Part shown: piece after piece, positions 1 through 64,000 of the stretch
How the letters are laid out: the number at the start of each line of letters is the position of its first letter
How positions within the stretch are numbered: position 1 is the stretch's first letter
Source of the DNA: Nitratireductor mangrovi
GTDB taxonomy: Bacteria; Pseudomonadota; Alphaproteobacteria; Rhizobiales; Rhizobiaceae
Length of the DNA: 64,000 bases
Assembly (NCBI RefSeq): GCF_007922615.2
Contig: NZ_CP042301.2
Location: forward strand, 3,580,001 to 3,644,000
Reading direction: 5' to 3'
Notes under the pieces: generated by a model
Seen by the model: the letters and a program-made list of their open reading frames with translations, nothing else
What the model was told of the DNA's origin: nothing
Database searches by the model: none
Translations under genes and position numbers: made by a program

Positions 1-1
1 G

Positions 2-130
2 CCACGGACTGGACAGGGGCTCGACCGCAATCCGGTCGCGTCGATTTTTGCCCGGGAAGCCACGCGCGTCCCGACTCCCACGCCAAGGCCGTATGATCGG
101 TTCCAGGACGACCGCTATTCCGGTCGCTGA
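2..130 (+). CDS. Possible C-terminal fragment of an upstream gene
   Basis: An open frame enters from the left edge and stops with TGA at 128-130. The visible end is proline- and arginine-rich and finishes in YSGR. Forty-two codons without a start are too little to identify a family. The composition fits coding DNA, but other frames are also open for part of this stretch, so the call is weak. Confidence 0.25.
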   Translation, partial: PRTGQGLDRNPVASIFAREATRVPTPTPRPYDRFQDDRYSGR

Positions 131-266
131 CCACACATCTCAAAATTGGATGCGCCCGCGTCGGCCGTGAGCCGGCGCGGGTCCGTGTAGACCGCCGGTA
201 GCTTCGATTTGACCGTCGGCTCGAAAACGTCGATGAGTAGCTTCGGGCACGCATGAGGAACCTGGC

Positions 267-530
267 ATGCACCGACTGTTGCTTACGGCACTGGCCCTCG
301 CAGGCACGATGCCCGGCGCCTTCGCACAGGAAGCGCCGCAATTGCGCGGCCGGCTGTCGCCGAGCGTCTCCGATGCGCACCGGGGCACCGAAGCGGTTGT
401 CAACCGCGCTGCCAGCCCGCCGGAGCGCTCCTTGCGCCAGCGCACGATCCGCATCATATCGATCGAACGGCCCGTTACCGATGGCGGTCTTGCCGAACGG
501 CGCATGGCCGAGGTGCGCTCGGGACGCTGA
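267..530 (+). CDS. Small secreted hypothetical protein (87 aa)
   Basis: The ATG at 267 has a GAGGAA ribosome-binding site just upstream. Residues 1-20 form a classical signal peptide: a positive start, a run of Leu/Ala, then a cleavage site like AFA-QE. The mature part is short, Arg-rich and has no cysteines or recognised motif. I do not recognise a family. A longer frame (253-852) overlaps it but has shadow-like composition. The signal peptide and ribosome-binding site are the main support for this choice. A periplasmic or secreted location is inferred. Confidence 0.45.
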   Translation: MHRLLLTALALAGTMPGAFAQEAPQLRGRLSPSVSDAHRGTEAVVNRAASPPERSLRQRTIRIISIERPVTDGGLAERRMAEVRSGR

Positions 531-874
531 ACCCACCAAGCGGGCACGCGGGGCGGATGGTATCGGGCGATCGGGGAAGCGCGACGATCCGCACACACCG
601 GTGGAGAGGTTGATCCCGGGTGCCTACAAAGTAGGTGGGCGCCGTATGTCCGAGCCCACGAGCCCGGCCAGGGACAGCTCCCTTGGGATCAATAAGGCCC
701 CGGGGAATGTTACTCCTGCCGCGAGGCGCAGACCGTCGCCGCCGAATATAGTCGCCGCGCGGGTTGTCCGCCAGAGCCTGCCAGGCGCATTTCCACTGCC
801 AACGGACCTTGCGCCTCCGACCGCGCCTGCTTACGGTTTGCGCCAAACCTGAACAATTATCCGGGACTGTGTGA
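531..874. other. Non-coding stretch upstream of the MoxR gene
   Basis: About 340 bases without a convincing gene. Open frames exist on both strands, but they look like high-GC shadows: rich in Arg, Pro and Ala and lacking hydrophobic blocks. I see no clear terminator hairpin or strong promoter match. The region presumably holds the promoter of the MoxR gene at 875. Confidence 0.4.
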
Positions 875-2655
<1,781 letters not shown>

Positions 2656-2757
2656 CGGTCGTTGCACCGGGCAGGCGCAACCGCTCCTCCCGGCCTGGCT
2701 CTTGCTGCCCGCGGCTTGCGGGCAAAGGGTGCGGACTGCCGTGGAGGGAGCCCGACC

Positions 2758-3201
2758 GTGACCGACATCACCATCCGCCCGCTCGAGGAAAATGACCATG
2801 ACGAGTGGCGGCGCATGTGGACCGCCTATCTGGAGTTCTACCAGACCTCGGTGCCGGAAGATGTTTATGCAACGACCTGGAAGCGCCTTTTCGACCCCGG
2901 TGCGTACGAGCCGAACGGCTTCATTGCCATCGCCGACGACCGGCCGGTCGGGCTGGTGCACTATATCTTTCACCGCACTTGCTGGTCGCAGAAGAACAAC
3001 TGCTATCTGCAGGACCTTTACGCCGATCCCGAGGTTCGCGGCAAAGGCATCGGCCGCGCCCTGATCGAAGCCGTCTATGACATTGCCGACCGGCAGGATG
3101 CCGCCGGCGTTTACTGGATGACCCAGGAATTTAACACGACGGCGCGCCAGCTTTACGATCGCATTGCGCGGTTGACCCCGTTCATCAAATACCAGCGCTG
3201 A
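2758..3201 (+). CDS. GNAT-family N-acetyltransferase
   Basis: A 147-residue GCN5-related acetyltransferase. The acetyl-CoA pyrophosphate-binding motif is RGKGIG at residues 94-99, followed by the usual helix (ALIEAVYDIA). The start is a GTG at 2758 behind a GGAGGG ribosome-binding site. An ATG-led frame from 2662 runs through the preceding gap, but its extra N-terminus is not GNAT-like. The substrate cannot be predicted. It lies downstream of the dehalogenase in the same direction and could be co-transcribed. Confidence 0.88.
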   Translation: MTDITIRPLEENDHDEWRRMWTAYLEFYQTSVPEDVYATTWKRLFDPGAYEPNGFIAIADDRPVGLVHYIFHRTCWSQKNNCYLQDLYADPEVRGKGIGRALIEAVYDIADRQDAAGVYWMTQEFNTTARQLYDRIARLTPFIKYQR

Positions 3202-3231
3202 GAGCGGTGCGCCCGGCGATCGACACGTCTT

Positions 3232-3885
3232 CTAGTTGGTAGCGTCCTTCAGACCTTTGCCAGGCATGAACTTCGGGACATTGCGGGGCGCGACCTCGAC
3301 GATGTCCCCTGTACGGGGATGGCGCGCCTTGCCGCCCTCGCGGCGTGCGACGCTGAATGCGCCGAAACCCTTCAGCTTCACGGAATGGCCATGCGCCAGC
3401 GCCGTAGCGATCTCGTCAAGCACGGTCTCCACGACGATACGGGCCTCGCCGACGGTCAGATGCGCCGCCGTTGCTACCGCCTGAGCGAGTTCCGTTCGTC
3501 CGATCGTCATGGTGGCGGCGTCAACTTCCCCGCTCACCGTCTCGCCTGTTGCGCCGGGCGCTTCTGCCAGCAGCCGCAACACCAGCTTGCCCGCATTCGA
3601 CGGCTTCCGCCTGCCCTGCTCCCAGTTGCGCAGGGTGCCGATCGGCATGCCGAGCATGGCCGCCAGTTCCTGCTGCGTGAGACCGAGATCACGCCGGATG
3701 CCGCCGATGTCCGGATCGTCGACGATTTCGACACTGCCGCCTTCGGGTCGCGCAAGCCGCCCGCTCTCCACCTCGATCATCTGGCGGACCGCACGGTCGA
3801 GTCGCGACTCCTCGGCCTTGTCCGCCTCGACTTTCGTGGCTTCGCGCACTCGCCGATGGGTTTGCCTGTTACTCGTCATCATCAT
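3232..3885 (-). CDS. Antitoxin-like HTH protein fused to an HU/IHF domain
   Basis: About 217 residues with two DNA-binding modules. Counted from an upstream ATG at 3900, residues 63-113 form a HigA/NadS-like helix-turn-helix (IRRDLGLTQQELAAMLGMP, then GTLRNWEQGRRKPS). Residues 131-219 form a full HU/IHF-like domain with the GFGAF motif (178-182) and the Pro-bearing DNA arm RHPRTGDIV (193-201). The first 60 residues are charged and probably disordered. I place the start at one of three tandem ATGs (3885, 3882, 3879), preceded by CTGGAG. These overlap the 3' end of the toxin-like gene, which stops at 3869. The overlap implies translational coupling in the toxin-first order typical of higBA-like modules. 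The HTH-HU fusion is uncommon to my knowledge. Confidence 0.85.
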   Translation of the reverse strand: MMMTSNRQTHRRVREATKVEADKAEESRLDRAVRQMIEVESGRLARPEGGSVEIVDDPDIGGIRRDLGLTQQELAAMLGMPIGTLRNWEQGRRKPSNAGKLVLRLLAEAPGATGETVSGEVDAATMTIGRTELAQAVATAAHLTVGEARIVVETVLDEIATALAHGHSVKLKGFGAFSVARREGGKARHPRTGDIVEVAPRNVPKFMPGKGLKDATN

Positions 3886-4231
3886 CTCCAGGAAGATCAC
3901 CGCGCCTGAAGCGCATGACCCAGGCTGCGCCTGCCAGAGCCCTTCTGCTCCAGCGCCCGAGCGCCGACTGCGGCTCCTGCGCGGGCGTTACGTTCAGCAA
4001 CCATATGACCACCTCGCCCTTGTCGAGATTGGTATCGAGCACAGTATACGCCACGACATGCTGTCTGAACCTGCACCGTCTGATCTGGGGGTCATTTTTC
4101 GACGCCTTTCCGATGACCGGATTGCGCGCGATATTCCGTTTCAAGAGGCTGAGCGCATCCTCGGACAGCCCGTAGTCGGCCCAGGCAAGCTTGAATTCGT
4201 CCGCCGATTCGAACTTGACCTTCAGCGCCAC
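3869..4231 (-). CDS. Putative RelE/ParE-superfamily toxin
   Basis: A 120-residue protein with a GTG start at 4231 and GAGAGG about ten bases upstream. The middle of the protein fits the RelE/ParE fold: a helical N-terminus, NPVIGKAS, then strands around RRCRFRQHVVAYTVLD and GEVVIWLLNVTPA. The C-terminus is unusual, an Arg/Ala-rich stretch ending in an acidic GDDDDE tail. The family call rests on pattern, not alignment. The next gene encodes an HTH antitoxin-like protein and overlaps its 3' end, which supports a type II toxin-antitoxin pair. If so, it would act as an mRNA interferase or gyrase inhibitor; which one is not visible. Confidence 0.6.
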   Translation of the reverse strand: MALKVKFESADEFKLAWADYGLSEDALSLLKRNIARNPVIGKASKNDPQIRRCRFRQHVVAYTVLDTNLDKGEVVIWLLNVTPAQEPQSALGRWSRRALAGAAWVMRFRRGDLPGDDDDE

Positions 4232-4408
4232 GCGGCTTGCCTCTCATATACGCCATTGGCGTAGTCGCTTCAAGAACCACGCTGCCAGTGTACCGACAAA
4301 TATCCACCAGATACAACTCCAGCATGTATTCCCTCTGCCTCTGGCGACAGGTCGGGTGACCGGTTTTTGCGGGCTGACAACGCAGCCGAGGCCAATTAGT
4401 TTGCACCG

Positions 4409-5599
4409 ATGTTCATCCCCTTCTTCCTCGAATTGAAAGTCGCGCGCGTTCCCGTCTCGCTGCGCGAATATCTCACCCTGCTCGAAGGCATGGAGGCCGA
4501 TCTCGTCACCTATGACGTCGAAGGCTTCTACTACCTCGCGCGCTCGACGCTGGTGAAGGACGAGCGCCATATCGACCGCTTCGACCGGGTATTCTCGCAT
4601 GTCTTCAAGGGCGTCGAGGCGGTGTCGGGCGACGGCGCAGTCGACGTTGCCGAAATTCCCGAGGAATGGCTGCGGCGGCTCGCGGAAAAACACCTCACGG
4701 AGGAGGAAAAGAAGCTTGTCGAGGCGATGGGCGGCTTCGAAAAGCTGATGGAGACGCTGAAGAAGCGGCTCGAAGAGCAGCAGGGTCGCCACCAGGGCGG
4801 CTCGAAATGGATCGGCACCGCCGGGACGTCCCCCTTCGGCGCTTATGGCTACAATCCCGAGGGCGTTCGCATCGGCCAGCACGAATCCCGCCACCGCCGC
4901 GCGGTGAAGGTCTGGGACAAGCGCGAGTTCAAAAACTTCGACGACACGGTGGAACTCGGCACGCGCAACATCAAGGTGGCGCTGAAGCGCCTGCGCCGCT
5001 GGGTGCGCGAAGGCGCGCATGAGGAGCTTGACCTGCCCGGCACCATCCACGCAACCGCCGAGCACGGCTACCTGGATGTCCAGACCCGCCCCGAACGCCG
5101 CAACGCGGTCAAGTTGCTGATGTTCTTCGATGTCGGCGGTTCGATGGACGACCATATCCGCGTTGTCGAGGAGCTTTTCTCCGCGGCGCGGGCCGAGTTC
5201 CGCCAGCTCGAATATTTCTACTTCCACAACTGCCTCTATGAGGGTGTATGGAAGGACAATCGCCGCCGGCATGCCGAGGTCATTCCGACCTTCGACGTGC
5301 TGCACAAATACGGCCACGACTACAAGGCGATCTTTGTCGGCGACGCCTCGATGAGCCCTTACGAGATCGCCTATCCGGGTGGCTCGGTGGAACACTGGAA
5401 CGAGGAACCGGGCATCCTCTGGCTGCAGCGCGTGCTCAACCAGTGGCCGAACGCGGTCTGGCTCAACCCCGTACAGGAGAAGCACTGGGGCTACACGCAC
5501 TCAATCGGCATGATGCGCGATATCTTCGCCAATCGCATGTATCCGCTGACGCTGGCCGGGCTCGAAGCGGCGACGAAAGAGCTGTCGCGCAAGCACTGA
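4409..5599 (+). CDS. CoxE-like VWA-domain protein, probable MoxR partner
   Basis: A 396-residue protein with a C-terminal von Willebrand factor A domain. The metal-ion adhesion site begins at residues 241-247 as DVGGSMD, so the second position of the usual DxSxS is Gly. The N-terminal half is helical and charged, with a Lys/Glu-rich segment around 97-130 that could form a coiled coil. There is no signal peptide. CoxE-like VWA proteins normally sit beside a MoxR/CoxD ATPase and act with it in maturing a metalloenzyme or other complex (family knowledge). Here the ATPase is at 875 on the same strand. Confidence 0.88.
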   Translation: MFIPFFLELKVARVPVSLREYLTLLEGMEADLVTYDVEGFYYLARSTLVKDERHIDRFDRVFSHVFKGVEAVSGDGAVDVAEIPEEWLRRLAEKHLTEEEKKLVEAMGGFEKLMETLKKRLEEQQGRHQGGSKWIGTAGTSPFGAYGYNPEGVRIGQHESRHRRAVKVWDKREFKNFDDTVELGTRNIKVALKRLRRWVREGAHEELDLPGTIHATAEHGYLDVQTRPERRNAVKLLMFFDVGGSMDDHIRVVEELFSAARAEFRQLEYFYFHNCLYEGVWKDNRRRHAEVIPTFDVLHKYGHDYKAIFVGDASMSPYEIAYPGGSVEHWNEEPGILWLQRVLNQWPNAVWLNPVQEKHWGYTHSIGMMRDIFANRMYPLTLAGLEAATKELSRKH

Positions 5600-5737
5600 C
5601 GAAGCCACACGGAATGACCGCCCCTCAGCGCGCTGTGGACGATGGTACGGCATCGCGCCAACACCATCAGCCAGAGTCGGCCGACACGGGCCCCGTGTTG
5701 CATCCCCCGCCACCAAGTCCGGTTGATGGCTTTTTCC

Positions 5738-6457
5738 TCAGGCCGGCTTCTTCTCGGGCACGCTGCGCGGTTCGCCTTCGCGGATTTCCATCGTGCGGTA
5801 GAAATCGGCCAGTTGCTTGCCGCGCTCGGGCCGGAACGTGCGGCCGGCCGCCTTGAGCGTGGCGATGCGATCGATGCGGAAGGCGCGGAAATCGCCGCGC
5901 ATCTCGCACCACGCGACCAGCGTCCACACCTTGCCCCAGAACCATAGCCCGAGCGGTCGCACGTCGCGCATCGTGCTGCGCCCGCCCTCGTCGCGATAGT
6001 CGAGCGTCAGCACCGTGCGCGCCTCGATGGAGCGCTCGATACGGTCGATCGATTCACGGTCGCTCTGCGACACGACGTAGAGCGGCGCGTGAATTTCGGT
6101 GCGCGCGATGCGGTCTCGCTCATTGTCGGGGAGGACGGCGCCGATCTTGACCAGCGCCTCCTCGGCCGAGCGTGCCATCGCCGCACCACCGAAGGCGCGG
6201 ACCATGCGCGCCCCGGCGACCAGCGCCACGATCTCGTCGCGGGTGAACATCAGCGGCGGCAACTCGTAGCCGGAACGCATGATGTAGCCGACGCCGGCCT
6301 CGCCATCGATCGGCACGCCGGTCGATTGCAGGTCCGCGATATCTCGGTAGATGGTACGCTCGGATACCTCAAGCCACTCTCCCAGCATACGGGCAGTTAC
6401 GAGGCGCCCGCCTCGCAGATGCTGGACGATCTGGAACAGTCTGTCGGCACGTCTCAT
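5738..6457 (-). CDS. YafY-type HTH/WYL transcriptional regulator
   Basis: A 239-residue regulator with an N-terminal winged helix (ADRLFQIVQHLR, then VSERTIYRDIADLQ) and a WYL domain in the second half. WYL domains bind small ligands or nucleic acid and control the attached HTH (family knowledge). I start at 6457, where MRRADRL begins, since this matches family N-termini; the 26 residues before it are low-complexity. The gene probably controls itself or the VOC and DJ-1 genes upstream on the same strand. No ligand can be inferred. Confidence 0.88.
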   Translation of the reverse strand: MRRADRLFQIVQHLRGGRLVTARMLGEWLEVSERTIYRDIADLQSTGVPIDGEAGVGYIMRSGYELPPLMFTRDEIVALVAGARMVRAFGGAAMARSAEEALVKIGAVLPDNERDRIARTEIHAPLYVVSQSDRESIDRIERSIEARTVLTLDYRDEGGRSTMRDVRPLGLWFWGKVWTLVAWCEMRGDFRAFRIDRIATLKAAGRTFRPERGKQLADFYRTMEIREGEPRSVPEKKPA

Positions 6458-6728
6458 CGGGCAGGCCCTCTCGTTTCGGTGCCCGGCGACGAGAGCGGCC
6501 TCGAAGGCCCGCCGCCCGGTCACCGGCACCCTCATGTCGAAACCACGCCTGCAAAGCGTGATGTCGTTTCCGGAAGCTCCCCGCCCGAAGCCTCATGCAC
6601 CTTTTCGGTGACCGCGACGGAAAGATAGTCATGGTCACACCGATCCACCAGATCAGCAGCCGTTTGCAGCGGCCGGTCGCAGGCGCCTTTTCCTTGCCAG
6701 CCCCGTTCCTCGTCGCCATTCGGTGCGG

Positions 6729-7103
6729 TCACGAACTGAACAGACCGATGCTGTTGCCGTCGGGATCGAGACAATAGGCAAAGCGGCCGGCCGGAATGGC
6801 GATCACCGGCGAAATCACGCTGCCACCGCTGGCCGTGACCCGCTCGAGCGCCGCTTCCAGAGGCGCCGCCACGGCGAGATGGATGGTGTTGCCGGTGCCG
6901 TGGGCCGCAGGTTTGCCCGGATAGAGATGGCCCGCAATCGCCTCCTTGTCCCCGGCAGCAAAGACCGCCATCGGGTTCGGGCCATCGTTCTGCTCGGTCA
7001 ACTCGTTCTGCAGCACGGTCGCATAGAACGCCTTGGCGCGGTCCATGTCGGTCACGGGGATCTCGGCCCATACGACGGCGTTTTGGGGCACGAAAGCGTT
7101 CAT
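6729..7103 (-). CDS. VOC (glyoxalase/bleomycin-resistance) family protein
   Basis: A 124-residue single vicinal-oxygen-chelate domain. It opens with a beta strand and MDRAKAFYATVL, and ends in the typical CLDPDGNSIGLF. The ATG at 7103 has a GGAAGGAA ribosome-binding site. These small proteins form dimers that bind a metal and act as isomerases, dioxygenases or drug-binding proteins; the exact reaction is not predictable. The gene lies between the WYL regulator and a DJ-1 protein, all on the minus strand, so a small stress-response operon is plausible. Confidence 0.85.
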   Translation of the reverse strand: MNAFVPQNAVVWAEIPVTDMDRAKAFYATVLQNELTEQNDGPNPMAVFAAGDKEAIAGHLYPGKPAAHGTGNTIHLAVAAPLEAALERVTASGGSVISPVIAIPAGRFAYCLDPDGNSIGLFSS

Positions 7104-7157
7104 GGCAGGTTCCTTCCAAGCTGGTGAGAGTGACATGTTCCTGCTGACAGCATAGTG

Positions 7158-7769
7158 TCAGGAGTGCATTTCCGTTTGAGCCTCGCGCGAGACGTGTTCC
7201 GCCGCGAAGAGGGCTCGCATCTGCTCCAGTTGGGCAGCCGCCCCCGGATAGAGTGCTCCGAGAAAGGCCAGCGCGAAACTCGCCGGCGCCGTGCCGGGCG
7301 CGGAGATGATGTTGCCGTCGGCGACCGCGTGCGGCACGTCGCGGTAGTGACCCTGGCCGCGATAGGTGGCTAGGTGGTCGGCGATCCAGACCCGGCCGTT
7401 GCTTGTGTGGAGGCGACCATCGAACAGTCCGGCTCGCGCCATCGGCAAAGTTCCGGCGCAGATGCCGCCGACCACACCGCCGCGCCCGGAGACCGCTTCG
7501 AACAGGCCTGACAGGTCGGGCACGTCGCGCGCCGTCCAACCATCGGAACCGATTACCGCCAGCGCGTCGAGGCCGTCCGCGTCGGCAGGACCAAGGCCGC
7601 GCAAGGCCTTCATTTCAAAGCCGGACGCCGAGATCACCGATCTACCGCCCGGCGTCATCGCCGTCACGCGCGCGCCGAACCATTCGACCGCGGAAGCGGA
7701 GAGGAAACCATACTCCCAGTCAGCGAACCGGTCGATGAACACGAAGCCGATCGCCTTTTCCGGAGTCAT
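7158..7769 (-). CDS. DJ-1/PfpI-family protein
   Basis: A 203-residue protein of the DJ-1/PfpI (class I glutamine amidotransferase-like) superfamily. The nucleophile-elbow cysteine is Cys104 in GGICAGT, and a conserved-type acidic residue is Glu19 in ADWEYG. Known members are thiamine-biosynthesis-like proteins, proteases, glyoxalases or regulators; this one is close in size to stand-alone cytoplasmic forms. The start at 7769 (MTPEKAIGF) has GGAGG upstream. It sits close to the VOC gene and may be co-transcribed with it. Confidence 0.85.
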   Translation of the reverse strand: MTPEKAIGFVFIDRFADWEYGFLSASAVEWFGARVTAMTPGGRSVISASGFEMKALRGLGPADADGLDALAVIGSDGWTARDVPDLSGLFEAVSGRGGVVGGICAGTLPMARAGLFDGRLHTSNGRVWIADHLATYRGQGHYRDVPHAVADGNIISAPGTAPASFALAFLGALYPGAAAQLEQMRALFAAEHVSREAQTEMHS

Positions 7770-7801
7770 GCCGCCGCCTCCTCCATCGAAGCTCGGGCCG
7801 G

Positions 7802-7984
7802 TCAATGTCTGACGGGCCCGTCAGGGGAGGATTTGCGCAACACGTCGGGCCAGCCGATATCCTTGCGGATATGCGGCGACAATTCGCCAAGGATACGCTC
7901 GGTGCGCGCCACGTCGCGCAGGGCCCGCCACTCGGTCACGAAATGGCCAACGGCTGAGATCAGGGAACGGGAGAAAGGGTTCAT
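7802..7984 (-). CDS. DUF1127-type small protein (60 aa)
   Basis: A 60-residue basic protein. The C-terminal half, RTERILGELSPHIRKDIGW, matches the DUF1127 pattern (a helix, then L..hl.kDIG). A strong GGAGG precedes the ATG at 7984. Small DUF1127 proteins in rhizobia and Rhodobacter have been tied to RNA binding and to phosphate or stress phenotypes (family knowledge). It lies just upstream of the DJ-1 gene on the same strand. Confidence 0.8.
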   Translation of the reverse strand: MNPFSRSLISAVGHFVTEWRALRDVARTERILGELSPHIRKDIGWPDVLRKSSPDGPVRH

Positions 7985-8070
7985 GGCGTGCCTCCGTCGA
8001 TTTCGATGAAGGCATCATCGCACAGGGCTCCCGACAGCCCTTCGTCAGCAGCCTGCCGCGATCGGCAGCG

Positions 8071-8859
8071 TCAGTCGTGCTTTACCGGCACCGTGTAGTT
8101 GAGCGGCAGACGGCCGCCATCGGCATAGATGGTCTGGCCGGTGATGTAGCTGGCATCGTCGGAAGCCAGAAAGGCCGCGATCGAAGCGATTTCCGACGGT
8201 TCCCCGATGCGGCCCATCGGCGTGCGCGACAGGATGCGGTTGCGCGCAGCCGGGTCGGCATTCACGCTGGCCAGCATTTCCGTCATGATCGAACCTGGAC
8301 CGATGGCATTGACCCGGATTCCGTGCGGCGCCAAGGATAGCGCCATCGCCTTGGTCAACTGGTTCACACCTCCCTTGGAGACCGAGTAGGGCACCTGGTT
8401 GGCGATCGCGAACACGGCGTTGATCGACGACATGTTGACGATAGCGCCGGGTGTCCCGCCGCTCTTGACCTTGTCGACCATGTAGCGGGCCACCGCCTGC
8501 CCGGTCAGAAAGGTACCCTTCAAATTGACGTCGAGGACACGGTCGAAATCCTCTTCCTTGAGGTCGAGAAGATCGGCGCCATGCACGATGCCGGCATTGT
8601 TGACGAGGATGTCGATATCTCCAAACCCGTCGATCGCCGCAGCGACCAGATTGTGCACGTCGAGGCGCTTGCCCACATCCGCCTTGACGAACCGCACCTC
8701 ACCAAGCGGCGAGAGGTCTGCCTCTGCCTTGCCGCCTTTCTCCGGATCGATGTCCGCAATCAGTACCCTGGCCTTTTCGCGCAGAAAGCGCTCGGCGATG
8801 GCGTAGCCGATGCCGCCCGCGGCACCGGTCACGATGGCGATTTTTCCGTCAAGCGGCAT
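8071..8859 (-). CDS. SDR-family oxidoreductase
   Basis: A 262-residue classical short-chain dehydrogenase. The Rossmann motif is TGAAGGIG (11-18), the NNAG motif is near 90, the active-site serine lies in NMSSINA, and YSVSK carries the Tyr and Lys. Asp in IADIDPE after the second strand suggests NAD(H) preference. A GGGAG ribosome-binding site precedes the ATG at 8859. It is upstream of none of its neighbours by overlap and the substrate is unknown; 3-oxoacyl or sugar alcohol substrates are both possible. Confidence 0.9.
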   Translation of the reverse strand: MPLDGKIAIVTGAAGGIGYAIAERFLREKARVLIADIDPEKGGKAEADLSPLGEVRFVKADVGKRLDVHNLVAAAIDGFGDIDILVNNAGIVHGADLLDLKEEDFDRVLDVNLKGTFLTGQAVARYMVDKVKSGGTPGAIVNMSSINAVFAIANQVPYSVSKGGVNQLTKAMALSLAPHGIRVNAIGPGSIMTEMLASVNADPAARNRILSRTPMGRIGEPSEIASIAAFLASDDASYITGQTIYADGGRLPLNYTVPVKHD

Positions 8860-8955
8860 GGGATACTCCCGTTGATGACATGAGCGGGCTTATAACGCCG
8901 ACGCTTGGGCGCGGCCAGAGCCACGACATACGATTACGCCGTCCTCGCGCCAGCC

Positions 8956-10863
8956 TCAGATGCCGATACCCTTGTCGTTCAGCGCCGTCGTGATCTCGTC
9001 GAGGATCGCGGGATCGTCGATCGTCGCCGGCATGTTCCAGGCTTCCTTGTCGGCGATCTTTTGCATCGTCCCGCGCAGGATCTTGCCCGAGCGCGTCTTC
9101 GGCAGCCGCTTCACCGTCACCACCGACTTGAACGCGGCGACGGGACCGATCTTGTCGCGCACCAGCGCCACCACCTCGCGCTCGATGTCGGCAGGCTCGC
9201 GCGCCACTCCGGCATTGAGCACCACGAAGCCGCAGGGCACCTGTCCCTTCATCGCGTCGGCGATGCCGATAACCGCACATTCGGCGACATCAGGATGTTC
9301 GGCGACCACCTCCTCCATGCCGCCGGTCGAAAGCCTGTGCCCGGCGACATTGATGATGTCGTCGGTGCGCGCCATGATGAAGAGGTAGCCGTCATCATCG
9401 ACATAGCCGGCGTCAGCCGTCTTGTAATAGCCAGGGAACTCCTCGAGATAGGCGCTCCTGAAGCGCTGGTCGGCGTTCCACAGGGTCGGCAGGCAGCCCG
9501 GCGGCAGCGGCAGCTTGACGACCACATTGCCGAGCTTGCCGTGCCCGACCTCGTGTCCGGCATCGTCGAGCACCCGCATGTCGTATCCCGGCATCGGCAC
9601 CGCCGGCGAGCCGTACTTGACCGGCAGCATGCCGAGCCCGACCGGATTGTTGGAGATCGGGGCCCCGGTCTCGGTCTGCCACCAATGGTCGATCACCGGC
9701 ACCTCGAGCTTCTGCTCGGCCCATTTGATCGTTTCCGGGTCGGCGCGCTCTCCGGCCAGGAACAGGGTGCGGAACGTCGACAGGTCGTATCTTCCGACGA
9801 ACTCGCCCTGGGGATCCTGGCCCTTGATGGCGCGGAAGGCCGTCGGCGCCGTGAACAGGGCGACAACGCCGTGCTCGGAAATCACCCGCCAGAAGGTGCC
9901 CGCGTCGGGCGTGCCGACCGGCTTGCCCTCGAACAGCACCGTCGTGCAGCCGTGCAGCAGTGGCGCATAGACGATGTAGGAATGGCCAACCACCCAGCCG
10001 ACGTCGGATGCGGCCCAGAACACCTCGCCCGGGGCGACGCCGAACTGGTTGTCCATCGACCATTTCAGCATGACCATGTGGCCGCCATTGTCGCGCACCA
10101 CGCCCTTGGGCTGGCCGGTCGTGCCGGAGGTGTAGAGCACATAGAGCGGGTCGGTGGCCTTCACTGTCACGCACGGTATTTCGCGCCCAGCGGATTTCGC
10201 CGCCTCAACCGCCCCGGCGTAGTCGACGTCGCGGCCCTCGGTCAGTTCACATTGCTGCTCCGGCCGTTGCAACACGATGCAGCCGTCGACCTTGTGGCGC
10301 GCCATCTCGATCGCAGCGTCGAAGAGCGGCTTGTAGGCGATGACCCGGCCCGGCTCGATGCCGCAGGAGGCGGTGATGATGAGTTTCGGTTGCGCGTCGT
10401 CGATGCGCGTTGCCAGTTCCTTGGCCGCGAAGCCTCCGAACACGACCGAATGCACGACACCAAGCCGCGCGCAGGCGAGCATCGCGAACGCCGCCTCCGG
10501 CACCATCGGCATGTAGATGATGACCCGGTCACCTTTCGTCACGTCCTGATCCGAGATCACCGCGGCCAGCGCCTCGACCTCGGCCTTCAGCTGCGCGAAT
10601 GTGAAGTTTTTCTTGCGGCCGGTGATGGGGCTGTCGTGGATCAGGGCGATCTGGTCGGCGCGCCCACCTTCGACATGGCGGTCGACGGCATTGAAGCAGG
10701 TGTTGCAGGTCGCATCGGGGAACCAGCGTCCATAGACCCCGGCTGCGGCGTCGAAGATTTGTTCAGGCGGCGAAACCCAGTCGATTGCCTTCGCCGCTTC
10801 GGCCCAGAAGGCGTCCGGATTCCTCTTCCAGCTGTCGTAAACCTCCCGATAGCGCGAAGCCAT
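8956..10863 (-). CDS. prpE: Propionyl-CoA synthetase
   Basis: A 635-residue AMP-forming acyl-CoA synthetase. The P-loop signature TSGTTGQPKG is at 245-254, and the C-terminal catalytic lysine is Lys594 in LPKTRSGK, the lysine that is acetylated in this family. Stretches such as RDNGGHMVMLKWSMDN match PrpE more than acetyl-CoA synthetase. It makes propionyl-CoA from propionate, ATP and CoA in the cytoplasm. No prpBCD genes are present, so propionyl-CoA probably enters the methylmalonyl pathway or polyhydroxyalkanoate synthesis (inference). The gene is divergent from a small membrane protein. Confidence 0.92.
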   Translation of the reverse strand: MASRYREVYDSWKRNPDAFWAEAAKAIDWVSPPEQIFDAAAGVYGRWFPDATCNTCFNAVDRHVEGGRADQIALIHDSPITGRKKNFTFAQLKAEVEALAAVISDQDVTKGDRVIIYMPMVPEAAFAMLACARLGVVHSVVFGGFAAKELATRIDDAQPKLIITASCGIEPGRVIAYKPLFDAAIEMARHKVDGCIVLQRPEQQCELTEGRDVDYAGAVEAAKSAGREIPCVTVKATDPLYVLYTSGTTGQPKGVVRDNGGHMVMLKWSMDNQFGVAPGEVFWAASDVGWVVGHSYIVYAPLLHGCTTVLFEGKPVGTPDAGTFWRVISEHGVVALFTAPTAFRAIKGQDPQGEFVGRYDLSTFRTLFLAGERADPETIKWAEQKLEVPVIDHWWQTETGAPISNNPVGLGMLPVKYGSPAVPMPGYDMRVLDDAGHEVGHGKLGNVVVKLPLPPGCLPTLWNADQRFRSAYLEEFPGYYKTADAGYVDDDGYLFIMARTDDIINVAGHRLSTGGMEEVVAEHPDVAECAVIGIADAMKGQVPCGFVVLNAGVAREPADIEREVVALVRDKIGPVAAFKSVVTVKRLPKTRSGKILRGTMQKIADKEAWNMPATIDDPAILDEITTALNDKGIGI

Positions 10864-11026
10864 ACTGCACCTCCCTCGCCGCGACCTTGATCCGGCGCCC
10901 TTCTACCCGGACAGGCCTGCGGGCGTCCATTTGACTATGCTCCTACACCGCAAGCTTTGACACGTCGCCTTGATGCTGGTCAAAGGGCGCAGCAACACTC
11001 GCCCCGTCAGCAGCGCACGAGGCCGC

Positions 11027-11188
11027 ATGACCAAGATTTTGTCGCTCGTGATTATCTTGATGATGGCGGTCCATATCATCAAGCCGCTCGGCCTGCCGGG
11101 CCTGCGTTACCGCCGCGATTTCTGGAAGCTGGCGCTGTTGGCGATCGCCGCGATTTCGCTCACGGTCTTGCTCAGCCACGGCCGTTGA
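11027..11188 (+). CDS. Small membrane protein (53 aa)
   Basis: A 53-residue protein from the ATG at 11027, with GAGG upstream. Two hydrophobic segments (residues 4-18 and about 34-47) flank a basic loop, RYRRDFWK, giving a two-helix hairpin in the inner membrane. A longer frame starts at 10970, but its added residues are not membrane-like. I recall similar short proteins in related rhizobia but know no function. It is divergent from prpE. Confidence 0.6.
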   Translation: MTKILSLVIILMMAVHIIKPLGLPGLRYRRDFWKLALLAIAAISLTVLLSHGR

Positions 11189-11263
11189 CGCCGGCTTCAG
11201 CAAACGCTGTCAGCCGTAAGCGGTAGCCGGTCCCGCTTGTAGCCCGCCGGCGACGCGCGCGGC

Positions 11264-11608
11264 TCAGTCCTGTGCAAAACTTTTCGCGCGGCTGAACGGC
11301 TTGACGTTGCGGCCTGCATTGCCCGGATCGCGGACGGTGCTGCCGGGACCGCCCACCGAACCCTTTCCGGCGGTGCGGTCCTTGACGAGGCAATATTCGT
11401 AGGCGTCGAAACAGTCCTGGTACCAGGCCCGCAGCTTGTTCATGTCCTTGCCGAGATAGAGGTCGTCGCCGATCAACTCGCAGGACTGCTTGTCGAACTC
11501 GCATTGCGCAGAGCGCTCGGGCGTGCCGGGCTTGGTCTTCTTCTCCGCCAGTGCAATGCCGGTGGCGCTTGTCACGATCAGGACGGCGAAAAGCATCGAG
11601 CGTTGCAT
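11264..11608 (-). CDS. Small secreted hypothetical protein (114 aa)
   Basis: A signal peptide at residues 1-21 ends at a site like IALA-EK. The mature protein has four cysteines (in QCEFDKQSCELIG, and in DCFDAYEYC), which could form two disulfides in the periplasm. The C-terminal third is Gly/Asn-rich and probably flexible. I do not recognise a family. It lies just downstream of the SGNH hydrolase on the same strand. Confidence 0.6.
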   Translation of the reverse strand: MQRSMLFAVLIVTSATGIALAEKKTKPGTPERSAQCEFDKQSCELIGDDLYLGKDMNKLRAWYQDCFDAYEYCLVKDRTAGKGSVGGPGSTVRDPGNAGRNVKPFSRAKSFAQD

Positions 11609-11674
11609 GGCTGGGCGCTCCCGATTGGCGGACCGAATTCGCCCGCAAGATGCGCAGCCAGGCGGCCGGCTTCA

Positions 11675-12445
11675 TCACCCGTGCGGGGGATGATCGAACG
11701 CGACCGGCCCTTCTTCGCCGGCGGTCACCTCGTCCGTGCCCATTAGGAAGGACAGCGCGTGATCCGCCCAGGCTTGATAGCCCGCCCTGGAGGCGTGAAA
11801 GCCGTCGCTCGAAAATCCCGCCGGATCGATGATCGGCAGCCGTGTCGCAGGCAGCGCGCCGCGCTCGTGGCAAAGCCGTATGCCCATCGCGTTGATCGCC
11901 TGCGCCCGGATTTCGAGGATACGGCCGAGCGCTGAAGGCAAGGCCGGCACCCGCGTCATGTCGATCACCGGCGACCACACGATGCGCGCCAGCGGCCACT
12001 TGGCCCGAATGGCGTAGAGCAGTCCGCCGAACTCTTTCTTGAAGCGCCCGACCGTGTGGAAATTCTTGACGTCATTGGTGCCGACGGAAACGACGATATG
12101 GGACCATGGCTCGGCGGCGAGGTTGGGCACGACGTGGTCGCGCAACTGGCCCGAGGTCGCCGAGTTGAAGCCGGCTGCGCGCCAGGCGACCGGGCGTCCG
12201 GTTTCGAGGTTGATCCCATGAGCCAACCGGGCCGCCAGCCCGTAGGCGGGATCGTCGATCCCCACCGAGGCGGCCGAGGAATCGCCGATCACCAGCAGCC
12301 GCACCGGCTCGCCGCGGCCCGGGATTGTGTGTAGGGACGCCCCTTCTGGTGGCGTCAGCCGCTCGGTCCGTCGCCTGACGGCCAGTCCCTGCCAGGCGTA
12401 GACCGGCAAGGCAATCCAGGAGAGGAGCGGCAGCAGTCGAGACAT
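11675..12445 (-). CDS. SGNH/GDSL-family hydrolase, membrane-anchored
   Basis: A 256-residue SGNH hydrolase. Block I is VIGDSSAAS with the nucleophilic serine, block III is VSVGTNDVKN, and block V is SSDGFHAS carrying the Asp/His pair. An N-terminal hydrophobic segment (LLPLLSWIALPVYAWQG) is a signal anchor, so the catalytic domain should lie in the periplasm. It probably acts as an esterase or deacetylase on lipid or glycan. I start at 12445 (MSRLLP); upstream residues are polar and overlap the fda terminator. Confidence 0.85.
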   Translation of the reverse strand: MSRLLPLLSWIALPVYAWQGLAVRRRTERLTPPEGASLHTIPGRGEPVRLLVIGDSSAASVGIDDPAYGLAARLAHGINLETGRPVAWRAAGFNSATSGQLRDHVVPNLAAEPWSHIVVSVGTNDVKNFHTVGRFKKEFGGLLYAIRAKWPLARIVWSPVIDMTRVPALPSALGRILEIRAQAINAMGIRLCHERGALPATRLPIIDPAGFSSDGFHASRAGYQAWADHALSFLMGTDEVTAGEEGPVAFDHPPHG

Positions 12446-12496
12446 GGCGTGGGTCCATTCGGTTTCACAATCCGAATAGTGCCCCGCGTCCGAAAG

Positions 12497-12525
12497 AAAA
12501 AGCCCGGACATTGATGCCCGGGCTT
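12497..12525 (-). terminator. Rho-independent terminator of the aldolase gene
   Basis: On the minus strand a GC-rich stem AAGCCCGG / CCGGGCTT with a short loop is followed by a T run. It lies about 25 bases beyond the fda stop codon. Confidence 0.85.
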
Positions 12526-12548
12526 GGTTGGCTTGTCAGGCAGCAGCC

Positions 12549-13460
12549 TCAACTGGCGCGGGAGGCCTCGAAAATGCTGTCAATCGCGGAAGCCAAGGCG
12601 GCGTTGAACTCGGCGTCGCTCTGCCGTGCCGACAGCCCCTCCGTCAAGGCGCGCGAGAAGCTCGCGATCATGCCCGCATTTTGCTTCAGCTTCGCATTCG
12701 CCTCGTCACGGGAATATCCGCCCGACAGCGCAACCACCCGCATCACCCGCGGGTCGTCGATCAGCGGCTTGTAGAGGTTCGGCTTGGTCGGCAGTGTCAG
12801 CTTTAGCATGACCTGCCGGCCCGCCGGCACGCCGTCGAGATGTTTTTTGATTTCGGCCAGCAGGATGTCCTCGGCTTCCGCCTTGTCGGCGATCGAGATC
12901 GTGACCTCCGGCTCGATGATCGGCACCAGGCCATGGCCAAGGATCTGCCGGGCAATTTCGAACTGCTGTCCGACGATGGCGGCAATCCCCGCGGGGTTCG
13001 CCGCATCGATCACGGAGCGCATCTTGGTGCCGAAGACGCCCTTCGCCGCCGCGCGCTCGAGCAGCGCATCGAGGCCCGGCATCGGCTTCATCAGCTTGAC
13101 GCCGTCCTTTTCCTCCGCGAGCCCCTTGTCGACCTTGAGGAACGGCACGACCCCGCGCTTGTCCCAAAGATATTGAGCGGTCGGCGTACCAACGATATCA
13201 CGGTCCATAGTCTGTTCGAACAGGATCGCGCCCATCACCTTGTCGCCGCTGAAGGCCGGCGAGGTGATGATCCTCGCACGCATCTGGTGAATGAGGTCGA
13301 ACATCTCCGCCTCGTTCGACCAGGAGCCTTCTTCTACACCGTAAAGCTTCAGAGCTTTCGGCGTCGAACCGCCGGACTGGTCGAGGGCCGCAATAAACCC
13401 GTCCTTGTTTGCGACCTGCTCGGCCATGGCTTGCGTGTTGTCTGCGAGCGTTTCGCCCAT
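12549..13460 (-). CDS. fda: Class I fructose-bisphosphate aldolase
   Basis: A 303-residue aldolase of the staphylococcal Fda type, a small class I family distinct from the animal enzyme. Recognisable blocks are [17 protein letters not shown] (21-37), [24 protein letters not shown] and [10 protein letters not shown]. Lys220 in MLKLTLP is the likely Schiff-base lysine. It interconverts fructose 1,6-bisphosphate with GAP and DHAP without a metal. The start at 13460 has an AGGACGAGG ribosome-binding site; the ORF extends 25 residues further but these are Arg-rich. It is the last gene of the tkt-gap-(antiporter)-pgk-fda series and has its own terminator. Confidence 0.94.
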
Positions 13461-13539
13461 CGTGCGCCTCGTCCTGCGTTCCAAACTGGACCGGCGTCTA
13501 CCAGAGCCCGCCGCGAAACGGAACTGGGCGGCCAAACCT

Positions 13540-13573
13540 TTGAATCGATTGAAAGAACTTCAATCGGTTTAGC
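13540..13573. promoter_or_regulatory. Inverted repeat upstream of the aldolase gene
   Basis: CGATTGAA (13546-13553) and TTCAATCG (13559-13566) form perfect 8-base arms around a 5-base spacer. The left part contains the palindrome AATCGATT with a central CG, as in LacI-type operators. It lies about 85-110 bases upstream of the fda start and 60 bases past the pgk stop. It could be an operator or a weak hairpin; there is no T run, so a terminator is less likely. Confidence 0.4.
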
Positions 13574-13633
13574 TTTGAGGCTTTCCAACGCCATTGTTAA
13601 CAAGTCAAACTGCGGGAAAGAGTGCCGGAAGCC

Positions 13634-14830
<1,197 letters not shown>

Positions 14831-14906
14831 GGCCGCTGGTCTCCTTGGCACGAAATCGCGCGGACCATAGCGGCTGCGCGCCGCCGCGCAAGCCGTTGCA
14901 CCGCCC

Positions 14907-16802
14907 CTATCTCGGCAAAATCACCTCGTCGGCATCGTCATGATCGCCCGCACCGCCTGGCTTCGGCTTGTCAGCCTGCCGCAGTCGGCGCGCGCGACGG
15001 CGTTCACGCCAGTTGCGCAGCCAGTCGAGGATACGGTCGCGGATCTCGCCCGCGCTCAGGAAGACCGGGATCTTCGGCGCGTCCGAATGCGGCTCGAAGG
15101 ACAGCCCCACCTCGGTGATCGCGCCCTTCTCGTCGACGTCGCGCACGATCAGCTCGACAGGGCCGATGGTGACGCGGTCGGCATATTCGGCATTGCCGCC
15201 GAGCCGCAGGCGCATCAGATCGATGATCGGCATCGCCGCTTCCGCCTCGGTCAGGCCGAGCCCGTAGGCGGCGTCGAGATCGGCCGCCGGTCGGGTGGCG
15301 TCGATCGCAAAGGCACCGAAGAATTCCGCGTCCTCGGGATCGAGCTCGGCCCGGCTGGCGAACAGCCGGTCGAGCAGGCGCGGGTAGCGGTCGGAGACGA
15401 AGATATAGACATGGTCGTCCGCTTCCAGCCGTCCGGCATATTGATAGGTCATCGAACGCCCCTCGCGCACAACCAGCGACGGGCGCGCCCAGCGTGGAAT
15501 GCGCACACCGGTCGCGACCGGACTGCCAGCAACCACACGGTAGGCGAGAAGCTCGTGATGGGCGGCACCTGGCAGTTCGAGCTCGACCTTGTCGAGCGGC
15601 CCGGTACGCGCCGGAATGACAAGTCCCAGGCGCCGCGCCAGTGGCCCGATCGTCCAGCCCTGCACGATCAGCGATACCAGCACCACGATGAAGGCCGTGT
15701 TGAAGATGACGCTGCCAACCGTGAGCCCCTCCAGGAAGGGTGTCAGCGCCAGAAGGATCGAGACGGCGCCGCGAAGGCCGACCCAGGACACGAAGGCCGT
15801 CTCCGCGCGGGTGAAGCGGAAAGGCGCCAGGCACAGCCACACCGCCACCGGCCGCGCGATGAAGATCAGGAACAGGCCGAGCCCTACGGCCGGCAGCGCG
15901 ATCGCAGGGAACTCCGACGGCGTCGCAAACAGCCCGAGCACCAGGAACATGATGATCTGCGCAAGCCAGGTGATGCCGTCCTGAAACTGCTTGAGATGCG
16001 CTTCCGAACGCACGCCGGAATTGCCGGCGATCAGTCCCGCCACATAGACGGCGAGGAACCCCGACCCGCCGACCGCGCCGGCGAGCCCGAACAGGAGCAG
16101 CGACAGCGTGATGGTGAAGATCGGCAGCAGCCCGCGATCGAGCGTCAGCCGCTCGACCAGCCTCGCGATGACGAAACCGCCGGTGACGCCGGCGGCAAGG
16201 CCAAGTCCCATCTGGACAGCAAAACCGACCAGAATATCGACCATCAGCACATCGGCCTCGGGGTCGAGCCCCGTCGCCACGAGCGAGACGAAGGTGATGG
16301 TCAGGAAGATGGCAATCGGGTCATTCGAACCCGATTCGACCTCCAGTGTCGAGCGCACGCGGTCACGGATGTGCAGATTGCCGGCCCGCAGCAGGAAGAA
16401 CACGGCCGCGGCGTCGGTCGAGGCGACGGCGGCTCCCAACAGGAAGGATGCGCTCCAGCTGAGGTCGGTCAAATAATGTGCGGCCACCCCGAACAGCGCC
16501 GTGGTCAGCGCCACGCCCACAGTCGCCAGCGACAGCGCCGGCCCCGCAGCCTGGCGGAAGGAGGCCAGCCTGGTGCCGAACCCGGAATCGAACAGGATGA
16601 CGGCCAGCGCCAGCGAACTGACGAAATAGGCGACCTGCGCATTGTCGAAATTGATGCCGAGGCCGTCGACCCCGGCGGCAAGGCCGATGCCGAGGAAGAG
16701 CAGCAGCAGCGGGGCGCCGAAGCGGAAGGCGATCAGGCTGGAAAAGGCGGCGGCAAGGATCAGCGCTGTGCCGACCAGAACCACCACGTAAACGCCTTCC
16801 AT
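14907..16802 (-). CDS. Potassium/proton antiporter, NhaP2/CvrA type
   Basis: A 631-residue CPA1 antiporter. The first 400 residues hold about 12 hydrophobic segments with the motifs [21 protein letters not shown] and ESGSNDPIA, whose Asp residues carry the cation. The cytoplasmic tail has a TrkA-C-like part ([11 protein letters not shown]...) and a CorC-like end, followed by a basic C-terminus. NhaP2/CvrA proteins exchange K+ (or Na+) for H+ and protect against osmotic or pH stress. The gene is on the same strand as the glycolytic genes, between gap and pgk. Confidence 0.92.
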
Positions 16803-16928
16803 CCGCCCGCTCCGCTCGGCCTCCCCTTGTCCGTGCTGCTAGAGTGGGGCGAAGCCGAGGCAATGTGCAAGCCGTGACGCGATTTTTCCTGTCCGCACAG
16901 GCCAGTAGCGCGCAGGAAAGCCCGAAAC

Positions 16929-16958
16929 GAAAAACGCCCGGACGAGTTGTCCGGGCGT
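16929..16958 (-). terminator. Rho-independent terminator of gap
   Basis: On the minus strand the stem ACGCCCGGAC / GTCCGGGCGT has a 5-base loop and is followed by TTTTTCGTTTC. It lies 26 bases past the gap stop, separating gap from the antiporter gene. Confidence 0.9.
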
Positions 16959-16983
16959 CGATCGGATAGCTGACGAGGCGTTC

Positions 16984-17991
16984 TCAGAGCGTCTTGGCGA
17001 ACGCCGCCGTGGTATCGGCCATGCGGTTCGAAAAGCCCCATTCATTGTCGTACCACGACATCACCCGAACCAGATTGCCCTCGATGACCTTGGTCTGGTC
17101 GAGGGCGAAGGTCGACGACGCCGGGTTGTGGTTGAGGTCGATCGAGACCAGCGGCTCCTTGGTATAGGCGAGGATGCCCTTGAGCGGCCCCTCGGCTGCC
17201 GCGACCAGCGCGGCGTTGACCTCGTCGACGCTGACCGTCTTCTTCGAAACGAACTTGAAGTCGATCACCGAGACGTTCGGCGTCGGCACGCGGATCGAAA
17301 CGCCGTCGAGCTTGCCCTGAAGCTCCGGCAGCACCAGGCCGACCGCCTTGGCCGCGCCGGTCGACGTCGGGATCATCGACATCGCCGCCGCACGGGCACG
17401 GTAGAGATCCTTGTGCATGGTATCGAGCGTCGGCTGGTCGCCCGTATAGGAATGCACCGTGGTCATGAAGCCCTTTTCGATGCCGAACGCGTCATTGACG
17501 ACCTTGGCGACCGGGGCCAGGCAGTTGGTCGTGCAGGATGCATTCGAGATAACGACATGGTCCTTGGTCAGCTTGTCGTGATTGACGCCATAGACCACCG
17601 TCAGGTCGGCACCGTCGGCCGGTGCCGACACCACGACGCGCTTTGCGCCGGCGGTCAGATGCGCCGAGGCCTTGTCCTTGGACGTGAAGATGCCGGTGCA
17701 TTCCAGCACGATGTCGATGCCGAGTTCGCCCCAGGGCAGCTTGGCCGGGTCGCGTTCGGCCAGCACCTTGAAGGAATCGCTGCCGACATTGATCGTGTCG
17801 CCGGAAACCGAGACCTCGGAAGGAAAGCGGCCGTGCACGCTGTCGTAGCGCAGCAGATGCGCATTGGTCTCGACCGGGCCGAGGTCGTTGACGGCCACGA
17901 CGTCGATGTCCTTGCGGCCCGACTCATAGATGGCCCGCACGACATTCCGGCCGATGCGGCCAAATCCGTTGATGGCGACTTTTACGGTCAT
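16984..17991 (-). CDS. gap: Glyceraldehyde-3-phosphate dehydrogenase, type I
   Basis: A 335-residue GAPDH. The NAD-binding INGFGRIGR is at 7-15, the active-site SNASCTTNC has Cys153, and the C-terminal [11 protein letters not shown] is intact. It performs oxidative phosphorylation of GAP to 1,3-bisphosphoglycerate. The start at 17991 (MTVKVAI) has AAGGAA upstream. It follows tkt by about 200 bases and ends at its own strong terminator, so it can be transcribed apart from the antiporter and pgk. Confidence 0.97.
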
Positions 17992-18187
17992 CGATAATTC
18001 CTTCAGGAGCTTGCGCGCGGGTGCCACGCCGGTGATCGATCGGCCGCTGCCCTCATTTCAGTGCAAGCGAAGGCTGCAGGCCGCAGACGAGGCGCTTCAT
18101 AGCGACGCAAGGGCCAAGAATCCAGCCGCCAGCGCCGCTGGACCGGTGGATTCTTGCCTGCTGCCGGGCAAATGGGCCGAAGCCGCG

Positions 18188-20182
18188 TCAGCTTGCGGTC
18201 GAAAGCCGCTCCAGAACGGCATCGCAAGCAGCCTGCGCGGTGATGCCGAAATGCGCATAGAGATCTTCGTAGGGTGCGCTGGCGCCGAAGCCCGACATGC
18301 CGATGAAGATGCCGTCCGGTCCGATCAGGCGGTCCCATGACTGTCGGACGCCCGCCTCGATCGCCACGCGGACACCAGCCTCGCCGATGATCGCCGCCTG
18401 GTATTCGGCGCTCTGCGCCACGAACAGCTCCATTGACGGCACCGAAACCACGCGCGTGCGACGACCCTTCGCCTCGATGAGCTTGCGTGCAGCGAGCGCG
18501 ATCTCGACCTCCGACCCCGTGGCGAAGATCGTGACCTCTGCCTCGTCCTCCGGCTTCTCCAGTTCGTAGGCACCGAACCCGCAGAGATTTTCCTCGAAAT
18601 GCTCCTTGCGAACGGCCGGCAGGTTCTGTCGCGTCAGGGCCAGCACCGACGGTCCGCTGGTGTCGGCGAGCGCAAGCTGCCAGCACTCCGCCGTCTCCAC
18701 GGCATCCGCCGGCCGAAACACACGCAGATTGGGGATAGCGCGCAGCGCCGCCAGATGCTCGACCGGCTGGTGCGTCGGTCCGTCCTCGCCAAGCCCGATC
18801 GAGTCATGCGTCATGACGTAGACGACGCGCTGCCCCATCAGCGCCGAAAGCCGGATCGCCGGGCGGCAGTAGTCTGTGAAGACCAAAAAGGTGCCGCCAT
18901 AAGGGATGAGCCCGCCATGCAGCGCGATGCCGTTCATCGCCGCCGCCATGCCATGTTCGCGCACGCCGTAGTAAATGTAGCGGCCGGAAAAGTCGTCCGG
19001 CGTGATCGGCTTTGTCTGGCTGGTCTTGGTGTTGTTGGAGCCGGTCAGGTCGGCCGAGCCGCCGATCGTTTCCGGCAGCGCGGCATTGATCACTTCGAGC
19101 GCCATCTCGGAGGATTTGCGCGTCGCGACCTTGGGCTTGTCCTTCACCAGTGCCTTCTTGTAGTCGGCGATGACTGTTTCGAAGCCGCCCGGCAATTCGC
19201 CGCGCATGCGCCGCTCGAACTCGCTGCGCAATTCGGCGTCGGCAGCCGCCAGCCGGCCTTCCCATTCCTTCCGGTCCTTGACCGAGCGCAGGCCGGCGAG
19301 CCGCCACATGTCGAGAATGTCGGAAGGAACCTCGAAGGCCGGCGCTTCCCAGCCGAGTGCCTTGCGGGCACCTTCGATCTCTTCCGCACCCAGCGGCGAG
19401 CCGTGCGCCTTGTTGGTGCCCGCACGCGTCGGGGCGCCGAAGCCGATGGTGGTCTTGCAGGCAATCAGGCTCGGCTGGTCCGAGGCGCGCGCCGCCTCGA
19501 TCGCTTCGGCAATCGCGTCCGGGTCATGGCCGTCGCAGCGCTGCGTATGCCAGCCGGACGCCGCAAAGCGGGCGCACTGGTCGGTCGAGTCCGCCAGCGA
19601 GACCGGCCCGTCGATCGAGATGTTGTTGTCGTCGAAAAAGACGATCAGCTTGCCAAGTTTCAGATGCCCGGCCAGCGTGATCGCTTCCTGGCTGATGCCC
19701 TCCATCAGGCAGCCGTCACCGGCGAGCACATAGGTATGGTGATCGACGATACCGTCACCGAAGCGGGCGTTGAGGATGCGTTCGGCAAGCGCCATGCCGA
19801 CGGCATTCGCCAGTCCCTGGCCAAGCGGGCCCGTAGTGGTCTCGATCCCGGCCGCATGACCGAATTCCGGATGGCCGGCGGTTTTCGAACCGAGCTGGCG
19901 GAAATTCTTGATCTCGTCGATCGTGATGTCTTCGTAGCCGGTCAGGTAAAGCAACGAATAAAGCAGCATCGATCCGTGCCCGGCAGAAAGCACGAAACGA
20001 TCGCGGTCGGGCCAAAGCGGATGGTGCGGATCGTGCTTGAGAAACTTCTTGAACAGCACCGTCGCGACGTCTGCAGCGCCCATCGGCAAGCCGGGATGGC
20101 CCGATTTCGCCTTTTCGACGGCATCGGCGGAAAGGAAACGGATCGCATTCGCCATGCGGTCGTGTTTGTCGCGTGAGGACAT
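18188..20182 (-). CDS. tkt: Transketolase
   Basis: A 664-residue transketolase. The N-terminal Pyr/PP part shows SGHPGLPMG and the thiamine diphosphate motif GDGCLMEG...N, and the middle domain has the ThDP Glu region in [11 protein letters not shown]. It moves two-carbon units between sugar phosphates in the pentose phosphate pathway (or the Calvin cycle, if present). I start at 20182 ([10 protein letters not shown]); the 35 residues before it are not family-like. It is divergent from the DUF4164-zapA operon, an order that is common in rhizobia. Confidence 0.96.
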
Positions 20183-20366
20183 TTTTTGCTCTCTGGTCGT
20201 GAAGCGCCGCTGCGCGGGGAGGCCGGTCCCGAATTTCGCCCCATTCAGGCCGGCTCCAAATAGCAGTTGGCGACCGGGAGTCAACAAAACCGCCCGCTTG
20301 CGGCGGCCGAAACCCGCGGATTTGGCCTGGCAGCACGCAATAGCTGGGGAGGCCCGCGCGACTTTG

Positions 20367-20395
20367 TTGACGCGGCTTTCACGCGCCGTCTAATC
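20367..20395 (+). promoter_or_regulatory. Candidate sigma-70 promoter for the DUF4164-zapA operon
   Basis: TTGACG (20367-20372) is followed after 17 bases by CTAATC (20390-20395), a fair match to alphaproteobacterial -35/-10 boxes. It lies about 50 bases upstream of the start at 20449. Confidence 0.35.
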
Positions 20396-20448
20396 TTTCA
20401 TCGATAAGGCGTTACGATCGCGCCTTGATTCGGGATTGCCCCAAGGGA

Positions 20449-20721
20449 ATGACCGGCGAATCGACACTTAAGGAAGTTCTGGCTCGTCTCGCCAAGGCGC
20501 TCGATGCGCTTGAAAATGCCGCATCTGCCCGAATCGAGCAGGATCAGGACTATGCCGAGGCGGAGGCCGAGGTGCAGCGCATGAACGCCGACCGGTCGCG
20601 GCTTGCGCAGGAACTCGATGCCTCCGAGGCGCGCGCCGAGCGGCTGGCGGATGCCAACAAGGAGGTGTCGCGGCGCCTCGTGACGGCCATGGAGACGATC
20701 CGCGCCGTTCTCGACCGATAG
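20449..20721 (+). CDS. DUF4164 coiled-coil protein
   Basis: A 90-residue acidic protein that is almost entirely helical with heptad-like Leu/Ala spacing (LKEVLARLAKALDALENA), so a coiled coil is likely. DUF4164 proteins occur beside zapA in Rhizobiales, and a role in division is inferred from that linkage only. I start at 20449 (MTGESTL). It ends 11 bases before zapA and surely shares its transcript. Confidence 0.8.
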   Translation: MTGESTLKEVLARLAKALDALENAASARIEQDQDYAEAEAEVQRMNADRSRLAQELDASEARAERLADANKEVSRRLVTAMETIRAVLDR

Positions 20722-20732
20722 GATACGTCGCC

Positions 20733-21107
20733 ATGGCCCAGGTCACGGTCACCATTGACGGAAAGTCGTACCGGATGGCCTGCGACGAGGGCCAGGAAGA
20801 GCATCTGCTCGACCTTGCCCAGCGCTTCGACCGCTATATCGGACACCTCAAGGGCTCGTTCGGCGAGATCGGCGACCATCGGCTGGCCGTCATGGCCGGC
20901 ATCATGGTGATGGACGAACTCTCCGAATTGCAACGCCGCGTGAAAGGGCTGGAAAGTGAGATCGGCACCTTGCGCAAGACCCGTGACGACGCCCTCGTCA
21001 AGGCCGACAAGAACGACGCCGCCCTGATAGGCACGCTGGCCGAGGTCGCCGACCGCATCGAGGCACTGACGACGCGGCTGACCGTCAAGGCACGCGCCGA
21101 GGGCTGA
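20733..21107 (+). CDS. zapA: Cell division protein ZapA
   Basis: A 124-residue ZapA. The N-terminal head shows VTVTIDGKSYRMAC and the family-typical DEGQEEHLLDLAQRFD, followed by a long coiled coil. ZapA forms tetramers that cross-link FtsZ filaments at the division site (family knowledge). It is cytoplasmic and follows DUF4164 in one operon. In many proteobacteria 6S RNA and a 5-formyl-THF cyclo-ligase follow zapA; here gapR follows instead. Confidence 0.9.
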   Translation: MAQVTVTIDGKSYRMACDEGQEEHLLDLAQRFDRYIGHLKGSFGEIGDHRLAVMAGIMVMDELSELQRRVKGLESEIGTLRKTRDDALVKADKNDAALIGTLAEVADRIEALTTRLTVKARAEG

Positions 21108-21248
21108 GCGCCAGCCTCGACCTCAGTATTGGTGCGACGACCGGATTGATCGCGCCCGGCGCTTGACCGGAAAGGGCGACTGGGGCATCCACGCGCCGAC
21201 CCTGGCCGCGACCTCGCGGCGCCGATTCCGAACCAGCCGGAGACCGAC

Positions 21249-21512
21249 ATGGCCGACGAGACCAACGAGCCCACCACCGAGACCGTCGCCGCGGGACAGC
21301 TGCGTGCCTTCATCGAGCGCATCGAGCGCCTCGAGGAGGAAAAGAAGACGATCTCCGACGACATCAAGGAGGTCTACGCGGAGATGAAGGGCTCGGGCTT
21401 CGACACCAAGGCCGTTCGCGCCATCGTCAGGCTGCGCAAGCAGGACCAGGCCGAGCGCCAGGAGCAGGAGGCGATCCTCGACCTTTACAAGGCCGCCCTC
21501 GGTATGGCCTGA
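21249..21512 (+). CDS. gapR: GapR-family (DUF2312) nucleoid protein
   Basis: An 87-residue DUF2312 protein. The motif [18 protein letters not shown] is diagnostic, followed by [17 protein letters not shown] and a C-terminal helix. In Caulobacter the orthologue GapR clamps overtwisted DNA ahead of polymerases and stimulates topoisomerases (family knowledge). It is cytoplasmic and DNA-bound. The gene follows zapA in the same direction after 140 bases. Confidence 0.93.
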
Positions 21513-21554
21513 TCGCGACCCGCCGCGTTTGGCCGCCAGCCGGCGTCCCGCCCT

Positions 21555-22559
21555 CTAGCCGACGTCGAGCACGATCTTGCCGATATGATCGCCTTCCTCC
21601 ATGCGTTCATGCGCCCGCCAGGCGTCGCGCAGCGGGAAGATCATGTCCATGACCGGCGCGATGCGGCGCTCGGCAAGCAATGGCCAGACCTCGCGTTCCA
21701 GCGCCGCCGCGATCGCACCCTTGAAATCGACGCTGCGCGGCCTGAGCGTGGATCCGGTGTGAACCAGGCGCTTGACCATCAGCTTCGAGAAATCGGCACT
21801 CGCGACCGGGCCGCCGAGAACGGCGATCTGGACGATGCGTCCGTCGACGGCGGCGGCCTCGTAGTTGCGCCCGACATAATCGCCGGCAACCATGTCGAGG
21901 ATGACGTCAACGCCCTTGCCACCGGTCGCTTCCTTGATGACGGCGACGAAATCCTCCTCGCGATAGTTGATCGCGCGGTCCGCGCCGAGCTCCACGCAGG
22001 CGCTGCATTTGTCAGCCGAGCCGGCGGTCGTGAACACCTCGGCACCGAACGCCTTGGCGAGCTGGATCGCGGTCGTGCCTATCCCGGAGGAGCCGCCGTG
22101 GACGAGAAAGCGCTCGCCTTCTTTCAGCCCGCCGCGCTCGAAGACGTTGTGCCAGACGGTGAAGAAAGTCTCCGGCAGCGCCGCCGCCTCGGTCAGGGTG
22201 AAGCCATGCGGGATCGGCAATGCATTGCTTTCCGGCACCACACAGAATTCCGCGTAGCCGCCACCCGGCGCCAGCGCGCACACCGTGTCGCCGACCGTCC
22301 AGCGTCTCGTGCCTTCGCCGCAGGCGACGACCTCGCCGGCGATTTCCAGCCCCGGCAGGTCCGACGCCCCGGGCGGTGGCGGATAGGCTCCCTTGCGCTG
22401 CAGCACGTCGGGCCGGTTGATGCCGGCGGCGCGAACCCGCACCAGGATTTCGCCCTTTGCCGGTTCCGGCAGCTTGCGCTTTTCGGGTTTCAGCACCATC
22501 GGCCCGCCCGGCTCGGAGATGGCGATCGCGGTCATCGTCTCCGGTAGGTTTTTGGCCAT
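21555..22559 (-). CDS. NAD(P)H-quinone oxidoreductase (zeta-crystallin-like)
   Basis: A 334-residue medium-chain dehydrogenase of the QOR/PIG3 type. It has GroES-like blocks (GINRPDVLQRKGAYPPPPG, PGLEIAGEV) and a Rossmann motif VHGGSSGIGTTAIQLAK. No structural or catalytic zinc cysteine cluster is apparent. It reduces quinones or enals with NAD(P)H in the cytoplasm. I start at 22559 (MAKNLPETM), where AAGGAG precedes; the frame extends upstream only into the shadow of the DUF1192 gene, with which it is divergent. Confidence 0.9.
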   Translation of the reverse strand: MAKNLPETMTAIAISEPGGPMVLKPEKRKLPEPAKGEILVRVRAAGINRPDVLQRKGAYPPPPGASDLPGLEIAGEVVACGEGTRRWTVGDTVCALAPGGGYAEFCVVPESNALPIPHGFTLTEAAALPETFFTVWHNVFERGGLKEGERFLVHGGSSGIGTTAIQLAKAFGAEVFTTAGSADKCSACVELGADRAINYREEDFVAVIKEATGGKGVDVILDMVAGDYVGRNYEAAAVDGRIVQIAVLGGPVASADFSKLMVKRLVHTGSTLRPRSVDFKGAIAAALEREVWPLLAERRIAPVMDMIFPLRDAWRAHERMEEGDHIGKIVLDVG

Positions 22560-22659
22560 GCGCTGTTGCTCCTTCGATTCGTGGAGGCGGGTGAATTGAT
22601 TCTCCGCCAGCATGAAATGTATCCTTTCGGCGAAATCCGGCCAAATACGGGAGCTGGTT

Positions 22660-22854
22660 ATGAGTTTTCCGGACGAGGAATCGCGGGCCAAGACCGTTCC
22701 GCACGAGATCGGGCAGGACCTGTCGCTGCTTTCGGTCGACGAACTGGCGCAGCGCATTGGCGTCCTTCGCGCCGAAATCGACCGCCTCGAAGCTGACATG
22801 AAGGAAAAGGGCTCGACCAAGGCGGCGGCGGAAGCCCTGTTCCGCCGCGGCTGA
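22660..22854 (+). CDS. DUF1192 small protein
   Basis: A 64-residue protein from ATG 22660 behind GGGAG. The segment SLLSVDELAQRIGVLRAEIDRLE is typical of DUF1192, a short coiled-coil family in alphaproteobacteria, often coded beside a quinone oxidoreductase gene as here. The function is unknown. The product is cytoplasmic. Confidence 0.85.
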   Translation: MSFPDEESRAKTVPHEIGQDLSLLSVDELAQRIGVLRAEIDRLEADMKEKGSTKAAAEALFRRG

Positions 22855-22921
22855 ACGCGGATGGCGTCCGCAACCCCTCCGCCACTTTGACAATGTATCC
22901 CGACCGCAAGCGGAGACCGGC

Positions 22922-24232
22922 ATGATCAGGAATTTCGCGCCCATCCTGTCGCTGTTGGGCGGAACCGCCTTTCTGCTGGCGGCGTCCGGTCTGCATGGCC
23001 TGCTTCTGCCCTTGCGCGGCCAGGAAGAAGGGTTCTCGACCGCATCGCTCGGCCTGTTGGGCACGGCGTGGGCCGGCGGCTTCGTTGCCGGCTGCCTGTT
23101 CGCGCCGCGGCTGGTCCGCCGGGTCGGTCACGTCCGCTCATTTGGCGCATTGGCCGCCTCGGCCGCCATCATAGCCCTGTTGACCGGTCTCGTCGTCCAC
23201 GAATACGTCTGGATCGTGCTGCGCGCCTTCACCGGTTTCGCCATGGCCGGCGCCTTCATGGTGATCGAGAGCTGGCTTAACGAACGCGCCACCAACGAGA
23301 ACCGCGGCACCGTTTTCGGCCTCTACATGATGGTCACCTACGCCGCGATCATGGCCGGCCAGATGATGATCGCGCTCGGCGACGTCGCCACGCCGACCTT
23401 CTTCATGGTGACCGGCATCTTCTTCTGCCTTGCCCTGATCCCGACCGCCATCTCCGCCCAGGCCAGCCCGCGACCGCTGCACAGCGTCTCGCTCGACCTC
23501 AAGGGGCTTTACCTCAATTCGCCGGTGGCTTTCGCCGGCTGCATCCTGGTCGGTGTCGCCAACGGCGCCTGGGGCACACTCGGCGCCGTCTATGGCGCCC
23601 GCATCGGCATCTCGACGGCCGAGATCGCGCTGATGATGAGTATCACCGTGATCGCCGGCGCTGCGATGCAGATGCCGGCCGGCCGCATCTCCGACCGCAC
23701 CGATCGCCGCTATGTGCTGGCGGCGGCCTCCTTGGGCGCGGCGCTTTTCGGGCTGGTGATCTTCATTGCCTCGGCCCGCTCCGGCATCGCGGTCATCATC
23801 CTGACCGGTGCCTACGGCGCTCTTGCCTACACGCTCTATTCGATCGCCGTTGCGCATGCCAACGACCACGCCGCGAACGAGGACTTCGTGAAGGTGTCGG
23901 GCGGCCTGCTGCTGCTTTACGGCTTCGGCACCATGATCGGCCCGGTGGTGGGCGCCCTGCTGATGGAGGCGCTGCGACCGGAGAGCCTGTTCCTGTCGAC
24001 GGGCCTCGCCCATCTCGCGCTGGCCGCCTACACACTGCTGCGCATAACCCGCCGCGCTCCGGTGCCGCTCGACGAACGCGAGACCTTCACCACCCACCCG
24101 GCCGAACGTGCGCTGACTCCGGAAGCGTTGCATCTCGATCCGCGCAGCGAGGCCGGCGCCGAGGACATCATGCAGGAGCCGGAACCGGAAACGAACGCAC
24201 CGGACGAGGAAGCGCCACGCGACGGCGGCTGA
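22922..24232 (+). CDS. MFS transporter (YcaD-like)
   Basis: A 436-residue major facilitator with about 12 hydrophobic helices. The first half carries RGQEEGFSTASLGLLGTAWAGGF and RNR/GTVFGLYM-type loops, and the second half has the motif GRISDRTDRR of loop 8-9. The C-terminal 50 residues are a hydrophilic acidic tail. The arrangement resembles the YcaD group of inner-membrane exporters. The substrate is unknown. It follows DUF1192 by 67 bases and may be co-transcribed. Confidence 0.9.
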   Translation: MIRNFAPILSLLGGTAFLLAASGLHGLLLPLRGQEEGFSTASLGLLGTAWAGGFVAGCLFAPRLVRRVGHVRSFGALAASAAIIALLTGLVVHEYVWIVLRAFTGFAMAGAFMVIESWLNERATNENRGTVFGLYMMVTYAAIMAGQMMIALGDVATPTFFMVTGIFFCLALIPTAISAQASPRPLHSVSLDLKGLYLNSPVAFAGCILVGVANGAWGTLGAVYGARIGISTAEIALMMSITVIAGAAMQMPAGRISDRTDRRYVLAAASLGAALFGLVIFIASARSGIAVIILTGAYGALAYTLYSIAVAHANDHAANEDFVKVSGGLLLLYGFGTMIGPVVGALLMEALRPESLFLSTGLAHLALAAYTLLRITRRAPVPLDERETFTTHPAERALTPEALHLDPRSEAGAEDIMQEPEPETNAPDEEAPRDGG

Positions 24233-24367
24233 CCGGTTGGCTGACCAATGCCGGTCGACTCTGTCGGTCCGACGCGAAGTCATCAACGCGGCAATGGTTA
24301 TCCGGACCGGTCCCGGCCTCGGAATAGCGGTTTCCCCTTTCCGCGTAATTGATCTAACGTCGCCGCG

Positions 24368-24631
24368 ATGAGTTCCGCCGACCCCTTTACCGCCATCGCC
24401 GACGCCAACAGGCGCCACCTTCTCGAAGAGCTTCGGCGTGGGCCGAAAACGGTGAACCAGCTTGCCGCCGGGCTGCCCGTCTCGCGGCCTGCGGTTTCAC
24501 AACATCTCAAGGTGCTGCTCGACGCAGGACTGGTCGTCGCGCGCGCCCAGGGCACACGTCGTCTCTACGCCGTCAATGACGGCGGCTTCCTGAAACTCAA
24601 TATCTGGCTTGACCAGTTCTGGCGCGAGTGA
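24368..24631 (+). CDS. ArsR-family HTH regulator
   Basis: An 87-residue winged-helix protein. The recognition region is PVSRPAVSQHLKVLLDAGLV and the wing is GTRRLYAV. No metal-binding cysteine motif is visible, so it is not a metal sensor of the ArsR/SmtB type. This subgroup is normally followed by an SRPBCC (AHSA1) gene that it controls, but none is present here. The next gene is on the other strand. It may regulate itself or the MFS gene upstream. Confidence 0.88.
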   Translation: MSSADPFTAIADANRRHLLEELRRGPKTVNQLAAGLPVSRPAVSQHLKVLLDAGLVVARAQGTRRLYAVNDGGFLKLNIWLDQFWRE

Positions 24632-24670
24632 GCCGCCGCGGCTCACCTCGCCCGGGTCGAAGCTGTCTGG

Positions 24671-24847
24671 TCAGTGCCTCGTGGGCACGGTCAGCTTTTC
24701 GATCTCATCCTTGAGCGCCAGCTTGCGACGCTTGAGGCGGTTGATTTCCAAAGTATCGACTGACGGGTGGGTCAGCGCGTCGTCGATTTCGCGTTCGAGT
24801 TCACCATGCTTGCGCCGCAATTCCTCAAGATGGGATGCTAGAGACAT
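24671..24847 (-). CDS. DUF465 (YdcH-like) small coiled-coil protein
   Basis: A 58-residue protein, nearly all helix: HLEELRRKHGELEREIDD then a Pro turn, then INRLKRRKLALKDEIEKL. This helix-turn-helix hairpin with a KxxKLxLKDxI end is the DUF465 pattern. I choose ATG 24847 because GGAAGGG lies about nine bases upstream; an ATG at 24856 has no spacing for it. Function unknown. It is divergent from a second DUF465 gene at 25067. Confidence 0.85.
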   Translation of the reverse strand: MSLASHLEELRRKHGELEREIDDALTHPSVDTLEINRLKRRKLALKDEIEKLTVPTRH

Positions 24848-25066
24848 CAGTGCCATTCCCTTCCATCGTTTCCTCGAAGCGTTGCCGCGGGCCGCTCGCA
24901 AAAGCGACTCGTGACATTGCGATGACAGTGTGCCACCACTTTCCGGGCAAGTCGAATGGCGGGTGGTAGCATTTTCTGAAAGGCCGAAATGTGCTATAGG
25001 CCCGACAGCGATGCAGCACCCGTCGGACCCGCTTCAGGGCGGGCTGCAGCGCCGGGGAATCTTTGA

Positions 25067-25270
25067 ATGGCAGATCAGGACCAAGCCGAAATTCGTCTCG
25101 AATTTGCGCGCTTGAAACAGGAACATGCGGATTTTGACGTCGCCATCAACGCCATGATCGCCACCGGCTGCGATCCCCTCCAGGTCCAGCGCATGAAGAA
25201 GAAAAAGCTGTCGATCAAGGATCGTCTGCGCGAACTCGAAGACCGCATCATCCCCGATATCATCGCCTGA
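25067..25270 (+). CDS. DUF465 (YdcH-like) small coiled-coil protein
   Basis: A 67-residue paralogue of the preceding gene. It has FARLKQEHADFDVAINAM, a turn at GCDP, and MKKKKLSIKDRLRELEDRIIPDI. The first half is longer than in the neighbour, and the C-terminus ends in PDIIA. Cytoplasmic; function unknown. It lies 83 bases upstream of purE and could be the first gene of that transcript. Confidence 0.87.
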   Translation: MADQDQAEIRLEFARLKQEHADFDVAINAMIATGCDPLQVQRMKKKKLSIKDRLRELEDRIIPDIIA

Positions 25271-25353
25271 CAGCGCAGCACTCGCCTGCCGCGCTTGCGG
25301 CTCCGGTCCAATTCCGCTAAGGCGCCTCATCCTTGGCAGGGCAGGACGGATTC

Positions 25354-25851
25354 TTGGCCGATCAGAGCGCCGATGTCGCCATCATCATGGGCAGCCAGTC
25401 CGACTGGCCGACCATGCGCCATGCCGCCGACACGCTCGACAGGCTGGGCGTCGCCCATGAGGCGTTGATCGTTTCAGCCCACCGTACGCCGGAGCGGCTT
25501 TACGAATTCGCCCGTTCCGCGCGCGACAAGGGCTACAAGGTGATCATCGCCGGCGCCGGCGGCGCCGCCCACCTGCCGGGCATGACGGCGGCGCTCACGC
25601 CACTGCCGGTCTTCGGCGTTCCCGTTGAATCGAAAGCGCTTTCGGGACAGGACTCACTGCTCTCGATCGTCCAGATGCCGGCCGGCATCCCGGTCGGCAC
25701 GCTGGCGATCGGGCGTTCCGGCGCCGTCAATGCCGCCCTCCTCGCCGCCGCCGTGCTGGCCCTCGGCGACGCCGCCCTTGCCCAACGGCTCGACCGTTTC
25801 CGCGCCGAGCAGACCGACGCGGTGGCGCCGGCGCCGACCGACGAGACATGA
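25354..25851 (+). CDS. purE: 5-(carboxyamino)imidazole ribonucleotide mutase
   Basis: About 165 residues. The class I PurE signatures are [12 protein letters not shown] and [10 protein letters not shown] with the catalytic His, plus [12 protein letters not shown]. It moves the carboxylate of N5-CAIR to give CAIR in purine synthesis. No ATG is available at the family N-terminus; a TTG at 25354 has GGACGGA just upstream, and another TTG at 25333 is an alternative. The stop overlaps purK by four bases (ATGA), so the pair is translationally coupled. Confidence 0.93.
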
Positions 25852-26936
25852 AGAAGCCGCTCGCGCCCGGCGCGACGATAGGCATCATCGGCGGCGGCCA
25901 GCTCGGCCGCATGCTGGCGGCAGCCGCCGGTCGGCTCGGCTACGGTGCCGTTATCCTCGAACCCCAGGCCGACTGCCCGGCGGCCCAGCTCGCCTCCAGC
26001 CAGATCGTCGCCGCCTATGACGACCATGCGGCGCTGACCACGCTTGCCGCCCGCTGCGACGTGGTCACCTACGAGTTCGAAAACGTTCCCGTCGGCGCCG
26101 CCCGTCACCTTGCCGATCATGTGCCGGTGTTCCCGCCGCCGCGCGCGCTGGAGGTGGCCCAGGACCGGCTGGTCGAGAAACGTTTCCTCACCGAGGCGGG
26201 GATATCCACAGCCCGCCACTTTTCTGTGGACAGCGATGCCGACCTCGCCGCGGCCCTCGCCGAAACCGGCGGCTGCGGCGTCCTGAAGACCCGCCGCCTT
26301 GGCTATGACGGCAAGGGCCAGCGTGTCTTCCGCAACGCGTCGCCCGCCGATGCCGAAGGCGTCTTCGCCGCCATGGGCGGCGTGCCGCTGATCCTCGAGG
26401 CGTTCGTCGATTTCTCGGCCGAGTTCTCCGTCATCGCCGCCCGCGGCCTGAACGGCGAAACCGCCACCTACGAGGCGGCGCGCAACGAGCATCGCGACGG
26501 CATACTGCGCCGCTCCGTGGTCCCCTCTGGCCTCGACCCGGCGACGCTGGCCTCCGCCCGCGACGCCACCGTGGCCCTGCTTGAGGCGCTCGGCTATGTC
26601 GGCGTCATCGGCGTCGAGTTCTTCGCGCTCCCCGCCGGCGGTTTCCTCGCCAACGAATTCGCCCCGCGCGTCCACAATTCCGGGCACTGGACCGAAGCCG
26701 CCTGCGACGTCTCCCAGTTCGAACAGCACATCCGCGCCGTCGCCGGCCTGCCGCTTGGCGATCCGGCGCGCCATTCCGACGCTGTGATGGAAAACCTGAT
26801 CGGCGACGAGGTCGCCAAAGCCACCGCGCTGCTGGCCGAGCCGCGGCTGCTGCTCAATCTCTACGGCAAGCACGAGACCCGCCCAGGCCGCAAGATGGGC
26901 CATTTCACTCGGCTTTCGACGCCGCCACACTCCTGA
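25848..26936 (+). CDS. purK: 5-(carboxyamino)imidazole ribonucleotide synthase
   Basis: A 362-residue ATP-grasp enzyme. It opens with [14 protein letters not shown], has the purine-family FENVP motif, and ends with the ATP-grasp Glu/Asn residues in [14 protein letters not shown]. It makes N5-CAIR from AIR, ATP and bicarbonate, the substrate of PurE. It overlaps purE by four bases. Confidence 0.96.
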
Positions 26937-27049
26937 GCGCGGTTGACATCGTCCCGTCACATCGTCTATTCAGCCGCCAAGTTTGCGGCGCGCCCTCTGG
27001 CGCGCCTTTCATGTTGGGCCCGCGCGGCCAACATCGACGGGTCAGGACA

Positions 27050-27175
27050 ATGAAGATCAAGAACTCGCTCAAGGCCTTGAAGAGCCGTCACCGCGACAAC
27101 CGCATGGTTCGCCGCAAGGGCCGCATCTACATCATCAACAAGGCCAATCCGCGCTTCAAGGCCCGCCAGGGCTAG
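27050..27175 (+). CDS. rpmJ: 50S ribosomal protein L36 (zinc-free form)
   Basis: A 41-residue basic protein starting at ATG 27050 with CAGGA upstream. The sequence [14 protein letters not shown]...[16 protein letters not shown] is the long, cysteine-free L36 typical of proteobacterial C-minus paralogues. It binds 23S rRNA in the large subunit. It is too short for most ORF searches. Confidence 0.93.
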
Positions 27176-27243
27176 GGGCCGCACGCGCCGCTTCACGGCA
27201 AATTCAGTTTGACGTTCCGCGATCGGCAGCTAGGCTTCCGGTC

Positions 27244-27828
27244 ATGCGGAACGTTTTGCGATTCGTGCTCCCGTTCCTGGTCGCCCTTGGCGCCGCCCAG
27301 GCCTTCGCCGCGCCGGCCGACGGCGAAAAGCCGGCCGCGCAGGACGATGCCGCCCGGATCGACACCCTCTTCGGCGAATTGAAGCGCGAGCGCAACGAAA
27401 AGGCCGCGCAGCGCATCGCCGACCGCATCTGGCAGGAATGGATGAAGTCGGGCTCCGCCTCGATCGACCTGATGATGCAATGGTCGAACGAGGCCACCCA
27501 GAAGAAGGAATTTTCCGTCGCGCTCGATTTCCTCGACCAGATCGTGCTGCTTCAGCCCGGCTACGCCGAGGGCTGGAATCGCCGCGCCACCGTGCATTTC
27601 ATGATGGACAGCTATTCCAAGTCGATGGCCGACATCGAGCGCACCTTGCGCCTCGAGCCGCGCCATTTCGGCGCGCTGTCCGGCATGGGCGCCATCCTCA
27701 AGGCCACCGGCCGCAAGCACCTCGCCCTCAACGCCTATGAGCGCGTGCTCGACATCTACCCGATGATGCGCAACGCGCAGACCGAGGTCGTCAATCTGAC
27801 AGAAGAACTGGCCGGCGAAGGTATTTGA
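27244..27828 (+). CDS. Periplasmic TPR-repeat protein
   Basis: A 194-residue protein from ATG 27244. Residues 1-22 are a signal peptide ending at AFA-AP. The rest is helical with at least two TPR-like units: FSVALDFLDQIVLLQPGYAEGWNRRATVHF, and the next with SMADIERTLRLEPRHFGAL, then a third weaker unit. TPR proteins mediate protein-protein contact; the partner is not known. It lies upstream of the alpha/beta hydrolase in the same direction. Confidence 0.85.
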   Translation: MRNVLRFVLPFLVALGAAQAFAAPADGEKPAAQDDAARIDTLFGELKRERNEKAAQRIADRIWQEWMKSGSASIDLMMQWSNEATQKKEFSVALDFLDQIVLLQPGYAEGWNRRATVHFMMDSYSKSMADIERTLRLEPRHFGALSGMGAILKATGRKHLALNAYERVLDIYPMMRNAQTEVVNLTEELAGEGI

Positions 27829-27889
27829 GCCGTCCGCCGTCCCCGCCCTCGCGGCCACACCCCGTTTCGCAACCTCGCCCGGCTTCCGC

Positions 27890-28963
27890 ATGAACCTCGC
27901 CTACGCGTTCGCAGCGTTCCTTCTTGCCCTGGTGCTTGTGCTGGTCGGCGTCACCCGCGTCGGCGCCTGGCTGATCGAGCGCCGCCACCCGCCCTCGGGC
28001 AGTTTCGCCACCGTCAACGACACCCGCCTGCATTACGTGCATGTGCCCGCCGGCGACGACGCCGACCTGCCGCCGCTGGTCTTCATCCACGGCGCCAGCG
28101 GCAACCTGCTCGATCCAATGCTGCCGCTGCGGCCGCTGCTCGAAGGCCGCGCCGAACTGCTTTTCGTCGACCGCCCCGGCCATGGCTGGTCAGGGCGCGG
28201 CCCGGCGGCAAACGGCCGCCCCGACGGTCAGGCGGCAACGGTCGCCGCGCTGATGGACGAACTCGGCATCGAGGACGCGATCATCGTCGGCCATTCCTTC
28301 GGCGGCGCGATCGCCGCCACCTTCGCGCTCGAACAGCCCGCCAGGACCCGCGGCGTGGTGCTGCTTGCCGCCGTCTCGCATCCCTGGCCGGGCGGCGAAA
28401 CTTCCTGGTATTACGAACTCACCGCGACGCCGCTGATCGGCCCGCTCTTTTCGGAGACGCTCGCCTATCCCGGCGGCGCCCTGCGCATGGCCGCCGCCTC
28501 GGCCTGCGTCTTTGCGCCCAACCGGCTGCCCGAGGCTTATGACCGCAACGCGGCGATCGCCCTCGTGCTCAGGCCGGCGGCCTTCCGCGCCAATTCCCGC
28601 GACGTCGCCGGCCTCTACGACTATGTGAAGACCGTCGCGCCGCGTTATGGCGAGATTTCCGCACCCACGGTCGTCATTTCCGGCACCCGCGACACGGTGG
28701 TCTACGAGGAGATCCATTCGACGGGTCTCGGCCGCGACATCCCCGGCGCCGAACTGGTCTGGGTCAAGAATCTCGGCCACAAGCCGGACTGGATCGTCCC
28801 CGACCTTGCCGTCGCCGCCATCGAGAAGGCCGCCGGCAAAAACCGCGATCTTCAGGCGCTCGCCCGCGCGGTCGAAGCCCGCATCGCCGGCGATGCCTTC
28901 GGCCCGATCGCAAACTGCCCCGACGAAAAGCCCGACCCGAGCGCGATGGCCGCGGGGGGTTAG
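27890..28963 (+). CDS. Alpha/beta-fold hydrolase, membrane-anchored
   Basis: A 357-residue hydrolase. An N-terminal hydrophobic segment (residues 4-25) is a signal anchor. The fold shows VFIHGASGN for the oxyanion hole, GHSFGG with the nucleophilic serine near 145, and NLGHKPDW with the likely catalytic His. The substrate is unknown: esterases, lipases and epoxide hydrolases share the fold. A terminator hairpin follows directly, marking the boundary with the AT-richer island. Confidence 0.88.
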   Translation: MNLAYAFAAFLLALVLVLVGVTRVGAWLIERRHPPSGSFATVNDTRLHYVHVPAGDDADLPPLVFIHGASGNLLDPMLPLRPLLEGRAELLFVDRPGHGWSGRGPAANGRPDGQAATVAALMDELGIEDAIIVGHSFGGAIAATFALEQPARTRGVVLLAAVSHPWPGGETSWYYELTATPLIGPLFSETLAYPGGALRMAAASACVFAPNRLPEAYDRNAAIALVLRPAAFRANSRDVAGLYDYVKTVAPRYGEISAPTVVISGTRDTVVYEEIHSTGLGRDIPGAELVWVKNLGHKPDWIVPDLAVAAIEKAAGKNRDLQALARAVEARIAGDAFGPIANCPDEKPDPSAMAAGG

Positions 28964-28970
28964 GGTTGCG

Positions 28971-28992
28971 ACCGGCTTTACGAGCCGGTTTT
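28971..28992 (+). terminator. Rho-independent terminator after the hydrolase gene
   Basis: ACCGGCT and AGCCGGT form a 7-base stem with a TTACG loop, followed by TTTT. It lies 8 bases past the stop codon at 28963. Confidence 0.75.
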
Positions 28993-29132
28993 GCCGGCGG
29001 GCATCACACTGGCACGGGGTGTTTCGTTTCCCATCGCGCACCCGGAATTCCGCTATCACGTGGCATTTAGCAGGTTGGGAGGACAGGGAAATTTGCTAAG
29101 GATTGATCGATTGACTCTAGAGCGACTGACTA

Positions 29133-29288
29133 ATGATCTACCTAACACTGACCGCAGCAGCGCTCGTTCTTTTTGTCCTGATCTTAATTGTCCTAGGCAT
29201 CCGATCCCGCAAGAAGGGGATCGGCTATAGTGATGTATTATTGAAAAGAATATGCCTTGGGCTTCGACAAAATAGAAAAACAAAATGA
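29133..29288 (+). CDS. Small single-span membrane protein (51 aa)
   Basis: The ATG at 29133 opens 51 codons. Residues 4-23 are a strong hydrophobic helix (Leu/Val/Ile/Ala), followed by a basic stretch RSRKKG and a Lys/Arg-rich tail, so a membrane anchor with a cytoplasmic tail is expected. No clear Shine-Dalgarno is seen. It overlaps the start of the next frame (29257), suggesting coupling. No family is recognised. Confidence 0.45.
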   Translation: MIYLTLTAAALVLFVLILIVLGIRSRKKGIGYSDVLLKRICLGLRQNRKTK

Positions 29289-29529
29289 CTATGTGGAAAT
29301 ACTAAATAATAATATGTCCATGATAGCCAAAATTATCTTCGAGAACGATAACCTATTGGCCGCACTTCATGACGAAAAGCTACGCCATGCATTGCTTGGC
29401 GAAAAAGATGACAGTACTCCCTCTGCCGCGATATGTTTGGACGATGAGCGAAGCATAGACAACCTAGCGCGGCATATCGCGACAGCATATGACAAAGGTA
29501 AGCTGCGCCTTAGATTTCCATTCCGATGA
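29257..29529 (+). CDS. Hypothetical protein in the AT-rich island
   Basis: Up to 90 residues if started at TTG 29257; an ATG at 29314 gives about 71. The sequence is acidic and helical (NLLAALHDEKLRHALLGEKDD). No motif is recognised. The 3' end overlaps another short frame (29489-29683) in a different phase, so the two may be pieces of one frameshifted gene. Confidence 0.35.
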   Translation: MGFDKIEKQNDYVEILNNNMSMIAKIIFENDNLLAALHDEKLRHALLGEKDDSTPSAAICLDDERSIDNLARHIATAYDKGKLRLRFPFR

Positions 29530-29683
29530 TGATGCAACCGACGTGTTCTATGGTTCTAAACTCCCTGAGGTTTTCATCGAAGGGCCGGCGATTTGGACGC
29601 GCCTGCCGAAGACGCAATATCATGCCGTTGCCAACATCGTCGTGATGTGCATTCGCTTGGGCAAGGGCAAGTCGACCGGGTAG
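29489..29683 (+). CDS. Hypothetical ORF, possibly the second half of a broken gene
   Basis: Sixty-four residues in the +1 phase relative to the ORF at 29257, overlapping it by about 40 bases. The stretch DVFYGSKLPEVFIEGPAIW looks like folded protein rather than shadow. It lacks a ribosome-binding site. Either it is a separate small gene or the continuation of the previous frame after an indel. Confidence 0.25.
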   Translation: MTKVSCALDFHSDDDATDVFYGSKLPEVFIEGPAIWTRLPKTQYHAVANIVVMCIRLGKGKSTG

Positions 29684-29704
29684 GTGGTTTAGAACGTGGT
29701 CCAT

Positions 29705-30121
29705 ATGCTTACAATTCTGCTGCTATTGGCCGTTCTGTTGTCATTCGTAGTTGTTTTCGTCGTTCGCGTTCACAGACAAACCAAGAAATACGGGATCCCC
29801 TTGGATTGCGGGAAGGCGATCGAATACGCGAACCGGATCCTTGATGCGGCCAGACCGGGCGTGGGGATAGTGGCATCAAATACACTGCTCTCGAACAGTA
29901 TTAGAATAATATACAGGGGTGACGACCGGTTCGAGGTTGAATCAAGCCACGCCGATGATAGCCGTCTTCAGCAAATCCTGAACGGACTCGATCACCCGTT
30001 TAAGAGCGACGGCCGCCATTATCTGGTGAGTAAGGCTACGTCACGCGCGGTCGTAAGGGAATTTTGCGAGAAAGAGGCGGATACCAAAAACAGCATACGC
30101 GCAGGGTTCGTCGTAGAGTGA
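29705..30121 (+). CDS. Membrane-anchored hypothetical protein (138 aa)
   Basis: ATG 29705 (or GTG 29696) opens a protein with a strong N-terminal transmembrane helix (LTILLLLAVLLSFVVVFVV). A soluble mixed alpha/beta part of about 110 residues follows, with no cysteine pair or catalytic motif that I recognise. Composition is intermediate between the island and the chromosome. Function unknown. Confidence 0.5.
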   Translation: MLTILLLLAVLLSFVVVFVVRVHRQTKKYGIPLDCGKAIEYANRILDAARPGVGIVASNTLLSNSIRIIYRGDDRFEVESSHADDSRLQQILNGLDHPFKSDGRHYLVSKATSRAVVREFCEKEADTKNSIRAGFVVE

Positions 30122-30263
30122 TAGTGGCGGTCGTCGTCCCGTATAGGCGTCGATCAGGAAGCCGTGGATTTCAGAGCCGCGCAGAAACCAAGGCCGCCGC
30201 TTAAATCACAGACTACGAAGGTGGCCGGCGCGCCTGGGCGGAGCTTAGCCCCAGAGGACATAG

Positions 30264-30665
30264 ATGAGATTGGTCAAGGCGATCAGATACGCCTTCAAAT
30301 ACACCTCGATGATCGAACGAATGGCTCACCGGCAATATGAAGAAGCCATTGCCTTATACGAATCGATCGAAAATCTGCAGCCAGATGGTTGGCGGCACCA
30401 TTTTCTGGCTGCCGAGTGTTATTCCAGGGTCGGCGACCGGGACAACTGTGTGAAAACCGGCAGCCGCGCGATCGAACAAATATGCAACTCAGGCTGCGGC
30501 GCAGATGAAAAATGCTGGCTTTTCATTTACATGCATAAGACGACCGGCATTAGACATCGCCTCATAGACGCGTTTTTTGACGAAGCCGGAGGCTTCTTTG
30601 AGCCAAACAAAGAAAGGGTGCGGCGAACATACAAGAAGATCGCGCCGATGCATGCCGCACCATAG
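30264..30665 (+). CDS. TPR-like hypothetical protein (133 aa)
   Basis: A 133-residue protein starting at ATG 30264. The segment RQYEEAIALYESIENLQPDGWRH resembles a TPR helix pair, followed by a second, AECYSRVGDRDNCVKTGSRAIE. Two close cysteines lie in CNSGCGADEKCW. The C-terminus is basic. It lies 57 bases from the end of pyk on the opposite strand. No specific function is suggested. Confidence 0.55.
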   Translation: MRLVKAIRYAFKYTSMIERMAHRQYEEAIALYESIENLQPDGWRHHFLAAECYSRVGDRDNCVKTGSRAIEQICNSGCGADEKCWLFIYMHKTTGIRHRLIDAFFDEAGGFFEPNKERVRRTYKKIAPMHAAP

Positions 30666-30722
30666 GTTCACAGCACGCAAGCCTTAGCAGGGCAGTCGTG
30701 ATTAGACGCGTTCCGGGCCCCC

Positions 30723-32159
30723 TCAAATCCCGCTCAGCCCGTCCGAGCCGATATAGGCAATCCTGAGCATGTTGGTGGCGCCGGGCGTCCGCAGCGGCAC
30801 GCCGGCGGTGACGATGATGCGGTCGCCCGGCTTGCAGAACCCTTCCGAAAACGCGATGCGGCAGGCGCGGTCGACCATGTCGTCGAGATCGTTGGCATCA
30901 GGCGTCACCACGCAATGCGTGCCCCACACCAGCGACAGCCGGCGCGCCGTCTCCACCACCGGCGACAGCGCGATGATCGGCACCTGCGGCCGCTCGCGGG
31001 CCGCGCGCAGCCCGGTGGTGCCCGACGAGGTGTAGCACACGATCGCCGACAGTTTCAGGGTCTCGGCGATCTGGCGCGCCGCCAGCGAAATGGCGTCGGC
31101 CCCGGTCGCCTCCGGTTCGCTGCGCTGCGCGTTGATGATGCCGGGATAGGTTGGGTCGCGCTCGACCCGCTCGGCGATGGCGTTCATCATCGACACCGCC
31201 TCGACCGGATATTGCCCGGCCGCCGATTCCGCAGACAGCATGATCGCGTCGGCGCCCTCGAACACGGCGGTGGCGACGTCGGAAACCTCGGCGCGGGTCG
31301 GCGCCGGCGACGAGATCATCGATTCCAGCATCTGGGTGGCGACCACCACCGGCTTGCCGGCGCGTCGCGCCGCGCGTGTCAGCTGTTTCTGGATGCCGGG
31401 CACCGCCTCGATCGGCATCTCCACGCCGAGATCGCCACGCGCCACCATCAGCGCGTCGGAAAGCTCGATGATCTCGCCGAGCCGGGCGACGGCCTGCGGC
31501 TTTTCCACCTTCGACATCAGCGCCGCGCGTCCGCGCGCCACCTTGCGCACCTCTGCCAGATCCTCCGGCCGCTGGATGAAGGAAAGCGCGATCCAGTCGA
31601 CGCCGGCCTGCAGCACGGCGTCGAGGTCTCGGCGGTCCTTGTCGGTCAGCGCCCCGACCGGCAGATCGGTGTCGGGCAGGCTCACGCCCTTGCGGTCGGA
31701 GATCTTGGTACCGGCGACCACTTCCGCGGTGATCGCCTTGCCGGTGTTCTTTACCGCCTTCAGCTGCAGCTTGCCGTCGTCGATCAGCAGCCGGTCGCCG
31801 GCCTTGACCGAGCGCAGAATTTCCGGATGCGGCAGGTGGACGCGCTTATGGTCACCGGGCGTCTTGTCGTCGTCGAGCGTGAAGGTCTGCCCGACCTCGA
31901 GCTCGACGCCGCCCTCGGCAAACTTGCCCACCCGCAGCTTCGGCCCCTGCAGATCGGCCAGGATGCCGATCGGCCGTTCGACTTCTTTTTCCACCGCACG
32001 AATCCGGCCGACCAGCGTGCGCATCAGCTCGTGGTCGGCATGGCTCATATTGATGCGGAAGACGTCGGCGCCGGCCTCGTAGAGCTTGCGGATCATGGCC
32101 TCGTCGGAGGAGGCGGGGCCAAGTGTTGCGAGGATCCTGACCTTGCGGCTGCGCTTCAT
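30723..32159 (-). CDS. pyk: Pyruvate kinase
   Basis: A 478-residue pyruvate kinase. It begins KVRILATLGPASS, has the active-site lysine region LMSKVEKPQA and MVARGDLGVEMP, and ends in the short C-terminal domain. It converts phosphoenolpyruvate and ADP to pyruvate and ATP in the cytoplasm. The ATG overlaps the stop of the DUF1036 gene by four bases, so the two are coupled in one operon. Confidence 0.96.
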   Translation of the reverse strand: MKRSRKVRILATLGPASSDEAMIRKLYEAGADVFRINMSHADHELMRTLVGRIRAVEKEVERPIGILADLQGPKLRVGKFAEGGVELEVGQTFTLDDDKTPGDHKRVHLPHPEILRSVKAGDRLLIDDGKLQLKAVKNTGKAITAEVVAGTKISDRKGVSLPDTDLPVGALTDKDRRDLDAVLQAGVDWIALSFIQRPEDLAEVRKVARGRAALMSKVEKPQAVARLGEIIELSDALMVARGDLGVEMPIEAVPGIQKQLTRAARRAGKPVVVATQMLESMISSPAPTRAEVSDVATAVFEGADAIMLSAESAAGQYPVEAVSMMNAIAERVERDPTYPGIINAQRSEPEATGADAISLAARQIAETLKLSAIVCYTSSGTTGLRAARERPQVPIIALSPVVETARRLSLVWGTHCVVTPDANDLDDMVDRACRIAFSEGFCKPGDRIIVTAGVPLRTPGATNMLRIAYIGSDGLSGI

Positions 32160-32674
32160 TGAGAACCCGTTCCGGTGACGGCGGCGGTGCCGTCGGTTGC
32201 GGGTTCGTCGGTCAGCTGGACCATCCAGCTCGCCTGCTCCCCCGTGTCATATTCCTGGAAGCCGGCGCGCTGGAAGCCGCGCGGGATGCAGTTCTCCACG
32301 CCGACGATTTTGAATTCCTTGTCAGCGATGCACATGTTGATCGGCCCGTCCCAGCGTCCGCCCCGTTCCGCATCTTCCGCATAAAGATAATAATAGCGTG
32401 ACGAAAGCTGGCCCTCGATCAGGGTCTTGCAGGTCGAGCCCTCGACATGCCACCAGCCCTCGGTGATCCAGCCGGCGCTGGCGCGGTAGCCGATCGCCAC
32501 GCCGACCAGGTTCTGGGTGGCGTTGCAGACCCGGAAATCGGCGCGCGCGGCCGTGGTGGTGGCGGCAATGGCGAGGAAGGCAAGCAACAGGAGCGGGAAC
32601 GCCGTCGCCAGGCGGACTGCAGATCGAACGCCTGCAAAACCCATAACGCTGTCCCTCACCCGTGAACGAAACAT
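32156..32674 (-). CDS. DUF1036 secreted protein
   Basis: A 172-residue protein with an N-terminal signal sequence (VRLATAFPLLLLAFLAIAATTTAARA). The mature part is DUF1036-like: FRVCNATQNLVGVAIGYRA and GWWHVEGSTCKTLIEG, with paired cysteines. A GGGAGGAA site precedes ATG 32674; the frame extends 71 residues further but the extension is Arg-rich. Periplasmic or outer-surface; role unknown. The overlap with pyk is conserved in related genomes, as I recall. Confidence 0.85.
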   Translation of the reverse strand: MFRSRVRDSVMGFAGVRSAVRLATAFPLLLLAFLAIAATTTAARADFRVCNATQNLVGVAIGYRASAGWITEGWWHVEGSTCKTLIEGQLSSRYYYLYAEDAERGGRWDGPINMCIADKEFKIVGVENCIPRGFQRAGFQEYDTGEQASWMVQLTDEPATDGTAAVTGTGSQ

Positions 32675-32880
32675 GTCCGTTCCTCCCTTTTCGGCAAACT
32701 GCGCGCCCGTGTCAACGCGCCGCGACGCGCGTTTCGGGCGGATTGCCGCTGCCTTCGACCGCCCCCGGCATCGGCCAGAACCATGTCGAAACAACGGCAT
32801 TGCCTTGGCCGCCGAGCCATGAAAGGAGATGCAGCGCCCGGCGGCGACAGGCCCGCCCGGCAATCGGGATGCCAGGAACG

Positions 32881-33678
32881 ATGACACGCAGCGCCGTCTT
32901 TTCCCCTTTCGAGATCGTCGACGGCGACCGCGCCCGCGGCATGGTTGTCCTAGGCGACCATGCCCGCAACGCGCTGCCCGACGAATATGGCGACCTCGGC
33001 CTGCCCGCAGCCGAGTTCGAGCGCCACATTGCCTATGACATCGGCGTAGAGACCGTCGTTCGCCGCCTCGCCGGGAAGCTTCGCGCGCCGGCGGTGCTTG
33101 CCGGCTTTTCGCGCCTGCTGATCGACCCCAACCGCGGCGAGGACGACCCGACGCTGATCCGCCAGCTCTATGACGGTACCGTCATCACAGGCAACTATCC
33201 GATGAGCCGCAAGGAGCGCGAGCGCCGGCTGGAGCGCTTCTACCGGCCCTATCACGACGCCGTCGGCGCCATGATCGCCTCGGTCGCGGCGGCCTCGAAA
33301 CGCGCGCCCTTCATCGTATCGGTTCATTCCTTCACGCCGGCCATGCAAGGCCGGGCGCGCCCCTGGCATGTCGGCATACTGTGGGACAGCGACGACCGCG
33401 CCGTCCGGCCGATGCTCGAAGCATTCGCGGACGAGCCCGATCTCGTCATCGGCGACAACGAGCCTTATGACGGCGCGCTGCGCGGTGACACCATGTTCCG
33501 CCACGCCATCGTCAACGGTTATGCCCATATCCTGATCGAGCTGCGCCAGGACCTCATCGCAAGCGAAGTTGACGCCGCAAGCTGGGCCGACCGGCTGGCG
33601 CCGGTCCTTGACGCGATCAATGCCCGTGACGATATCCATGAGGTGAAGAAGTTCGGTTCGCGCACCGGGCCGATCTGA
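32881..33678 (+). CDS. N-formylglutamate amidohydrolase-family protein
   Basis: A 265-residue protein of the HutG-like N-formylglutamate amidohydrolase fold. Metal-binding and catalytic blocks include DHARNALPDEYGDLG, IDPNRGEDDPT, SVHSFTPAM and GHNEPY-like GDNEPYDG. It would release formate from N-formylglutamate or a related amide. No histidine-utilisation genes are nearby, so the substrate may differ. The start at 32881 has AGGAA upstream. DUF1244 follows 17 bases downstream. Confidence 0.87.
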   Translation: MTRSAVFSPFEIVDGDRARGMVVLGDHARNALPDEYGDLGLPAAEFERHIAYDIGVETVVRRLAGKLRAPAVLAGFSRLLIDPNRGEDDPTLIRQLYDGTVITGNYPMSRKERERRLERFYRPYHDAVGAMIASVAAASKRAPFIVSVHSFTPAMQGRARPWHVGILWDSDDRAVRPMLEAFADEPDLVIGDNEPYDGALRGDTMFRHAIVNGYAHILIELRQDLIASEVDAASWADRLAPVLDAINARDDIHEVKKFGSRTGPI

Positions 33679-33695
33679 GATCGAGGAAGCACGCC

Positions 33696-34001
33696 ATGCA
33701 ACTTTCGCACGAACAGCAACGCGACTTCGAGGCGGCCGCTTTCCGGCGGCTTCTGACCCATTTGCGCGAGCGCACCGACGTCCAGAACATCGACCTGATG
33801 AACCTTGCCGGCTTCTGCCGCAACTGCCTGTCGAACTGGTACCGCGACGCCGCCGACGAGGCCGGCATCGCGCTCTCCAAGGAAGAATCGCGCGAGATCG
33901 TCTATGGCATGCCTTATGACGAGTGGCGCGAAAGATACCAGCGCGAAGCGTCCGCCGACCAGAAGGCGGCCTTTCAGGACAACCGGCCCAAGGACCACTG
34001 A
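33696..34001 (+). CDS. DUF1244 protein
   Basis: A 101-residue protein. The family motif is DLMNLAGFCRNCLSNWY, with a Cys-x-x-Cys, and MPYDEWRERYQ near the C-terminus. Function is unknown; structure-based suggestions exist but nothing firm. It is in an operon with the N-formylglutamate amidohydrolase gene. Confidence 0.93.
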   Translation: MQLSHEQQRDFEAAAFRRLLTHLRERTDVQNIDLMNLAGFCRNCLSNWYRDAADEAGIALSKEESREIVYGMPYDEWRERYQREASADQKAAFQDNRPKDH

Positions 34002-34221
34002 GCGTCGCGTCCGCACATTCGTCTGGTGCGGAAGTGAGGCGATGGTCGGCGGCTCAAATCTTCAGCCGGAGGCCCCTGCAAGGCCTCATCCGCAATCCCG
34101 CAGCCAGCACAGCGGCTTCGCCCATTCTCCGGGCGATGCGGCGAAATGCATTGCTGAGCGAACTTGACGGCGCTGCCCAGAGCTCTTTGCGATCCTTGTC
34201 CCCACCGCACCGGACAAACGA

Positions 34222-34257
34222 AAGCCCCCGAATGTTGTCGCCAACCTTCGGGGGCTT
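34222..34257. terminator. Hairpin between DUF1244 and carD
   Basis: AAGCCCCCGAA and TTCGGGGGCTT form an 11-base perfect stem with a loop of about 14 bases. Modest T runs follow on both strands. It lies between convergent genes and can serve both, chiefly carD on the minus strand, which ends about 45 bases away. Confidence 0.75.
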
Positions 34258-34299
34258 GTTTGAGATGGCCGTGATCGTCCGGCCGCGGGAAGTGACCGC

Positions 34300-34872
34300 T
34301 TATGCCGCCTCTTCCTGCTCGGAATCCTCGTTGTCGGCCTTGGCGCCGCGGCGCGGCCCCTTGGCGAGGTTGGCCTCGATCAGGCGGATCGCCTCGGTTT
34401 CCGACATCTTGTTGACCGCTGCGATCTCGCGCGCCATGCGGTCGAGCGCGGCCTCGTAGAGCTGGCGTTCGGAATAGGACTGCTCGGGCTGGTTCTCCGC
34501 CCGGAAGAGATCGCGCACGACCTCCGAGATCGAGATCAGATCGCCCGAATTGATCTTGGCGTCATATTCCTGCGCGCGGCGCGACCACATGGTGCGCTTC
34601 ACGCGGGCGCGACCCTGCACGACCTTGAGCGCGCGGTCGACATAATCGGTCTCGGCGAGCTTGCGCATGCCGACGGACGTTGCCTTGGCGACCGGCACCT
34701 TCAGCCGCATCTTGTCCTTCTGAAAGTCGATAACGAACAGTTCCAGCTTGTGTCCGGCAACCTCCTGCTCCTCGATCGCGACGATCTGGCCGACGCCGTG
34801 CGCCGGATAGACGATATATTCCGCGGTCTTGAAGCCGTTGCGGGTTGCTGTCTTCTTCTGCTGGGTTGCCAT
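34300..34872 (-). CDS. carD: CarD/CdnL-family transcription regulator
   Basis: A 190-residue CarD-like protein. The RNA-polymerase-interacting domain starts at EYIVYPAHGVGQI, and the helical DNA-binding part follows (RTMWSRRAQEYDAKINSGD). The acidic tail ends in EEAA. CarD/CdnL binds RNA polymerase beta and stabilises open complexes at rRNA and growth genes (family knowledge). The ATG at 34872 has AAGGAG upstream. It lies downstream of fdxA on the same strand. Confidence 0.94.
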   Translation of the reverse strand: MATQQKKTATRNGFKTAEYIVYPAHGVGQIVAIEEQEVAGHKLELFVIDFQKDKMRLKVPVAKATSVGMRKLAETDYVDRALKVVQGRARVKRTMWSRRAQEYDAKINSGDLISISEVVRDLFRAENQPEQSYSERQLYEAALDRMAREIAAVNKMSETEAIRLIEANLAKGPRRGAKADNEDSEQEEAA

Positions 34873-35240
34873 ACGCCCTAAACTCCTTGTTTTACGGTAC
34901 CGGCTCCGGGAAGCCGGCATCTTATTGTCGGGCAGCGCAGGAGCTGTCCGAAACCTTCAACAGGACGCAAAGCCGCACGCTTCCGGGATAGGGACGGCGG
35001 ACTGGCGCACAATAGGCTTGTGCCTGGCCAAGTCGCCTCGGGCCGGAAACTGTGAGCACCTTTCGATGATTAATGTCTTCGCGCCATCAAAAGACGGTGT
35101 AGCGTCAGTGTGATGGGTAGCTATATCATAATTATGCGAAAGAATCAACAACTTGCCGCAGAAGCGAAGGGAACCCCTCCGCTCATGCTTAAGATCGGCA
35201 AAAAGTTAACGCGGACCGAACGCAGACCGGAAAATCCAGT
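34873..35240. other. Intergenic region upstream of carD
   Basis: About 370 bases between fdxA and carD on the minus strand, with no convincing gene. A plus-strand frame here runs into fdxA and looks like a shadow. The AT-rich patch near 35110-35140 (TATATCATAATTATG) is a plausible promoter or UP element for carD. I see no clear terminator for fdxA. Confidence 0.4.
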
Positions 35241-35579
35241 TCAGTCGCCCTCGCCGGGCTCGGGAGAAAAATACTTCTCAAACTTGCCTTCGACGCCGTC
35301 GAAGTCCTTGCCGTCTGCCGGACCGTCCTTCTTGGCGGTGATGTTGGGCCATTTCTCCGAGTATTCGGCGTTGACCTTGAGCCAGTCGTCGAGCCCGGGT
35401 TCTGTATCCGGCTTGATCGCGTCGGCCGGGCATTCCGGCTCACACACGCCGCAATCGATGCACTCGTCGGGATGAATGACGAGCATGTTCTCGCCTTCGT
35501 AGAAGCAGTCGACCGGGCAAACCTCGACGCAGTCCATGTATTTGCACTTGATGCAATTATCGACGACGACATAGGTCAT
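35241..35579 (-). CDS. fdxA: Ferredoxin, 7Fe type
   Basis: A 112-residue ferredoxin starting [12 protein letters not shown]. Cysteines at 9, 12, 17, 21, 40, 43, 46 and 50 can bind one [3Fe-4S] and one [4Fe-4S] cluster; the C-terminal 50 residues form the acidic extension usual in this family. Cytoplasmic electron carrier. It lies between the helicase gene and carD on the minus strand, an order I recall as conserved in Hyphomicrobiales. Confidence 0.95.
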
Positions 35580-35798
35580 TCGGGAGCTCCGGGCAGTCCG
35601 CCTTCTGGCGCATTCGGCGGTGAGGTAGCGCCTTTGCCATAGGCGCGCAAGGGGCGCTTTGCCGCGTTTCCTGTGCCAGGCGGAATGGTTTTTCCACCGT
35701 GCGCCGACACGCACCGGCAGTGCCACCGCCGCAACCCTGGCGGCGCGGCGGGCCACCATGGTCGATATCAGCCGAAGGCAAATCTCGAAAGAGAGCCG

Positions 35799-38700
35799 CT
35801 AGTGACCGTCGCGCCACCGCTCGAGCTGGCGCCGCTCCTTCTTGGTCGGCCGGCCAGTGCCTGCGTCACGGAGCGCGGAGCCGGCTTTGGGTGCTGCGGT
35901 CGTCGGTGCCGGCGGCGTCAGATCTTCATACAACGCCTGCGCCTCGACGGCCGGACCGCGGCGGGTCCCGGTGTCGACAATCCGGTAGACGAGGATACGC
36001 CGCTCCAGGGTTATGGTCAGAGCGTCGCCGGCCCGCACCTGATGCGCCGCCTGGTCGATCTTGATGCTGTTGACCCGAACCGCGCCTGACTGCGCCAGCC
36101 GTGCCGCCAGCGAACGCGATTTCACCACGCGCGCGAAGAACAGCCATTTGTCGATGCGCTGGCGCTCCGGGCCTGCCATCGCCGCTATTTTTTTCAGGTG
36201 GTCCCGCAACGCGGCGAGCTTGGCGAAGGGCGAGTCGGGATCGATGCGCTGCGGACGCTCCTCGCGCGGGCGCGACGACGGCTTGCGGTTGCCGCCGCGC
36301 TGCTGCCGGTTGGGTTTGCCATCCGCGCCGTCGCCCTGCGCTGCCTGACCGCCCTTGCCCTTGAAGCGCGGCTTGCCGTGCTTGCGGGCGTGATCGGGGC
36401 GCGCGTTGCGCTGCTGGTGCTGCGGACGGCCGCCGCGCTGCCGTTGCCCGGGCCGCCAGAGGATGATCGGCTTGGCTTCCTCCACCTCATCGTCCGAGCC
36501 AACGCTCGACTCCACCGCCGCCTCTGCAACCGCCGCTTCTAGAGGCGCCCCCACCTCGGATGCCGCCCCGTTGGTGACTGCGGCGGATGGTACCGTTTCC
36601 CCGGCGGTCGCCGGCGCGACATTGTCGGCAACGGCCGCTCCGTCGCCCGCGGCCGCAATGGCCGGTTCAGGCTGCGCCTCCTCCGCTGCTGGCGCTTCGG
36701 CCACGGTTGTCGCAGCCGCAGGGCTCGCATCCGCCTCGGCATTCGCAACCGGTTCGGCTTCGGTCCCCTGATTGACCTGGGTCCCAACATCCAACGCAGC
36801 GACAGCCGCAGCGGAAGCATCCGGGGCCTCGGCGCCGACAGGCGCACTTTCCACGACAGACGCATCGGTATCGCTCGCTGCCGTGTCAGCCACCGTCTCG
36901 GCGGCTTCACCGCCATCTGAAGCCGGCTCCGCTACGGGTGCCTGCGCGACCTCTTCGGTGCTGGCCTCGGCGCGCGCCTGGCTGGCGGCGGTGGCCGCCG
37001 CAGCAGCCTCGGCGTCGAGTGTCGCGATCTTGGCCTTGACCTCTTCGGCGGGACGCGGCTCTCCCCGATAGCCGAGGCCCTTGAGTATCTCCTCCATGTC
37101 CTCGGCAGTGGCTCCGAGGATCGACATCATGGCCGGGGTGACGACGAAGGCGTTGCCGTCGTAGCCGCCATCCGGCCGCGCGCCGGTACCGGGACGCCAG
37201 CCGAGGGCCGGGCGGATGAGATCGGCAAGCCGTTCGAGAATGTCGATGCGCACCGCGCGCCGGCCGAGCAGTCGGAAGCCGGCCAGCCGGTAGAACTCTT
37301 TCTCGAATGACGGCTCGAAGGCGAGCGACGTGCGCCCAGAGGCAAGCGCATGGACGACGTCGCCGAAGCCGGGCTTGTCCTTGCCGTCGTTCTGAAGCGC
37401 CCACAGCAGCGTCAGCATGCCGGCCGGACCTGGCTTCAAAAGTGCGGGAACGAAGATGTGATAGGCCCCGAACCGTACCCCGAGCCGACGCAACGCGGCA
37501 CGCGCATCCTGATCGAGCGAGCGCACGTCCTCGGCGACGTCGCGCCGATTGAGAATGCCGAGATTTTCCACCAGGCGGAAGGCGATGCCGCGCGCAATGC
37601 CTGAAAGATGTTCGGCACCGCGCAAATCGGCAAGCGGCTTGAGCTGGGTGTCGACCTGATAGGTGACGAAGCGATCGACCCGGGCAGCGATCTTGTCGCG
37701 CGCCGGACCGGTCAGTTGTTCGTCGGCCAGCAGCACGGCGCGCGGCCTGAGCGGCTCCTCGCTTGCGACCAGCGTGGCCACCGGTGCGCCGATCCAGCGC
37801 ATGACCCCGTCGGAGCCGAGCGCCAGATCGCCATTGGCAGCCGCGGCGAAACGGTCGGCACGCGCCTCGAACTCCTGTGCCAATGCCTTCTGCGCCGCAG
37901 CGCGCACGGCCTTGGCATCCTCGCCGCCGGCGGACTGGTCCGCGGTGAAGCGGAAGCCCTGCAACTCGCCGACATGATGGCCCTCCACGAGGACCTGGCC
38001 GGCCGGATTGATCTCAGCGTCAAGCATCGTGTTTTCTCTCAGGCGCTTCATGAGGACGGAAGTCCTGCGGTCAACGAAGCGTTTCGTCAACCGCTCATGC
38101 AGGGCATCCGACAGCCGGTCTTCTATCTCGCGCGTTTTTTCCTGCCAGTGTGCCTGATTGGCCAGCCAGTCGGGCCGGTGCGAAACGAAGGTCCAGGTGC
38201 GGATCTGGGCAATGCGCTGCGACAGCGCGTCGATCTCGCCCTGGGTGGAATCGGCGCGCCGCACCTGCTCGGCCAGGTAGTCCTCGTCGACATGGCCTCG
38301 CCGCGCGAGGTCGGAAAAGATCGCTGCAATCAGGTCGGCATGCTGGGCCGGCGCGATCTTGCGATAGTCCGGCAGTGCGCAGGCCTCCCACAGCAGTTCG
38401 ACACGCGCCGGCCTGTCTGCGAGGCCGCGTATGCGATCGTCGCGCAGGACATGCTCGAGCGCCTGCTGGTCGACGGCGGGCGGCGCGCGTGTCAGTCCCT
38501 CGACCGGAGCCGTCGTGTCGATCGAGCGCTGCAGGCTTTCCACGCTGGCAAAATCGAAATCGGCAGTGCGCCATTGCAGTACCCGGACCGGCTCGAAATC
38601 GTGCCCTTCGAGCTTGGTCACCAGTTCCTCGTCGAGCGGATCGACCTGACCCGTGACGCCGAAGGTGCCGTCGCGCATGTGGCGCCCGGCGCGACCGGCG

Positions 38701-39506
38701 ATCTGGCCGAGTTCTGCCGCGGTCAGTTGCCTGTACTGGTAGCCGTCGAATTTCCGGTTCTGGGCAAAGGCGACGTGGTCGACATCGAGATTAAGCCCCA
38801 TGCCGATGGCGTCGGTGGCGATCAGGTAGTCGACATCGCCGGACTGGTAGAGCGCGACCTGAGCATTGCGCGTGCGCGGGCTGAGCGCGCCGAGCACCAC
38901 CGCCGCGCCGCCGCGCTGGCGGCGGATCAGCTCGGCGATGGCGTAGACCTCGTCCGCCGAAAACGCCACGATGGCCGAGCGCGGCGGCAGCCGGGTGATC
39001 TTCTTGGAGCCTGAATAGGCCAGATGCGACATGCGCGGCCGGGTGACGACCGACAGCCCCTTGAGCAGCCGCTCGAGGATGCCGCGCATGGTAGCCGCGC
39101 CCAGAAGCAGCGTTTCCTGGCGGCCGCGCAAATGCAGGATACGGTCGGTGAAGATGTGCCCGCGCTCGAGGTCACCGGCAAGCTGCACCTCGTCGATGGC
39201 GACGAAGGCGGCATCGGTCTGGCGCGGCATCGCCTCCACCGTGCAGACGAAATAGCGCGCGCCCGGCGGCTGGATCTTTTCCTCGCCGGTCACCAGCGCG
39301 ACGTGCTGGGCGCCGACCTTGTCGCAGACACGCTGATAGACCTCGCGGGCCAGCAGCCTGAGCGGCAGGCCGATAACGCCGGTCTCGTGCGCCACCATGC
39401 GTTCGATGGCGAGATGCGTCTTGCCGGTGTTGGTCGGTCCGAGCACGGCTGTGACGTCCCGCCCGGAAAGAATCAGCGGCGCATTCTGTTTCTGCTGGAT
39501 GTTCAT
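35799..39506 (-). CDS. SUV3-like helicase continuous with an S4 RNA-binding domain
   Basis: A 1235-residue ORF. Residues about 15-340 are a DExx-type RNA helicase: Walker A GPTNTGKTH (23-31), DEVQ in AIDEVQLAGD, and QIAGRAGRHMRDGTFG as motif VI. Residues to about 840 are helical. About 840-1050 is a low-complexity Ala/Glu/Val stretch, then a basic Gln/Arg/Gly region. Residue 1110 begins MAGPERQRIDKWLFFARVVKSR, an HslR-like S4 domain that is normally a separate gene. The frames join across seven A on the minus strand (36188-36194). One A fewer would stop the helicase at LKK-TAG, six bases before the S4 ATG at 36179. The upstream part is probably involved in RNA turnover, and the S4 part in ribosome or RNA binding. 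Confidence 0.88.
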   Translation of the reverse strand: MNIQQKQNAPLILSGRDVTAVLGPTNTGKTHLAIERMVAHETGVIGLPLRLLAREVYQRVCDKVGAQHVALVTGEEKIQPPGARYFVCTVEAMPRQTDAAFVAIDEVQLAGDLERGHIFTDRILHLRGRQETLLLGAATMRGILERLLKGLSVVTRPRMSHLAYSGSKKITRLPPRSAIVAFSADEVYAIAELIRRQRGGAAVVLGALSPRTRNAQVALYQSGDVDYLIATDAIGMGLNLDVDHVAFAQNRKFDGYQYRQLTAAELGQIAGRAGRHMRDGTFGVTGQVDPLDEELVTKLEGHDFEPVRVLQWRTADFDFASVESLQRSIDTTAPVEGLTRAPPAVDQQALEHVLRDDRIRGLADRPARVELLWEACALPDYRKIAPAQHADLIAAIFSDLARRGHVDEDYLAEQVRRADSTQGEIDALSQRIAQIRTWTFVSHRPDWLANQAHWQEKTREIEDRLSDALHERLTKRFVDRRTSVLMKRLRENTMLDAEINPAGQVLVEGHHVGELQGFRFTADQSAGGEDAKAVRAAAQKALAQEFEARADRFAAAANGDLALGSDGVMRWIGAPVATLVASEEPLRPRAVLLADEQLTGPARDKIAARVDRFVTYQVDTQLKPLADLRGAEHLSGIARGIAFRLVENLGILNRRDVAEDVRSLDQDARAALRRLGVRFGAYHIFVPALLKPGPAGMLTLLWALQNDGKDKPGFGDVVHALASGRTSLAFEPSFEKEFYRLAGFRLLGRRAVRIDILERLADLIRPALGWRPGTGARPDGGYDGNAFVVTPAMMSILGATAEDMEEILKGLGYRGEPRPAEEVKAKIATLDAEAAAAATAASQARAEASTEEVAQAPVAEPASDGGEAAETVADTAASDTDASVVESAPVGAEAPDASAAAVAALDVGTQVNQGTEAEPVANAEADASPAAATTVAEAPAAEEAQPEPAIAAAGDGAAVADNVAPATAGETVPSAAVTNGAASEVGAPLEAAVAEAAVESSVGSDDEVEEAKPIILWRPGQRQRGGRPQHQQRNARPDHARKHGKPRFKGKGGQAAQGDGADGKPNRQQRGGNRKPSSRPREERPQRIDPDSPFAKLAALRDHLKKIAAMAGPERQRIDKWLFFARVVKSRSLAARLAQSGAVRVNSIKIDQAAHQVRAGDALTITLERRILVYRIVDTGTRRGPAVEAQALYEDLTPPAPTTAAPKAGSALRDAGTGRPTKKERRQLERWRDGH

Positions 39507-39905
39507 CGGATCGGCAGATAGGCCCTTCGTGCCATTGCCCCGTCAAGTCGCCCGGTGAGGTTCCGGCCCGCCGGCCGCGCCGTGTCGCGGCCAGACATAG
39601 GGGCTTTCCCGCCAGAACTCAATCGCGAACACCCGCGAGAACACGGCCACAACCGGAACGAGTCTGGAACGAGTCTGGAACGAATCGCTGACTCGGGCTG
39701 ATTCATGGTTTGTTCGCGGTGCCCGCCGAAAGGAATTGAACACGGCGGCTGGCGGATCGAAAATCGGCCCAGCGCCGACATTTCAGCTTCGCGAGGCGCC
39801 ACCCTGATCTCCCTCTATGGTTGCCGTTGCGGAAACTGACTAAAGTCCCTGCGCGGCTGATTCTCTGCCTGGGCCGCTCTCGTCAGACTTCCTTGGAGGG
39901 ACACC
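39507..39905. other. Intergenic region between the helicase gene and aqpZ
   Basis: About 400 bases between divergent genes, no credible ORF. It carries an 11-base tandem repeat at 39655-39682 and should hold promoters for both genes. A GGAGGG ribosome-binding site precedes aqpZ. Confidence 0.45.
39655..39682. repeat. Short tandem repeat, 11-base unit
   Basis: The unit GGAACGAGTCT occurs twice in full and once in part (GGAACGA). It lies in the divergent promoter region of the helicase gene and aqpZ. Confidence 0.8.
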
Positions 39906-40595
39906 ATGTCGAAGCGTCTTGCGGCCGAGTTTCTCGGCACGTTCTGGCTCGTATTTGCTGGCTGCGGAAGCGCCGTTCTGGCGGCGGCCTTCCCCGAGGT
40001 GGGGATCGGGTTGCTGGGTGTGGCGCTGGCCTTTGGCCTCACCGTGCTGACCATGGCCTACGCCGTCGGCGGCATCTCCGGAGGCCACTTCAACCCTGCC
40101 GTCTCTATCGGACTTCTGGTTGCCGGCCGCTTCGCGGCCAAGGATCTGATCCCCTACGTCATCGCTCAGGTGATCGGCGCTATCGTCGCAGCGATCGTTC
40201 TTTATGTCATCGTCAGCGGCAAGGCTGACTTCGTGTCGGTCGGCGGGTTTGCCTCCAACGGTTATGGTGAAGCATCCCCGGGTGGATATTCGCTTCTGTC
40301 CGCCTTGGTCATCGAGGTCGTCATGACCTTCATGTTCCTGATCATCATTCTGGGTGCGACGACGGATCGCGTGCCGGCCGGCTTCGCCCCGATCGCCATC
40401 GGGCTGGCGCTGACTCTGATCCACCTTGTGTCGATCCCGGTCACCAACACCTCGGTGAACCCGGCGCGCTCCACCGGCGTCGCGCTGTTCGCGGACGGGC
40501 CGGCGCTGGCGCAATTATGGCTGTTCTGGGTCGCCCCCATCGTCGGCGCTGCGCTGGCCGGAATTGTCCATCGCGTCCTCTTCGGCGACGACTGA
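39906..40595 (+). CDS. aqpZ: Aquaporin Z
   Basis: A 229-residue aquaporin with six transmembrane helices. Both NPA boxes are intact: NPA at 63-65 in GGHFNPAVS and the second in [10 protein letters not shown]. The aromatic/arginine filter Arg follows the second NPA, which fits a water-selective channel. Inner membrane. Start at 39906 with GGAGGG upstream. Confidence 0.95.
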
Positions 40596-40707
40596 GCCGT
40601 CGACCTCAGTCGGGGCGCGCCGCGGCCCGGCTGAGGTTCCACCCAACGGTTGGCAATACCCTGCCTGTGGTCCATGATGGCCATAGGCAGGGAGGCGACA
40701 CGCCGAC

Positions 40708-41316
40708 ATGCGCGGGGTGGCTAGAACACATCCGGCCGCACAGGCCGGTGACCTCCGGCGAGGCCGGCTTGGCAGCACGGCCGTGGGGCTGCTTGCCGGC
40801 TTGCTGTTCCTTGGCGGCTGGACCGTCAAGGGCACCGAAGTCACGGAGCGCTATTACCCGATCGCCGGACGCTCTCACGCCGAGTTGCTGGCCTCGGTCA
40901 AGCGCCACGGCCCGCGTGGCGGCTCCGCTTACGGCATCGGCTTCATCGACTTCTTTCCCGGTTACCGCTTCGAGACGAAGAGCGGCGCGTGCCGTATCAG
41001 GGACGCCGATGTCGGGCTGCGCATCGCGCTCAAGTTGCCGCAATGGAAGGGGCCGGACGACGCGCCGCGTTCGGTGAAGCGGCTCGCCGCACGCTTCGAG
41101 CGTGCCATCCGGGCCCATGAATTCCAGCATGTGAAGATCGCCAAGCGCCACGCCCGGCGCATGGCCCAGGCGCTGTCCCGCATGCGCGCCGAGGACAATT
41201 GCTGGATTTTACGCCGAAAGGCGAACGAGCTGATCGCCCGCCACAAGAAGGAACACCTCGGCAGCCAGCGCGCCTTCGACAACCGGACCCGCAAGGGCAT
41301 CAAGCGGCTGCTTTAG
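40708..41316 (+). CDS. DUF922 putative Zn-dependent protease
   Basis: A 202-residue protein with an N-terminal hydrophobic segment (residues 23-37) acting as signal or anchor. HEFQH at 137-141 is an HExxH zinc site in the DUF922 context (RAHEFQHVKIAKRHA). A Cys pair (CRIRDA, NCWILRR) may be disulfide-bonded in the periplasm. Protease activity is predicted by the motif only. It is convergent with phbB. Confidence 0.8.
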   Translation: MRGVARTHPAAQAGDLRRGRLGSTAVGLLAGLLFLGGWTVKGTEVTERYYPIAGRSHAELLASVKRHGPRGGSAYGIGFIDFFPGYRFETKSGACRIRDADVGLRIALKLPQWKGPDDAPRSVKRLAARFERAIRAHEFQHVKIAKRHARRMAQALSRMRAEDNCWILRRKANELIARHKKEHLGSQRAFDNRTRKGIKRLL

Positions 41317-41343
41317 GTGTCCGCCCTCCGAGACGCTCGACGA

Positions 41344-42066
41344 TCAGGCGAAATATTGCCCGCCATTGGCCGAGATCGTCGATCCCGTGATGAAGCCGGC
41401 CTCGTCCGAGGCCAGGAACACCACGCAGCGCGCGATCTCGTCGGCCTCGCCCAGGCGACCGACCGGTATCTGCGCGATGATGCCTTCGCGCACCTTCTCC
41501 GGAACCGCCATCACCATGTCGGTGGCGATATAGCCGGGGCAGATCGCGTTGACGGTGATGCCGTTGCGCGCGCCTTCCTGGGCCAGCGCCTTGGTGAAGC
41601 CGAGATCGCCGGCCTTGGAAGCGGAATAGTTGGCCTGCGCGAACTGCCCCTTTTGGCCATTGATTGAGGAGATGGTGATGACGCGGCCGAACTTGCGCTC
41701 GCGCATGCCGTTCCAGAGCGGATGCGTCATGTTGAAGACGCCGTTGAGGTTGGTGTTGATCACCTCCATCCACTGCTCGCGGCTCATGCGGTGGAACGGC
41801 GCGTCGCGGGTGATGCCGGCATTGTTGACCAGCACGTCGACCGGGCCGAGTTCGGCCTCGACCTTGGCGATCCCGTCGGCGCACGCGTCGTAATCGGCTA
41901 CCGACCATTTGTAGGTCTTGATGCCGGTCTCGGCGGTAAACTTCGACGCCGCCTCGTCATTGCCGGCATAGTTGGCGGCAACGTTGAAGCCGGCTTTCTT
42001 GAGCGCGACGGAGATCGCTGCGCCGATGCCGCGCGAGCCTCCGGTGACGAGTGCCGTTCGTGACAT
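41344..42066 (-). CDS. phbB: Acetoacetyl-CoA reductase
   Basis: A 240-residue SDR. The cofactor motif is TGGSRGIG (8-15), the active-site serine lies in TISSING, and Tyr147 and Lys151 are in YSASK. It reduces acetoacetyl-CoA to (R)-3-hydroxybutyryl-CoA with NADPH, the second step of polyhydroxybutyrate synthesis. Start at 42066 (MSRTALVTG). It is downstream of phbA. Confidence 0.95.
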   Translation of the reverse strand: MSRTALVTGGSRGIGAAISVALKKAGFNVAANYAGNDEAASKFTAETGIKTYKWSVADYDACADGIAKVEAELGPVDVLVNNAGITRDAPFHRMSREQWMEVINTNLNGVFNMTHPLWNGMRERKFGRVITISSINGQKGQFAQANYSASKAGDLGFTKALAQEGARNGITVNAICPGYIATDMVMAVPEKVREGIIAQIPVGRLGEADEIARCVVFLASDEAGFITGSTISANGGQYFA

Positions 42067-42177
42067 GTGGTTCCTCCCATGTAGCGGGAGTAAAGCAGTA
42101 GGGCAGCAGGGCAGCATGTTTGCGCTGCCGCTTCGCCTCCCTTTCCTACGGCCTTACTCCCCTATTGCCTTACTGCC

Positions 42178-43365
<1,188 letters not shown>

Positions 43366-43524
43366 CACTGTCTCCCGTTCTGTCGAGTTGGCCGGCATGG
43401 GCCATGACTTTTCTTGCCCGTACCATGACATGAGTCAAACGGGAAATCAGCCACCCGATCATAAGCCTCGCGTGCAGACCGGACTGGCACACATGGTGCT
43501 TGATGCGGCGCGGCACCCTGTCTC

Positions 43525-43590
43525 CTGCACTGCACAAACCGCTTTCAATCGATGCGGGTTTCCGCCTATCCTGAAATGTGCGACATGTCG
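43525..43590. promoter_or_regulatory. Candidate operators in the phbA-phaR divergent region
   Basis: CTGCACTGCAC (43525-43535) is a TGC repeat of the kind reported for PhaR sites in Paracoccus. A perfect palindrome CGACATGTCG lies at 43581-43590. Both sit between the two divergent genes. Assignment is speculative. Confidence 0.3.
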
Positions 43591-43632
43591 TGACCGCCGA
43601 CGAAGCTTCGTTCGGCAATCAGGGAGGTTCGC

Positions 43633-44244
43633 GTGCCAGGCAAGGACGATCCGGTGATCATCAAGAAATACGCCAATCGCCGCCTCTACAACACCGGCAC
43701 GTCCACATATGTGACGCTGGAAGACCTGGCCGAAATGGTGAAGCGCGGCGAGGACTTCACAGTACAGGACGCCAAGTCCGGCGACGACATCACACACCCG
43801 GTGCTGACCCAGATCATTTTCGAGCTTGAGAACAAGGAAGGGCAGAACATGCTGCCCGTCTCGTTCCTGCGCCAGTTGATCTCGTTTTATGGCGACCAGA
43901 TGCAGATGATCGTGCCGAGCTTTCTCGAGCAGTCGATGATCGCCTTTGCCAAGGAGCAGGAGCGCTTTCGCGAGCAGATGAAGACGGCCCTCGGCAAGTC
44001 GCCGATGGAAATGATGAACATGTCGACGCCGATGAAGGCGATCGAGGAGCAGACCCGCCGCAACATGGAGATGTTCCAGAACGCCATGCGCATGTTCACG
44101 CCGTTCCCGCCCGCCGGCACCGGCGAGGCGAACGGCGAAGAGCAAGACGTGCAGCCGGACGACCAGCCCGCCGACGATTTGCGCGAGCTCAAGGATCAGA
44201 TCGCCGCCATGCAGCGCAAGATCGATTCCATGAGCAAGGACTGA
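43633..44244 (+). CDS. phaR: Polyhydroxyalkanoate synthesis repressor PhaR
   Basis: A 203-residue protein. The N-terminal DNA- and PHB-binding domain reads VIIKKYANRRLYNTGTSTYV then DLAEMVKRGEDF. The rest is Met-rich and helical with a coiled-coil end. PhaR represses phasin and PHB genes and is released by binding to nascent PHB granules (family knowledge). GTG start at 43633 with GGAGG upstream. Confidence 0.95.
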   Translation: MPGKDDPVIIKKYANRRLYNTGTSTYVTLEDLAEMVKRGEDFTVQDAKSGDDITHPVLTQIIFELENKEGQNMLPVSFLRQLISFYGDQMQMIVPSFLEQSMIAFAKEQERFREQMKTALGKSPMEMMNMSTPMKAIEEQTRRNMEMFQNAMRMFTPFPPAGTGEANGEEQDVQPDDQPADDLRELKDQIAAMQRKIDSMSKD

Positions 44245-44248
44245 CGGT

Positions 44249-45838
44249 CTACCAGCCGAGCGCCAGCCCGTCCTTGCGCGGGTCGGAGCCGCCGATCAGA
44301 AACCCGCTCTCATGGTCGATCGCGACGATCTGCCCGCCGCCATGCGGATTGGGCGCGTCGGCCACGCGGTGGCCCAGCTCTGCGAGCCGCCCGCGCACCG
44401 CGCCCGGGATTCCACTCTCCGCGCCCAACACCTCGCTGTCGCCCCAGAATATGCGGGCATGGTCGAGCGCCTGCTGCGGGTCCATCTGGTGGTCGAGCAT
44501 GTTGGAGAGCACATGCGCATGCCCCATCGGCTGATAGGCCCCGCCCATCACGCCGAAGGAACATGCCGCGCGACCATCCTTCATGACCATGGCGGGAATG
44601 ATGGTGTGCATCGGCCGCTTGCCCGGTCCAAGCTCGTTGGGATGGCCTTCTTCCAGCGTGAAGCAGGCGCCACGATTCTGCAGCGCGATGCCCGATTCCG
44701 GCGTCACCAGCCGGGCGCCGAAACCCGCATAAAGCGAATTGATGAAGGAGACCGCGCGGCGGTCGCGGTCGACGACGGTGAGATAGACCGTGTCTGAGTC
44801 GGGGAGCGGCGGCAGCTCCAGATGCGGGTTGCGGCCGCCGGGGTCGATGTTGCGGGCAAGTGAGGCCGTGACTTGCGGCGACAACAATGTCTCGGGAGAC
44901 ACCGCCATCGCGGCCGGGTCGGCAACCAGATGATCGCGGACATTGTAGGCTGCTCGCGCGCATTCGATCATCCGGTGGTAGCGCTCGGCGCTGTCGGCGG
45001 CCAGCCGGCCCGCCCCCGTGGCGGCAAACAGGTTGAGCAGGATCAGCGCCGTGATGCCCTGCCCGTTGGGCGGGATTTCCAGAACGTCGTAGTCTCTATA
45101 GCGGGTCCCGATCGGTTCAACCCAGTCGGCGGTGACGGCGGCCAGATCTTCCTCGTCGAGGAACCCACCGCCCGCCCGTACGACGGCCGCCATCTCCGCT
45201 GCGATCGCGCCTTCATAGAAGGCCGACGCTCCTTTGCCCGCGATGGCGCGCAAGGTACGCCCGAGCGCCGGCACGCGATGACGTGAAAACACTTTGGGCG
45301 ACCGGCCGCCGGCCAGATAGTGGCGCGAACCGCCTGCGTCGGCCGCGAGACCCTCGACAAGGCCTTGCCAGTCGCGGGCAACACGCGGGTGAACGGCATA
45401 ACCTTCTTCGGCGTACCCGATCGCGTCCGAAAGGAGGACCCCGAGCCCGCGTGTACCGAAGCGCGCCGCTAACGTCTCCCATGCCTTGATGGCGCCTGGC
45501 ACCGTCACGCTCAGCGCTCCGGATTGCGGCATCTGGCGATGCCCCATCTCGCGATAACGCGCCGCGCTCGCTGCCTTCGGCGCCCGCCCGGACCCGTTCA
45601 GTCCGTGCACCGATCCGTCCGGCTCGGCGATGATGGCAAAACAGTCGCCGCCGATCCCGGTCATGTGCGGCTCGACAACCGCGAGCGTGGCCGCGGCCGC
45701 GATCGCGGCGTCGACCGCATTGCCGCCATCCCTGAGGATTGAAAGGGCCGTCATTGTCGCCAGCGGATGTGACGTCGCCGCCATGCCGTTTTCCGCAATC
45801 ACCGGGGAGCGGCCCGTCCTGTCAAAATCACGCATCAT
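44249..45838 (-). CDS. ggt: Gamma-glutamyltransferase family protein
   Basis: A 529-residue proenzyme. The likely autocleavage threonine is Thr350 in DTVYLTVVD, which starts the small subunit. The large subunit carries GIGGDCFAII, and GGAYQPMGH near the C-terminus is typical. It would hydrolyse or transfer the gamma-glutamyl group of glutathione or related amides. No signal peptide is seen, unlike E. coli GGT, so it may be cytoplasmic and act as a cephalosporin-acylase-like or glutathione hydrolase form. Confidence 0.88.
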   Translation of the reverse strand: MMRDFDRTGRSPVIAENGMAATSHPLATMTALSILRDGGNAVDAAIAAAATLAVVEPHMTGIGGDCFAIIAEPDGSVHGLNGSGRAPKAASAARYREMGHRQMPQSGALSVTVPGAIKAWETLAARFGTRGLGVLLSDAIGYAEEGYAVHPRVARDWQGLVEGLAADAGGSRHYLAGGRSPKVFSRHRVPALGRTLRAIAGKGASAFYEGAIAAEMAAVVRAGGGFLDEEDLAAVTADWVEPIGTRYRDYDVLEIPPNGQGITALILLNLFAATGAGRLAADSAERYHRMIECARAAYNVRDHLVADPAAMAVSPETLLSPQVTASLARNIDPGGRNPHLELPPLPDSDTVYLTVVDRDRRAVSFINSLYAGFGARLVTPESGIALQNRGACFTLEEGHPNELGPGKRPMHTIIPAMVMKDGRAACSFGVMGGAYQPMGHAHVLSNMLDHQMDPQQALDHARIFWGDSEVLGAESGIPGAVRGRLAELGHRVADAPNPHGGGQIVAIDHESGFLIGGSDPRKDGLALGW

Positions 45839-45947
45839 GCTTGCCCTCTGATTGCCGACGATACGGCGAAACTATTTACACGACACGCGCCTACAGTTTC
45901 GCGGGCGGCTTCGATAGACCTAACCTCCAGCCAAAGGGAGGGCCAGG

Positions 45948-46379
45948 ATGAACATGCTGTCACTGGAAACGGCAAACGCGATCATAAGTTCAGCCTTCGA
46001 GGAGGCGGCGCGGCTTGCCCTAAAGCCGATTGCGGTCGCCGTCCTCGACGCCGGCGGCCATCTGGTCGCCTACCAACGGCAGGACGGCTCGTCGCTGATG
46101 CGCTTTCAGATCGCTTTCGGCAAGGCCTATGGCGCACTGGCGCTCGGCATGGGCTCGCGCGCCATCGACCGCGCCGCGCGCGATCGCCCGCATTTCATCG
46201 CAGCCCTTTCCGACGTTTCCGGCGGCCGCATCGTGCCGGTACCGGGCGGCATGCTGATGAAGAACGCGGCGGGCGAGGTCATTGGCGCGGTCGGCGTCAC
46301 CGGCGATACCTCCGACAATGACGAGGCCGCCGCCAGGGCTGCGATCGAAGCCGCGGGGTTCGCCGCCGACGGCGGCTGA
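45948..46379 (+). CDS. GlcG/HbpS-family heme-binding protein
   Basis: A 143-residue protein of the GlcG/HbpS fold. The strand KPIAVAVLDAGGHLVAYQRQDG is typical and the second half shows GGMLMKNAAGEVIGAVGVTG. Members bind heme or small ligands, and some are coded with glycolate or diol enzymes (family knowledge). Start at 45948 behind AGGGAGGGCC. It stands alone, divergent from ggt. Confidence 0.88.
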   Translation: MNMLSLETANAIISSAFEEAARLALKPIAVAVLDAGGHLVAYQRQDGSSLMRFQIAFGKAYGALALGMGSRAIDRAARDRPHFIAALSDVSGGRIVPVPGGMLMKNAAGEVIGAVGVTGDTSDNDEAAARAAIEAAGFAADGG

Positions 46380-46383
46380 CGCC

Positions 46384-46785
46384 TCAGTGAAAGCTGACGT
46401 CGCGCCCGGCCGAGCGGATCGACACCGAGAACCCGGCGACCAGATCGACCAAAGTAATCACGGTGAGGATGAAAAACACTGAATGCGCCGCCCCGCGCAC
46501 CAGCAGGAACTCGACCAGAAAGGCAACGAAGACAAAGGTCGACAGCAGATGGTCGAGAACCGAGGCATTTGATGTCCGGGTCGACTTCATGATCTCGAAG
46601 AACAGGAGCACGAGCCCGATCACGATCATCAGGTCGCCGAGCGTCATGGCGAAGACACCGCCGGACATCATCGGCACCGAGATCATCGGCTGCGCCCACG
46701 GATCGGCGCCGCCGCCGAACATGCCGGCAAGGCCGAGATTGTAAAGAATGAAAGGAATGATCAGCAGGGGGACGTGGCCCAGCAT
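46384..46785 (-). CDS. Conserved membrane protein
   Basis: A 133-residue protein with four hydrophobic helices (about residues 6-25, 45-65, 79-97, 102-122). The second loop includes KSTRTSNASVLDHLLST. No transport or enzymatic motif is visible. The family appears in Hyphomicrobiales as a conserved hypothetical protein. It is convergent with the GlcG/HbpS gene. Confidence 0.75.
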   Translation of the reverse strand: MLGHVPLLIIPFILYNLGLAGMFGGGADPWAQPMISVPMMSGGVFAMTLGDLMIVIGLVLLFFEIMKSTRTSNASVLDHLLSTFVFVAFLVEFLLVRGAAHSVFFILTVITLVDLVAGFSVSIRSAGRDVSFH

Positions 46786-46865
46786 GGCGCGGCTCCGTGG
46801 CAGTTCCGTGCCACCGGTGTAGCCGCCGCGTCCGTTCCGTCAAGCGCCAGCGCGCCGGCGCCAAC

Positions 46866-46890
46866 GAAAAAGGCCGGCGCGAAGCCGGCC
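46866..46890 (-). terminator. Rho-independent terminator of rpmF
   Basis: On the minus strand GGCCGGC and GCCGGCC form a stem around TTCGC-like loop bases, followed by TTTTTCG. It lies 27 bases past the rpmF stop. Confidence 0.88.
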
Positions 46891-46916
46891 ATCTCAATCC
46901 CCGCGTAGAAAAGCGA

Positions 46917-47099
46917 TCAGCTTTCCTTGGGCTCCAGAACCTGGCGGCCGCGATACATGCCCGTCTTCAGGTCGATGTGGTGCGGGCGACGCAGTTCGCC
47001 GGAATTGCGGTCCTCGACATAGGTCGGAGCCTTGATCGCGTCGGCGGAGCGACGCATGCCTCGCTTCGACGGTGAGGTTTTTCGTTTCGGTACAGCCAT
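46917..47099 (-). CDS. rpmF: 50S ribosomal protein L32 (cysteine-free form)
   Basis: A 60-residue basic protein, [18 protein letters not shown] at the N-terminus. No cysteines are present, so it is the zinc-independent form. It belongs to the large ribosomal subunit. The start at 47099 has GGAGCAGG upstream. It lies downstream of mtgA on the same strand but with a 146-base gap. Confidence 0.95.
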
Positions 47100-47245
47100 G
47101 GATCCTGCTCCATCACTCAAGTCGGTGCCCGCCGCGCCCTTCTCAAAAAGGACCGTTTCGGCAGGCGTTGTCTCGGAAGTCGCGTGCCTATACACGCTGA
47201 TGCGGCATTTGACCAGCCGCGGCGCCTACTTTTTTTGAGCGTCGG

Positions 47246-47962
47246 TCAGCGAACGCAGGCGACGTAATCGCCAGCGCCCGCTGCCCTTTTTTCGATGGTG
47301 GCAGCAAGCCTGTTGAGCGCCTTGGTGGGTTTGCCAGGATTGCGTTCGCGCGGGTTGGGCAGCGTGACCGCGAGCAGCGCCGCCTGCCGGCGCGACAAGT
47401 CGCTGGCCGAGCGTCCGAAATGATGCTGTGCCGCGGCTTCGGCGCCATAGACGCCCGGCCCCCATTCCACGATATTGAGATAGATCTCCATGATCCGCCT
47501 CTTGGGCACGATCGCGTCGAAGACGATCGCCAGCGGCGCCTCGATCGCCTTTCTCAGCAGCGAACGGCCGTGCCAGAGGTAAAGGTTCTTGACGGTCTGC
47601 ATCGGAATGGTCGACGCGCCGCGCGTCGGCTCGCCCGAAAGCGCATCGTCGATCACGACGTTGAGTTCGCCCCAGTCGATGCCACGGTGAGAGCAGAACT
47701 GGCCGTCCTCGGACATCATCACCGAATGAACGAGCACCGGGGCAATGTCGCCGATCGCCGCCCATCGCCGGTCGTAGCCGCTGCCCGTCACGAGATCCTT
47801 CATCATCAGCGTGGAGAGCGGGTGGACGAAGGGAGCGATGTAGAGCGCCGAAAGCGCCACCGGCAGCAATGCGAGGAGCAGTCCGGCGACGACGATGCGG
47901 CGAAGCCAGATCCTGCCCTTCGATTTGCGCGGCTTGCGCCTTGCCATTGCCTTCTCCGCCAT
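47246..47962 (-). CDS. mtgA: Monofunctional peptidoglycan transglycosylase
   Basis: A 238-residue family 51 glycosyltransferase. A membrane anchor (residues about 18-40) precedes the catalytic domain, with the active-site [14 protein letters not shown] (catalytic Glu), the second motif [16 protein letters not shown], and the third RRIMEIYLN. It polymerises lipid II glycan chains at the outer face of the inner membrane. I start at 47962; an ATG at 47947 is also possible. Confidence 0.93.
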
Positions 47963-48087
47963 GCCGCCTTCGCCGAAACAGCGCCCTCCCGCAATAGAGG
48001 GCAGCTTCGCCCCTTGCAACGGCGGAGCGTTCATGCCTGGCAGGACAGGCTTGACCGCGCCGCCAATTGCGGCCATCGCTCGCCGCC

Positions 48088-49005
48088 ATGGACGATCAGA
48101 TCGCGCTGCTCTTCGAAGAAACCCGCGCCATGCACGCCACCGCCGTGGAGACATTGCTGCGCGGCCTGCTCGGCGACCGGCCGCTGGATGGCGAGGTCAC
48201 CCGCCCGCCTCGGCTCATGGCGGCCATCCGCCACGGTGTGCTCAACGGCGGCAAACGGCTGCGCCCCTTTCTGGTCATGGAAAGCGCCGCACTTTTCGGG
48301 CTCTCCGGCGAAACGCCGCTACGCGTCGCCGCCGCACTCGAGTGTATCCACTGCTATTCGCTGATTCATGACGATTTGCCGGCGATGGACGACGACGACC
48401 TGCGCCGCGGCCAGCCGACGGTGCATCGCGCCTATGACGAAGCAACCGCGATTCTGGCCGGCGACGCGCTTTTGACCTTCGCCTTCGACATGTTGTCCGA
48501 TTCGAGGCTTTTGCTGTCCGATACGGCCCGGCTGGGCCTGATCGCGGGCCTGGCGCGCGCGGCCGGAATGGGCGGCATGGTCGGCGGTCAGGCGCTGGAC
48601 CTCGAGGCGGCGCGCACGAACCCCGGAGAAGACGGGGTGCTCACCCTGCAGGCCATGAAGACCGGTGCGCTCTTGCGCTTCGCCTGCGAGGCCGGTGCGA
48701 TCATGTCGGGCGCCAGAGAGGCCGAACGGGAAAGGCTCGCCGAATTCGGCACCGCGATCGGCCTCGCATTCCAGATGGCCGACGATCTTCTCGACCTGAC
48801 CGCCGATGCCGCCACTGTGGGCAAGGCGACCGGCAAGGACGCCGGTGCCGGCAAGGCCACGTTGGTAGGGCTCCACAGCGAGGGCTGGGCCCGCGGACAG
48901 CTTGCCGGTCTGGTGCGCCAGGCGGAAGAACTCCTGCAGCCCTTCGGCGCAGACGCACTGATGTTGCGCGCGGCTGCGCACTTCATCGCCGACCGCCGCT
49001 CCTGA
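48088..49005 (+). CDS. Polyprenyl (farnesyl/geranylgeranyl) diphosphate synthase
   Basis: A 305-residue isoprenyl synthase. The first Asp-rich motif is [14 protein letters not shown] and the second is DDLLD, near residue 237. The enzyme condenses isopentenyl diphosphate with allylic diphosphates. FARM and chain-length residues suggest a short-chain product (farnesyl or geranylgeranyl), as in IspA. ATG 48088 is the family start; a TTG further upstream is not needed. It is divergent from mtgA. Confidence 0.92.
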
Positions 49006-49085
49006 CGGCTGCCGCAGCGTTAAGCCCAACTTAATCCGCTCGTTCGATATTTAGCCATCAGTTCGAGTGCGGGGTGGACGAGTTC

Positions 49086-51617
49086 ATGTCCTCGAAGATT
49101 ACGCGCGCCTATATGCGCGGCCGGCTTTATGTCGTTCTGACCGGGTTCGTGGTCGCGATCGCAGCCGGCACCGGCATCATGCTTTGGCAGGCGGAGAGGG
49201 CCAAGACCGATGTGAAGTTCGGCGCCGTCATCGCCTACATGGCCGATGCGACAAGTGACGTGCTTTACCACTCGCTCCGTCTCGACAATACGCGTATCGC
49301 CCCTCCTCAGGACATCAGCAACAATGTCGACGGCTCCACGCCTGCCGCGCGCAAGATCGAGCCGACGAAGCCGACCGCCAGCAAGGAACTGGTAGCGCAA
49401 ATCCGCTCCGACCTCGACGCCGCCCTGGCGCGCCTCGCCGACGCCAATGACGCGCTTCAGCTCGCGGTCGAGGGCGACGTGAACATGGGCGAAAGCAAGA
49501 TGATCACCGCCGCCGAACAGGCCGGCGGCGCCGACACGGGGCGCTACGACAACGCTACGCTGGCGTCGATTGCCGGCCTCACGCCGCCGGCATCTGTGGC
49601 CGCGATCTGGATCGGCGACGACAACCAGCACTCCTTGAAACGCGACGTCAAGGAAGTGCTGACCCATGCGGACCGGCTGGCAATCTTTCGCGACCTCACC
49701 CAACCTGTCGCGCAGCGCGTCTTCAAGCAGTTGAAAACACTCGCCAACGATCGCGTCAGGCCCAATTTGTCGCGCACCCTGCACGAGCTCCACAACGAGA
49801 TGACCGGAACCTACGGCACCCTGCAATTCACCCTGCTGCTGGTCGCCGTCACGATCATTTCGGCAGGCGGCCTGCTCGCCCTGCGCGTCTTCGACCCGAT
49901 GATGCGAAACATCCAGGCCGCGCACGAGAACCTGCGGCAGGCCAAGGAAACGGTCGAGGAAGCCAAGGTCAAGGCCGAGTCGGCCGACCGCGCCAAGTCC
50001 GAGTTCCTCGCCAATATGAGCCATGAAATCCGCACCCCGATGAATGGCGTGCTCGGCATGGCTGAGCTCTTGAGCCGCTCGGAGCTGGACAAGCGGCAGG
50101 GGATGTTCGTCGACGTCATCCTCAAATCGGGCAACGCGCTCCTCACCATCATCAACGACATTCTCGACTTCTCGAAGATCGATGCCGGCCAGCTCGAGCT
50201 GGACCCGGCCCCGTTCCGCCTCGGCGAGGCGATCGAGGACGTCGCAACGCTCGTCTCGGCCAGAGTGGCCGAGAAGGATCTCGAGCTGATCGTTCGCGTC
50301 GACCCGACGTTGCCGTCGACCGTTGTCGGCGATGTCGGCCGTTTCCGCCAGATCGCCACCAATCTGGTCGGCAACGCGGTGAAATTCACGGAGAAAGGCC
50401 ACGTGCTCGTCGACGTTTCCGGCGAGGAAAGGGATGGCGTCCTGCAGGTGACGGTGCGGGTCGAGGATACCGGCATCGGCATCCCTGCCGACAAGCTCGC
50501 TTCGGTCTTCGACAAGTTCGCCCAGGTCGATGCCTCCTCGACGCGGCGCCACGAAGGGACGGGTCTAGGCCTTGCCATCGCGTCGCGCCTGATCGAACTG
50601 ATGGAAGGCGAAATCTCCGCCGAGAGCGTGCTTGGCAAGGGTTCCACCTTCTGGTTCACGGTCCCGCTGCCTGTCGACGAATCCGGCTACGGCGAGAAGC
50701 CGGTACCCTTCGATGTCTCGGGGTCGCGCATCCTCATCGTCGACGACAATCCCATCAACCGCGACATCCTAGTCGAGCAGCTGCGCAGTTGGGGTTTCGA
50801 CTGCGCGGCCGTCGAGAGCGGCGCCACCGCGCTGGCGTTCCTTTCGCGCGCCACCGAATTGGGAAGCCATGTCGACGGTGTCATTCTCGACTTCCAGATG
50901 CCGGGCATGAACGGCGCCGAGACGGCGCGCGCCATTACGTCCGATCCCAGAACCGCGCGCATGCCGATCGTGCTGTTGACCTCGGTCGACCAGTCCGAAA
51001 TCGGTCGGCTGGCCGCCGAATGCGGCGTCTCGGCCCAGCTCCACAAGCCGGCTCGCTCCTCGGCCCTTTTGGAAACCCTGGTCTCCGTGCTGCAGTCGTC
51101 CAAAGCGTCTTCGGCGCCGCTGGAGGTGAAGGCCAATCCGATCCCGTTCCCGACCCCTCAACGACCCAGGCCGGCGCCGGTCGCAGAGCGCAGGATTTCT
51201 GCCGCAAGCCTCAGGGAGCCGGCTTCACTCGACGTCCTTGTCGCCGAGGACAACGAGGTCAATCAGCTCGTCTTCTCCCAGATACTGGATGGGCTCGGGG
51301 TTTCCTATCGCATCGCCGGCAATGGCCGCACCGCCGTCGACATGAACCGCGCCCTGAAGCCAAAGATCATCTTGATGGATGTGTCGATGCCCGAAATGAA
51401 CGGGCTCGAGGCAACTCGCACCATCCGCGAGGCCGAGGCGGACACCGGCCACCGTACCCCGATCATCGGCATCACCGCCCATGCCCTCAAGGGCGACCGC
51501 GAGAAATGCCTCGAAGCCGGCATGGACGATTATCTGTCGAAACCGGTCTCGCCAAACAAGCTTTCGGTGAAGATCGAGACCTGGCTTGGCGGCGGAGAAA
51601 TGGCACGCACCGCCTGA
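49086..51617 (+). CDS. Hybrid sensor histidine kinase with two receiver domains
   Basis: An 843-residue membrane kinase. A helix at 13-34 and another near 237-260 flank a periplasmic sensor of about 200 residues that I cannot assign. A coiled-coil linker follows, then HisKA with His313 in SHEIRTPMNG, an HATPase domain with GTGLGLAIA, and two receivers with Asp602 (LDFQMPGMNG) and Asp765 (MDVSMPEMNG). No output domain is attached, so a phosphotransfer protein elsewhere is expected. It follows the polyprenyl synthase gene. The signal is unknown. Confidence 0.9.
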   Translation: MSSKITRAYMRGRLYVVLTGFVVAIAAGTGIMLWQAERAKTDVKFGAVIAYMADATSDVLYHSLRLDNTRIAPPQDISNNVDGSTPAARKIEPTKPTASKELVAQIRSDLDAALARLADANDALQLAVEGDVNMGESKMITAAEQAGGADTGRYDNATLASIAGLTPPASVAAIWIGDDNQHSLKRDVKEVLTHADRLAIFRDLTQPVAQRVFKQLKTLANDRVRPNLSRTLHELHNEMTGTYGTLQFTLLLVAVTIISAGGLLALRVFDPMMRNIQAAHENLRQAKETVEEAKVKAESADRAKSEFLANMSHEIRTPMNGVLGMAELLSRSELDKRQGMFVDVILKSGNALLTIINDILDFSKIDAGQLELDPAPFRLGEAIEDVATLVSARVAEKDLELIVRVDPTLPSTVVGDVGRFRQIATNLVGNAVKFTEKGHVLVDVSGEERDGVLQVTVRVEDTGIGIPADKLASVFDKFAQVDASSTRRHEGTGLGLAIASRLIELMEGEISAESVLGKGSTFWFTVPLPVDESGYGEKPVPFDVSGSRILIVDDNPINRDILVEQLRSWGFDCAAVESGATALAFLSRATELGSHVDGVILDFQMPGMNGAETARAITSDPRTARMPIVLLTSVDQSEIGRLAAECGVSAQLHKPARSSALLETLVSVLQSSKASSAPLEVKANPIPFPTPQRPRPAPVAERRISAASLREPASLDVLVAEDNEVNQLVFSQILDGLGVSYRIAGNGRTAVDMNRALKPKIILMDVSMPEMNGLEATRTIREAEADTGHRTPIIGITAHALKGDREKCLEAGMDDYLSKPVSPNKLSVKIETWLGGGEMARTA

Positions 51618-51623
51618 GCCAAG

Positions 51624-52517
51624 TCAGCGATTGCGCAGCACGATACACGAACCGCCTGCACGCCGCAGCGAGTGGCAGATCGCGTCGGCTGCCTGGCGCG
51701 TGGCCGCGCCGATCCTGACAGCGTAAAGCCCGCGCCGCCCGCGGGGCGTTCGGATGCGGCTGACCACAGGTTCCTGATCGCCGATCTGGCTTGCGAACCG
51801 CGATCGCAGCCGCTGATATTGTCTCACGGCCACGGCACGGCGGAAATCGCCGGCAACCTGGATGCCCCATGGCTGTCGATGCACACTGGCCATGGCAACC
51901 GTATCGGCGCCTTCTGACGGCAACGCCCGGCACGCCGCGGCGAACGGCTTCTTGCCGTCGAGCGGCCGCACTGCAACCGGCGCCGTGCGCGCCACGAAGG
52001 CATCGGCCGGCTCTCCCAGAATGTCGAGCACGTAGTTCTCTGTTTCCAGCGGCAGGAAGCCTCCGCTGGCAAGCCAGCGCCGCACCCGCTCCTCCCCGGC
52101 ATTGTAGGCGGCGGCCGCCAGACCGAGGTTCCCGAACTTGTCCCTGAGGATGCCGAGATAGCGTGCGGAGGCGGGTATGGCCTGTTCGATGTCGAAGCTG
52201 TCGTCCAGTCCTCGCAGTTTCGCGGTGCCGGGCATGAATTGCGCGATGCCCTCGGCGCCTGCCGGGCTCACCGCTGCCGCGTCAAAGCGGCTTTCCTTCC
52301 ACAGCAGGCGGGCAAGGAAGGCCTCCGGAAGCCGCTCGCGCCGGGCATGGAGCCCGGCAAGATCGCAAATGCGCGCGATGGAGAAAGGAATTGTCGGCGC
52401 CGGCTTCGGCGGGTCGGCAGCCGTGGAGCCGACGCATGCGAGCAGCGCAGCCGCACACCAGCGGGCAAGCCTATTCGGCGGCGCTACGTGCACCCTGCCC
52501 GAAGCGGCGCTCGACAT
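51624..52517 (-). CDS. Lytic transglycosylase, SLT domain with SPOR-like tail
   Basis: A 297-residue protein. A signal segment (residues 17-34) leads to an SLT domain: Glu75 in [10 protein letters not shown] is the catalytic acid, followed by [13 protein letters not shown] and [15 protein letters not shown]. The C-terminal 60 residues ([25 protein letters not shown]) resemble a SPOR peptidoglycan-binding domain. It cleaves glycan strands to anhydro-muropeptides in the periplasm. The start at 52517 lies inside ispG by 47 bases. Confidence 0.85.
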
Positions 52518-53724
52518 AATCCGCCACCATCTTTTCGAATTCCTCGGCAATTCCCGCGCCCCGCAGCGTGGCGGCCTTGCGGCCGTCGATGAAGACCGGC
52601 GCAGAAGGCGTCTCGCCCGTACCGGGCAACGAGATGCCGATATCGGCATGCTTGGATTCGCCGGGGCCGTTGACGATACAGCCCATGACGGCGACCTTGA
52701 GTTCCTCGACGCCCGGATAGCGGTCGCGCCAGACCGGCATGTTGCGGCGCAGGTCTTCCTGGATCTTCTGCGCCAGTTCCTGAAACACAGTCGACGTGGT
52801 GCGGCCGCATCCTGGACAGGCCGCCACCACCGGCACGAACTGGCGAAACCCCATCGTCTGCAGCAGTTCCTGCGCCACCTGCACCTCGCGCGTGCGGTCA
52901 CCGCCCGGTTCGGGTGTCAGCGAGATGCGGATCGTATCGCCGACCCCTTGCTGCAAGAGGATGCCCATCGCCGCCGAAGAGGCAACGATGCCCTTTGTGC
53001 CCATGCCGGCTTCGGTGAGGCCGAGATGCAGCGCATGGTCGGAACGCCGCGCCAGTTCGGCATAGACAGCGATGAGGTCCTGCACCTGACTGACCTTGGC
53101 CGACAGGATGATCCTGTCGCGCGGCAGCCCGATCTCCTCGGCCAGTTCGGCCGAGATCAGCGCCGACTGCACGATCGCCTCGCGCATCACCTCGGCCGCC
53201 GTCAGCGGCGAACCCTTGGCCTGGTTTTCATCCATCAGCCGGGTGAGCAGTTCCTGGTCGAGCGACCCCCAGTTGACGCCGATGCGGACCGGCTTGTCGT
53301 GGCGGATCGCCGTCTCGACAATGGCGCCAAACTGGCGGTCGCGCTTTTCGCGGAAGCCGACATTGCCGGGGTTGATGCGGTACTTGGCGAGCGCCTCTGC
53401 GCAACCCGGATGGTCGGCCAGGAGCTTGTGGCCGATATAGTGGAAATCGCCGATCAGCGGCACATCGATTCCGAGTCGGGCAAGGCGGTCACGGATTTTC
53501 GGTACCGCGGCCGCACTCTCGTCGCGATCGACGGTGATGCGCACCAGTTCCGAGCCGGCGCGGTGCAGCGCCGCCACCTGTGCCACGGTCGAATCGACAT
53601 CGGCGGTGTCGGTATTCGTCATCGACTGCACGACGACCGGTGCGTCGCCGCCAACGACGACACCGCCCACATTGACGCCGACCGAGGGCCGGCGCGGCAG
53701 GGGCGTGGTCAGATAGCCGGTCAT
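52471..53724 (-). CDS. ispG: 4-hydroxy-3-methylbut-2-enyl diphosphate synthase
   Basis: A 417-residue IspG/GcpE. The N-terminal part reads [14 protein letters not shown], and the C-terminal iron-sulfur domain carries ACPGCGRTT and [10 protein letters not shown], whose cysteines bind the [4Fe-4S] cluster. It converts ME-cPP to HMBPP in the non-mevalonate isoprenoid pathway. I start at 53724 with GGGAGA upstream; 53757 is also possible. The 3' end overlaps the transglycosylase start by 47 bases. Confidence 0.96.
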
Positions 53725-53854
53725 GACCGGTCTCCCGAACGAATTGCTTTCGGCCATCAGGTGGCGAAGGCAGGCTCTCCTGTCAACTCCGCATCCCCGG
53801 CGCGGCCTTTCGGCAACCGTAGTACCACTGTCTTTTTTGCAGCGCACAATCTCC

Positions 53855-53860
53855 TATATT
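53855..53860 (+). promoter_or_regulatory. Candidate -10 box for bdhA
   Basis: TATATT lies about 40 bases upstream of the bdhA start, with a T-rich -35 region (53832-53840) at about 17 bases. Weak match on the -35 side. Confidence 0.3.
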
Positions 53861-53900
53861 GCGAGCCACCGAACGACACGAGTGAAACGGAGTCACAACC

Positions 53901-54680
53901 ATGGCACGCAAGACCGCAATCATCACCGGCTCGACCTCGGGTATCGGACTGGCCGTCGCGGAGCGTTTTGCGGCCGATGGCTTCGCCGTGGTCATCAACT
54001 CCTACTCCGACGGGGAGGAAGATCATGCGATTGCCCGCGACCTCGCGGCAAGGCATGACACCGACGTCGCCTATGTTCAGGCCGACATGTCGAAGCCCGA
54101 CCAGTGCCGGCGCCTGGTCGCCGAGGCTGCGGAGCGTTTCGGCGGTATCGACGTTCTGGTCAACAATGCCGGCATCCAGCATGTCGCGCCGATCGAGGAT
54201 TTTCCGACCGCGAAATGGGACGCAATCATTGCGATCAACCTTTCCTCCGCATTTCACACCATTGCTGCCGCGGTGCCGCTGATGAAGAAGGCCGGCAGCG
54301 GCCGCATTATCAACGTCGCCTCGGCGCATGGCCTCGTCGCCTCGCCCTACAAGAGCGCCTATGTCGCGGCCAAGCACGGCATCATGGGTCTCACCAAGAC
54401 GGTGGCGCTGGAACTCGCCACCAGCGGCGTCACTTGCAACGCCATCTGTCCCGGCTATGTGCTCACGCGCCTCGTCGAGTCGCAGATTCCGGATCAGATG
54501 AAGACGCACGGCATGGACCGTGAGACCGTCATCAAGGAGGTCATGCTCGACCGGCAACCGACCAGTGAGTTCGCGACGGTCGAACAGATCGCGGCCACCG
54601 CCGCGTTCCTGGCCTCGGACGCCGCCGTCCAGATCACCGGCACCCACATTTCGGTTGACGGAGGCTGGACCGCGGCGTGA
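53901..54680 (+). CDS. bdhA: 3-hydroxybutyrate dehydrogenase
   Basis: A 259-residue SDR. TGSTSGIG (10-16), Ser141 in NVASAHG, Tyr154 and Lys158 in YVAAK, and the pattern ASPYKSAYVAAKHG identify 3-hydroxybutyrate dehydrogenase. It oxidises (R)-3-hydroxybutyrate to acetoacetate with NAD, the route from PHB to central metabolism. Start at 53901 with CGGAG upstream. A patatin-like gene follows 36 bases later. Confidence 0.94.
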   Translation: MARKTAIITGSTSGIGLAVAERFAADGFAVVINSYSDGEEDHAIARDLAARHDTDVAYVQADMSKPDQCRRLVAEAAERFGGIDVLVNNAGIQHVAPIEDFPTAKWDAIIAINLSSAFHTIAAAVPLMKKAGSGRIINVASAHGLVASPYKSAYVAAKHGIMGLTKTVALELATSGVTCNAICPGYVLTRLVESQIPDQMKTHGMDRETVIKEVMLDRQPTSEFATVEQIAATAAFLASDAAVQITGTHISVDGGWTAA

Positions 54681-54716
54681 GCGATCAAGGGCGCCGCAGC
54701 GTGCGGAGGCTGCCAG

Positions 54717-55847
54717 ATGATGCCTGAGGAAAAACGCAAGAACATCAAACAGGTCAACGTCGCGCTGCAGGGCGGCGGCTCGCACGGCGCCTTCACCTGG
54801 GGCGTGCTCGACGGCCTGCTTGAGGATGGCCGGATCGGTTTCGCCGCCATTTCCGGGACCAGCGCCGGTGCCATGAACGCGGTCGCGCTCGCTGACGGCT
54901 GGGTGCGCGGCGGGGCCGACGGCGCCCGCCAGAAGCTCTACGATTTCTGGCGCGCGGTGGCGGTAAAGGGGCGCTTCAGCCCGGTCCAGCGCAACCCGTG
55001 GGATATGCTGATGGGCAACTGGTCGGTCGCCAACACGCCAGGCTATCTGTGGTTCGACGCGATCTCGCGCACGATTTCGCCCTATCTGGCCAATCCGCTC
55101 AACATCAACCCGCTGCGCGAGGTGGTGGAACGCGAGATCGACTTTGGCAGTGTCCGCTCCTGCGACGCCATGCAGCTTTTCATCTCCGCGACCAATGTCC
55201 AGACCGGCAAGCTGAAGGTGTTTTCGACGTCGGAACTGTCGCGCGACGTGGTGATGGCGTCGGCCTGTCTGCCGCACCTGTTTCAGGCCGTAACGATCGA
55301 CGGCACGCCCTACTGGGATGGCGGCTATGGCGGCAACCCGGCGATCTATCCGTTTTTCGGCGCCAATCACGTCGAGGACGTGCTGCTGGTCCAGATCAAC
55401 CCGGTGAACCGGGAGGCGGTGCCGCTGACCGCGAACGAAATCCAGAACAGGATCGACGAGATCACCTTCAACGCCTCCCTTCTGAGCGAGTTTCGCGCCA
55501 TCGCCTTCGTCAAGGAACTGATCGCCGCGGGCCGCCTCGGTCAGAGCGAGTATCGCGACATCCGCATGCACCGCATCGACGCCGACGAGGCGCTGAAGGA
55601 TCTGACTGCGGCCTCGAAAGTCAACGCCGAATGGGCCTTCCTCGAATATTTGCGCGATCTCGGCCGTTCCGCGGCCCAGGACTGGCTGGCAGAGAATTTT
55701 GACGCACTCGGCGTGAGGCAGACCCTGCCGATCGAGGAAGAGCTGGACAAGTCACCGTCGATCCGGCCGCGCCAGCTCGGCAAGCGCGTCCGCGAATTCC
55801 TGGCCCGGCGCGAAAAGCCGGCCGCGATGCGCGGCCGTCACGGCTGA
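54717..55847 (+). CDS. Patatin-like phospholipase-family protein
   Basis: A 376-residue patatin-domain protein. Oxyanion motif GGGSHG (19-24), nucleophile Ser49 in GTSAG (47-51), and the catalytic Asp199 in WDGG are all present. No signal peptide. The family hydrolyses acyl lipids; the PHB granule patatins and bacterial depolymerases share the fold. It is downstream of bdhA in the same direction and probably co-transcribed, so a link to PHB or lipid turnover is inferred. The stop overlaps the TetR gene end by 10 bases on the opposite strand. Confidence 0.88.
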   Translation: MMPEEKRKNIKQVNVALQGGGSHGAFTWGVLDGLLEDGRIGFAAISGTSAGAMNAVALADGWVRGGADGARQKLYDFWRAVAVKGRFSPVQRNPWDMLMGNWSVANTPGYLWFDAISRTISPYLANPLNINPLREVVEREIDFGSVRSCDAMQLFISATNVQTGKLKVFSTSELSRDVVMASACLPHLFQAVTIDGTPYWDGGYGGNPAIYPFFGANHVEDVLLVQINPVNREAVPLTANEIQNRIDEITFNASLLSEFRAIAFVKELIAAGRLGQSEYRDIRMHRIDADEALKDLTAASKVNAEWAFLEYLRDLGRSAAQDWLAENFDALGVRQTLPIEEELDKSPSIRPRQLGKRVREFLARREKPAAMRGRHG

Positions 55848-56434
55848 ACGGCAAGGGCGGCGAGCCGCACCAGCTGCCCCGCCAACCGGCGCTGCTCGGC
55901 CGCATCAGCGACGCGCATCTTCATGCCCTCGAGCCCATCGAGAACAAGTGCCGCAAGGCCGTCCGCGGAGAACCCCCGCTCGGATAGGTCGACCTGCCTG
56001 GCGTCCGCTTCGGCGGAAATCGCCGCGGCCATCAGCCCGGCAAAGCCCTGCCGCCACTCGGCCATGAGGTCGGCGGCGAGGCTGTTCTTCATGTCGAGAA
56101 TTTCGGCCCCGTGCTCCGACGCCAGGATCGGAGCCATGATTTCGAGCAAGCCATCGTCGATCGCCCGGGAAAGCCGGGCCGCGAAGCCATCGTCGCCGGC
56201 AAGCGCCAGTTGCGCCTTGGCCAGTGAATCCCTGAAGAAGCCGGTCGCGATGGCCCGGTAGATGTCGCCCTTGTTCCTGAAGACGAGATAGAGCGCCGGG
56301 CGCGAAAGGTCGGCCGCGCGCGCAATGTCGTCCATCGTCGTGCGCTGGAAGCCGTAAGCGAGAAAGACCTTCATCGCGCCCTCGAGGATGCGCGTGCGCC
56401 GGTCCCGCTCGATGCTTGCTGCCGCTTCGTTCAA
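55838..56434 (-). CDS. TetR-family transcription regulator
   Basis: A 198-residue TetR protein. The N-terminal HTH is RRTRILEGAMKVFLAYGFQRTTMDDIARAADLSRPALYLVF in spirit, with YGFQRTTMDDIA and SRPALYLVFRNK as its core. The rest is the ligand-binding domain. It is divergent from the molybdenum hydroxylase operon and very likely controls it, with an operator between the two (see 56458-56484). The inducer is unknown. Confidence 0.92.
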   Translation of the reverse strand: MNEAAASIERDRRTRILEGAMKVFLAYGFQRTTMDDIARAADLSRPALYLVFRNKGDIYRAIATGFFRDSLAKAQLALAGDDGFAARLSRAIDDGLLEIMAPILASEHGAEILDMKNSLAADLMAEWRQGFAGLMAAAISAEADARQVDLSERGFSADGLAALVLDGLEGMKMRVADAAEQRRLAGQLVRLAALAVQP

Positions 56435-56457
56435 GTTTCTGCTCCGTTCGAACGTCT

Positions 56458-56484
56458 CTTGACAAAATTACAGAATTTGTCAAG
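56458..56484. promoter_or_regulatory. TetR-type operator and overlapping divergent promoters
   Basis: CTTGACAAA (56458-56466) and TTTGTCAAG (56476-56484) are perfect 9-base arms separated by 9 bases. Each arm contains a consensus TTGACA -35 element, one per strand. The site lies between the TetR gene and the divergent oxidoreductase operon, so repressor binding would block both promoters. Confidence 0.75.
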
Positions 56485-56543
56485 ATGTTCATCGTGCGGT
56501 CATGCGCCGCCAGCGCCCATGGACGACAACGAAGGGTATCCCC

Positions 56544-57008
56544 ATGCACCTTACCGTCAATGGAAATGCCATCGACATCGACGCCGACCCGGAGATGCCG
56601 CTCCTGTGGGCGCTGCGCGATCTGGCCGGCATCCTCGGCCCCAAATTCGGCTGCGGCATCGCCGCTTGCGGCGCCTGTACGGTACTCGTCGACGGCGTGC
56701 CGGTACGTTCCTGTTCATTGCCTGTCGGGGCCGTCGAGGGTGCAGTGACCACGATCGAAGGGCTGACGACCGACGAGGGCCTTTCCGTCGTTCAGAAGGC
56801 CTGGATCGAGGAACAGGTGCCGCAATGTGGCTACTGCCAGGCCGGCCAGATCATGAGCGCCCACGCCTTGCTGGAGGAAATCCCGGACCCTAGCGACGCC
56901 GACATCGACAACGCCATGGCCGGCAATCTGTGCCGCTGCGGCACCTATCCGCGCATTCGGGCCGCCATCAAGCGCGCGGCGGTCGAGAAAGCCAGGATGG
57001 GAGCCTGA
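56544..57008 (+). CDS. (2Fe-2S) subunit of a molybdenum hydroxylase (IorA-like)
   Basis: A 154-residue subunit with two [2Fe-2S] clusters. Cys37, 42, 45 and 57 form the plant-type cluster (CGIAACGAC...C), and Cys95, 98, 130 and 132 the second (CGYC, CRC). It passes electrons from the molybdenum cofactor. ATG 56544 with AAGGG upstream. It is followed at 57012 by the large subunit, with three bases between. Confidence 0.93.
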
Positions 57009-57011
57009 ACC

Positions 57012-59288
57012 ATGGCCAGCATCGGAAAGATCGCCCGCCGCACCTTCCTGATCGGCGCCGCCGCGATCGCCGGCGGTGTGGCCGTCGGCTACTATTTCTA
57101 CCGCCGCCCCTATCCCAACCCGCTCGAGGACGAACTGGCGGAGGGTGAGGCAACCTTCAATCCCTATGTCATCATAGGATCGGACAACACCATCACTGCG
57201 ATCGTGCCGCGCGCCGAGATGGGCCAGGGCGTGACCACCACGCTGGCCGCGCTGGTCGCCGAAGAGCTCGATGTCGGGCTGGACAAGGTCAGGGTCGAGC
57301 ACGGGCCTGCCTGCTACGCCTATTACAATTCAGAGATGCTGGCCGAGGGCGGCCCGTTTCCCTTCTTCGAGGAGGGATTCGTTTCGGAGATGATGCGTGG
57401 CGGCATGGGCGCGCTCGGCAAGTTCCTCGGCTTCCAGGGCACAGGCGGCTCATCCTCCGTTCGCGACGGTTTTGAGAAGATGCGCACCTCCGGCGCCGCC
57501 GCGCGCCAGATGCTGGTCGCCGCAGCGGCCGAGCGGCTGAACGTGAGCGACCGGGAACTGGTGACGCGCGACGCCACGATCCTGCACGAGGCATCAGGGC
57601 GGTCGGTGACCTATGGCGAAGTCGCCGCCGACGCCGCGCGCCTCGACCCTCCGTCGGACGTCAGGCTGAAGCCGGCATCGGACTGGACCCTGCTCGGCAA
57701 GCCGCAAAGGCGAACCGACATGGAGGCCAAGGCGACCGGGGCGCCGATCTTCGGCGTCGATGTCAGCCTGCCGGACATGCTTTACGGCACCGTGAAAATG
57801 AGCCCGCGCTTCTGGGCCAAACCGGTGCGCGCAGATCTCTCGAAGGCCGAGCAGATGCCCGGCGTGGTGAAGATCGTGCCGATCGACACCACCTACGGCC
57901 ACGGCTTCGGCATCATCGCCGAGAATAGCTGGGCTGCCTTCCAGGCCGCCGACGCCATCGAGGTCGAATGGGGCGGCGCCGACTATCCTTCCGATAGCGA
58001 CGGCATGTCGAAATTGCTATGGGACGCGATCGCGGCCGGCGGCGGCGACGCGTTGCGCGATGACGGCGACGTCGACACCGCTTTTGCCGACGCACCGGCC
58101 GGGCGCCTCGTCGAAGCGGATTACGAAGTGCCGTTCCTCGCCCATGCCTGCATGGAGCCCATGAACGCCACGGCCCGGCTCAGGGACGGCGTGCTTGACG
58201 TCTGGTCGCCGAACCAGATGCCGACCTTCACGCGCCAGCTCTGCGCCGGGCTGGCCGGCGTCGACACCGACAACTGCAACGTCCATACGACCTTCATGGG
58301 TGGCGGCTTCGGCCGGCGCGGCGAGATGGACTATTCCATGTTCGCGGCGCTTCTGGCGAAGGAAACCGGCGGACGCCCGGTCAAGGTGACCTGGACCCGC
58401 GAGGAGGATACCCGCCACGACGTTTACAGGCCGGCGGCCGCCGGGCGCTTCCGAGCCCGCATCGGCGAGGACGGCATGCCAGCAGCCGTCGACATGAAGA
58501 TCGCCTCGGCCTCGACGATCGCCAGCACGCTGCGGCGTACCTTCCCGTCGATTTCCCCGCTCGGGCCCGACAAGACCGTTATCGAGGGCGCGTTCGACCA
58601 GCCCTACACCATCCCCGACTACCGCGTCGCGGCGATCAAGGCCGATACCGGCGTGCCGGTCGGGTTCTGGCGCTCGGTCGGCAATTCCTTCAACGGCTTC
58701 TTCCACGAAAGCTTCATGGACGAACTGGCGGTCGCCGGCGGCGTCGACCCGGTCGCCATGCGGGTGAAGCTGATGGCCGCCCATCCGGCCGCCGTGAAGG
58801 TGGTCGAAAGGGTGGCCGAAATGTCCGGCTGGGGCGAACAGCTGCCTGATGGCAAGGCAAAGGGCTTCGCTTTCACCCTCTCCTTCGGCAGTTGGGTCGC
58901 CGAGGTCGTTCAGGTGGCGCAGACGGACGCCGGCATCAGAATCGAGAAGGTGTGGATCGCCGCCGACCTCGGCCAGGTACTCGATCCCGGCATCGTGGAA
59001 GCGCAGCTCACCTCCGGCGCCATCTATGGTCTTTCTTCGGCAATGGGCCAGGAGATCACCATCGCCGATGGCATGGTCGAACAGTCGAATTTCCACGACT
59101 TCGACGCCATGCGGATCAACCAATGCCCGGCGTTCGAGGTCGCGATCCTCGAAAACTATCACAAGATGGGCGGCGCCGGCGAAATCGGCACCCCGCCCGC
59201 CGTACCGGCGCTGGCCAACGCTGTTTTTGCGCTCACCGGCAAGCGCGTGCGCCGGTTGCCACTGTCGCGCGAGGTCGACTTCGCATGA
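57012..59288 (+). CDS. Molybdopterin-binding subunit of xanthine-dehydrogenase family (IorB-like)
   Basis: A 758-residue large subunit. A twin-arginine motif ARRTFLIG (residues 8-15) followed by a hydrophobic helix suggests Tat export or anchoring, so the enzyme acts on the periplasmic side. Family blocks include [15 protein letters not shown] [29 protein letters not shown] and the catalytic-Glu segment [10 protein letters not shown]. It hydroxylates an aldehyde or N-heterocycle using molybdenum; the specific substrate is unknown. Its stop overlaps the cytochrome start by four bases. Confidence 0.92.
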
Positions 59289-59890
59289 GGGTAAATGCGA
59301 GATTGCTGACAGTTGCTGTCAGCCTCATGCTGACGGTGGGACCGGCGCTTGCGCAGGAGGCGGCACCGGAGCAACCGCCCGCCGTCGACCGCGAGGCCGG
59401 ATTGCCCGAATGGGAAAAGGTTTTCGCGGTCTTTTCCCATCCGCGCTGCGCCAACTGCCACGTCGCTGACGAGCATCCGCGCTGGTCGGGCCCCCATTAC
59501 GGCGAAACCCGGATTCATGCCTTCAACGTCACGCGCGGCACTGACGGCTCGGGCTTCGGCAACCCGGGCCTGCGCTGCACGACCTGCCATTTCGAAAGCA
59601 ATTCCAGCAAGTTGCATGGCCCTCCCGGTGCACCGCTATGGCACCTGGCTCCGGCCGAGATGGTCTGGTGGCAGAAGAGTTCGGCCGAGATCTGCGCCCA
59701 GATCAAGGACCCGGAACGCAATGGCGACCGAACGCTGGAGGAGGTCGCCGAACATGTCCGCGACGATCCCCTCGTCGGATGGGGATGGACGCCGGGACCG
59801 GGCCGCGAGCCTGCGCCTGGCTCCGCGGAGGAGACCTTCGCGGCGCTGGAACGCTGGCGTGCCGCCGGCGCTCCCTGTCCCGAAGGCTGA
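59285..59890 (+). CDS. Diheme cytochrome c-like protein of the oxidoreductase
   Basis: A 201-residue protein starting at ATG 59285, overlapping the previous stop. Signal peptide at 1-23 (cleaves near ALA-QE). Two heme-binding motifs: CANCH (55-59) and CTTCH (98-102). It is the likely electron acceptor of the molybdenum hydroxylase, a three-subunit arrangement as in periplasmic IorAB-type or aldehyde dehydrogenases (family knowledge). Confidence 0.87.
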   Translation: MRVNARLLTVAVSLMLTVGPALAQEAAPEQPPAVDREAGLPEWEKVFAVFSHPRCANCHVADEHPRWSGPHYGETRIHAFNVTRGTDGSGFGNPGLRCTTCHFESNSSKLHGPPGAPLWHLAPAEMVWWQKSSAEICAQIKDPERNGDRTLEEVAEHVRDDPLVGWGWTPGPGREPAPGSAEETFAALERWRAAGAPCPEG

Positions 59891-59992
59891 CGCTGGCATC
59901 AACGCCTTTCGCGGTCTGGCATCAACAAAAGTGTCTTTTGCCGCGGGAACATTTGGAGTACACAACCGCCGCCGGGGGAGATCTGACGATGC

Positions 59993-60012
59993 CCGTTGAT
60001 TGAACTCAACGG
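59993..60012. promoter_or_regulatory. Inverted repeat in the leader of the RND operon
   Basis: CCGTTGA (59993-59999) and TCAACGG (60006-60012) form perfect 7-base arms with a 6-base spacer, about 70 bases before the start of the adaptor gene. It may be an operator or a leader hairpin. Confidence 0.4.
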
Positions 60013-60083
60013 CAAAAAGGACCACATGTGCCCCGCGCCAGGCCACGGCGCGCCGATGGCGAACAACTGCGCGGAACTCCTCG

Positions 60084-61223
60084 ATGGCGAAATTCAGGTT
60101 TCACAAGCTTGTCGCGGTGATGGTGCTTGCCGCAACGGCAGCGTGGATCGTCACCGGCGAGTTTTCCTCCGTCGGCAGCGCCGTCGCGCCCGAAACTGCC
60201 TCCGAGCCCGACTCCGAAACCGTGGCGGTCGAGACGCCGCCGCGTACCGTCGCTGTTGTCAACCCGCCACGCGCCGAGCATGCCCGCGCCATCCGCATGT
60301 CGGGCACGACCGAAGCCAATGCGCGCAGCAATCTTGCCGCTCGCATCTCCGGCATCGCCGGCGAACTCCCGGTGAAGCAGGGCAGCCAGGTCAGGAAGGG
60401 CGACCTCATCATGCGCCTCGACGCCGAAGGCAAGGCCGCGGCCGTCAACATGGCCGAGGCCATGCTTGCCCAGCGGGAGGCGGAAAGCGCCGCGGCCGAG
60501 CGGCTGGCCAAGAGCGGCAACATGGCCAAGCTGCAACTCGACAACGCCCGCACGGCCTTGGCGGCGGCACGCTCGCAGCTGGAAACCGCACGTGCCGAAC
60601 TCGAATGGACTGAGGTGCGCGCACCGTTCGACGGTCTTGTAGACCGGGTTCCCGTGGAGCAGGGCAGTTCCGTCATGCAGGGCGCGCAGGTCGCGACCAT
60701 TCTCAGCCTCGACCCCATCCTCGCCGTTGGCGAGGTCAGCGAGCATGATCTTGCAGAACTGGAGATCGGCAACAAGGCCGAGATCAGGCTCGTCAACGGC
60801 ACACGCGTCGACGGCACGCTTCGCTATGTCAGCCGCGACGCCTCTCCGCAAACGCGCACCTTCCGCGTCGAGATCGCCATTCCCAACCCCGACCGCCGCA
60901 TCCCGGCCGGCATGACGGCCGAGATCACCTTGCGCGCCGACAAGGTCGACGCGGTGTTCCTACCGCGCTCGGTCGTGACCCTGTCCGAGAAGGGTGATCT
61001 CGGTGTTCGCATCGTCAAGCCGGACGATACGGTCGCCTTCGTGCCGATCGACATCATCGACGACACGCCGCAGGGCCTGGCGCTTGGCGGCGTCCCGCAG
61101 GACGCGCGCATCATCGTCGCCGGTCAGGACCTTGTGAAGGAAGGCGACAAGGTCAACGCCGTCGAGGCCGATCAGGACACGATCAACCGTCTGGTCGGGC
61201 AGATGGCCGGACCGGTCAATTGA
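60084..61223 (+). CDS. RND efflux periplasmic adaptor (membrane fusion protein)
   Basis: A 379-residue adaptor. A signal/anchor helix (residues 5-22) precedes a barrel-sandwich (lipoyl-like) domain (ISGIAGELPVKQGSQVRKGDLIMRLD), a coiled-coil hairpin, and beta-barrel and membrane-proximal parts. It links the pump below to an outer-membrane channel. ATG 60084 is preferred; an earlier TTG gives a 28-residue basic extension. The pump gene follows 10 bases later. Confidence 0.92.
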   Translation: MAKFRFHKLVAVMVLAATAAWIVTGEFSSVGSAVAPETASEPDSETVAVETPPRTVAVVNPPRAEHARAIRMSGTTEANARSNLAARISGIAGELPVKQGSQVRKGDLIMRLDAEGKAAAVNMAEAMLAQREAESAAAERLAKSGNMAKLQLDNARTALAAARSQLETARAELEWTEVRAPFDGLVDRVPVEQGSSVMQGAQVATILSLDPILAVGEVSEHDLAELEIGNKAEIRLVNGTRVDGTLRYVSRDASPQTRTFRVEIAIPNPDRRIPAGMTAEITLRADKVDAVFLPRSVVTLSEKGDLGVRIVKPDDTVAFVPIDIIDDTPQGLALGGVPQDARIIVAGQDLVKEGDKVNAVEADQDTINRLVGQMAGPVN

Positions 61224-61233
61224 TGGTGCTTTG

Positions 61234-64000
61234 ATGGGCATTGTCGACTACGCCATACGCAATGCGCGGCTGACGATCTCTATCCTGCTCTTCTTCCTGA
61301 TCGCCGGGACGATGGCCTATCAGTCGATCCCGAAGGAAGCCGAGCCGGATATCCAGATCCCGATCATCTATGTGAGCCTGACCTATCAGGGCATCTCGCC
61401 CGAGGATTCGGAACGGCTCTTGCTGCGCCCGGTCGAGACTCGGCTGAAATCGATCAGCGGCATCAAGGAGATGCGGTCCTCTGCCTATCAGGGCGGCGGC
61501 AATGTCGTGGTCGAGTTTCAGGCCGGCGCCGATCTCGACAAGGCGCTGGAGGACGTGCGCAACAAGGTCTCCGACGCCGAGCAGGACCTGCCGCAGGGGG
61601 TCGACGAGCCGAGCGTCAACGAGGTCAACATCTCGGAGTTCCCGGTCCTGGTCGTCACGCTGGCCGGCGACGTGCCGGAACGGGCGCTGACGGCCGCCGC
61701 CCGCGAGTTGCGCGACCGGCTCGAAGAGGTCAACGGCGTGCTTGACGCCGCCCTGCGCGGCGCGCGCGAAGACCTGGTCGAGGTGATCATCGATCCGGTC
61801 AAGCTCTCCTCCTACGGGCTGCGGCTTGAGGAACTGGTCACCGCCGTCAATGCCAACAACTCGCTTGTCGCCGCCGGTGCCTTGCAGGGCGAGGAAGGCC
61901 GCTACGCGGTCAAGGTTCCCTCGCTCATCGAGACCGTCGAGGACGTCGCCAACCTGCCGATCGTCGCCGGCCCCAACGCGGTCGTCAGGGCGCGCGACCT
62001 CGCCACCATCCGCTCGACCTTCAAGGATGCCGAGACCATCACCCGGCTCGACGGCAAGCAGGCGATCGCCATCGAGGTTTCCAAGCGCACCGGGGCCAAT
62101 CTGGTCGAGACGGTCGACCGCGTGAAGGCCGTGGCCAACGAGTTTCAGGCGCTCTTGCCGGAGGGCGCCGAAGTCTCGTTCAGCCAGGACAAGTCGACCG
62201 TCATCCGGCAGTTGCTCGGCGACCTCGAAAACAGTGTCCTGACCGCCGTCATCCTTGTTTTCGTGGTCATCCTCTATGCCCTTTCCGGCCGCGCATCGAT
62301 GCTGATCGGCCTTGCCATTCCGGCCTCGTTCCTGATGGGCATCATGTGGCTGGCGCTGGCCGGCTACACGGTCAACATCGTCGTGCTGTTCTCGCTGATC
62401 CTGGCCGTCGGCATGCTGGTCGACGACGCCATCATCGTCACCGAGTTCGCCGAACGGCGCATGTCGGAGGGCATGCCGAAAGGCGAAGCGTTCTCGCTCG
62501 CCGCCAAGCGCATGGCGGGCCCGGTCGTCGCCGCGACCGCGACGCGCGTCGCCGCCTTCTCGCCGCTGCTGTTCTGGCCCGGCATCGTCGGCGAGTTCAT
62601 GAAGTTCATGCCGATCACGCTGATCGTGACACTATCGTCCTCGCTGATCTACGCGCTCGTCTTTACGCCAGCGCTTGGTGCGCTGTTTGCCAAGCCGGTG
62701 GTCGAGGAAGAGCAGCGCGATGGCTGGTATATGCGCTTTGCCCGCCGTGCCGTACGCCATCCCTTCATTGTCACCGCCGTCACCATCGCCGCCCTCGTGG
62801 CAGTACCGATGGCTTATGGCACCTATGGCAAGGGCGTCGAGTTCTTCCCCAATGTCGAGCCGGAATACGGGCTGCTCTACGTGCATGCCCGCGGCAACCT
62901 TTCGCTGGAAGAACAGGACGCGCTCGTGACCCAGGCGGAGGATCGCATCCTCGGCTGGCCCGGCATCAAGACCGTCTATACCCGTGTCGGCAGCGTCCGC
63001 GGCGGCGGTGCCGAGGTCGACGAGGACGTCGTCGGCGTGATCCAGTACGAATTCGTCGACTGGCGCGAACGCAAGCCGGCGACCCAGATACTCGATGATC
63101 TGCGTGTCGCCATGACCGGCATTCCGGGCGCCGATATCGAGGTGTCGGTTCCCGACGCCGGCCCGCCGACCGGCAAGGCGATCCAGATCCAGCTTTCGGC
63201 CGACGACCCTGAAGGTCTCGATCAGGTCGCGCAGAATGTCGCCGGCATGCTCGGCACCGTGCCCGATGTGATCGACATCGGCGACGGCCTGCCGCCACCC
63301 GGCATCGACTGGGAGATCAAAGTCGACCGCACCAAGGCGGCGCAATACGGCATCGGGCCCGGTTCGGTCGGCACCGTTGTGCAGCTGGTCACCACGGGAC
63401 TCAAGCTCTCCGACTACCGGCCGGCAGGTTCCGACGACGCCGTCGACATCCGCCTGCGCCTGCCCGAGGACCGGCGCACGCTGGCCAGCCTCGACCAACT
63501 GCGGGTCCAGACCGCGCAGGGCGCTGTGCCGATCTCGAACTTCGTCAGCCGCGAACCGGCCCAGCGCACCGGCATCCTGACCCGCATCGACGGTGTGCGC
63601 ACCATCACTGTCGACGCCGGTATTCGCGAGGGCGTTCAGGCCGACGCCGTGCGCCAGCAGGTCGTGGCCAATCTCGAAGAGATGAATCTGCCCGCCGACG
63701 GTATCCGCTGGAAGCTTGCCGGCGAGGACGAGGAACAGAAGGCCGCCGGCGAATTTCTTTCCAAGGCGTTCGGCGCCGCGATCTTCCTTATCTTCGTGGT
63801 GCTTCTTGCCTTGCTCAACAAGTTCATGTCGGTCGGACTGGTGCTTTCGGCGGTGGTAATGTCGACCATTGGCGTGCTGCTCGGCCTGCTGATCATGGAG
63901 CAGCCCTTCGGCGTCGTCATGACCGGCATCGGCATCATCGCGCTCGCCGGCGTGGTGGTGAACAACAACATCGTTCTCATCGACACCTATGACCGGCTGC
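61234..64000 (+). CDS. RND efflux permease, partial (runs off the window)
   Basis: The ATG at 61234 opens at least 922 codons without a stop before the end of the window, so the true end is missing. A first transmembrane segment is followed by periplasmic domain blocks (PKEAEPDIQIP), the proton-relay motif VGMLVDDAIIVTEF, then a second helical set with NNNIVLIDTYD near the end. This is an AcrB/MexB-like HAE1-type pump. It follows the adaptor gene. Substrate unknown; linkage to the oxidoreductase suggests exporting or tolerating the same chemical, which is only an inference. Confidence 0.93.
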   Translation, partial: MGIVDYAIRNARLTISILLFFLIAGTMAYQSIPKEAEPDIQIPIIYVSLTYQGISPEDSERLLLRPVETRLKSISGIKEMRSSAYQGGGNVVVEFQAGADLDKALEDVRNKVSDAEQDLPQGVDEPSVNEVNISEFPVLVVTLAGDVPERALTAAARELRDRLEEVNGVLDAALRGAREDLVEVIIDPVKLSSYGLRLEELVTAVNANNSLVAAGALQGEEGRYAVKVPSLIETVEDVANLPIVAGPNAVVRARDLATIRSTFKDAETITRLDGKQAIAIEVSKRTGANLVETVDRVKAVANEFQALLPEGAEVSFSQDKSTVIRQLLGDLENSVLTAVILVFVVILYALSGRASMLIGLAIPASFLMGIMWLALAGYTVNIVVLFSLILAVGMLVDDAIIVTEFAERRMSEGMPKGEAFSLAAKRMAGPVVAATATRVAAFSPLLFWPGIVGEFMKFMPITLIVTLSSSLIYALVFTPALGALFAKPVVEEEQRDGWYMRFARRAVRHPFIVTAVTIAALVAVPMAYGTYGKGVEFFPNVEPEYGLLYVHARGNLSLEEQDALVTQAEDRILGWPGIKTVYTRVGSVRGGGAEVDEDVVGVIQYEFVDWRERKPATQILDDLRVAMTGIPGADIEVSVPDAGPPTGKAIQIQLSADDPEGLDQVAQNVAGMLGTVPDVIDIGDGLPPPGIDWEIKVDRTKAAQYGIGPGSVGTVVQLVTTGLKLSDYRPAGSDDAVDIRLRLPEDRRTLASLDQLRVQTAQGAVPISNFVSREPAQRTGILTRIDGVRTITVDAGIREGVQADAVRQQVVANLEEMNLPADGIRWKLAGEDEEQKAAGEFLSKAFGAAIFLIFVVLLALLNKFMSVGLVLSAVVMSTIGVLLGLLIMEQPFGVVMTGIGIIALAGVVVNNNIVLIDTYDRL

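Follow-up and report, generated by a model that had tools for sequence, protein, structure and literature searches.

A predicted HigBA2-like toxin–antitoxin module in Nitratireductor mangrovi whose antitoxin ends in an HU domain

Results

Overlapping toxin-like and repressor genes beside CoxE

The window analysed here is a 64,000-nucleotide stretch of the Nitratireductor mangrovi genome (NCBI RefSeq contig NZ_CP042301.2, positions 3,580,001 to 3,644,000), and all coordinates refer to it. Two open reading frames (ORFs) lie on its minus strand, where a sequence-only reading of this DNA had placed a toxin–antitoxin (TA)-like pair. The genes of the locus are:

2662..3201, plus strand: GNAT acetyltransferase, the other flank of the site (Pfam and neighbourhood comparison)
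3232..3882, minus strand: fused antitoxin/repressor of the build N-HTH-HU, 215-216 aa, with its ATG at 3882 or 3879 (ORF, Pfam, alignment, model)
3869..4231, minus strand: toxin-like gene, 120 aa, GTG start (ORF, sub-threshold ParE_toxin match, hhalign, homologs)
4409..5599, plus strand: CoxE-like VWA gene, divergent, a constant marker of the site (Pfam and neighbourhood comparison)

The toxin gene comes first and the antitoxin gene second, and the two ORFs overlap by 14 bp (ATG 3882) or 11 bp (ATG 3879). Starting the fused ORF at GTG 3900, as in the ORF list, appears less likely because homologs begin with MT, MA or MN. A 177-bp intergenic region separates the divergent toxin and CoxE genes.

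A helix-turn-helix and a complete HU domain in one chain

The sequence-only reading had described a HigA/NadS-like helix-turn-helix (HTH) and a complete HU/IHF domain in a single chain. Pfam bears this out, with both domains above cut-off: HTH_3 at residues 62-95 (E 9.4e-9, 35.6 bits, cut-off 23) and Bac_DNA_binding (HU/IHF) at residues 129-216 (E 1.5e-23, 83.3 bits, cut-off 22.4). The latter match covers positions 3-90 of the 90-position profile, so the HU part is complete. The protein is divided as follows:

3712..3804, minus strand: N-terminal helix and following stretch, residues about 26-56, proposed to neutralise the toxin (conservation; remnant in loci L163 and L164)
3565..3711, minus strand: HigA2/NadS-type HTH, residues 57-105 (Pfam, NCBIfam, PDB profile, model)
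3505..3558, minus strand: linker, residues 108-125, pLDDT under 50 (model)
3235..3504, minus strand: complete HU domain, residues 126-215 (Pfam, alignment, PDB profile, Foldseek)

The NCBIfam NadS model matches the fused protein below its cut-off (36.3 bits, cut-off 60), and in a profile search the HTH matches PDB HigA-2 chains with E values of 3e-5 to 1e-4. By these similarities, the assignment of the HTH as HigA2/NadS-like holds. PADLOC returned weak HTH matches only. We also considered MqsA (PF15731), which combines an N-terminal zinc-binding (CxxCG) domain with an HTH, and rejected it: only profile positions 67-125 match, at 27 bits (cut-off 30), and the N-terminal part of the window protein has no cysteine.

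A structure model built from six sequences (pLDDT 63.6, pTM 0.34) places an N-terminal helix at residues 26-38, the helices of the HTH at 58-105 and HU at 128-215, with pLDDT below 50 at 108-125 between the last two. As modelled, HU would be a separate domain behind a low-confidence linker.

The fusion recurs in one other genome

A protein search listed 13 sequences, namely the window's own protein, four other fused proteins (P0002-P0005) and eight HTH-only matches. The four fused proteins join HTH to HU and are 53-60% identical to the window protein. Scanning a genome collection, possibly exclusive of the window's own genome, yielded one full locus, in a Rhizobiaceae metagenome-assembled genome of another genus (JAMLJD010000019.1; locus L006, and G058 in our whole-genome searches). 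This locus has the whole pair with a CoxE neighbour, and its ORFs overlap by 14 bp as in the window; the overlap of the upstream gene with the start of the fused gene, also part of the first reading, is therefore present at both loci. The second match in the collection (L007) consists of the HU part only. By alignment P0003 and the L006 copy are closely similar and do not count as independent cases.

Four other fused proteins and another genome with the whole pair speak against an assembly or frame error as the source of the fusion. According to the reading, such an error would show itself in related genomes that lack the HU part or have it out of frame; HU is present in L006 and in metagenomic homologs, and it is lacking at 13 of 15 loci of the same site. 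Beyond the window, the sequence searches turned up the HTH-HU build in one other genome among those searched here and in a few metagenome sequences, although more distant or independent HTH-HU fusions may exist. In 164 loci we examined 3090 ORFs 100 aa or longer, and HTH and HU occur together only in the window and G058 copies. Only the window copy spans both domains among the matches listed from 397 genomes of the order (at most seven candidates scored per genome), and the same was found in 264 genomes of the phylum (E 1e-37).

We considered carriage on mobile elements and rejected it. No toxin matches were found in plasmid records, phage records or viral contigs, and matches to the fused protein in plasmid records and viral contigs are partial. 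None of 2353 plasmid records matching the fused protein has a place covering 80% of it; two plasmid matches inspected among 20 listed (H1 and H3) are separate IHF genes; and of 94 relatives on viral contigs, none of the best 80 matches beyond residue 145. Among the matches listed in a search of open-access literature, its scope leaving most subscription papers outside, no paper described an antitoxin with an HU domain.

The upstream protein is a probable distant relative of ParE toxins

We next turn to the upstream gene, which the sequence-only reading had called RelE/ParE-like. Its sole Pfam match is ParE_toxin, below threshold (19.3 bits, cut-off 23); NCBIfam models and PADLOC gave no match to it, nor did PDB sequence searches, HigB-2 chains included. 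Fourteen toxins of the family aligned by hhalign with 17 ParE toxins over 51 columns at 94.4% probability (E 9e-8), and three toxins of the HU-bearing group alone gave 82.5%. Reversed-sequence controls stayed at 0.2-0.4% (0.2% for the main comparison). The ParE set was drawn from 39 listed places, of which 20 were fetched as loci and 18 taken, with one dropped for a stop. The protein is thus, by profile comparison, probably a distant relative of RelE/ParE toxins: the kinship shows at the profile level, Pfam giving a sub-threshold match and the PDB sequence searches none. In the same genus, genome G003 has 15 ParE_toxin matches and the window genome has five.

The toxin has two homologs in the protein search, and a toxin profile search of proteins found none beyond those two. 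A structure model of the toxin, built from four sequences, has a pLDDT of 66.2. Comparisons by Foldseek and VIA-align neither established nor excluded a RelE/ParE fold, the structural match whose absence the first reading had named as a refutation. In a toxin tree of 17 rows, HU-bearing and HU-less groups separate; proteins P0015 and P0016 are placed in the HU-bearing group by this tree, and an HU antitoxin is known for its two other members. The two groups are homologous (hhalign probability 97.4%, E 9.6e-12), and the window toxin is 23-25% identical to the toxins of G553 and G024.

The toxin carries a C-terminal extension ending in an acidic tail. This tail is found in all four toxins of the HU-bearing group (two of them with a known HU antitoxin) and in none of 12 aligned HU-less toxins. 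It is partly encoded in the overlap with the antitoxin start, and may for that reason be without a function of its own.

One site, one toxin family and three antitoxin builds

Using the toxin profile, we found the family in 15 of 394 genomes of the same family, spread over seven genera with one copy each. The toxin family was found in one of 269 genomes of the order (the window's own) and in two of 101 relatives (the window's own and G058). All 15 toxin loci lie at the CoxE/VWA locus, at a distance from CoxE of up to about 180 bp in 12 and of about 1.1 kb in three. The antitoxins come in three builds: N-HTH-HU at two loci (the window and G058), N-HTH at 11 (G024, G553, G699, G680, G527, G638, G514, G749, G044, G586 and G030) and the N-terminal part only at two. 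HU is therefore absent from 13 of the 15 loci, the window being counted among them. The N-HTH antitoxins measure 107 to 123 aa by ORF listing, with the listed frame of G030 starting further upstream. Comparing the junctions of the 15 loci, we noted that in L152 the antitoxin starts a few bases past the toxin stop.

At the two remaining loci, in G023 (L163) and G714 (L164) of one genus, the toxin is kept and the antitoxin is a 66-aa protein corresponding to the N-terminal part; when two antitoxins were used as tblastn queries, no frame of these loci gave an HTH. Because the N-terminal part remains where the HTH is missing, it is likely, by analogy to HigA2, to be the neutralising part.

The interval between GNAT and CoxE varies among relatives. 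The toxin was not found in any of the three other genomes of the genus: in two of them GNAT and CoxE are 112-114 bp apart, and in one a FitA-like RHH and PIN pair lies between them. CoxE itself is present in 91 of 151 genomes of the family. In 32 stretches upstream of CoxE, tblastn detected the HU-bearing module in two (window and G058) and an HTH-only relative in one. We read the ORFs of 16 of these stretches. Three contain FitA-like genes, accompanied in two cases by a PIN gene, and one contains HicAB (together L103, L118, L125 and L117); Pfam confirmed these assignments. Other stretches hold non-TA genes, by eye for example a lysozyme-like protein and transporters. Upstream of CoxE in L126 and L130 are small ORFs resembling HNH proteins by eye. 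The interval thus appears to be variable and to take known TA modules in some relatives; since FitA-like/PIN and HicAB genes occupy it, it supports a TA reading of the window pair without proving it.

The constant position of the family beside CoxE (15/15 loci), together with the weak toxin similarity, would also fit an upstream protein that is no toxin at all, in an operon whose repressor regulates both itself and the divergent CoxE gene. We regard this as very unlikely, given the profile kinship to ParE toxins with its clean reversed control, the two loci that retain the upstream gene and the antitoxin N-terminal part with the HTH missing, and the known TA families in the same interval of some relatives.

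A conserved candidate operator accompanies the HTH

Two features lie upstream of the toxin gene:

4245..4273, minus strand: predicted sigma-70 toxin promoter, TTGAAG, 17-bp spacer, TATATG (sequence pattern)
4249..4263: candidate operator palindrome TACGC-CATTG-GCGTA (conservation, palindrome counts)

In the window, the operator takes up most of the promoter spacer and extends over the beginning of the -10 element. Allowing for one mismatch at most, the palindrome TACGCCANTGGCGTA is found upstream of the toxin at all 13 HTH-bearing loci and at neither of the two HTH-less loci. At each of the 13, a TTG starts ten bases before the palindrome and a TA-starting hexamer follows a 17-bp spacer. Shuffles of the upstream 100 bases, which preserve base composition only, matched as well in 0 of 1000 cases at the 13 HTH-bearing loci; the best sites at the HTH-less loci have six and four mismatches, and 596 and 32 of 1000 shuffles, respectively, did as well. 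HTH and operator are thus present or absent together. The claim of a TA-like pair gains from both results, a toxin/HTH-antitoxin family conserved at 15 loci and a conserved operator. At L158 (G514), two tandem operator copies with one mismatch each lie upstream of the toxin gene.

We then asked where else the operator occurs. With up to two mismatches the window genome has seven sites (one exact, none with one mismatch, six with two) and six for a backwards control. A wider regulon is accordingly not supported, since the genome has a single exact operator and as many near-matches as the control yields. The exact palindrome is present in 10 of 394 genomes of the family, a count that says little by itself, as the backwards control reaches six among the genomes listed. 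Five of these ten palindromes lie upstream of a homologous HTH operon, and BLAST found no such operon at the other five (L135, L136, L137, L139 and L140). At L132 (G464:C1 near 712821), an identical palindrome lies upstream of a HigB2-type toxin/NadS-like operon, the toxin of which matches PDB HigB-2 with an E value of 1.8e-13.

The fused HU domain is intact and resembles resident HU

Foldseek of the HU part returned HU/IHF-type chains in all 50 rows shown, with target-normalised TM-scores mostly of 0.6-0.8. Identity to the resident HU protein is 49% for the window domain, 67% for G058, 64% for P0004, 48% for P0005 and 46% for P0002, and the same five domains are 30-43% identical to resident IHF-beta and 30-38% to IHF-alpha. 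By identity, then, the fused domain appears closer to resident HU than to the resident IHF subunits, and an origin from resident HU is likely for the G058 and P0004 domains and possible for the window's copy. The HU profile used with the 164 loci contained an L091 row taken from the wrong strand, and L091 identities were disregarded.

This likeness bears on whether HU might serve as a tether, holding the repressor at the nucleoid or pairing it with cellular HU in mixed dimers, such that TA output follows HU level or nucleoid state. The window, G058 and P0004 domains are nearer resident HU than IHF-beta (40-43%) or IHF-alpha (33-38%), which speaks for a tether. An HU tree of 21 rows, with 14 of 18 forks open and a long-branch warning, groups the window and P0002 domains weakly with IHF-beta instead. 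We consider a tether quite unlikely. With so few resolved forks, the tree gives neither a date nor a position for the capture of HU.

Operator and predicted promoter are alike in HU-bearing and HU-less modules. That would be expected if HU were a captured copy carried along as a neutral or stabilising passenger, making the protein more soluble or its dimer stronger and leaving regulation unaltered; judged by eye, the fused proteins also agree better in their HTH block than in their HU block. We think this unlikely, however: the arm residues R186, P188, T190 and G191 and the GFG core are invariant in all six aligned rows, in proteins 53-60% identical to the window's, with the qualification that two of the rows, P0003 and the L006 copy, are the close pair noted above. 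The HU domain of the window protein is complete, and its DNA-intercalating arm is intact. Because operator and predicted promoter look alike with or without HU, its most likely role would be to act on DNA flanking the same operator, with extra grip and a bend, and not at new sites.

Discussion

Together, these observations suggest that the locus is probably a chromosomal type II TA module of the HigBA2 kind, in which the HU domain of the antitoxin adds DNA binding and bending at its own operator. The N-terminal part of the antitoxin would neutralise the toxin, and an HTH dimer would bind the single palindrome in the -35/-10 spacer and keep the toxin-first operon shut. The C-terminal HU would then contribute sequence-independent DNA binding and bending beside the operator, either tightening repression or bending the promoter region between the divergent toxin and CoxE genes into a repression complex. 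We infer, that is, that the upstream protein would be toxic, that its partner would neutralise it and that HU would act at the module's own promoter.

Possible, if doubtful, is a regulator that behaves more like a chromatin protein. The HTH would dock the dimer, the linked HU pair would bend or wrap the 177-bp region, and the acidic tail of the toxin would compete with DNA for the basic HU surface, letting the toxin level open or close the promoter.

The site has a broader interest. One syntenic locus with one toxin family and three antitoxin builds amounts to a natural dissection of antitoxin parts, and the HU-bearing form would show how the capture of a nucleoid protein can equip a TA repressor with architectural DNA binding.

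Comparison with known systems

The closest described system is HigBA2 of Vibrio cholerae (PDB 5ja8, 5jaa and 8a0w). In the published account, HigA2 has an N-terminal toxin-binding region before an XRE-type HTH, as the window antitoxin would too; the disordered N-terminal region of HigA2 serves both to neutralise the toxin and to increase affinity for the operator, by a factor of more than 15, and the HigA2 dimer bends the operator by 33 degrees (PMC11006873). The HigA2 footprint, TGTACGC(N)5GCGTACA, lies between -35 and -10 upstream of higB2, and the window shares this arrangement of a single inverted repeat, TACGC-N5-GCGTA, with equal half-sites (PMC11006873). Because its HTH-linked operator has the V. 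cholerae HigA2 half-sites, the pair is, as judged from sequence, predicted to be a HigBA2-like module whose repressor has gained an HU domain. The differences lie in both proteins: PDB HigA2 chains are 103-104 aa long, whereas the window antitoxin adds a linker and HU after the HTH, and the window toxin, extended at its C terminus, gives no sequence match to HigB-2 chains.

The N-HTH modules of the CoxE site share with the window a homologous toxin and a locus, operator and predicted promoter that are identical in kind. They differ in having no HU, and their toxins lack the acidic tail.

Within the HU/IHF family (PF00216), the window domain is complete, has the arm motif RxPxTG and is nearest in identity to resident HU, but it forms the C-terminal domain of an antitoxin-like repressor. 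HU is joined to another domain in HU-HIG proteins too (PF18291; HU with a wHTH, Ig or Gly-rich motif), mainly a Bacteroidetes family. The window HU part passes the HU-HIG cut-off (34.9 bits, cut-off 26.2), far below its PF00216 score. The window protein differs from HU-HIG proteins in that its HU is joined to an XRE-type HTH and its gene lies in a TA-like operon.
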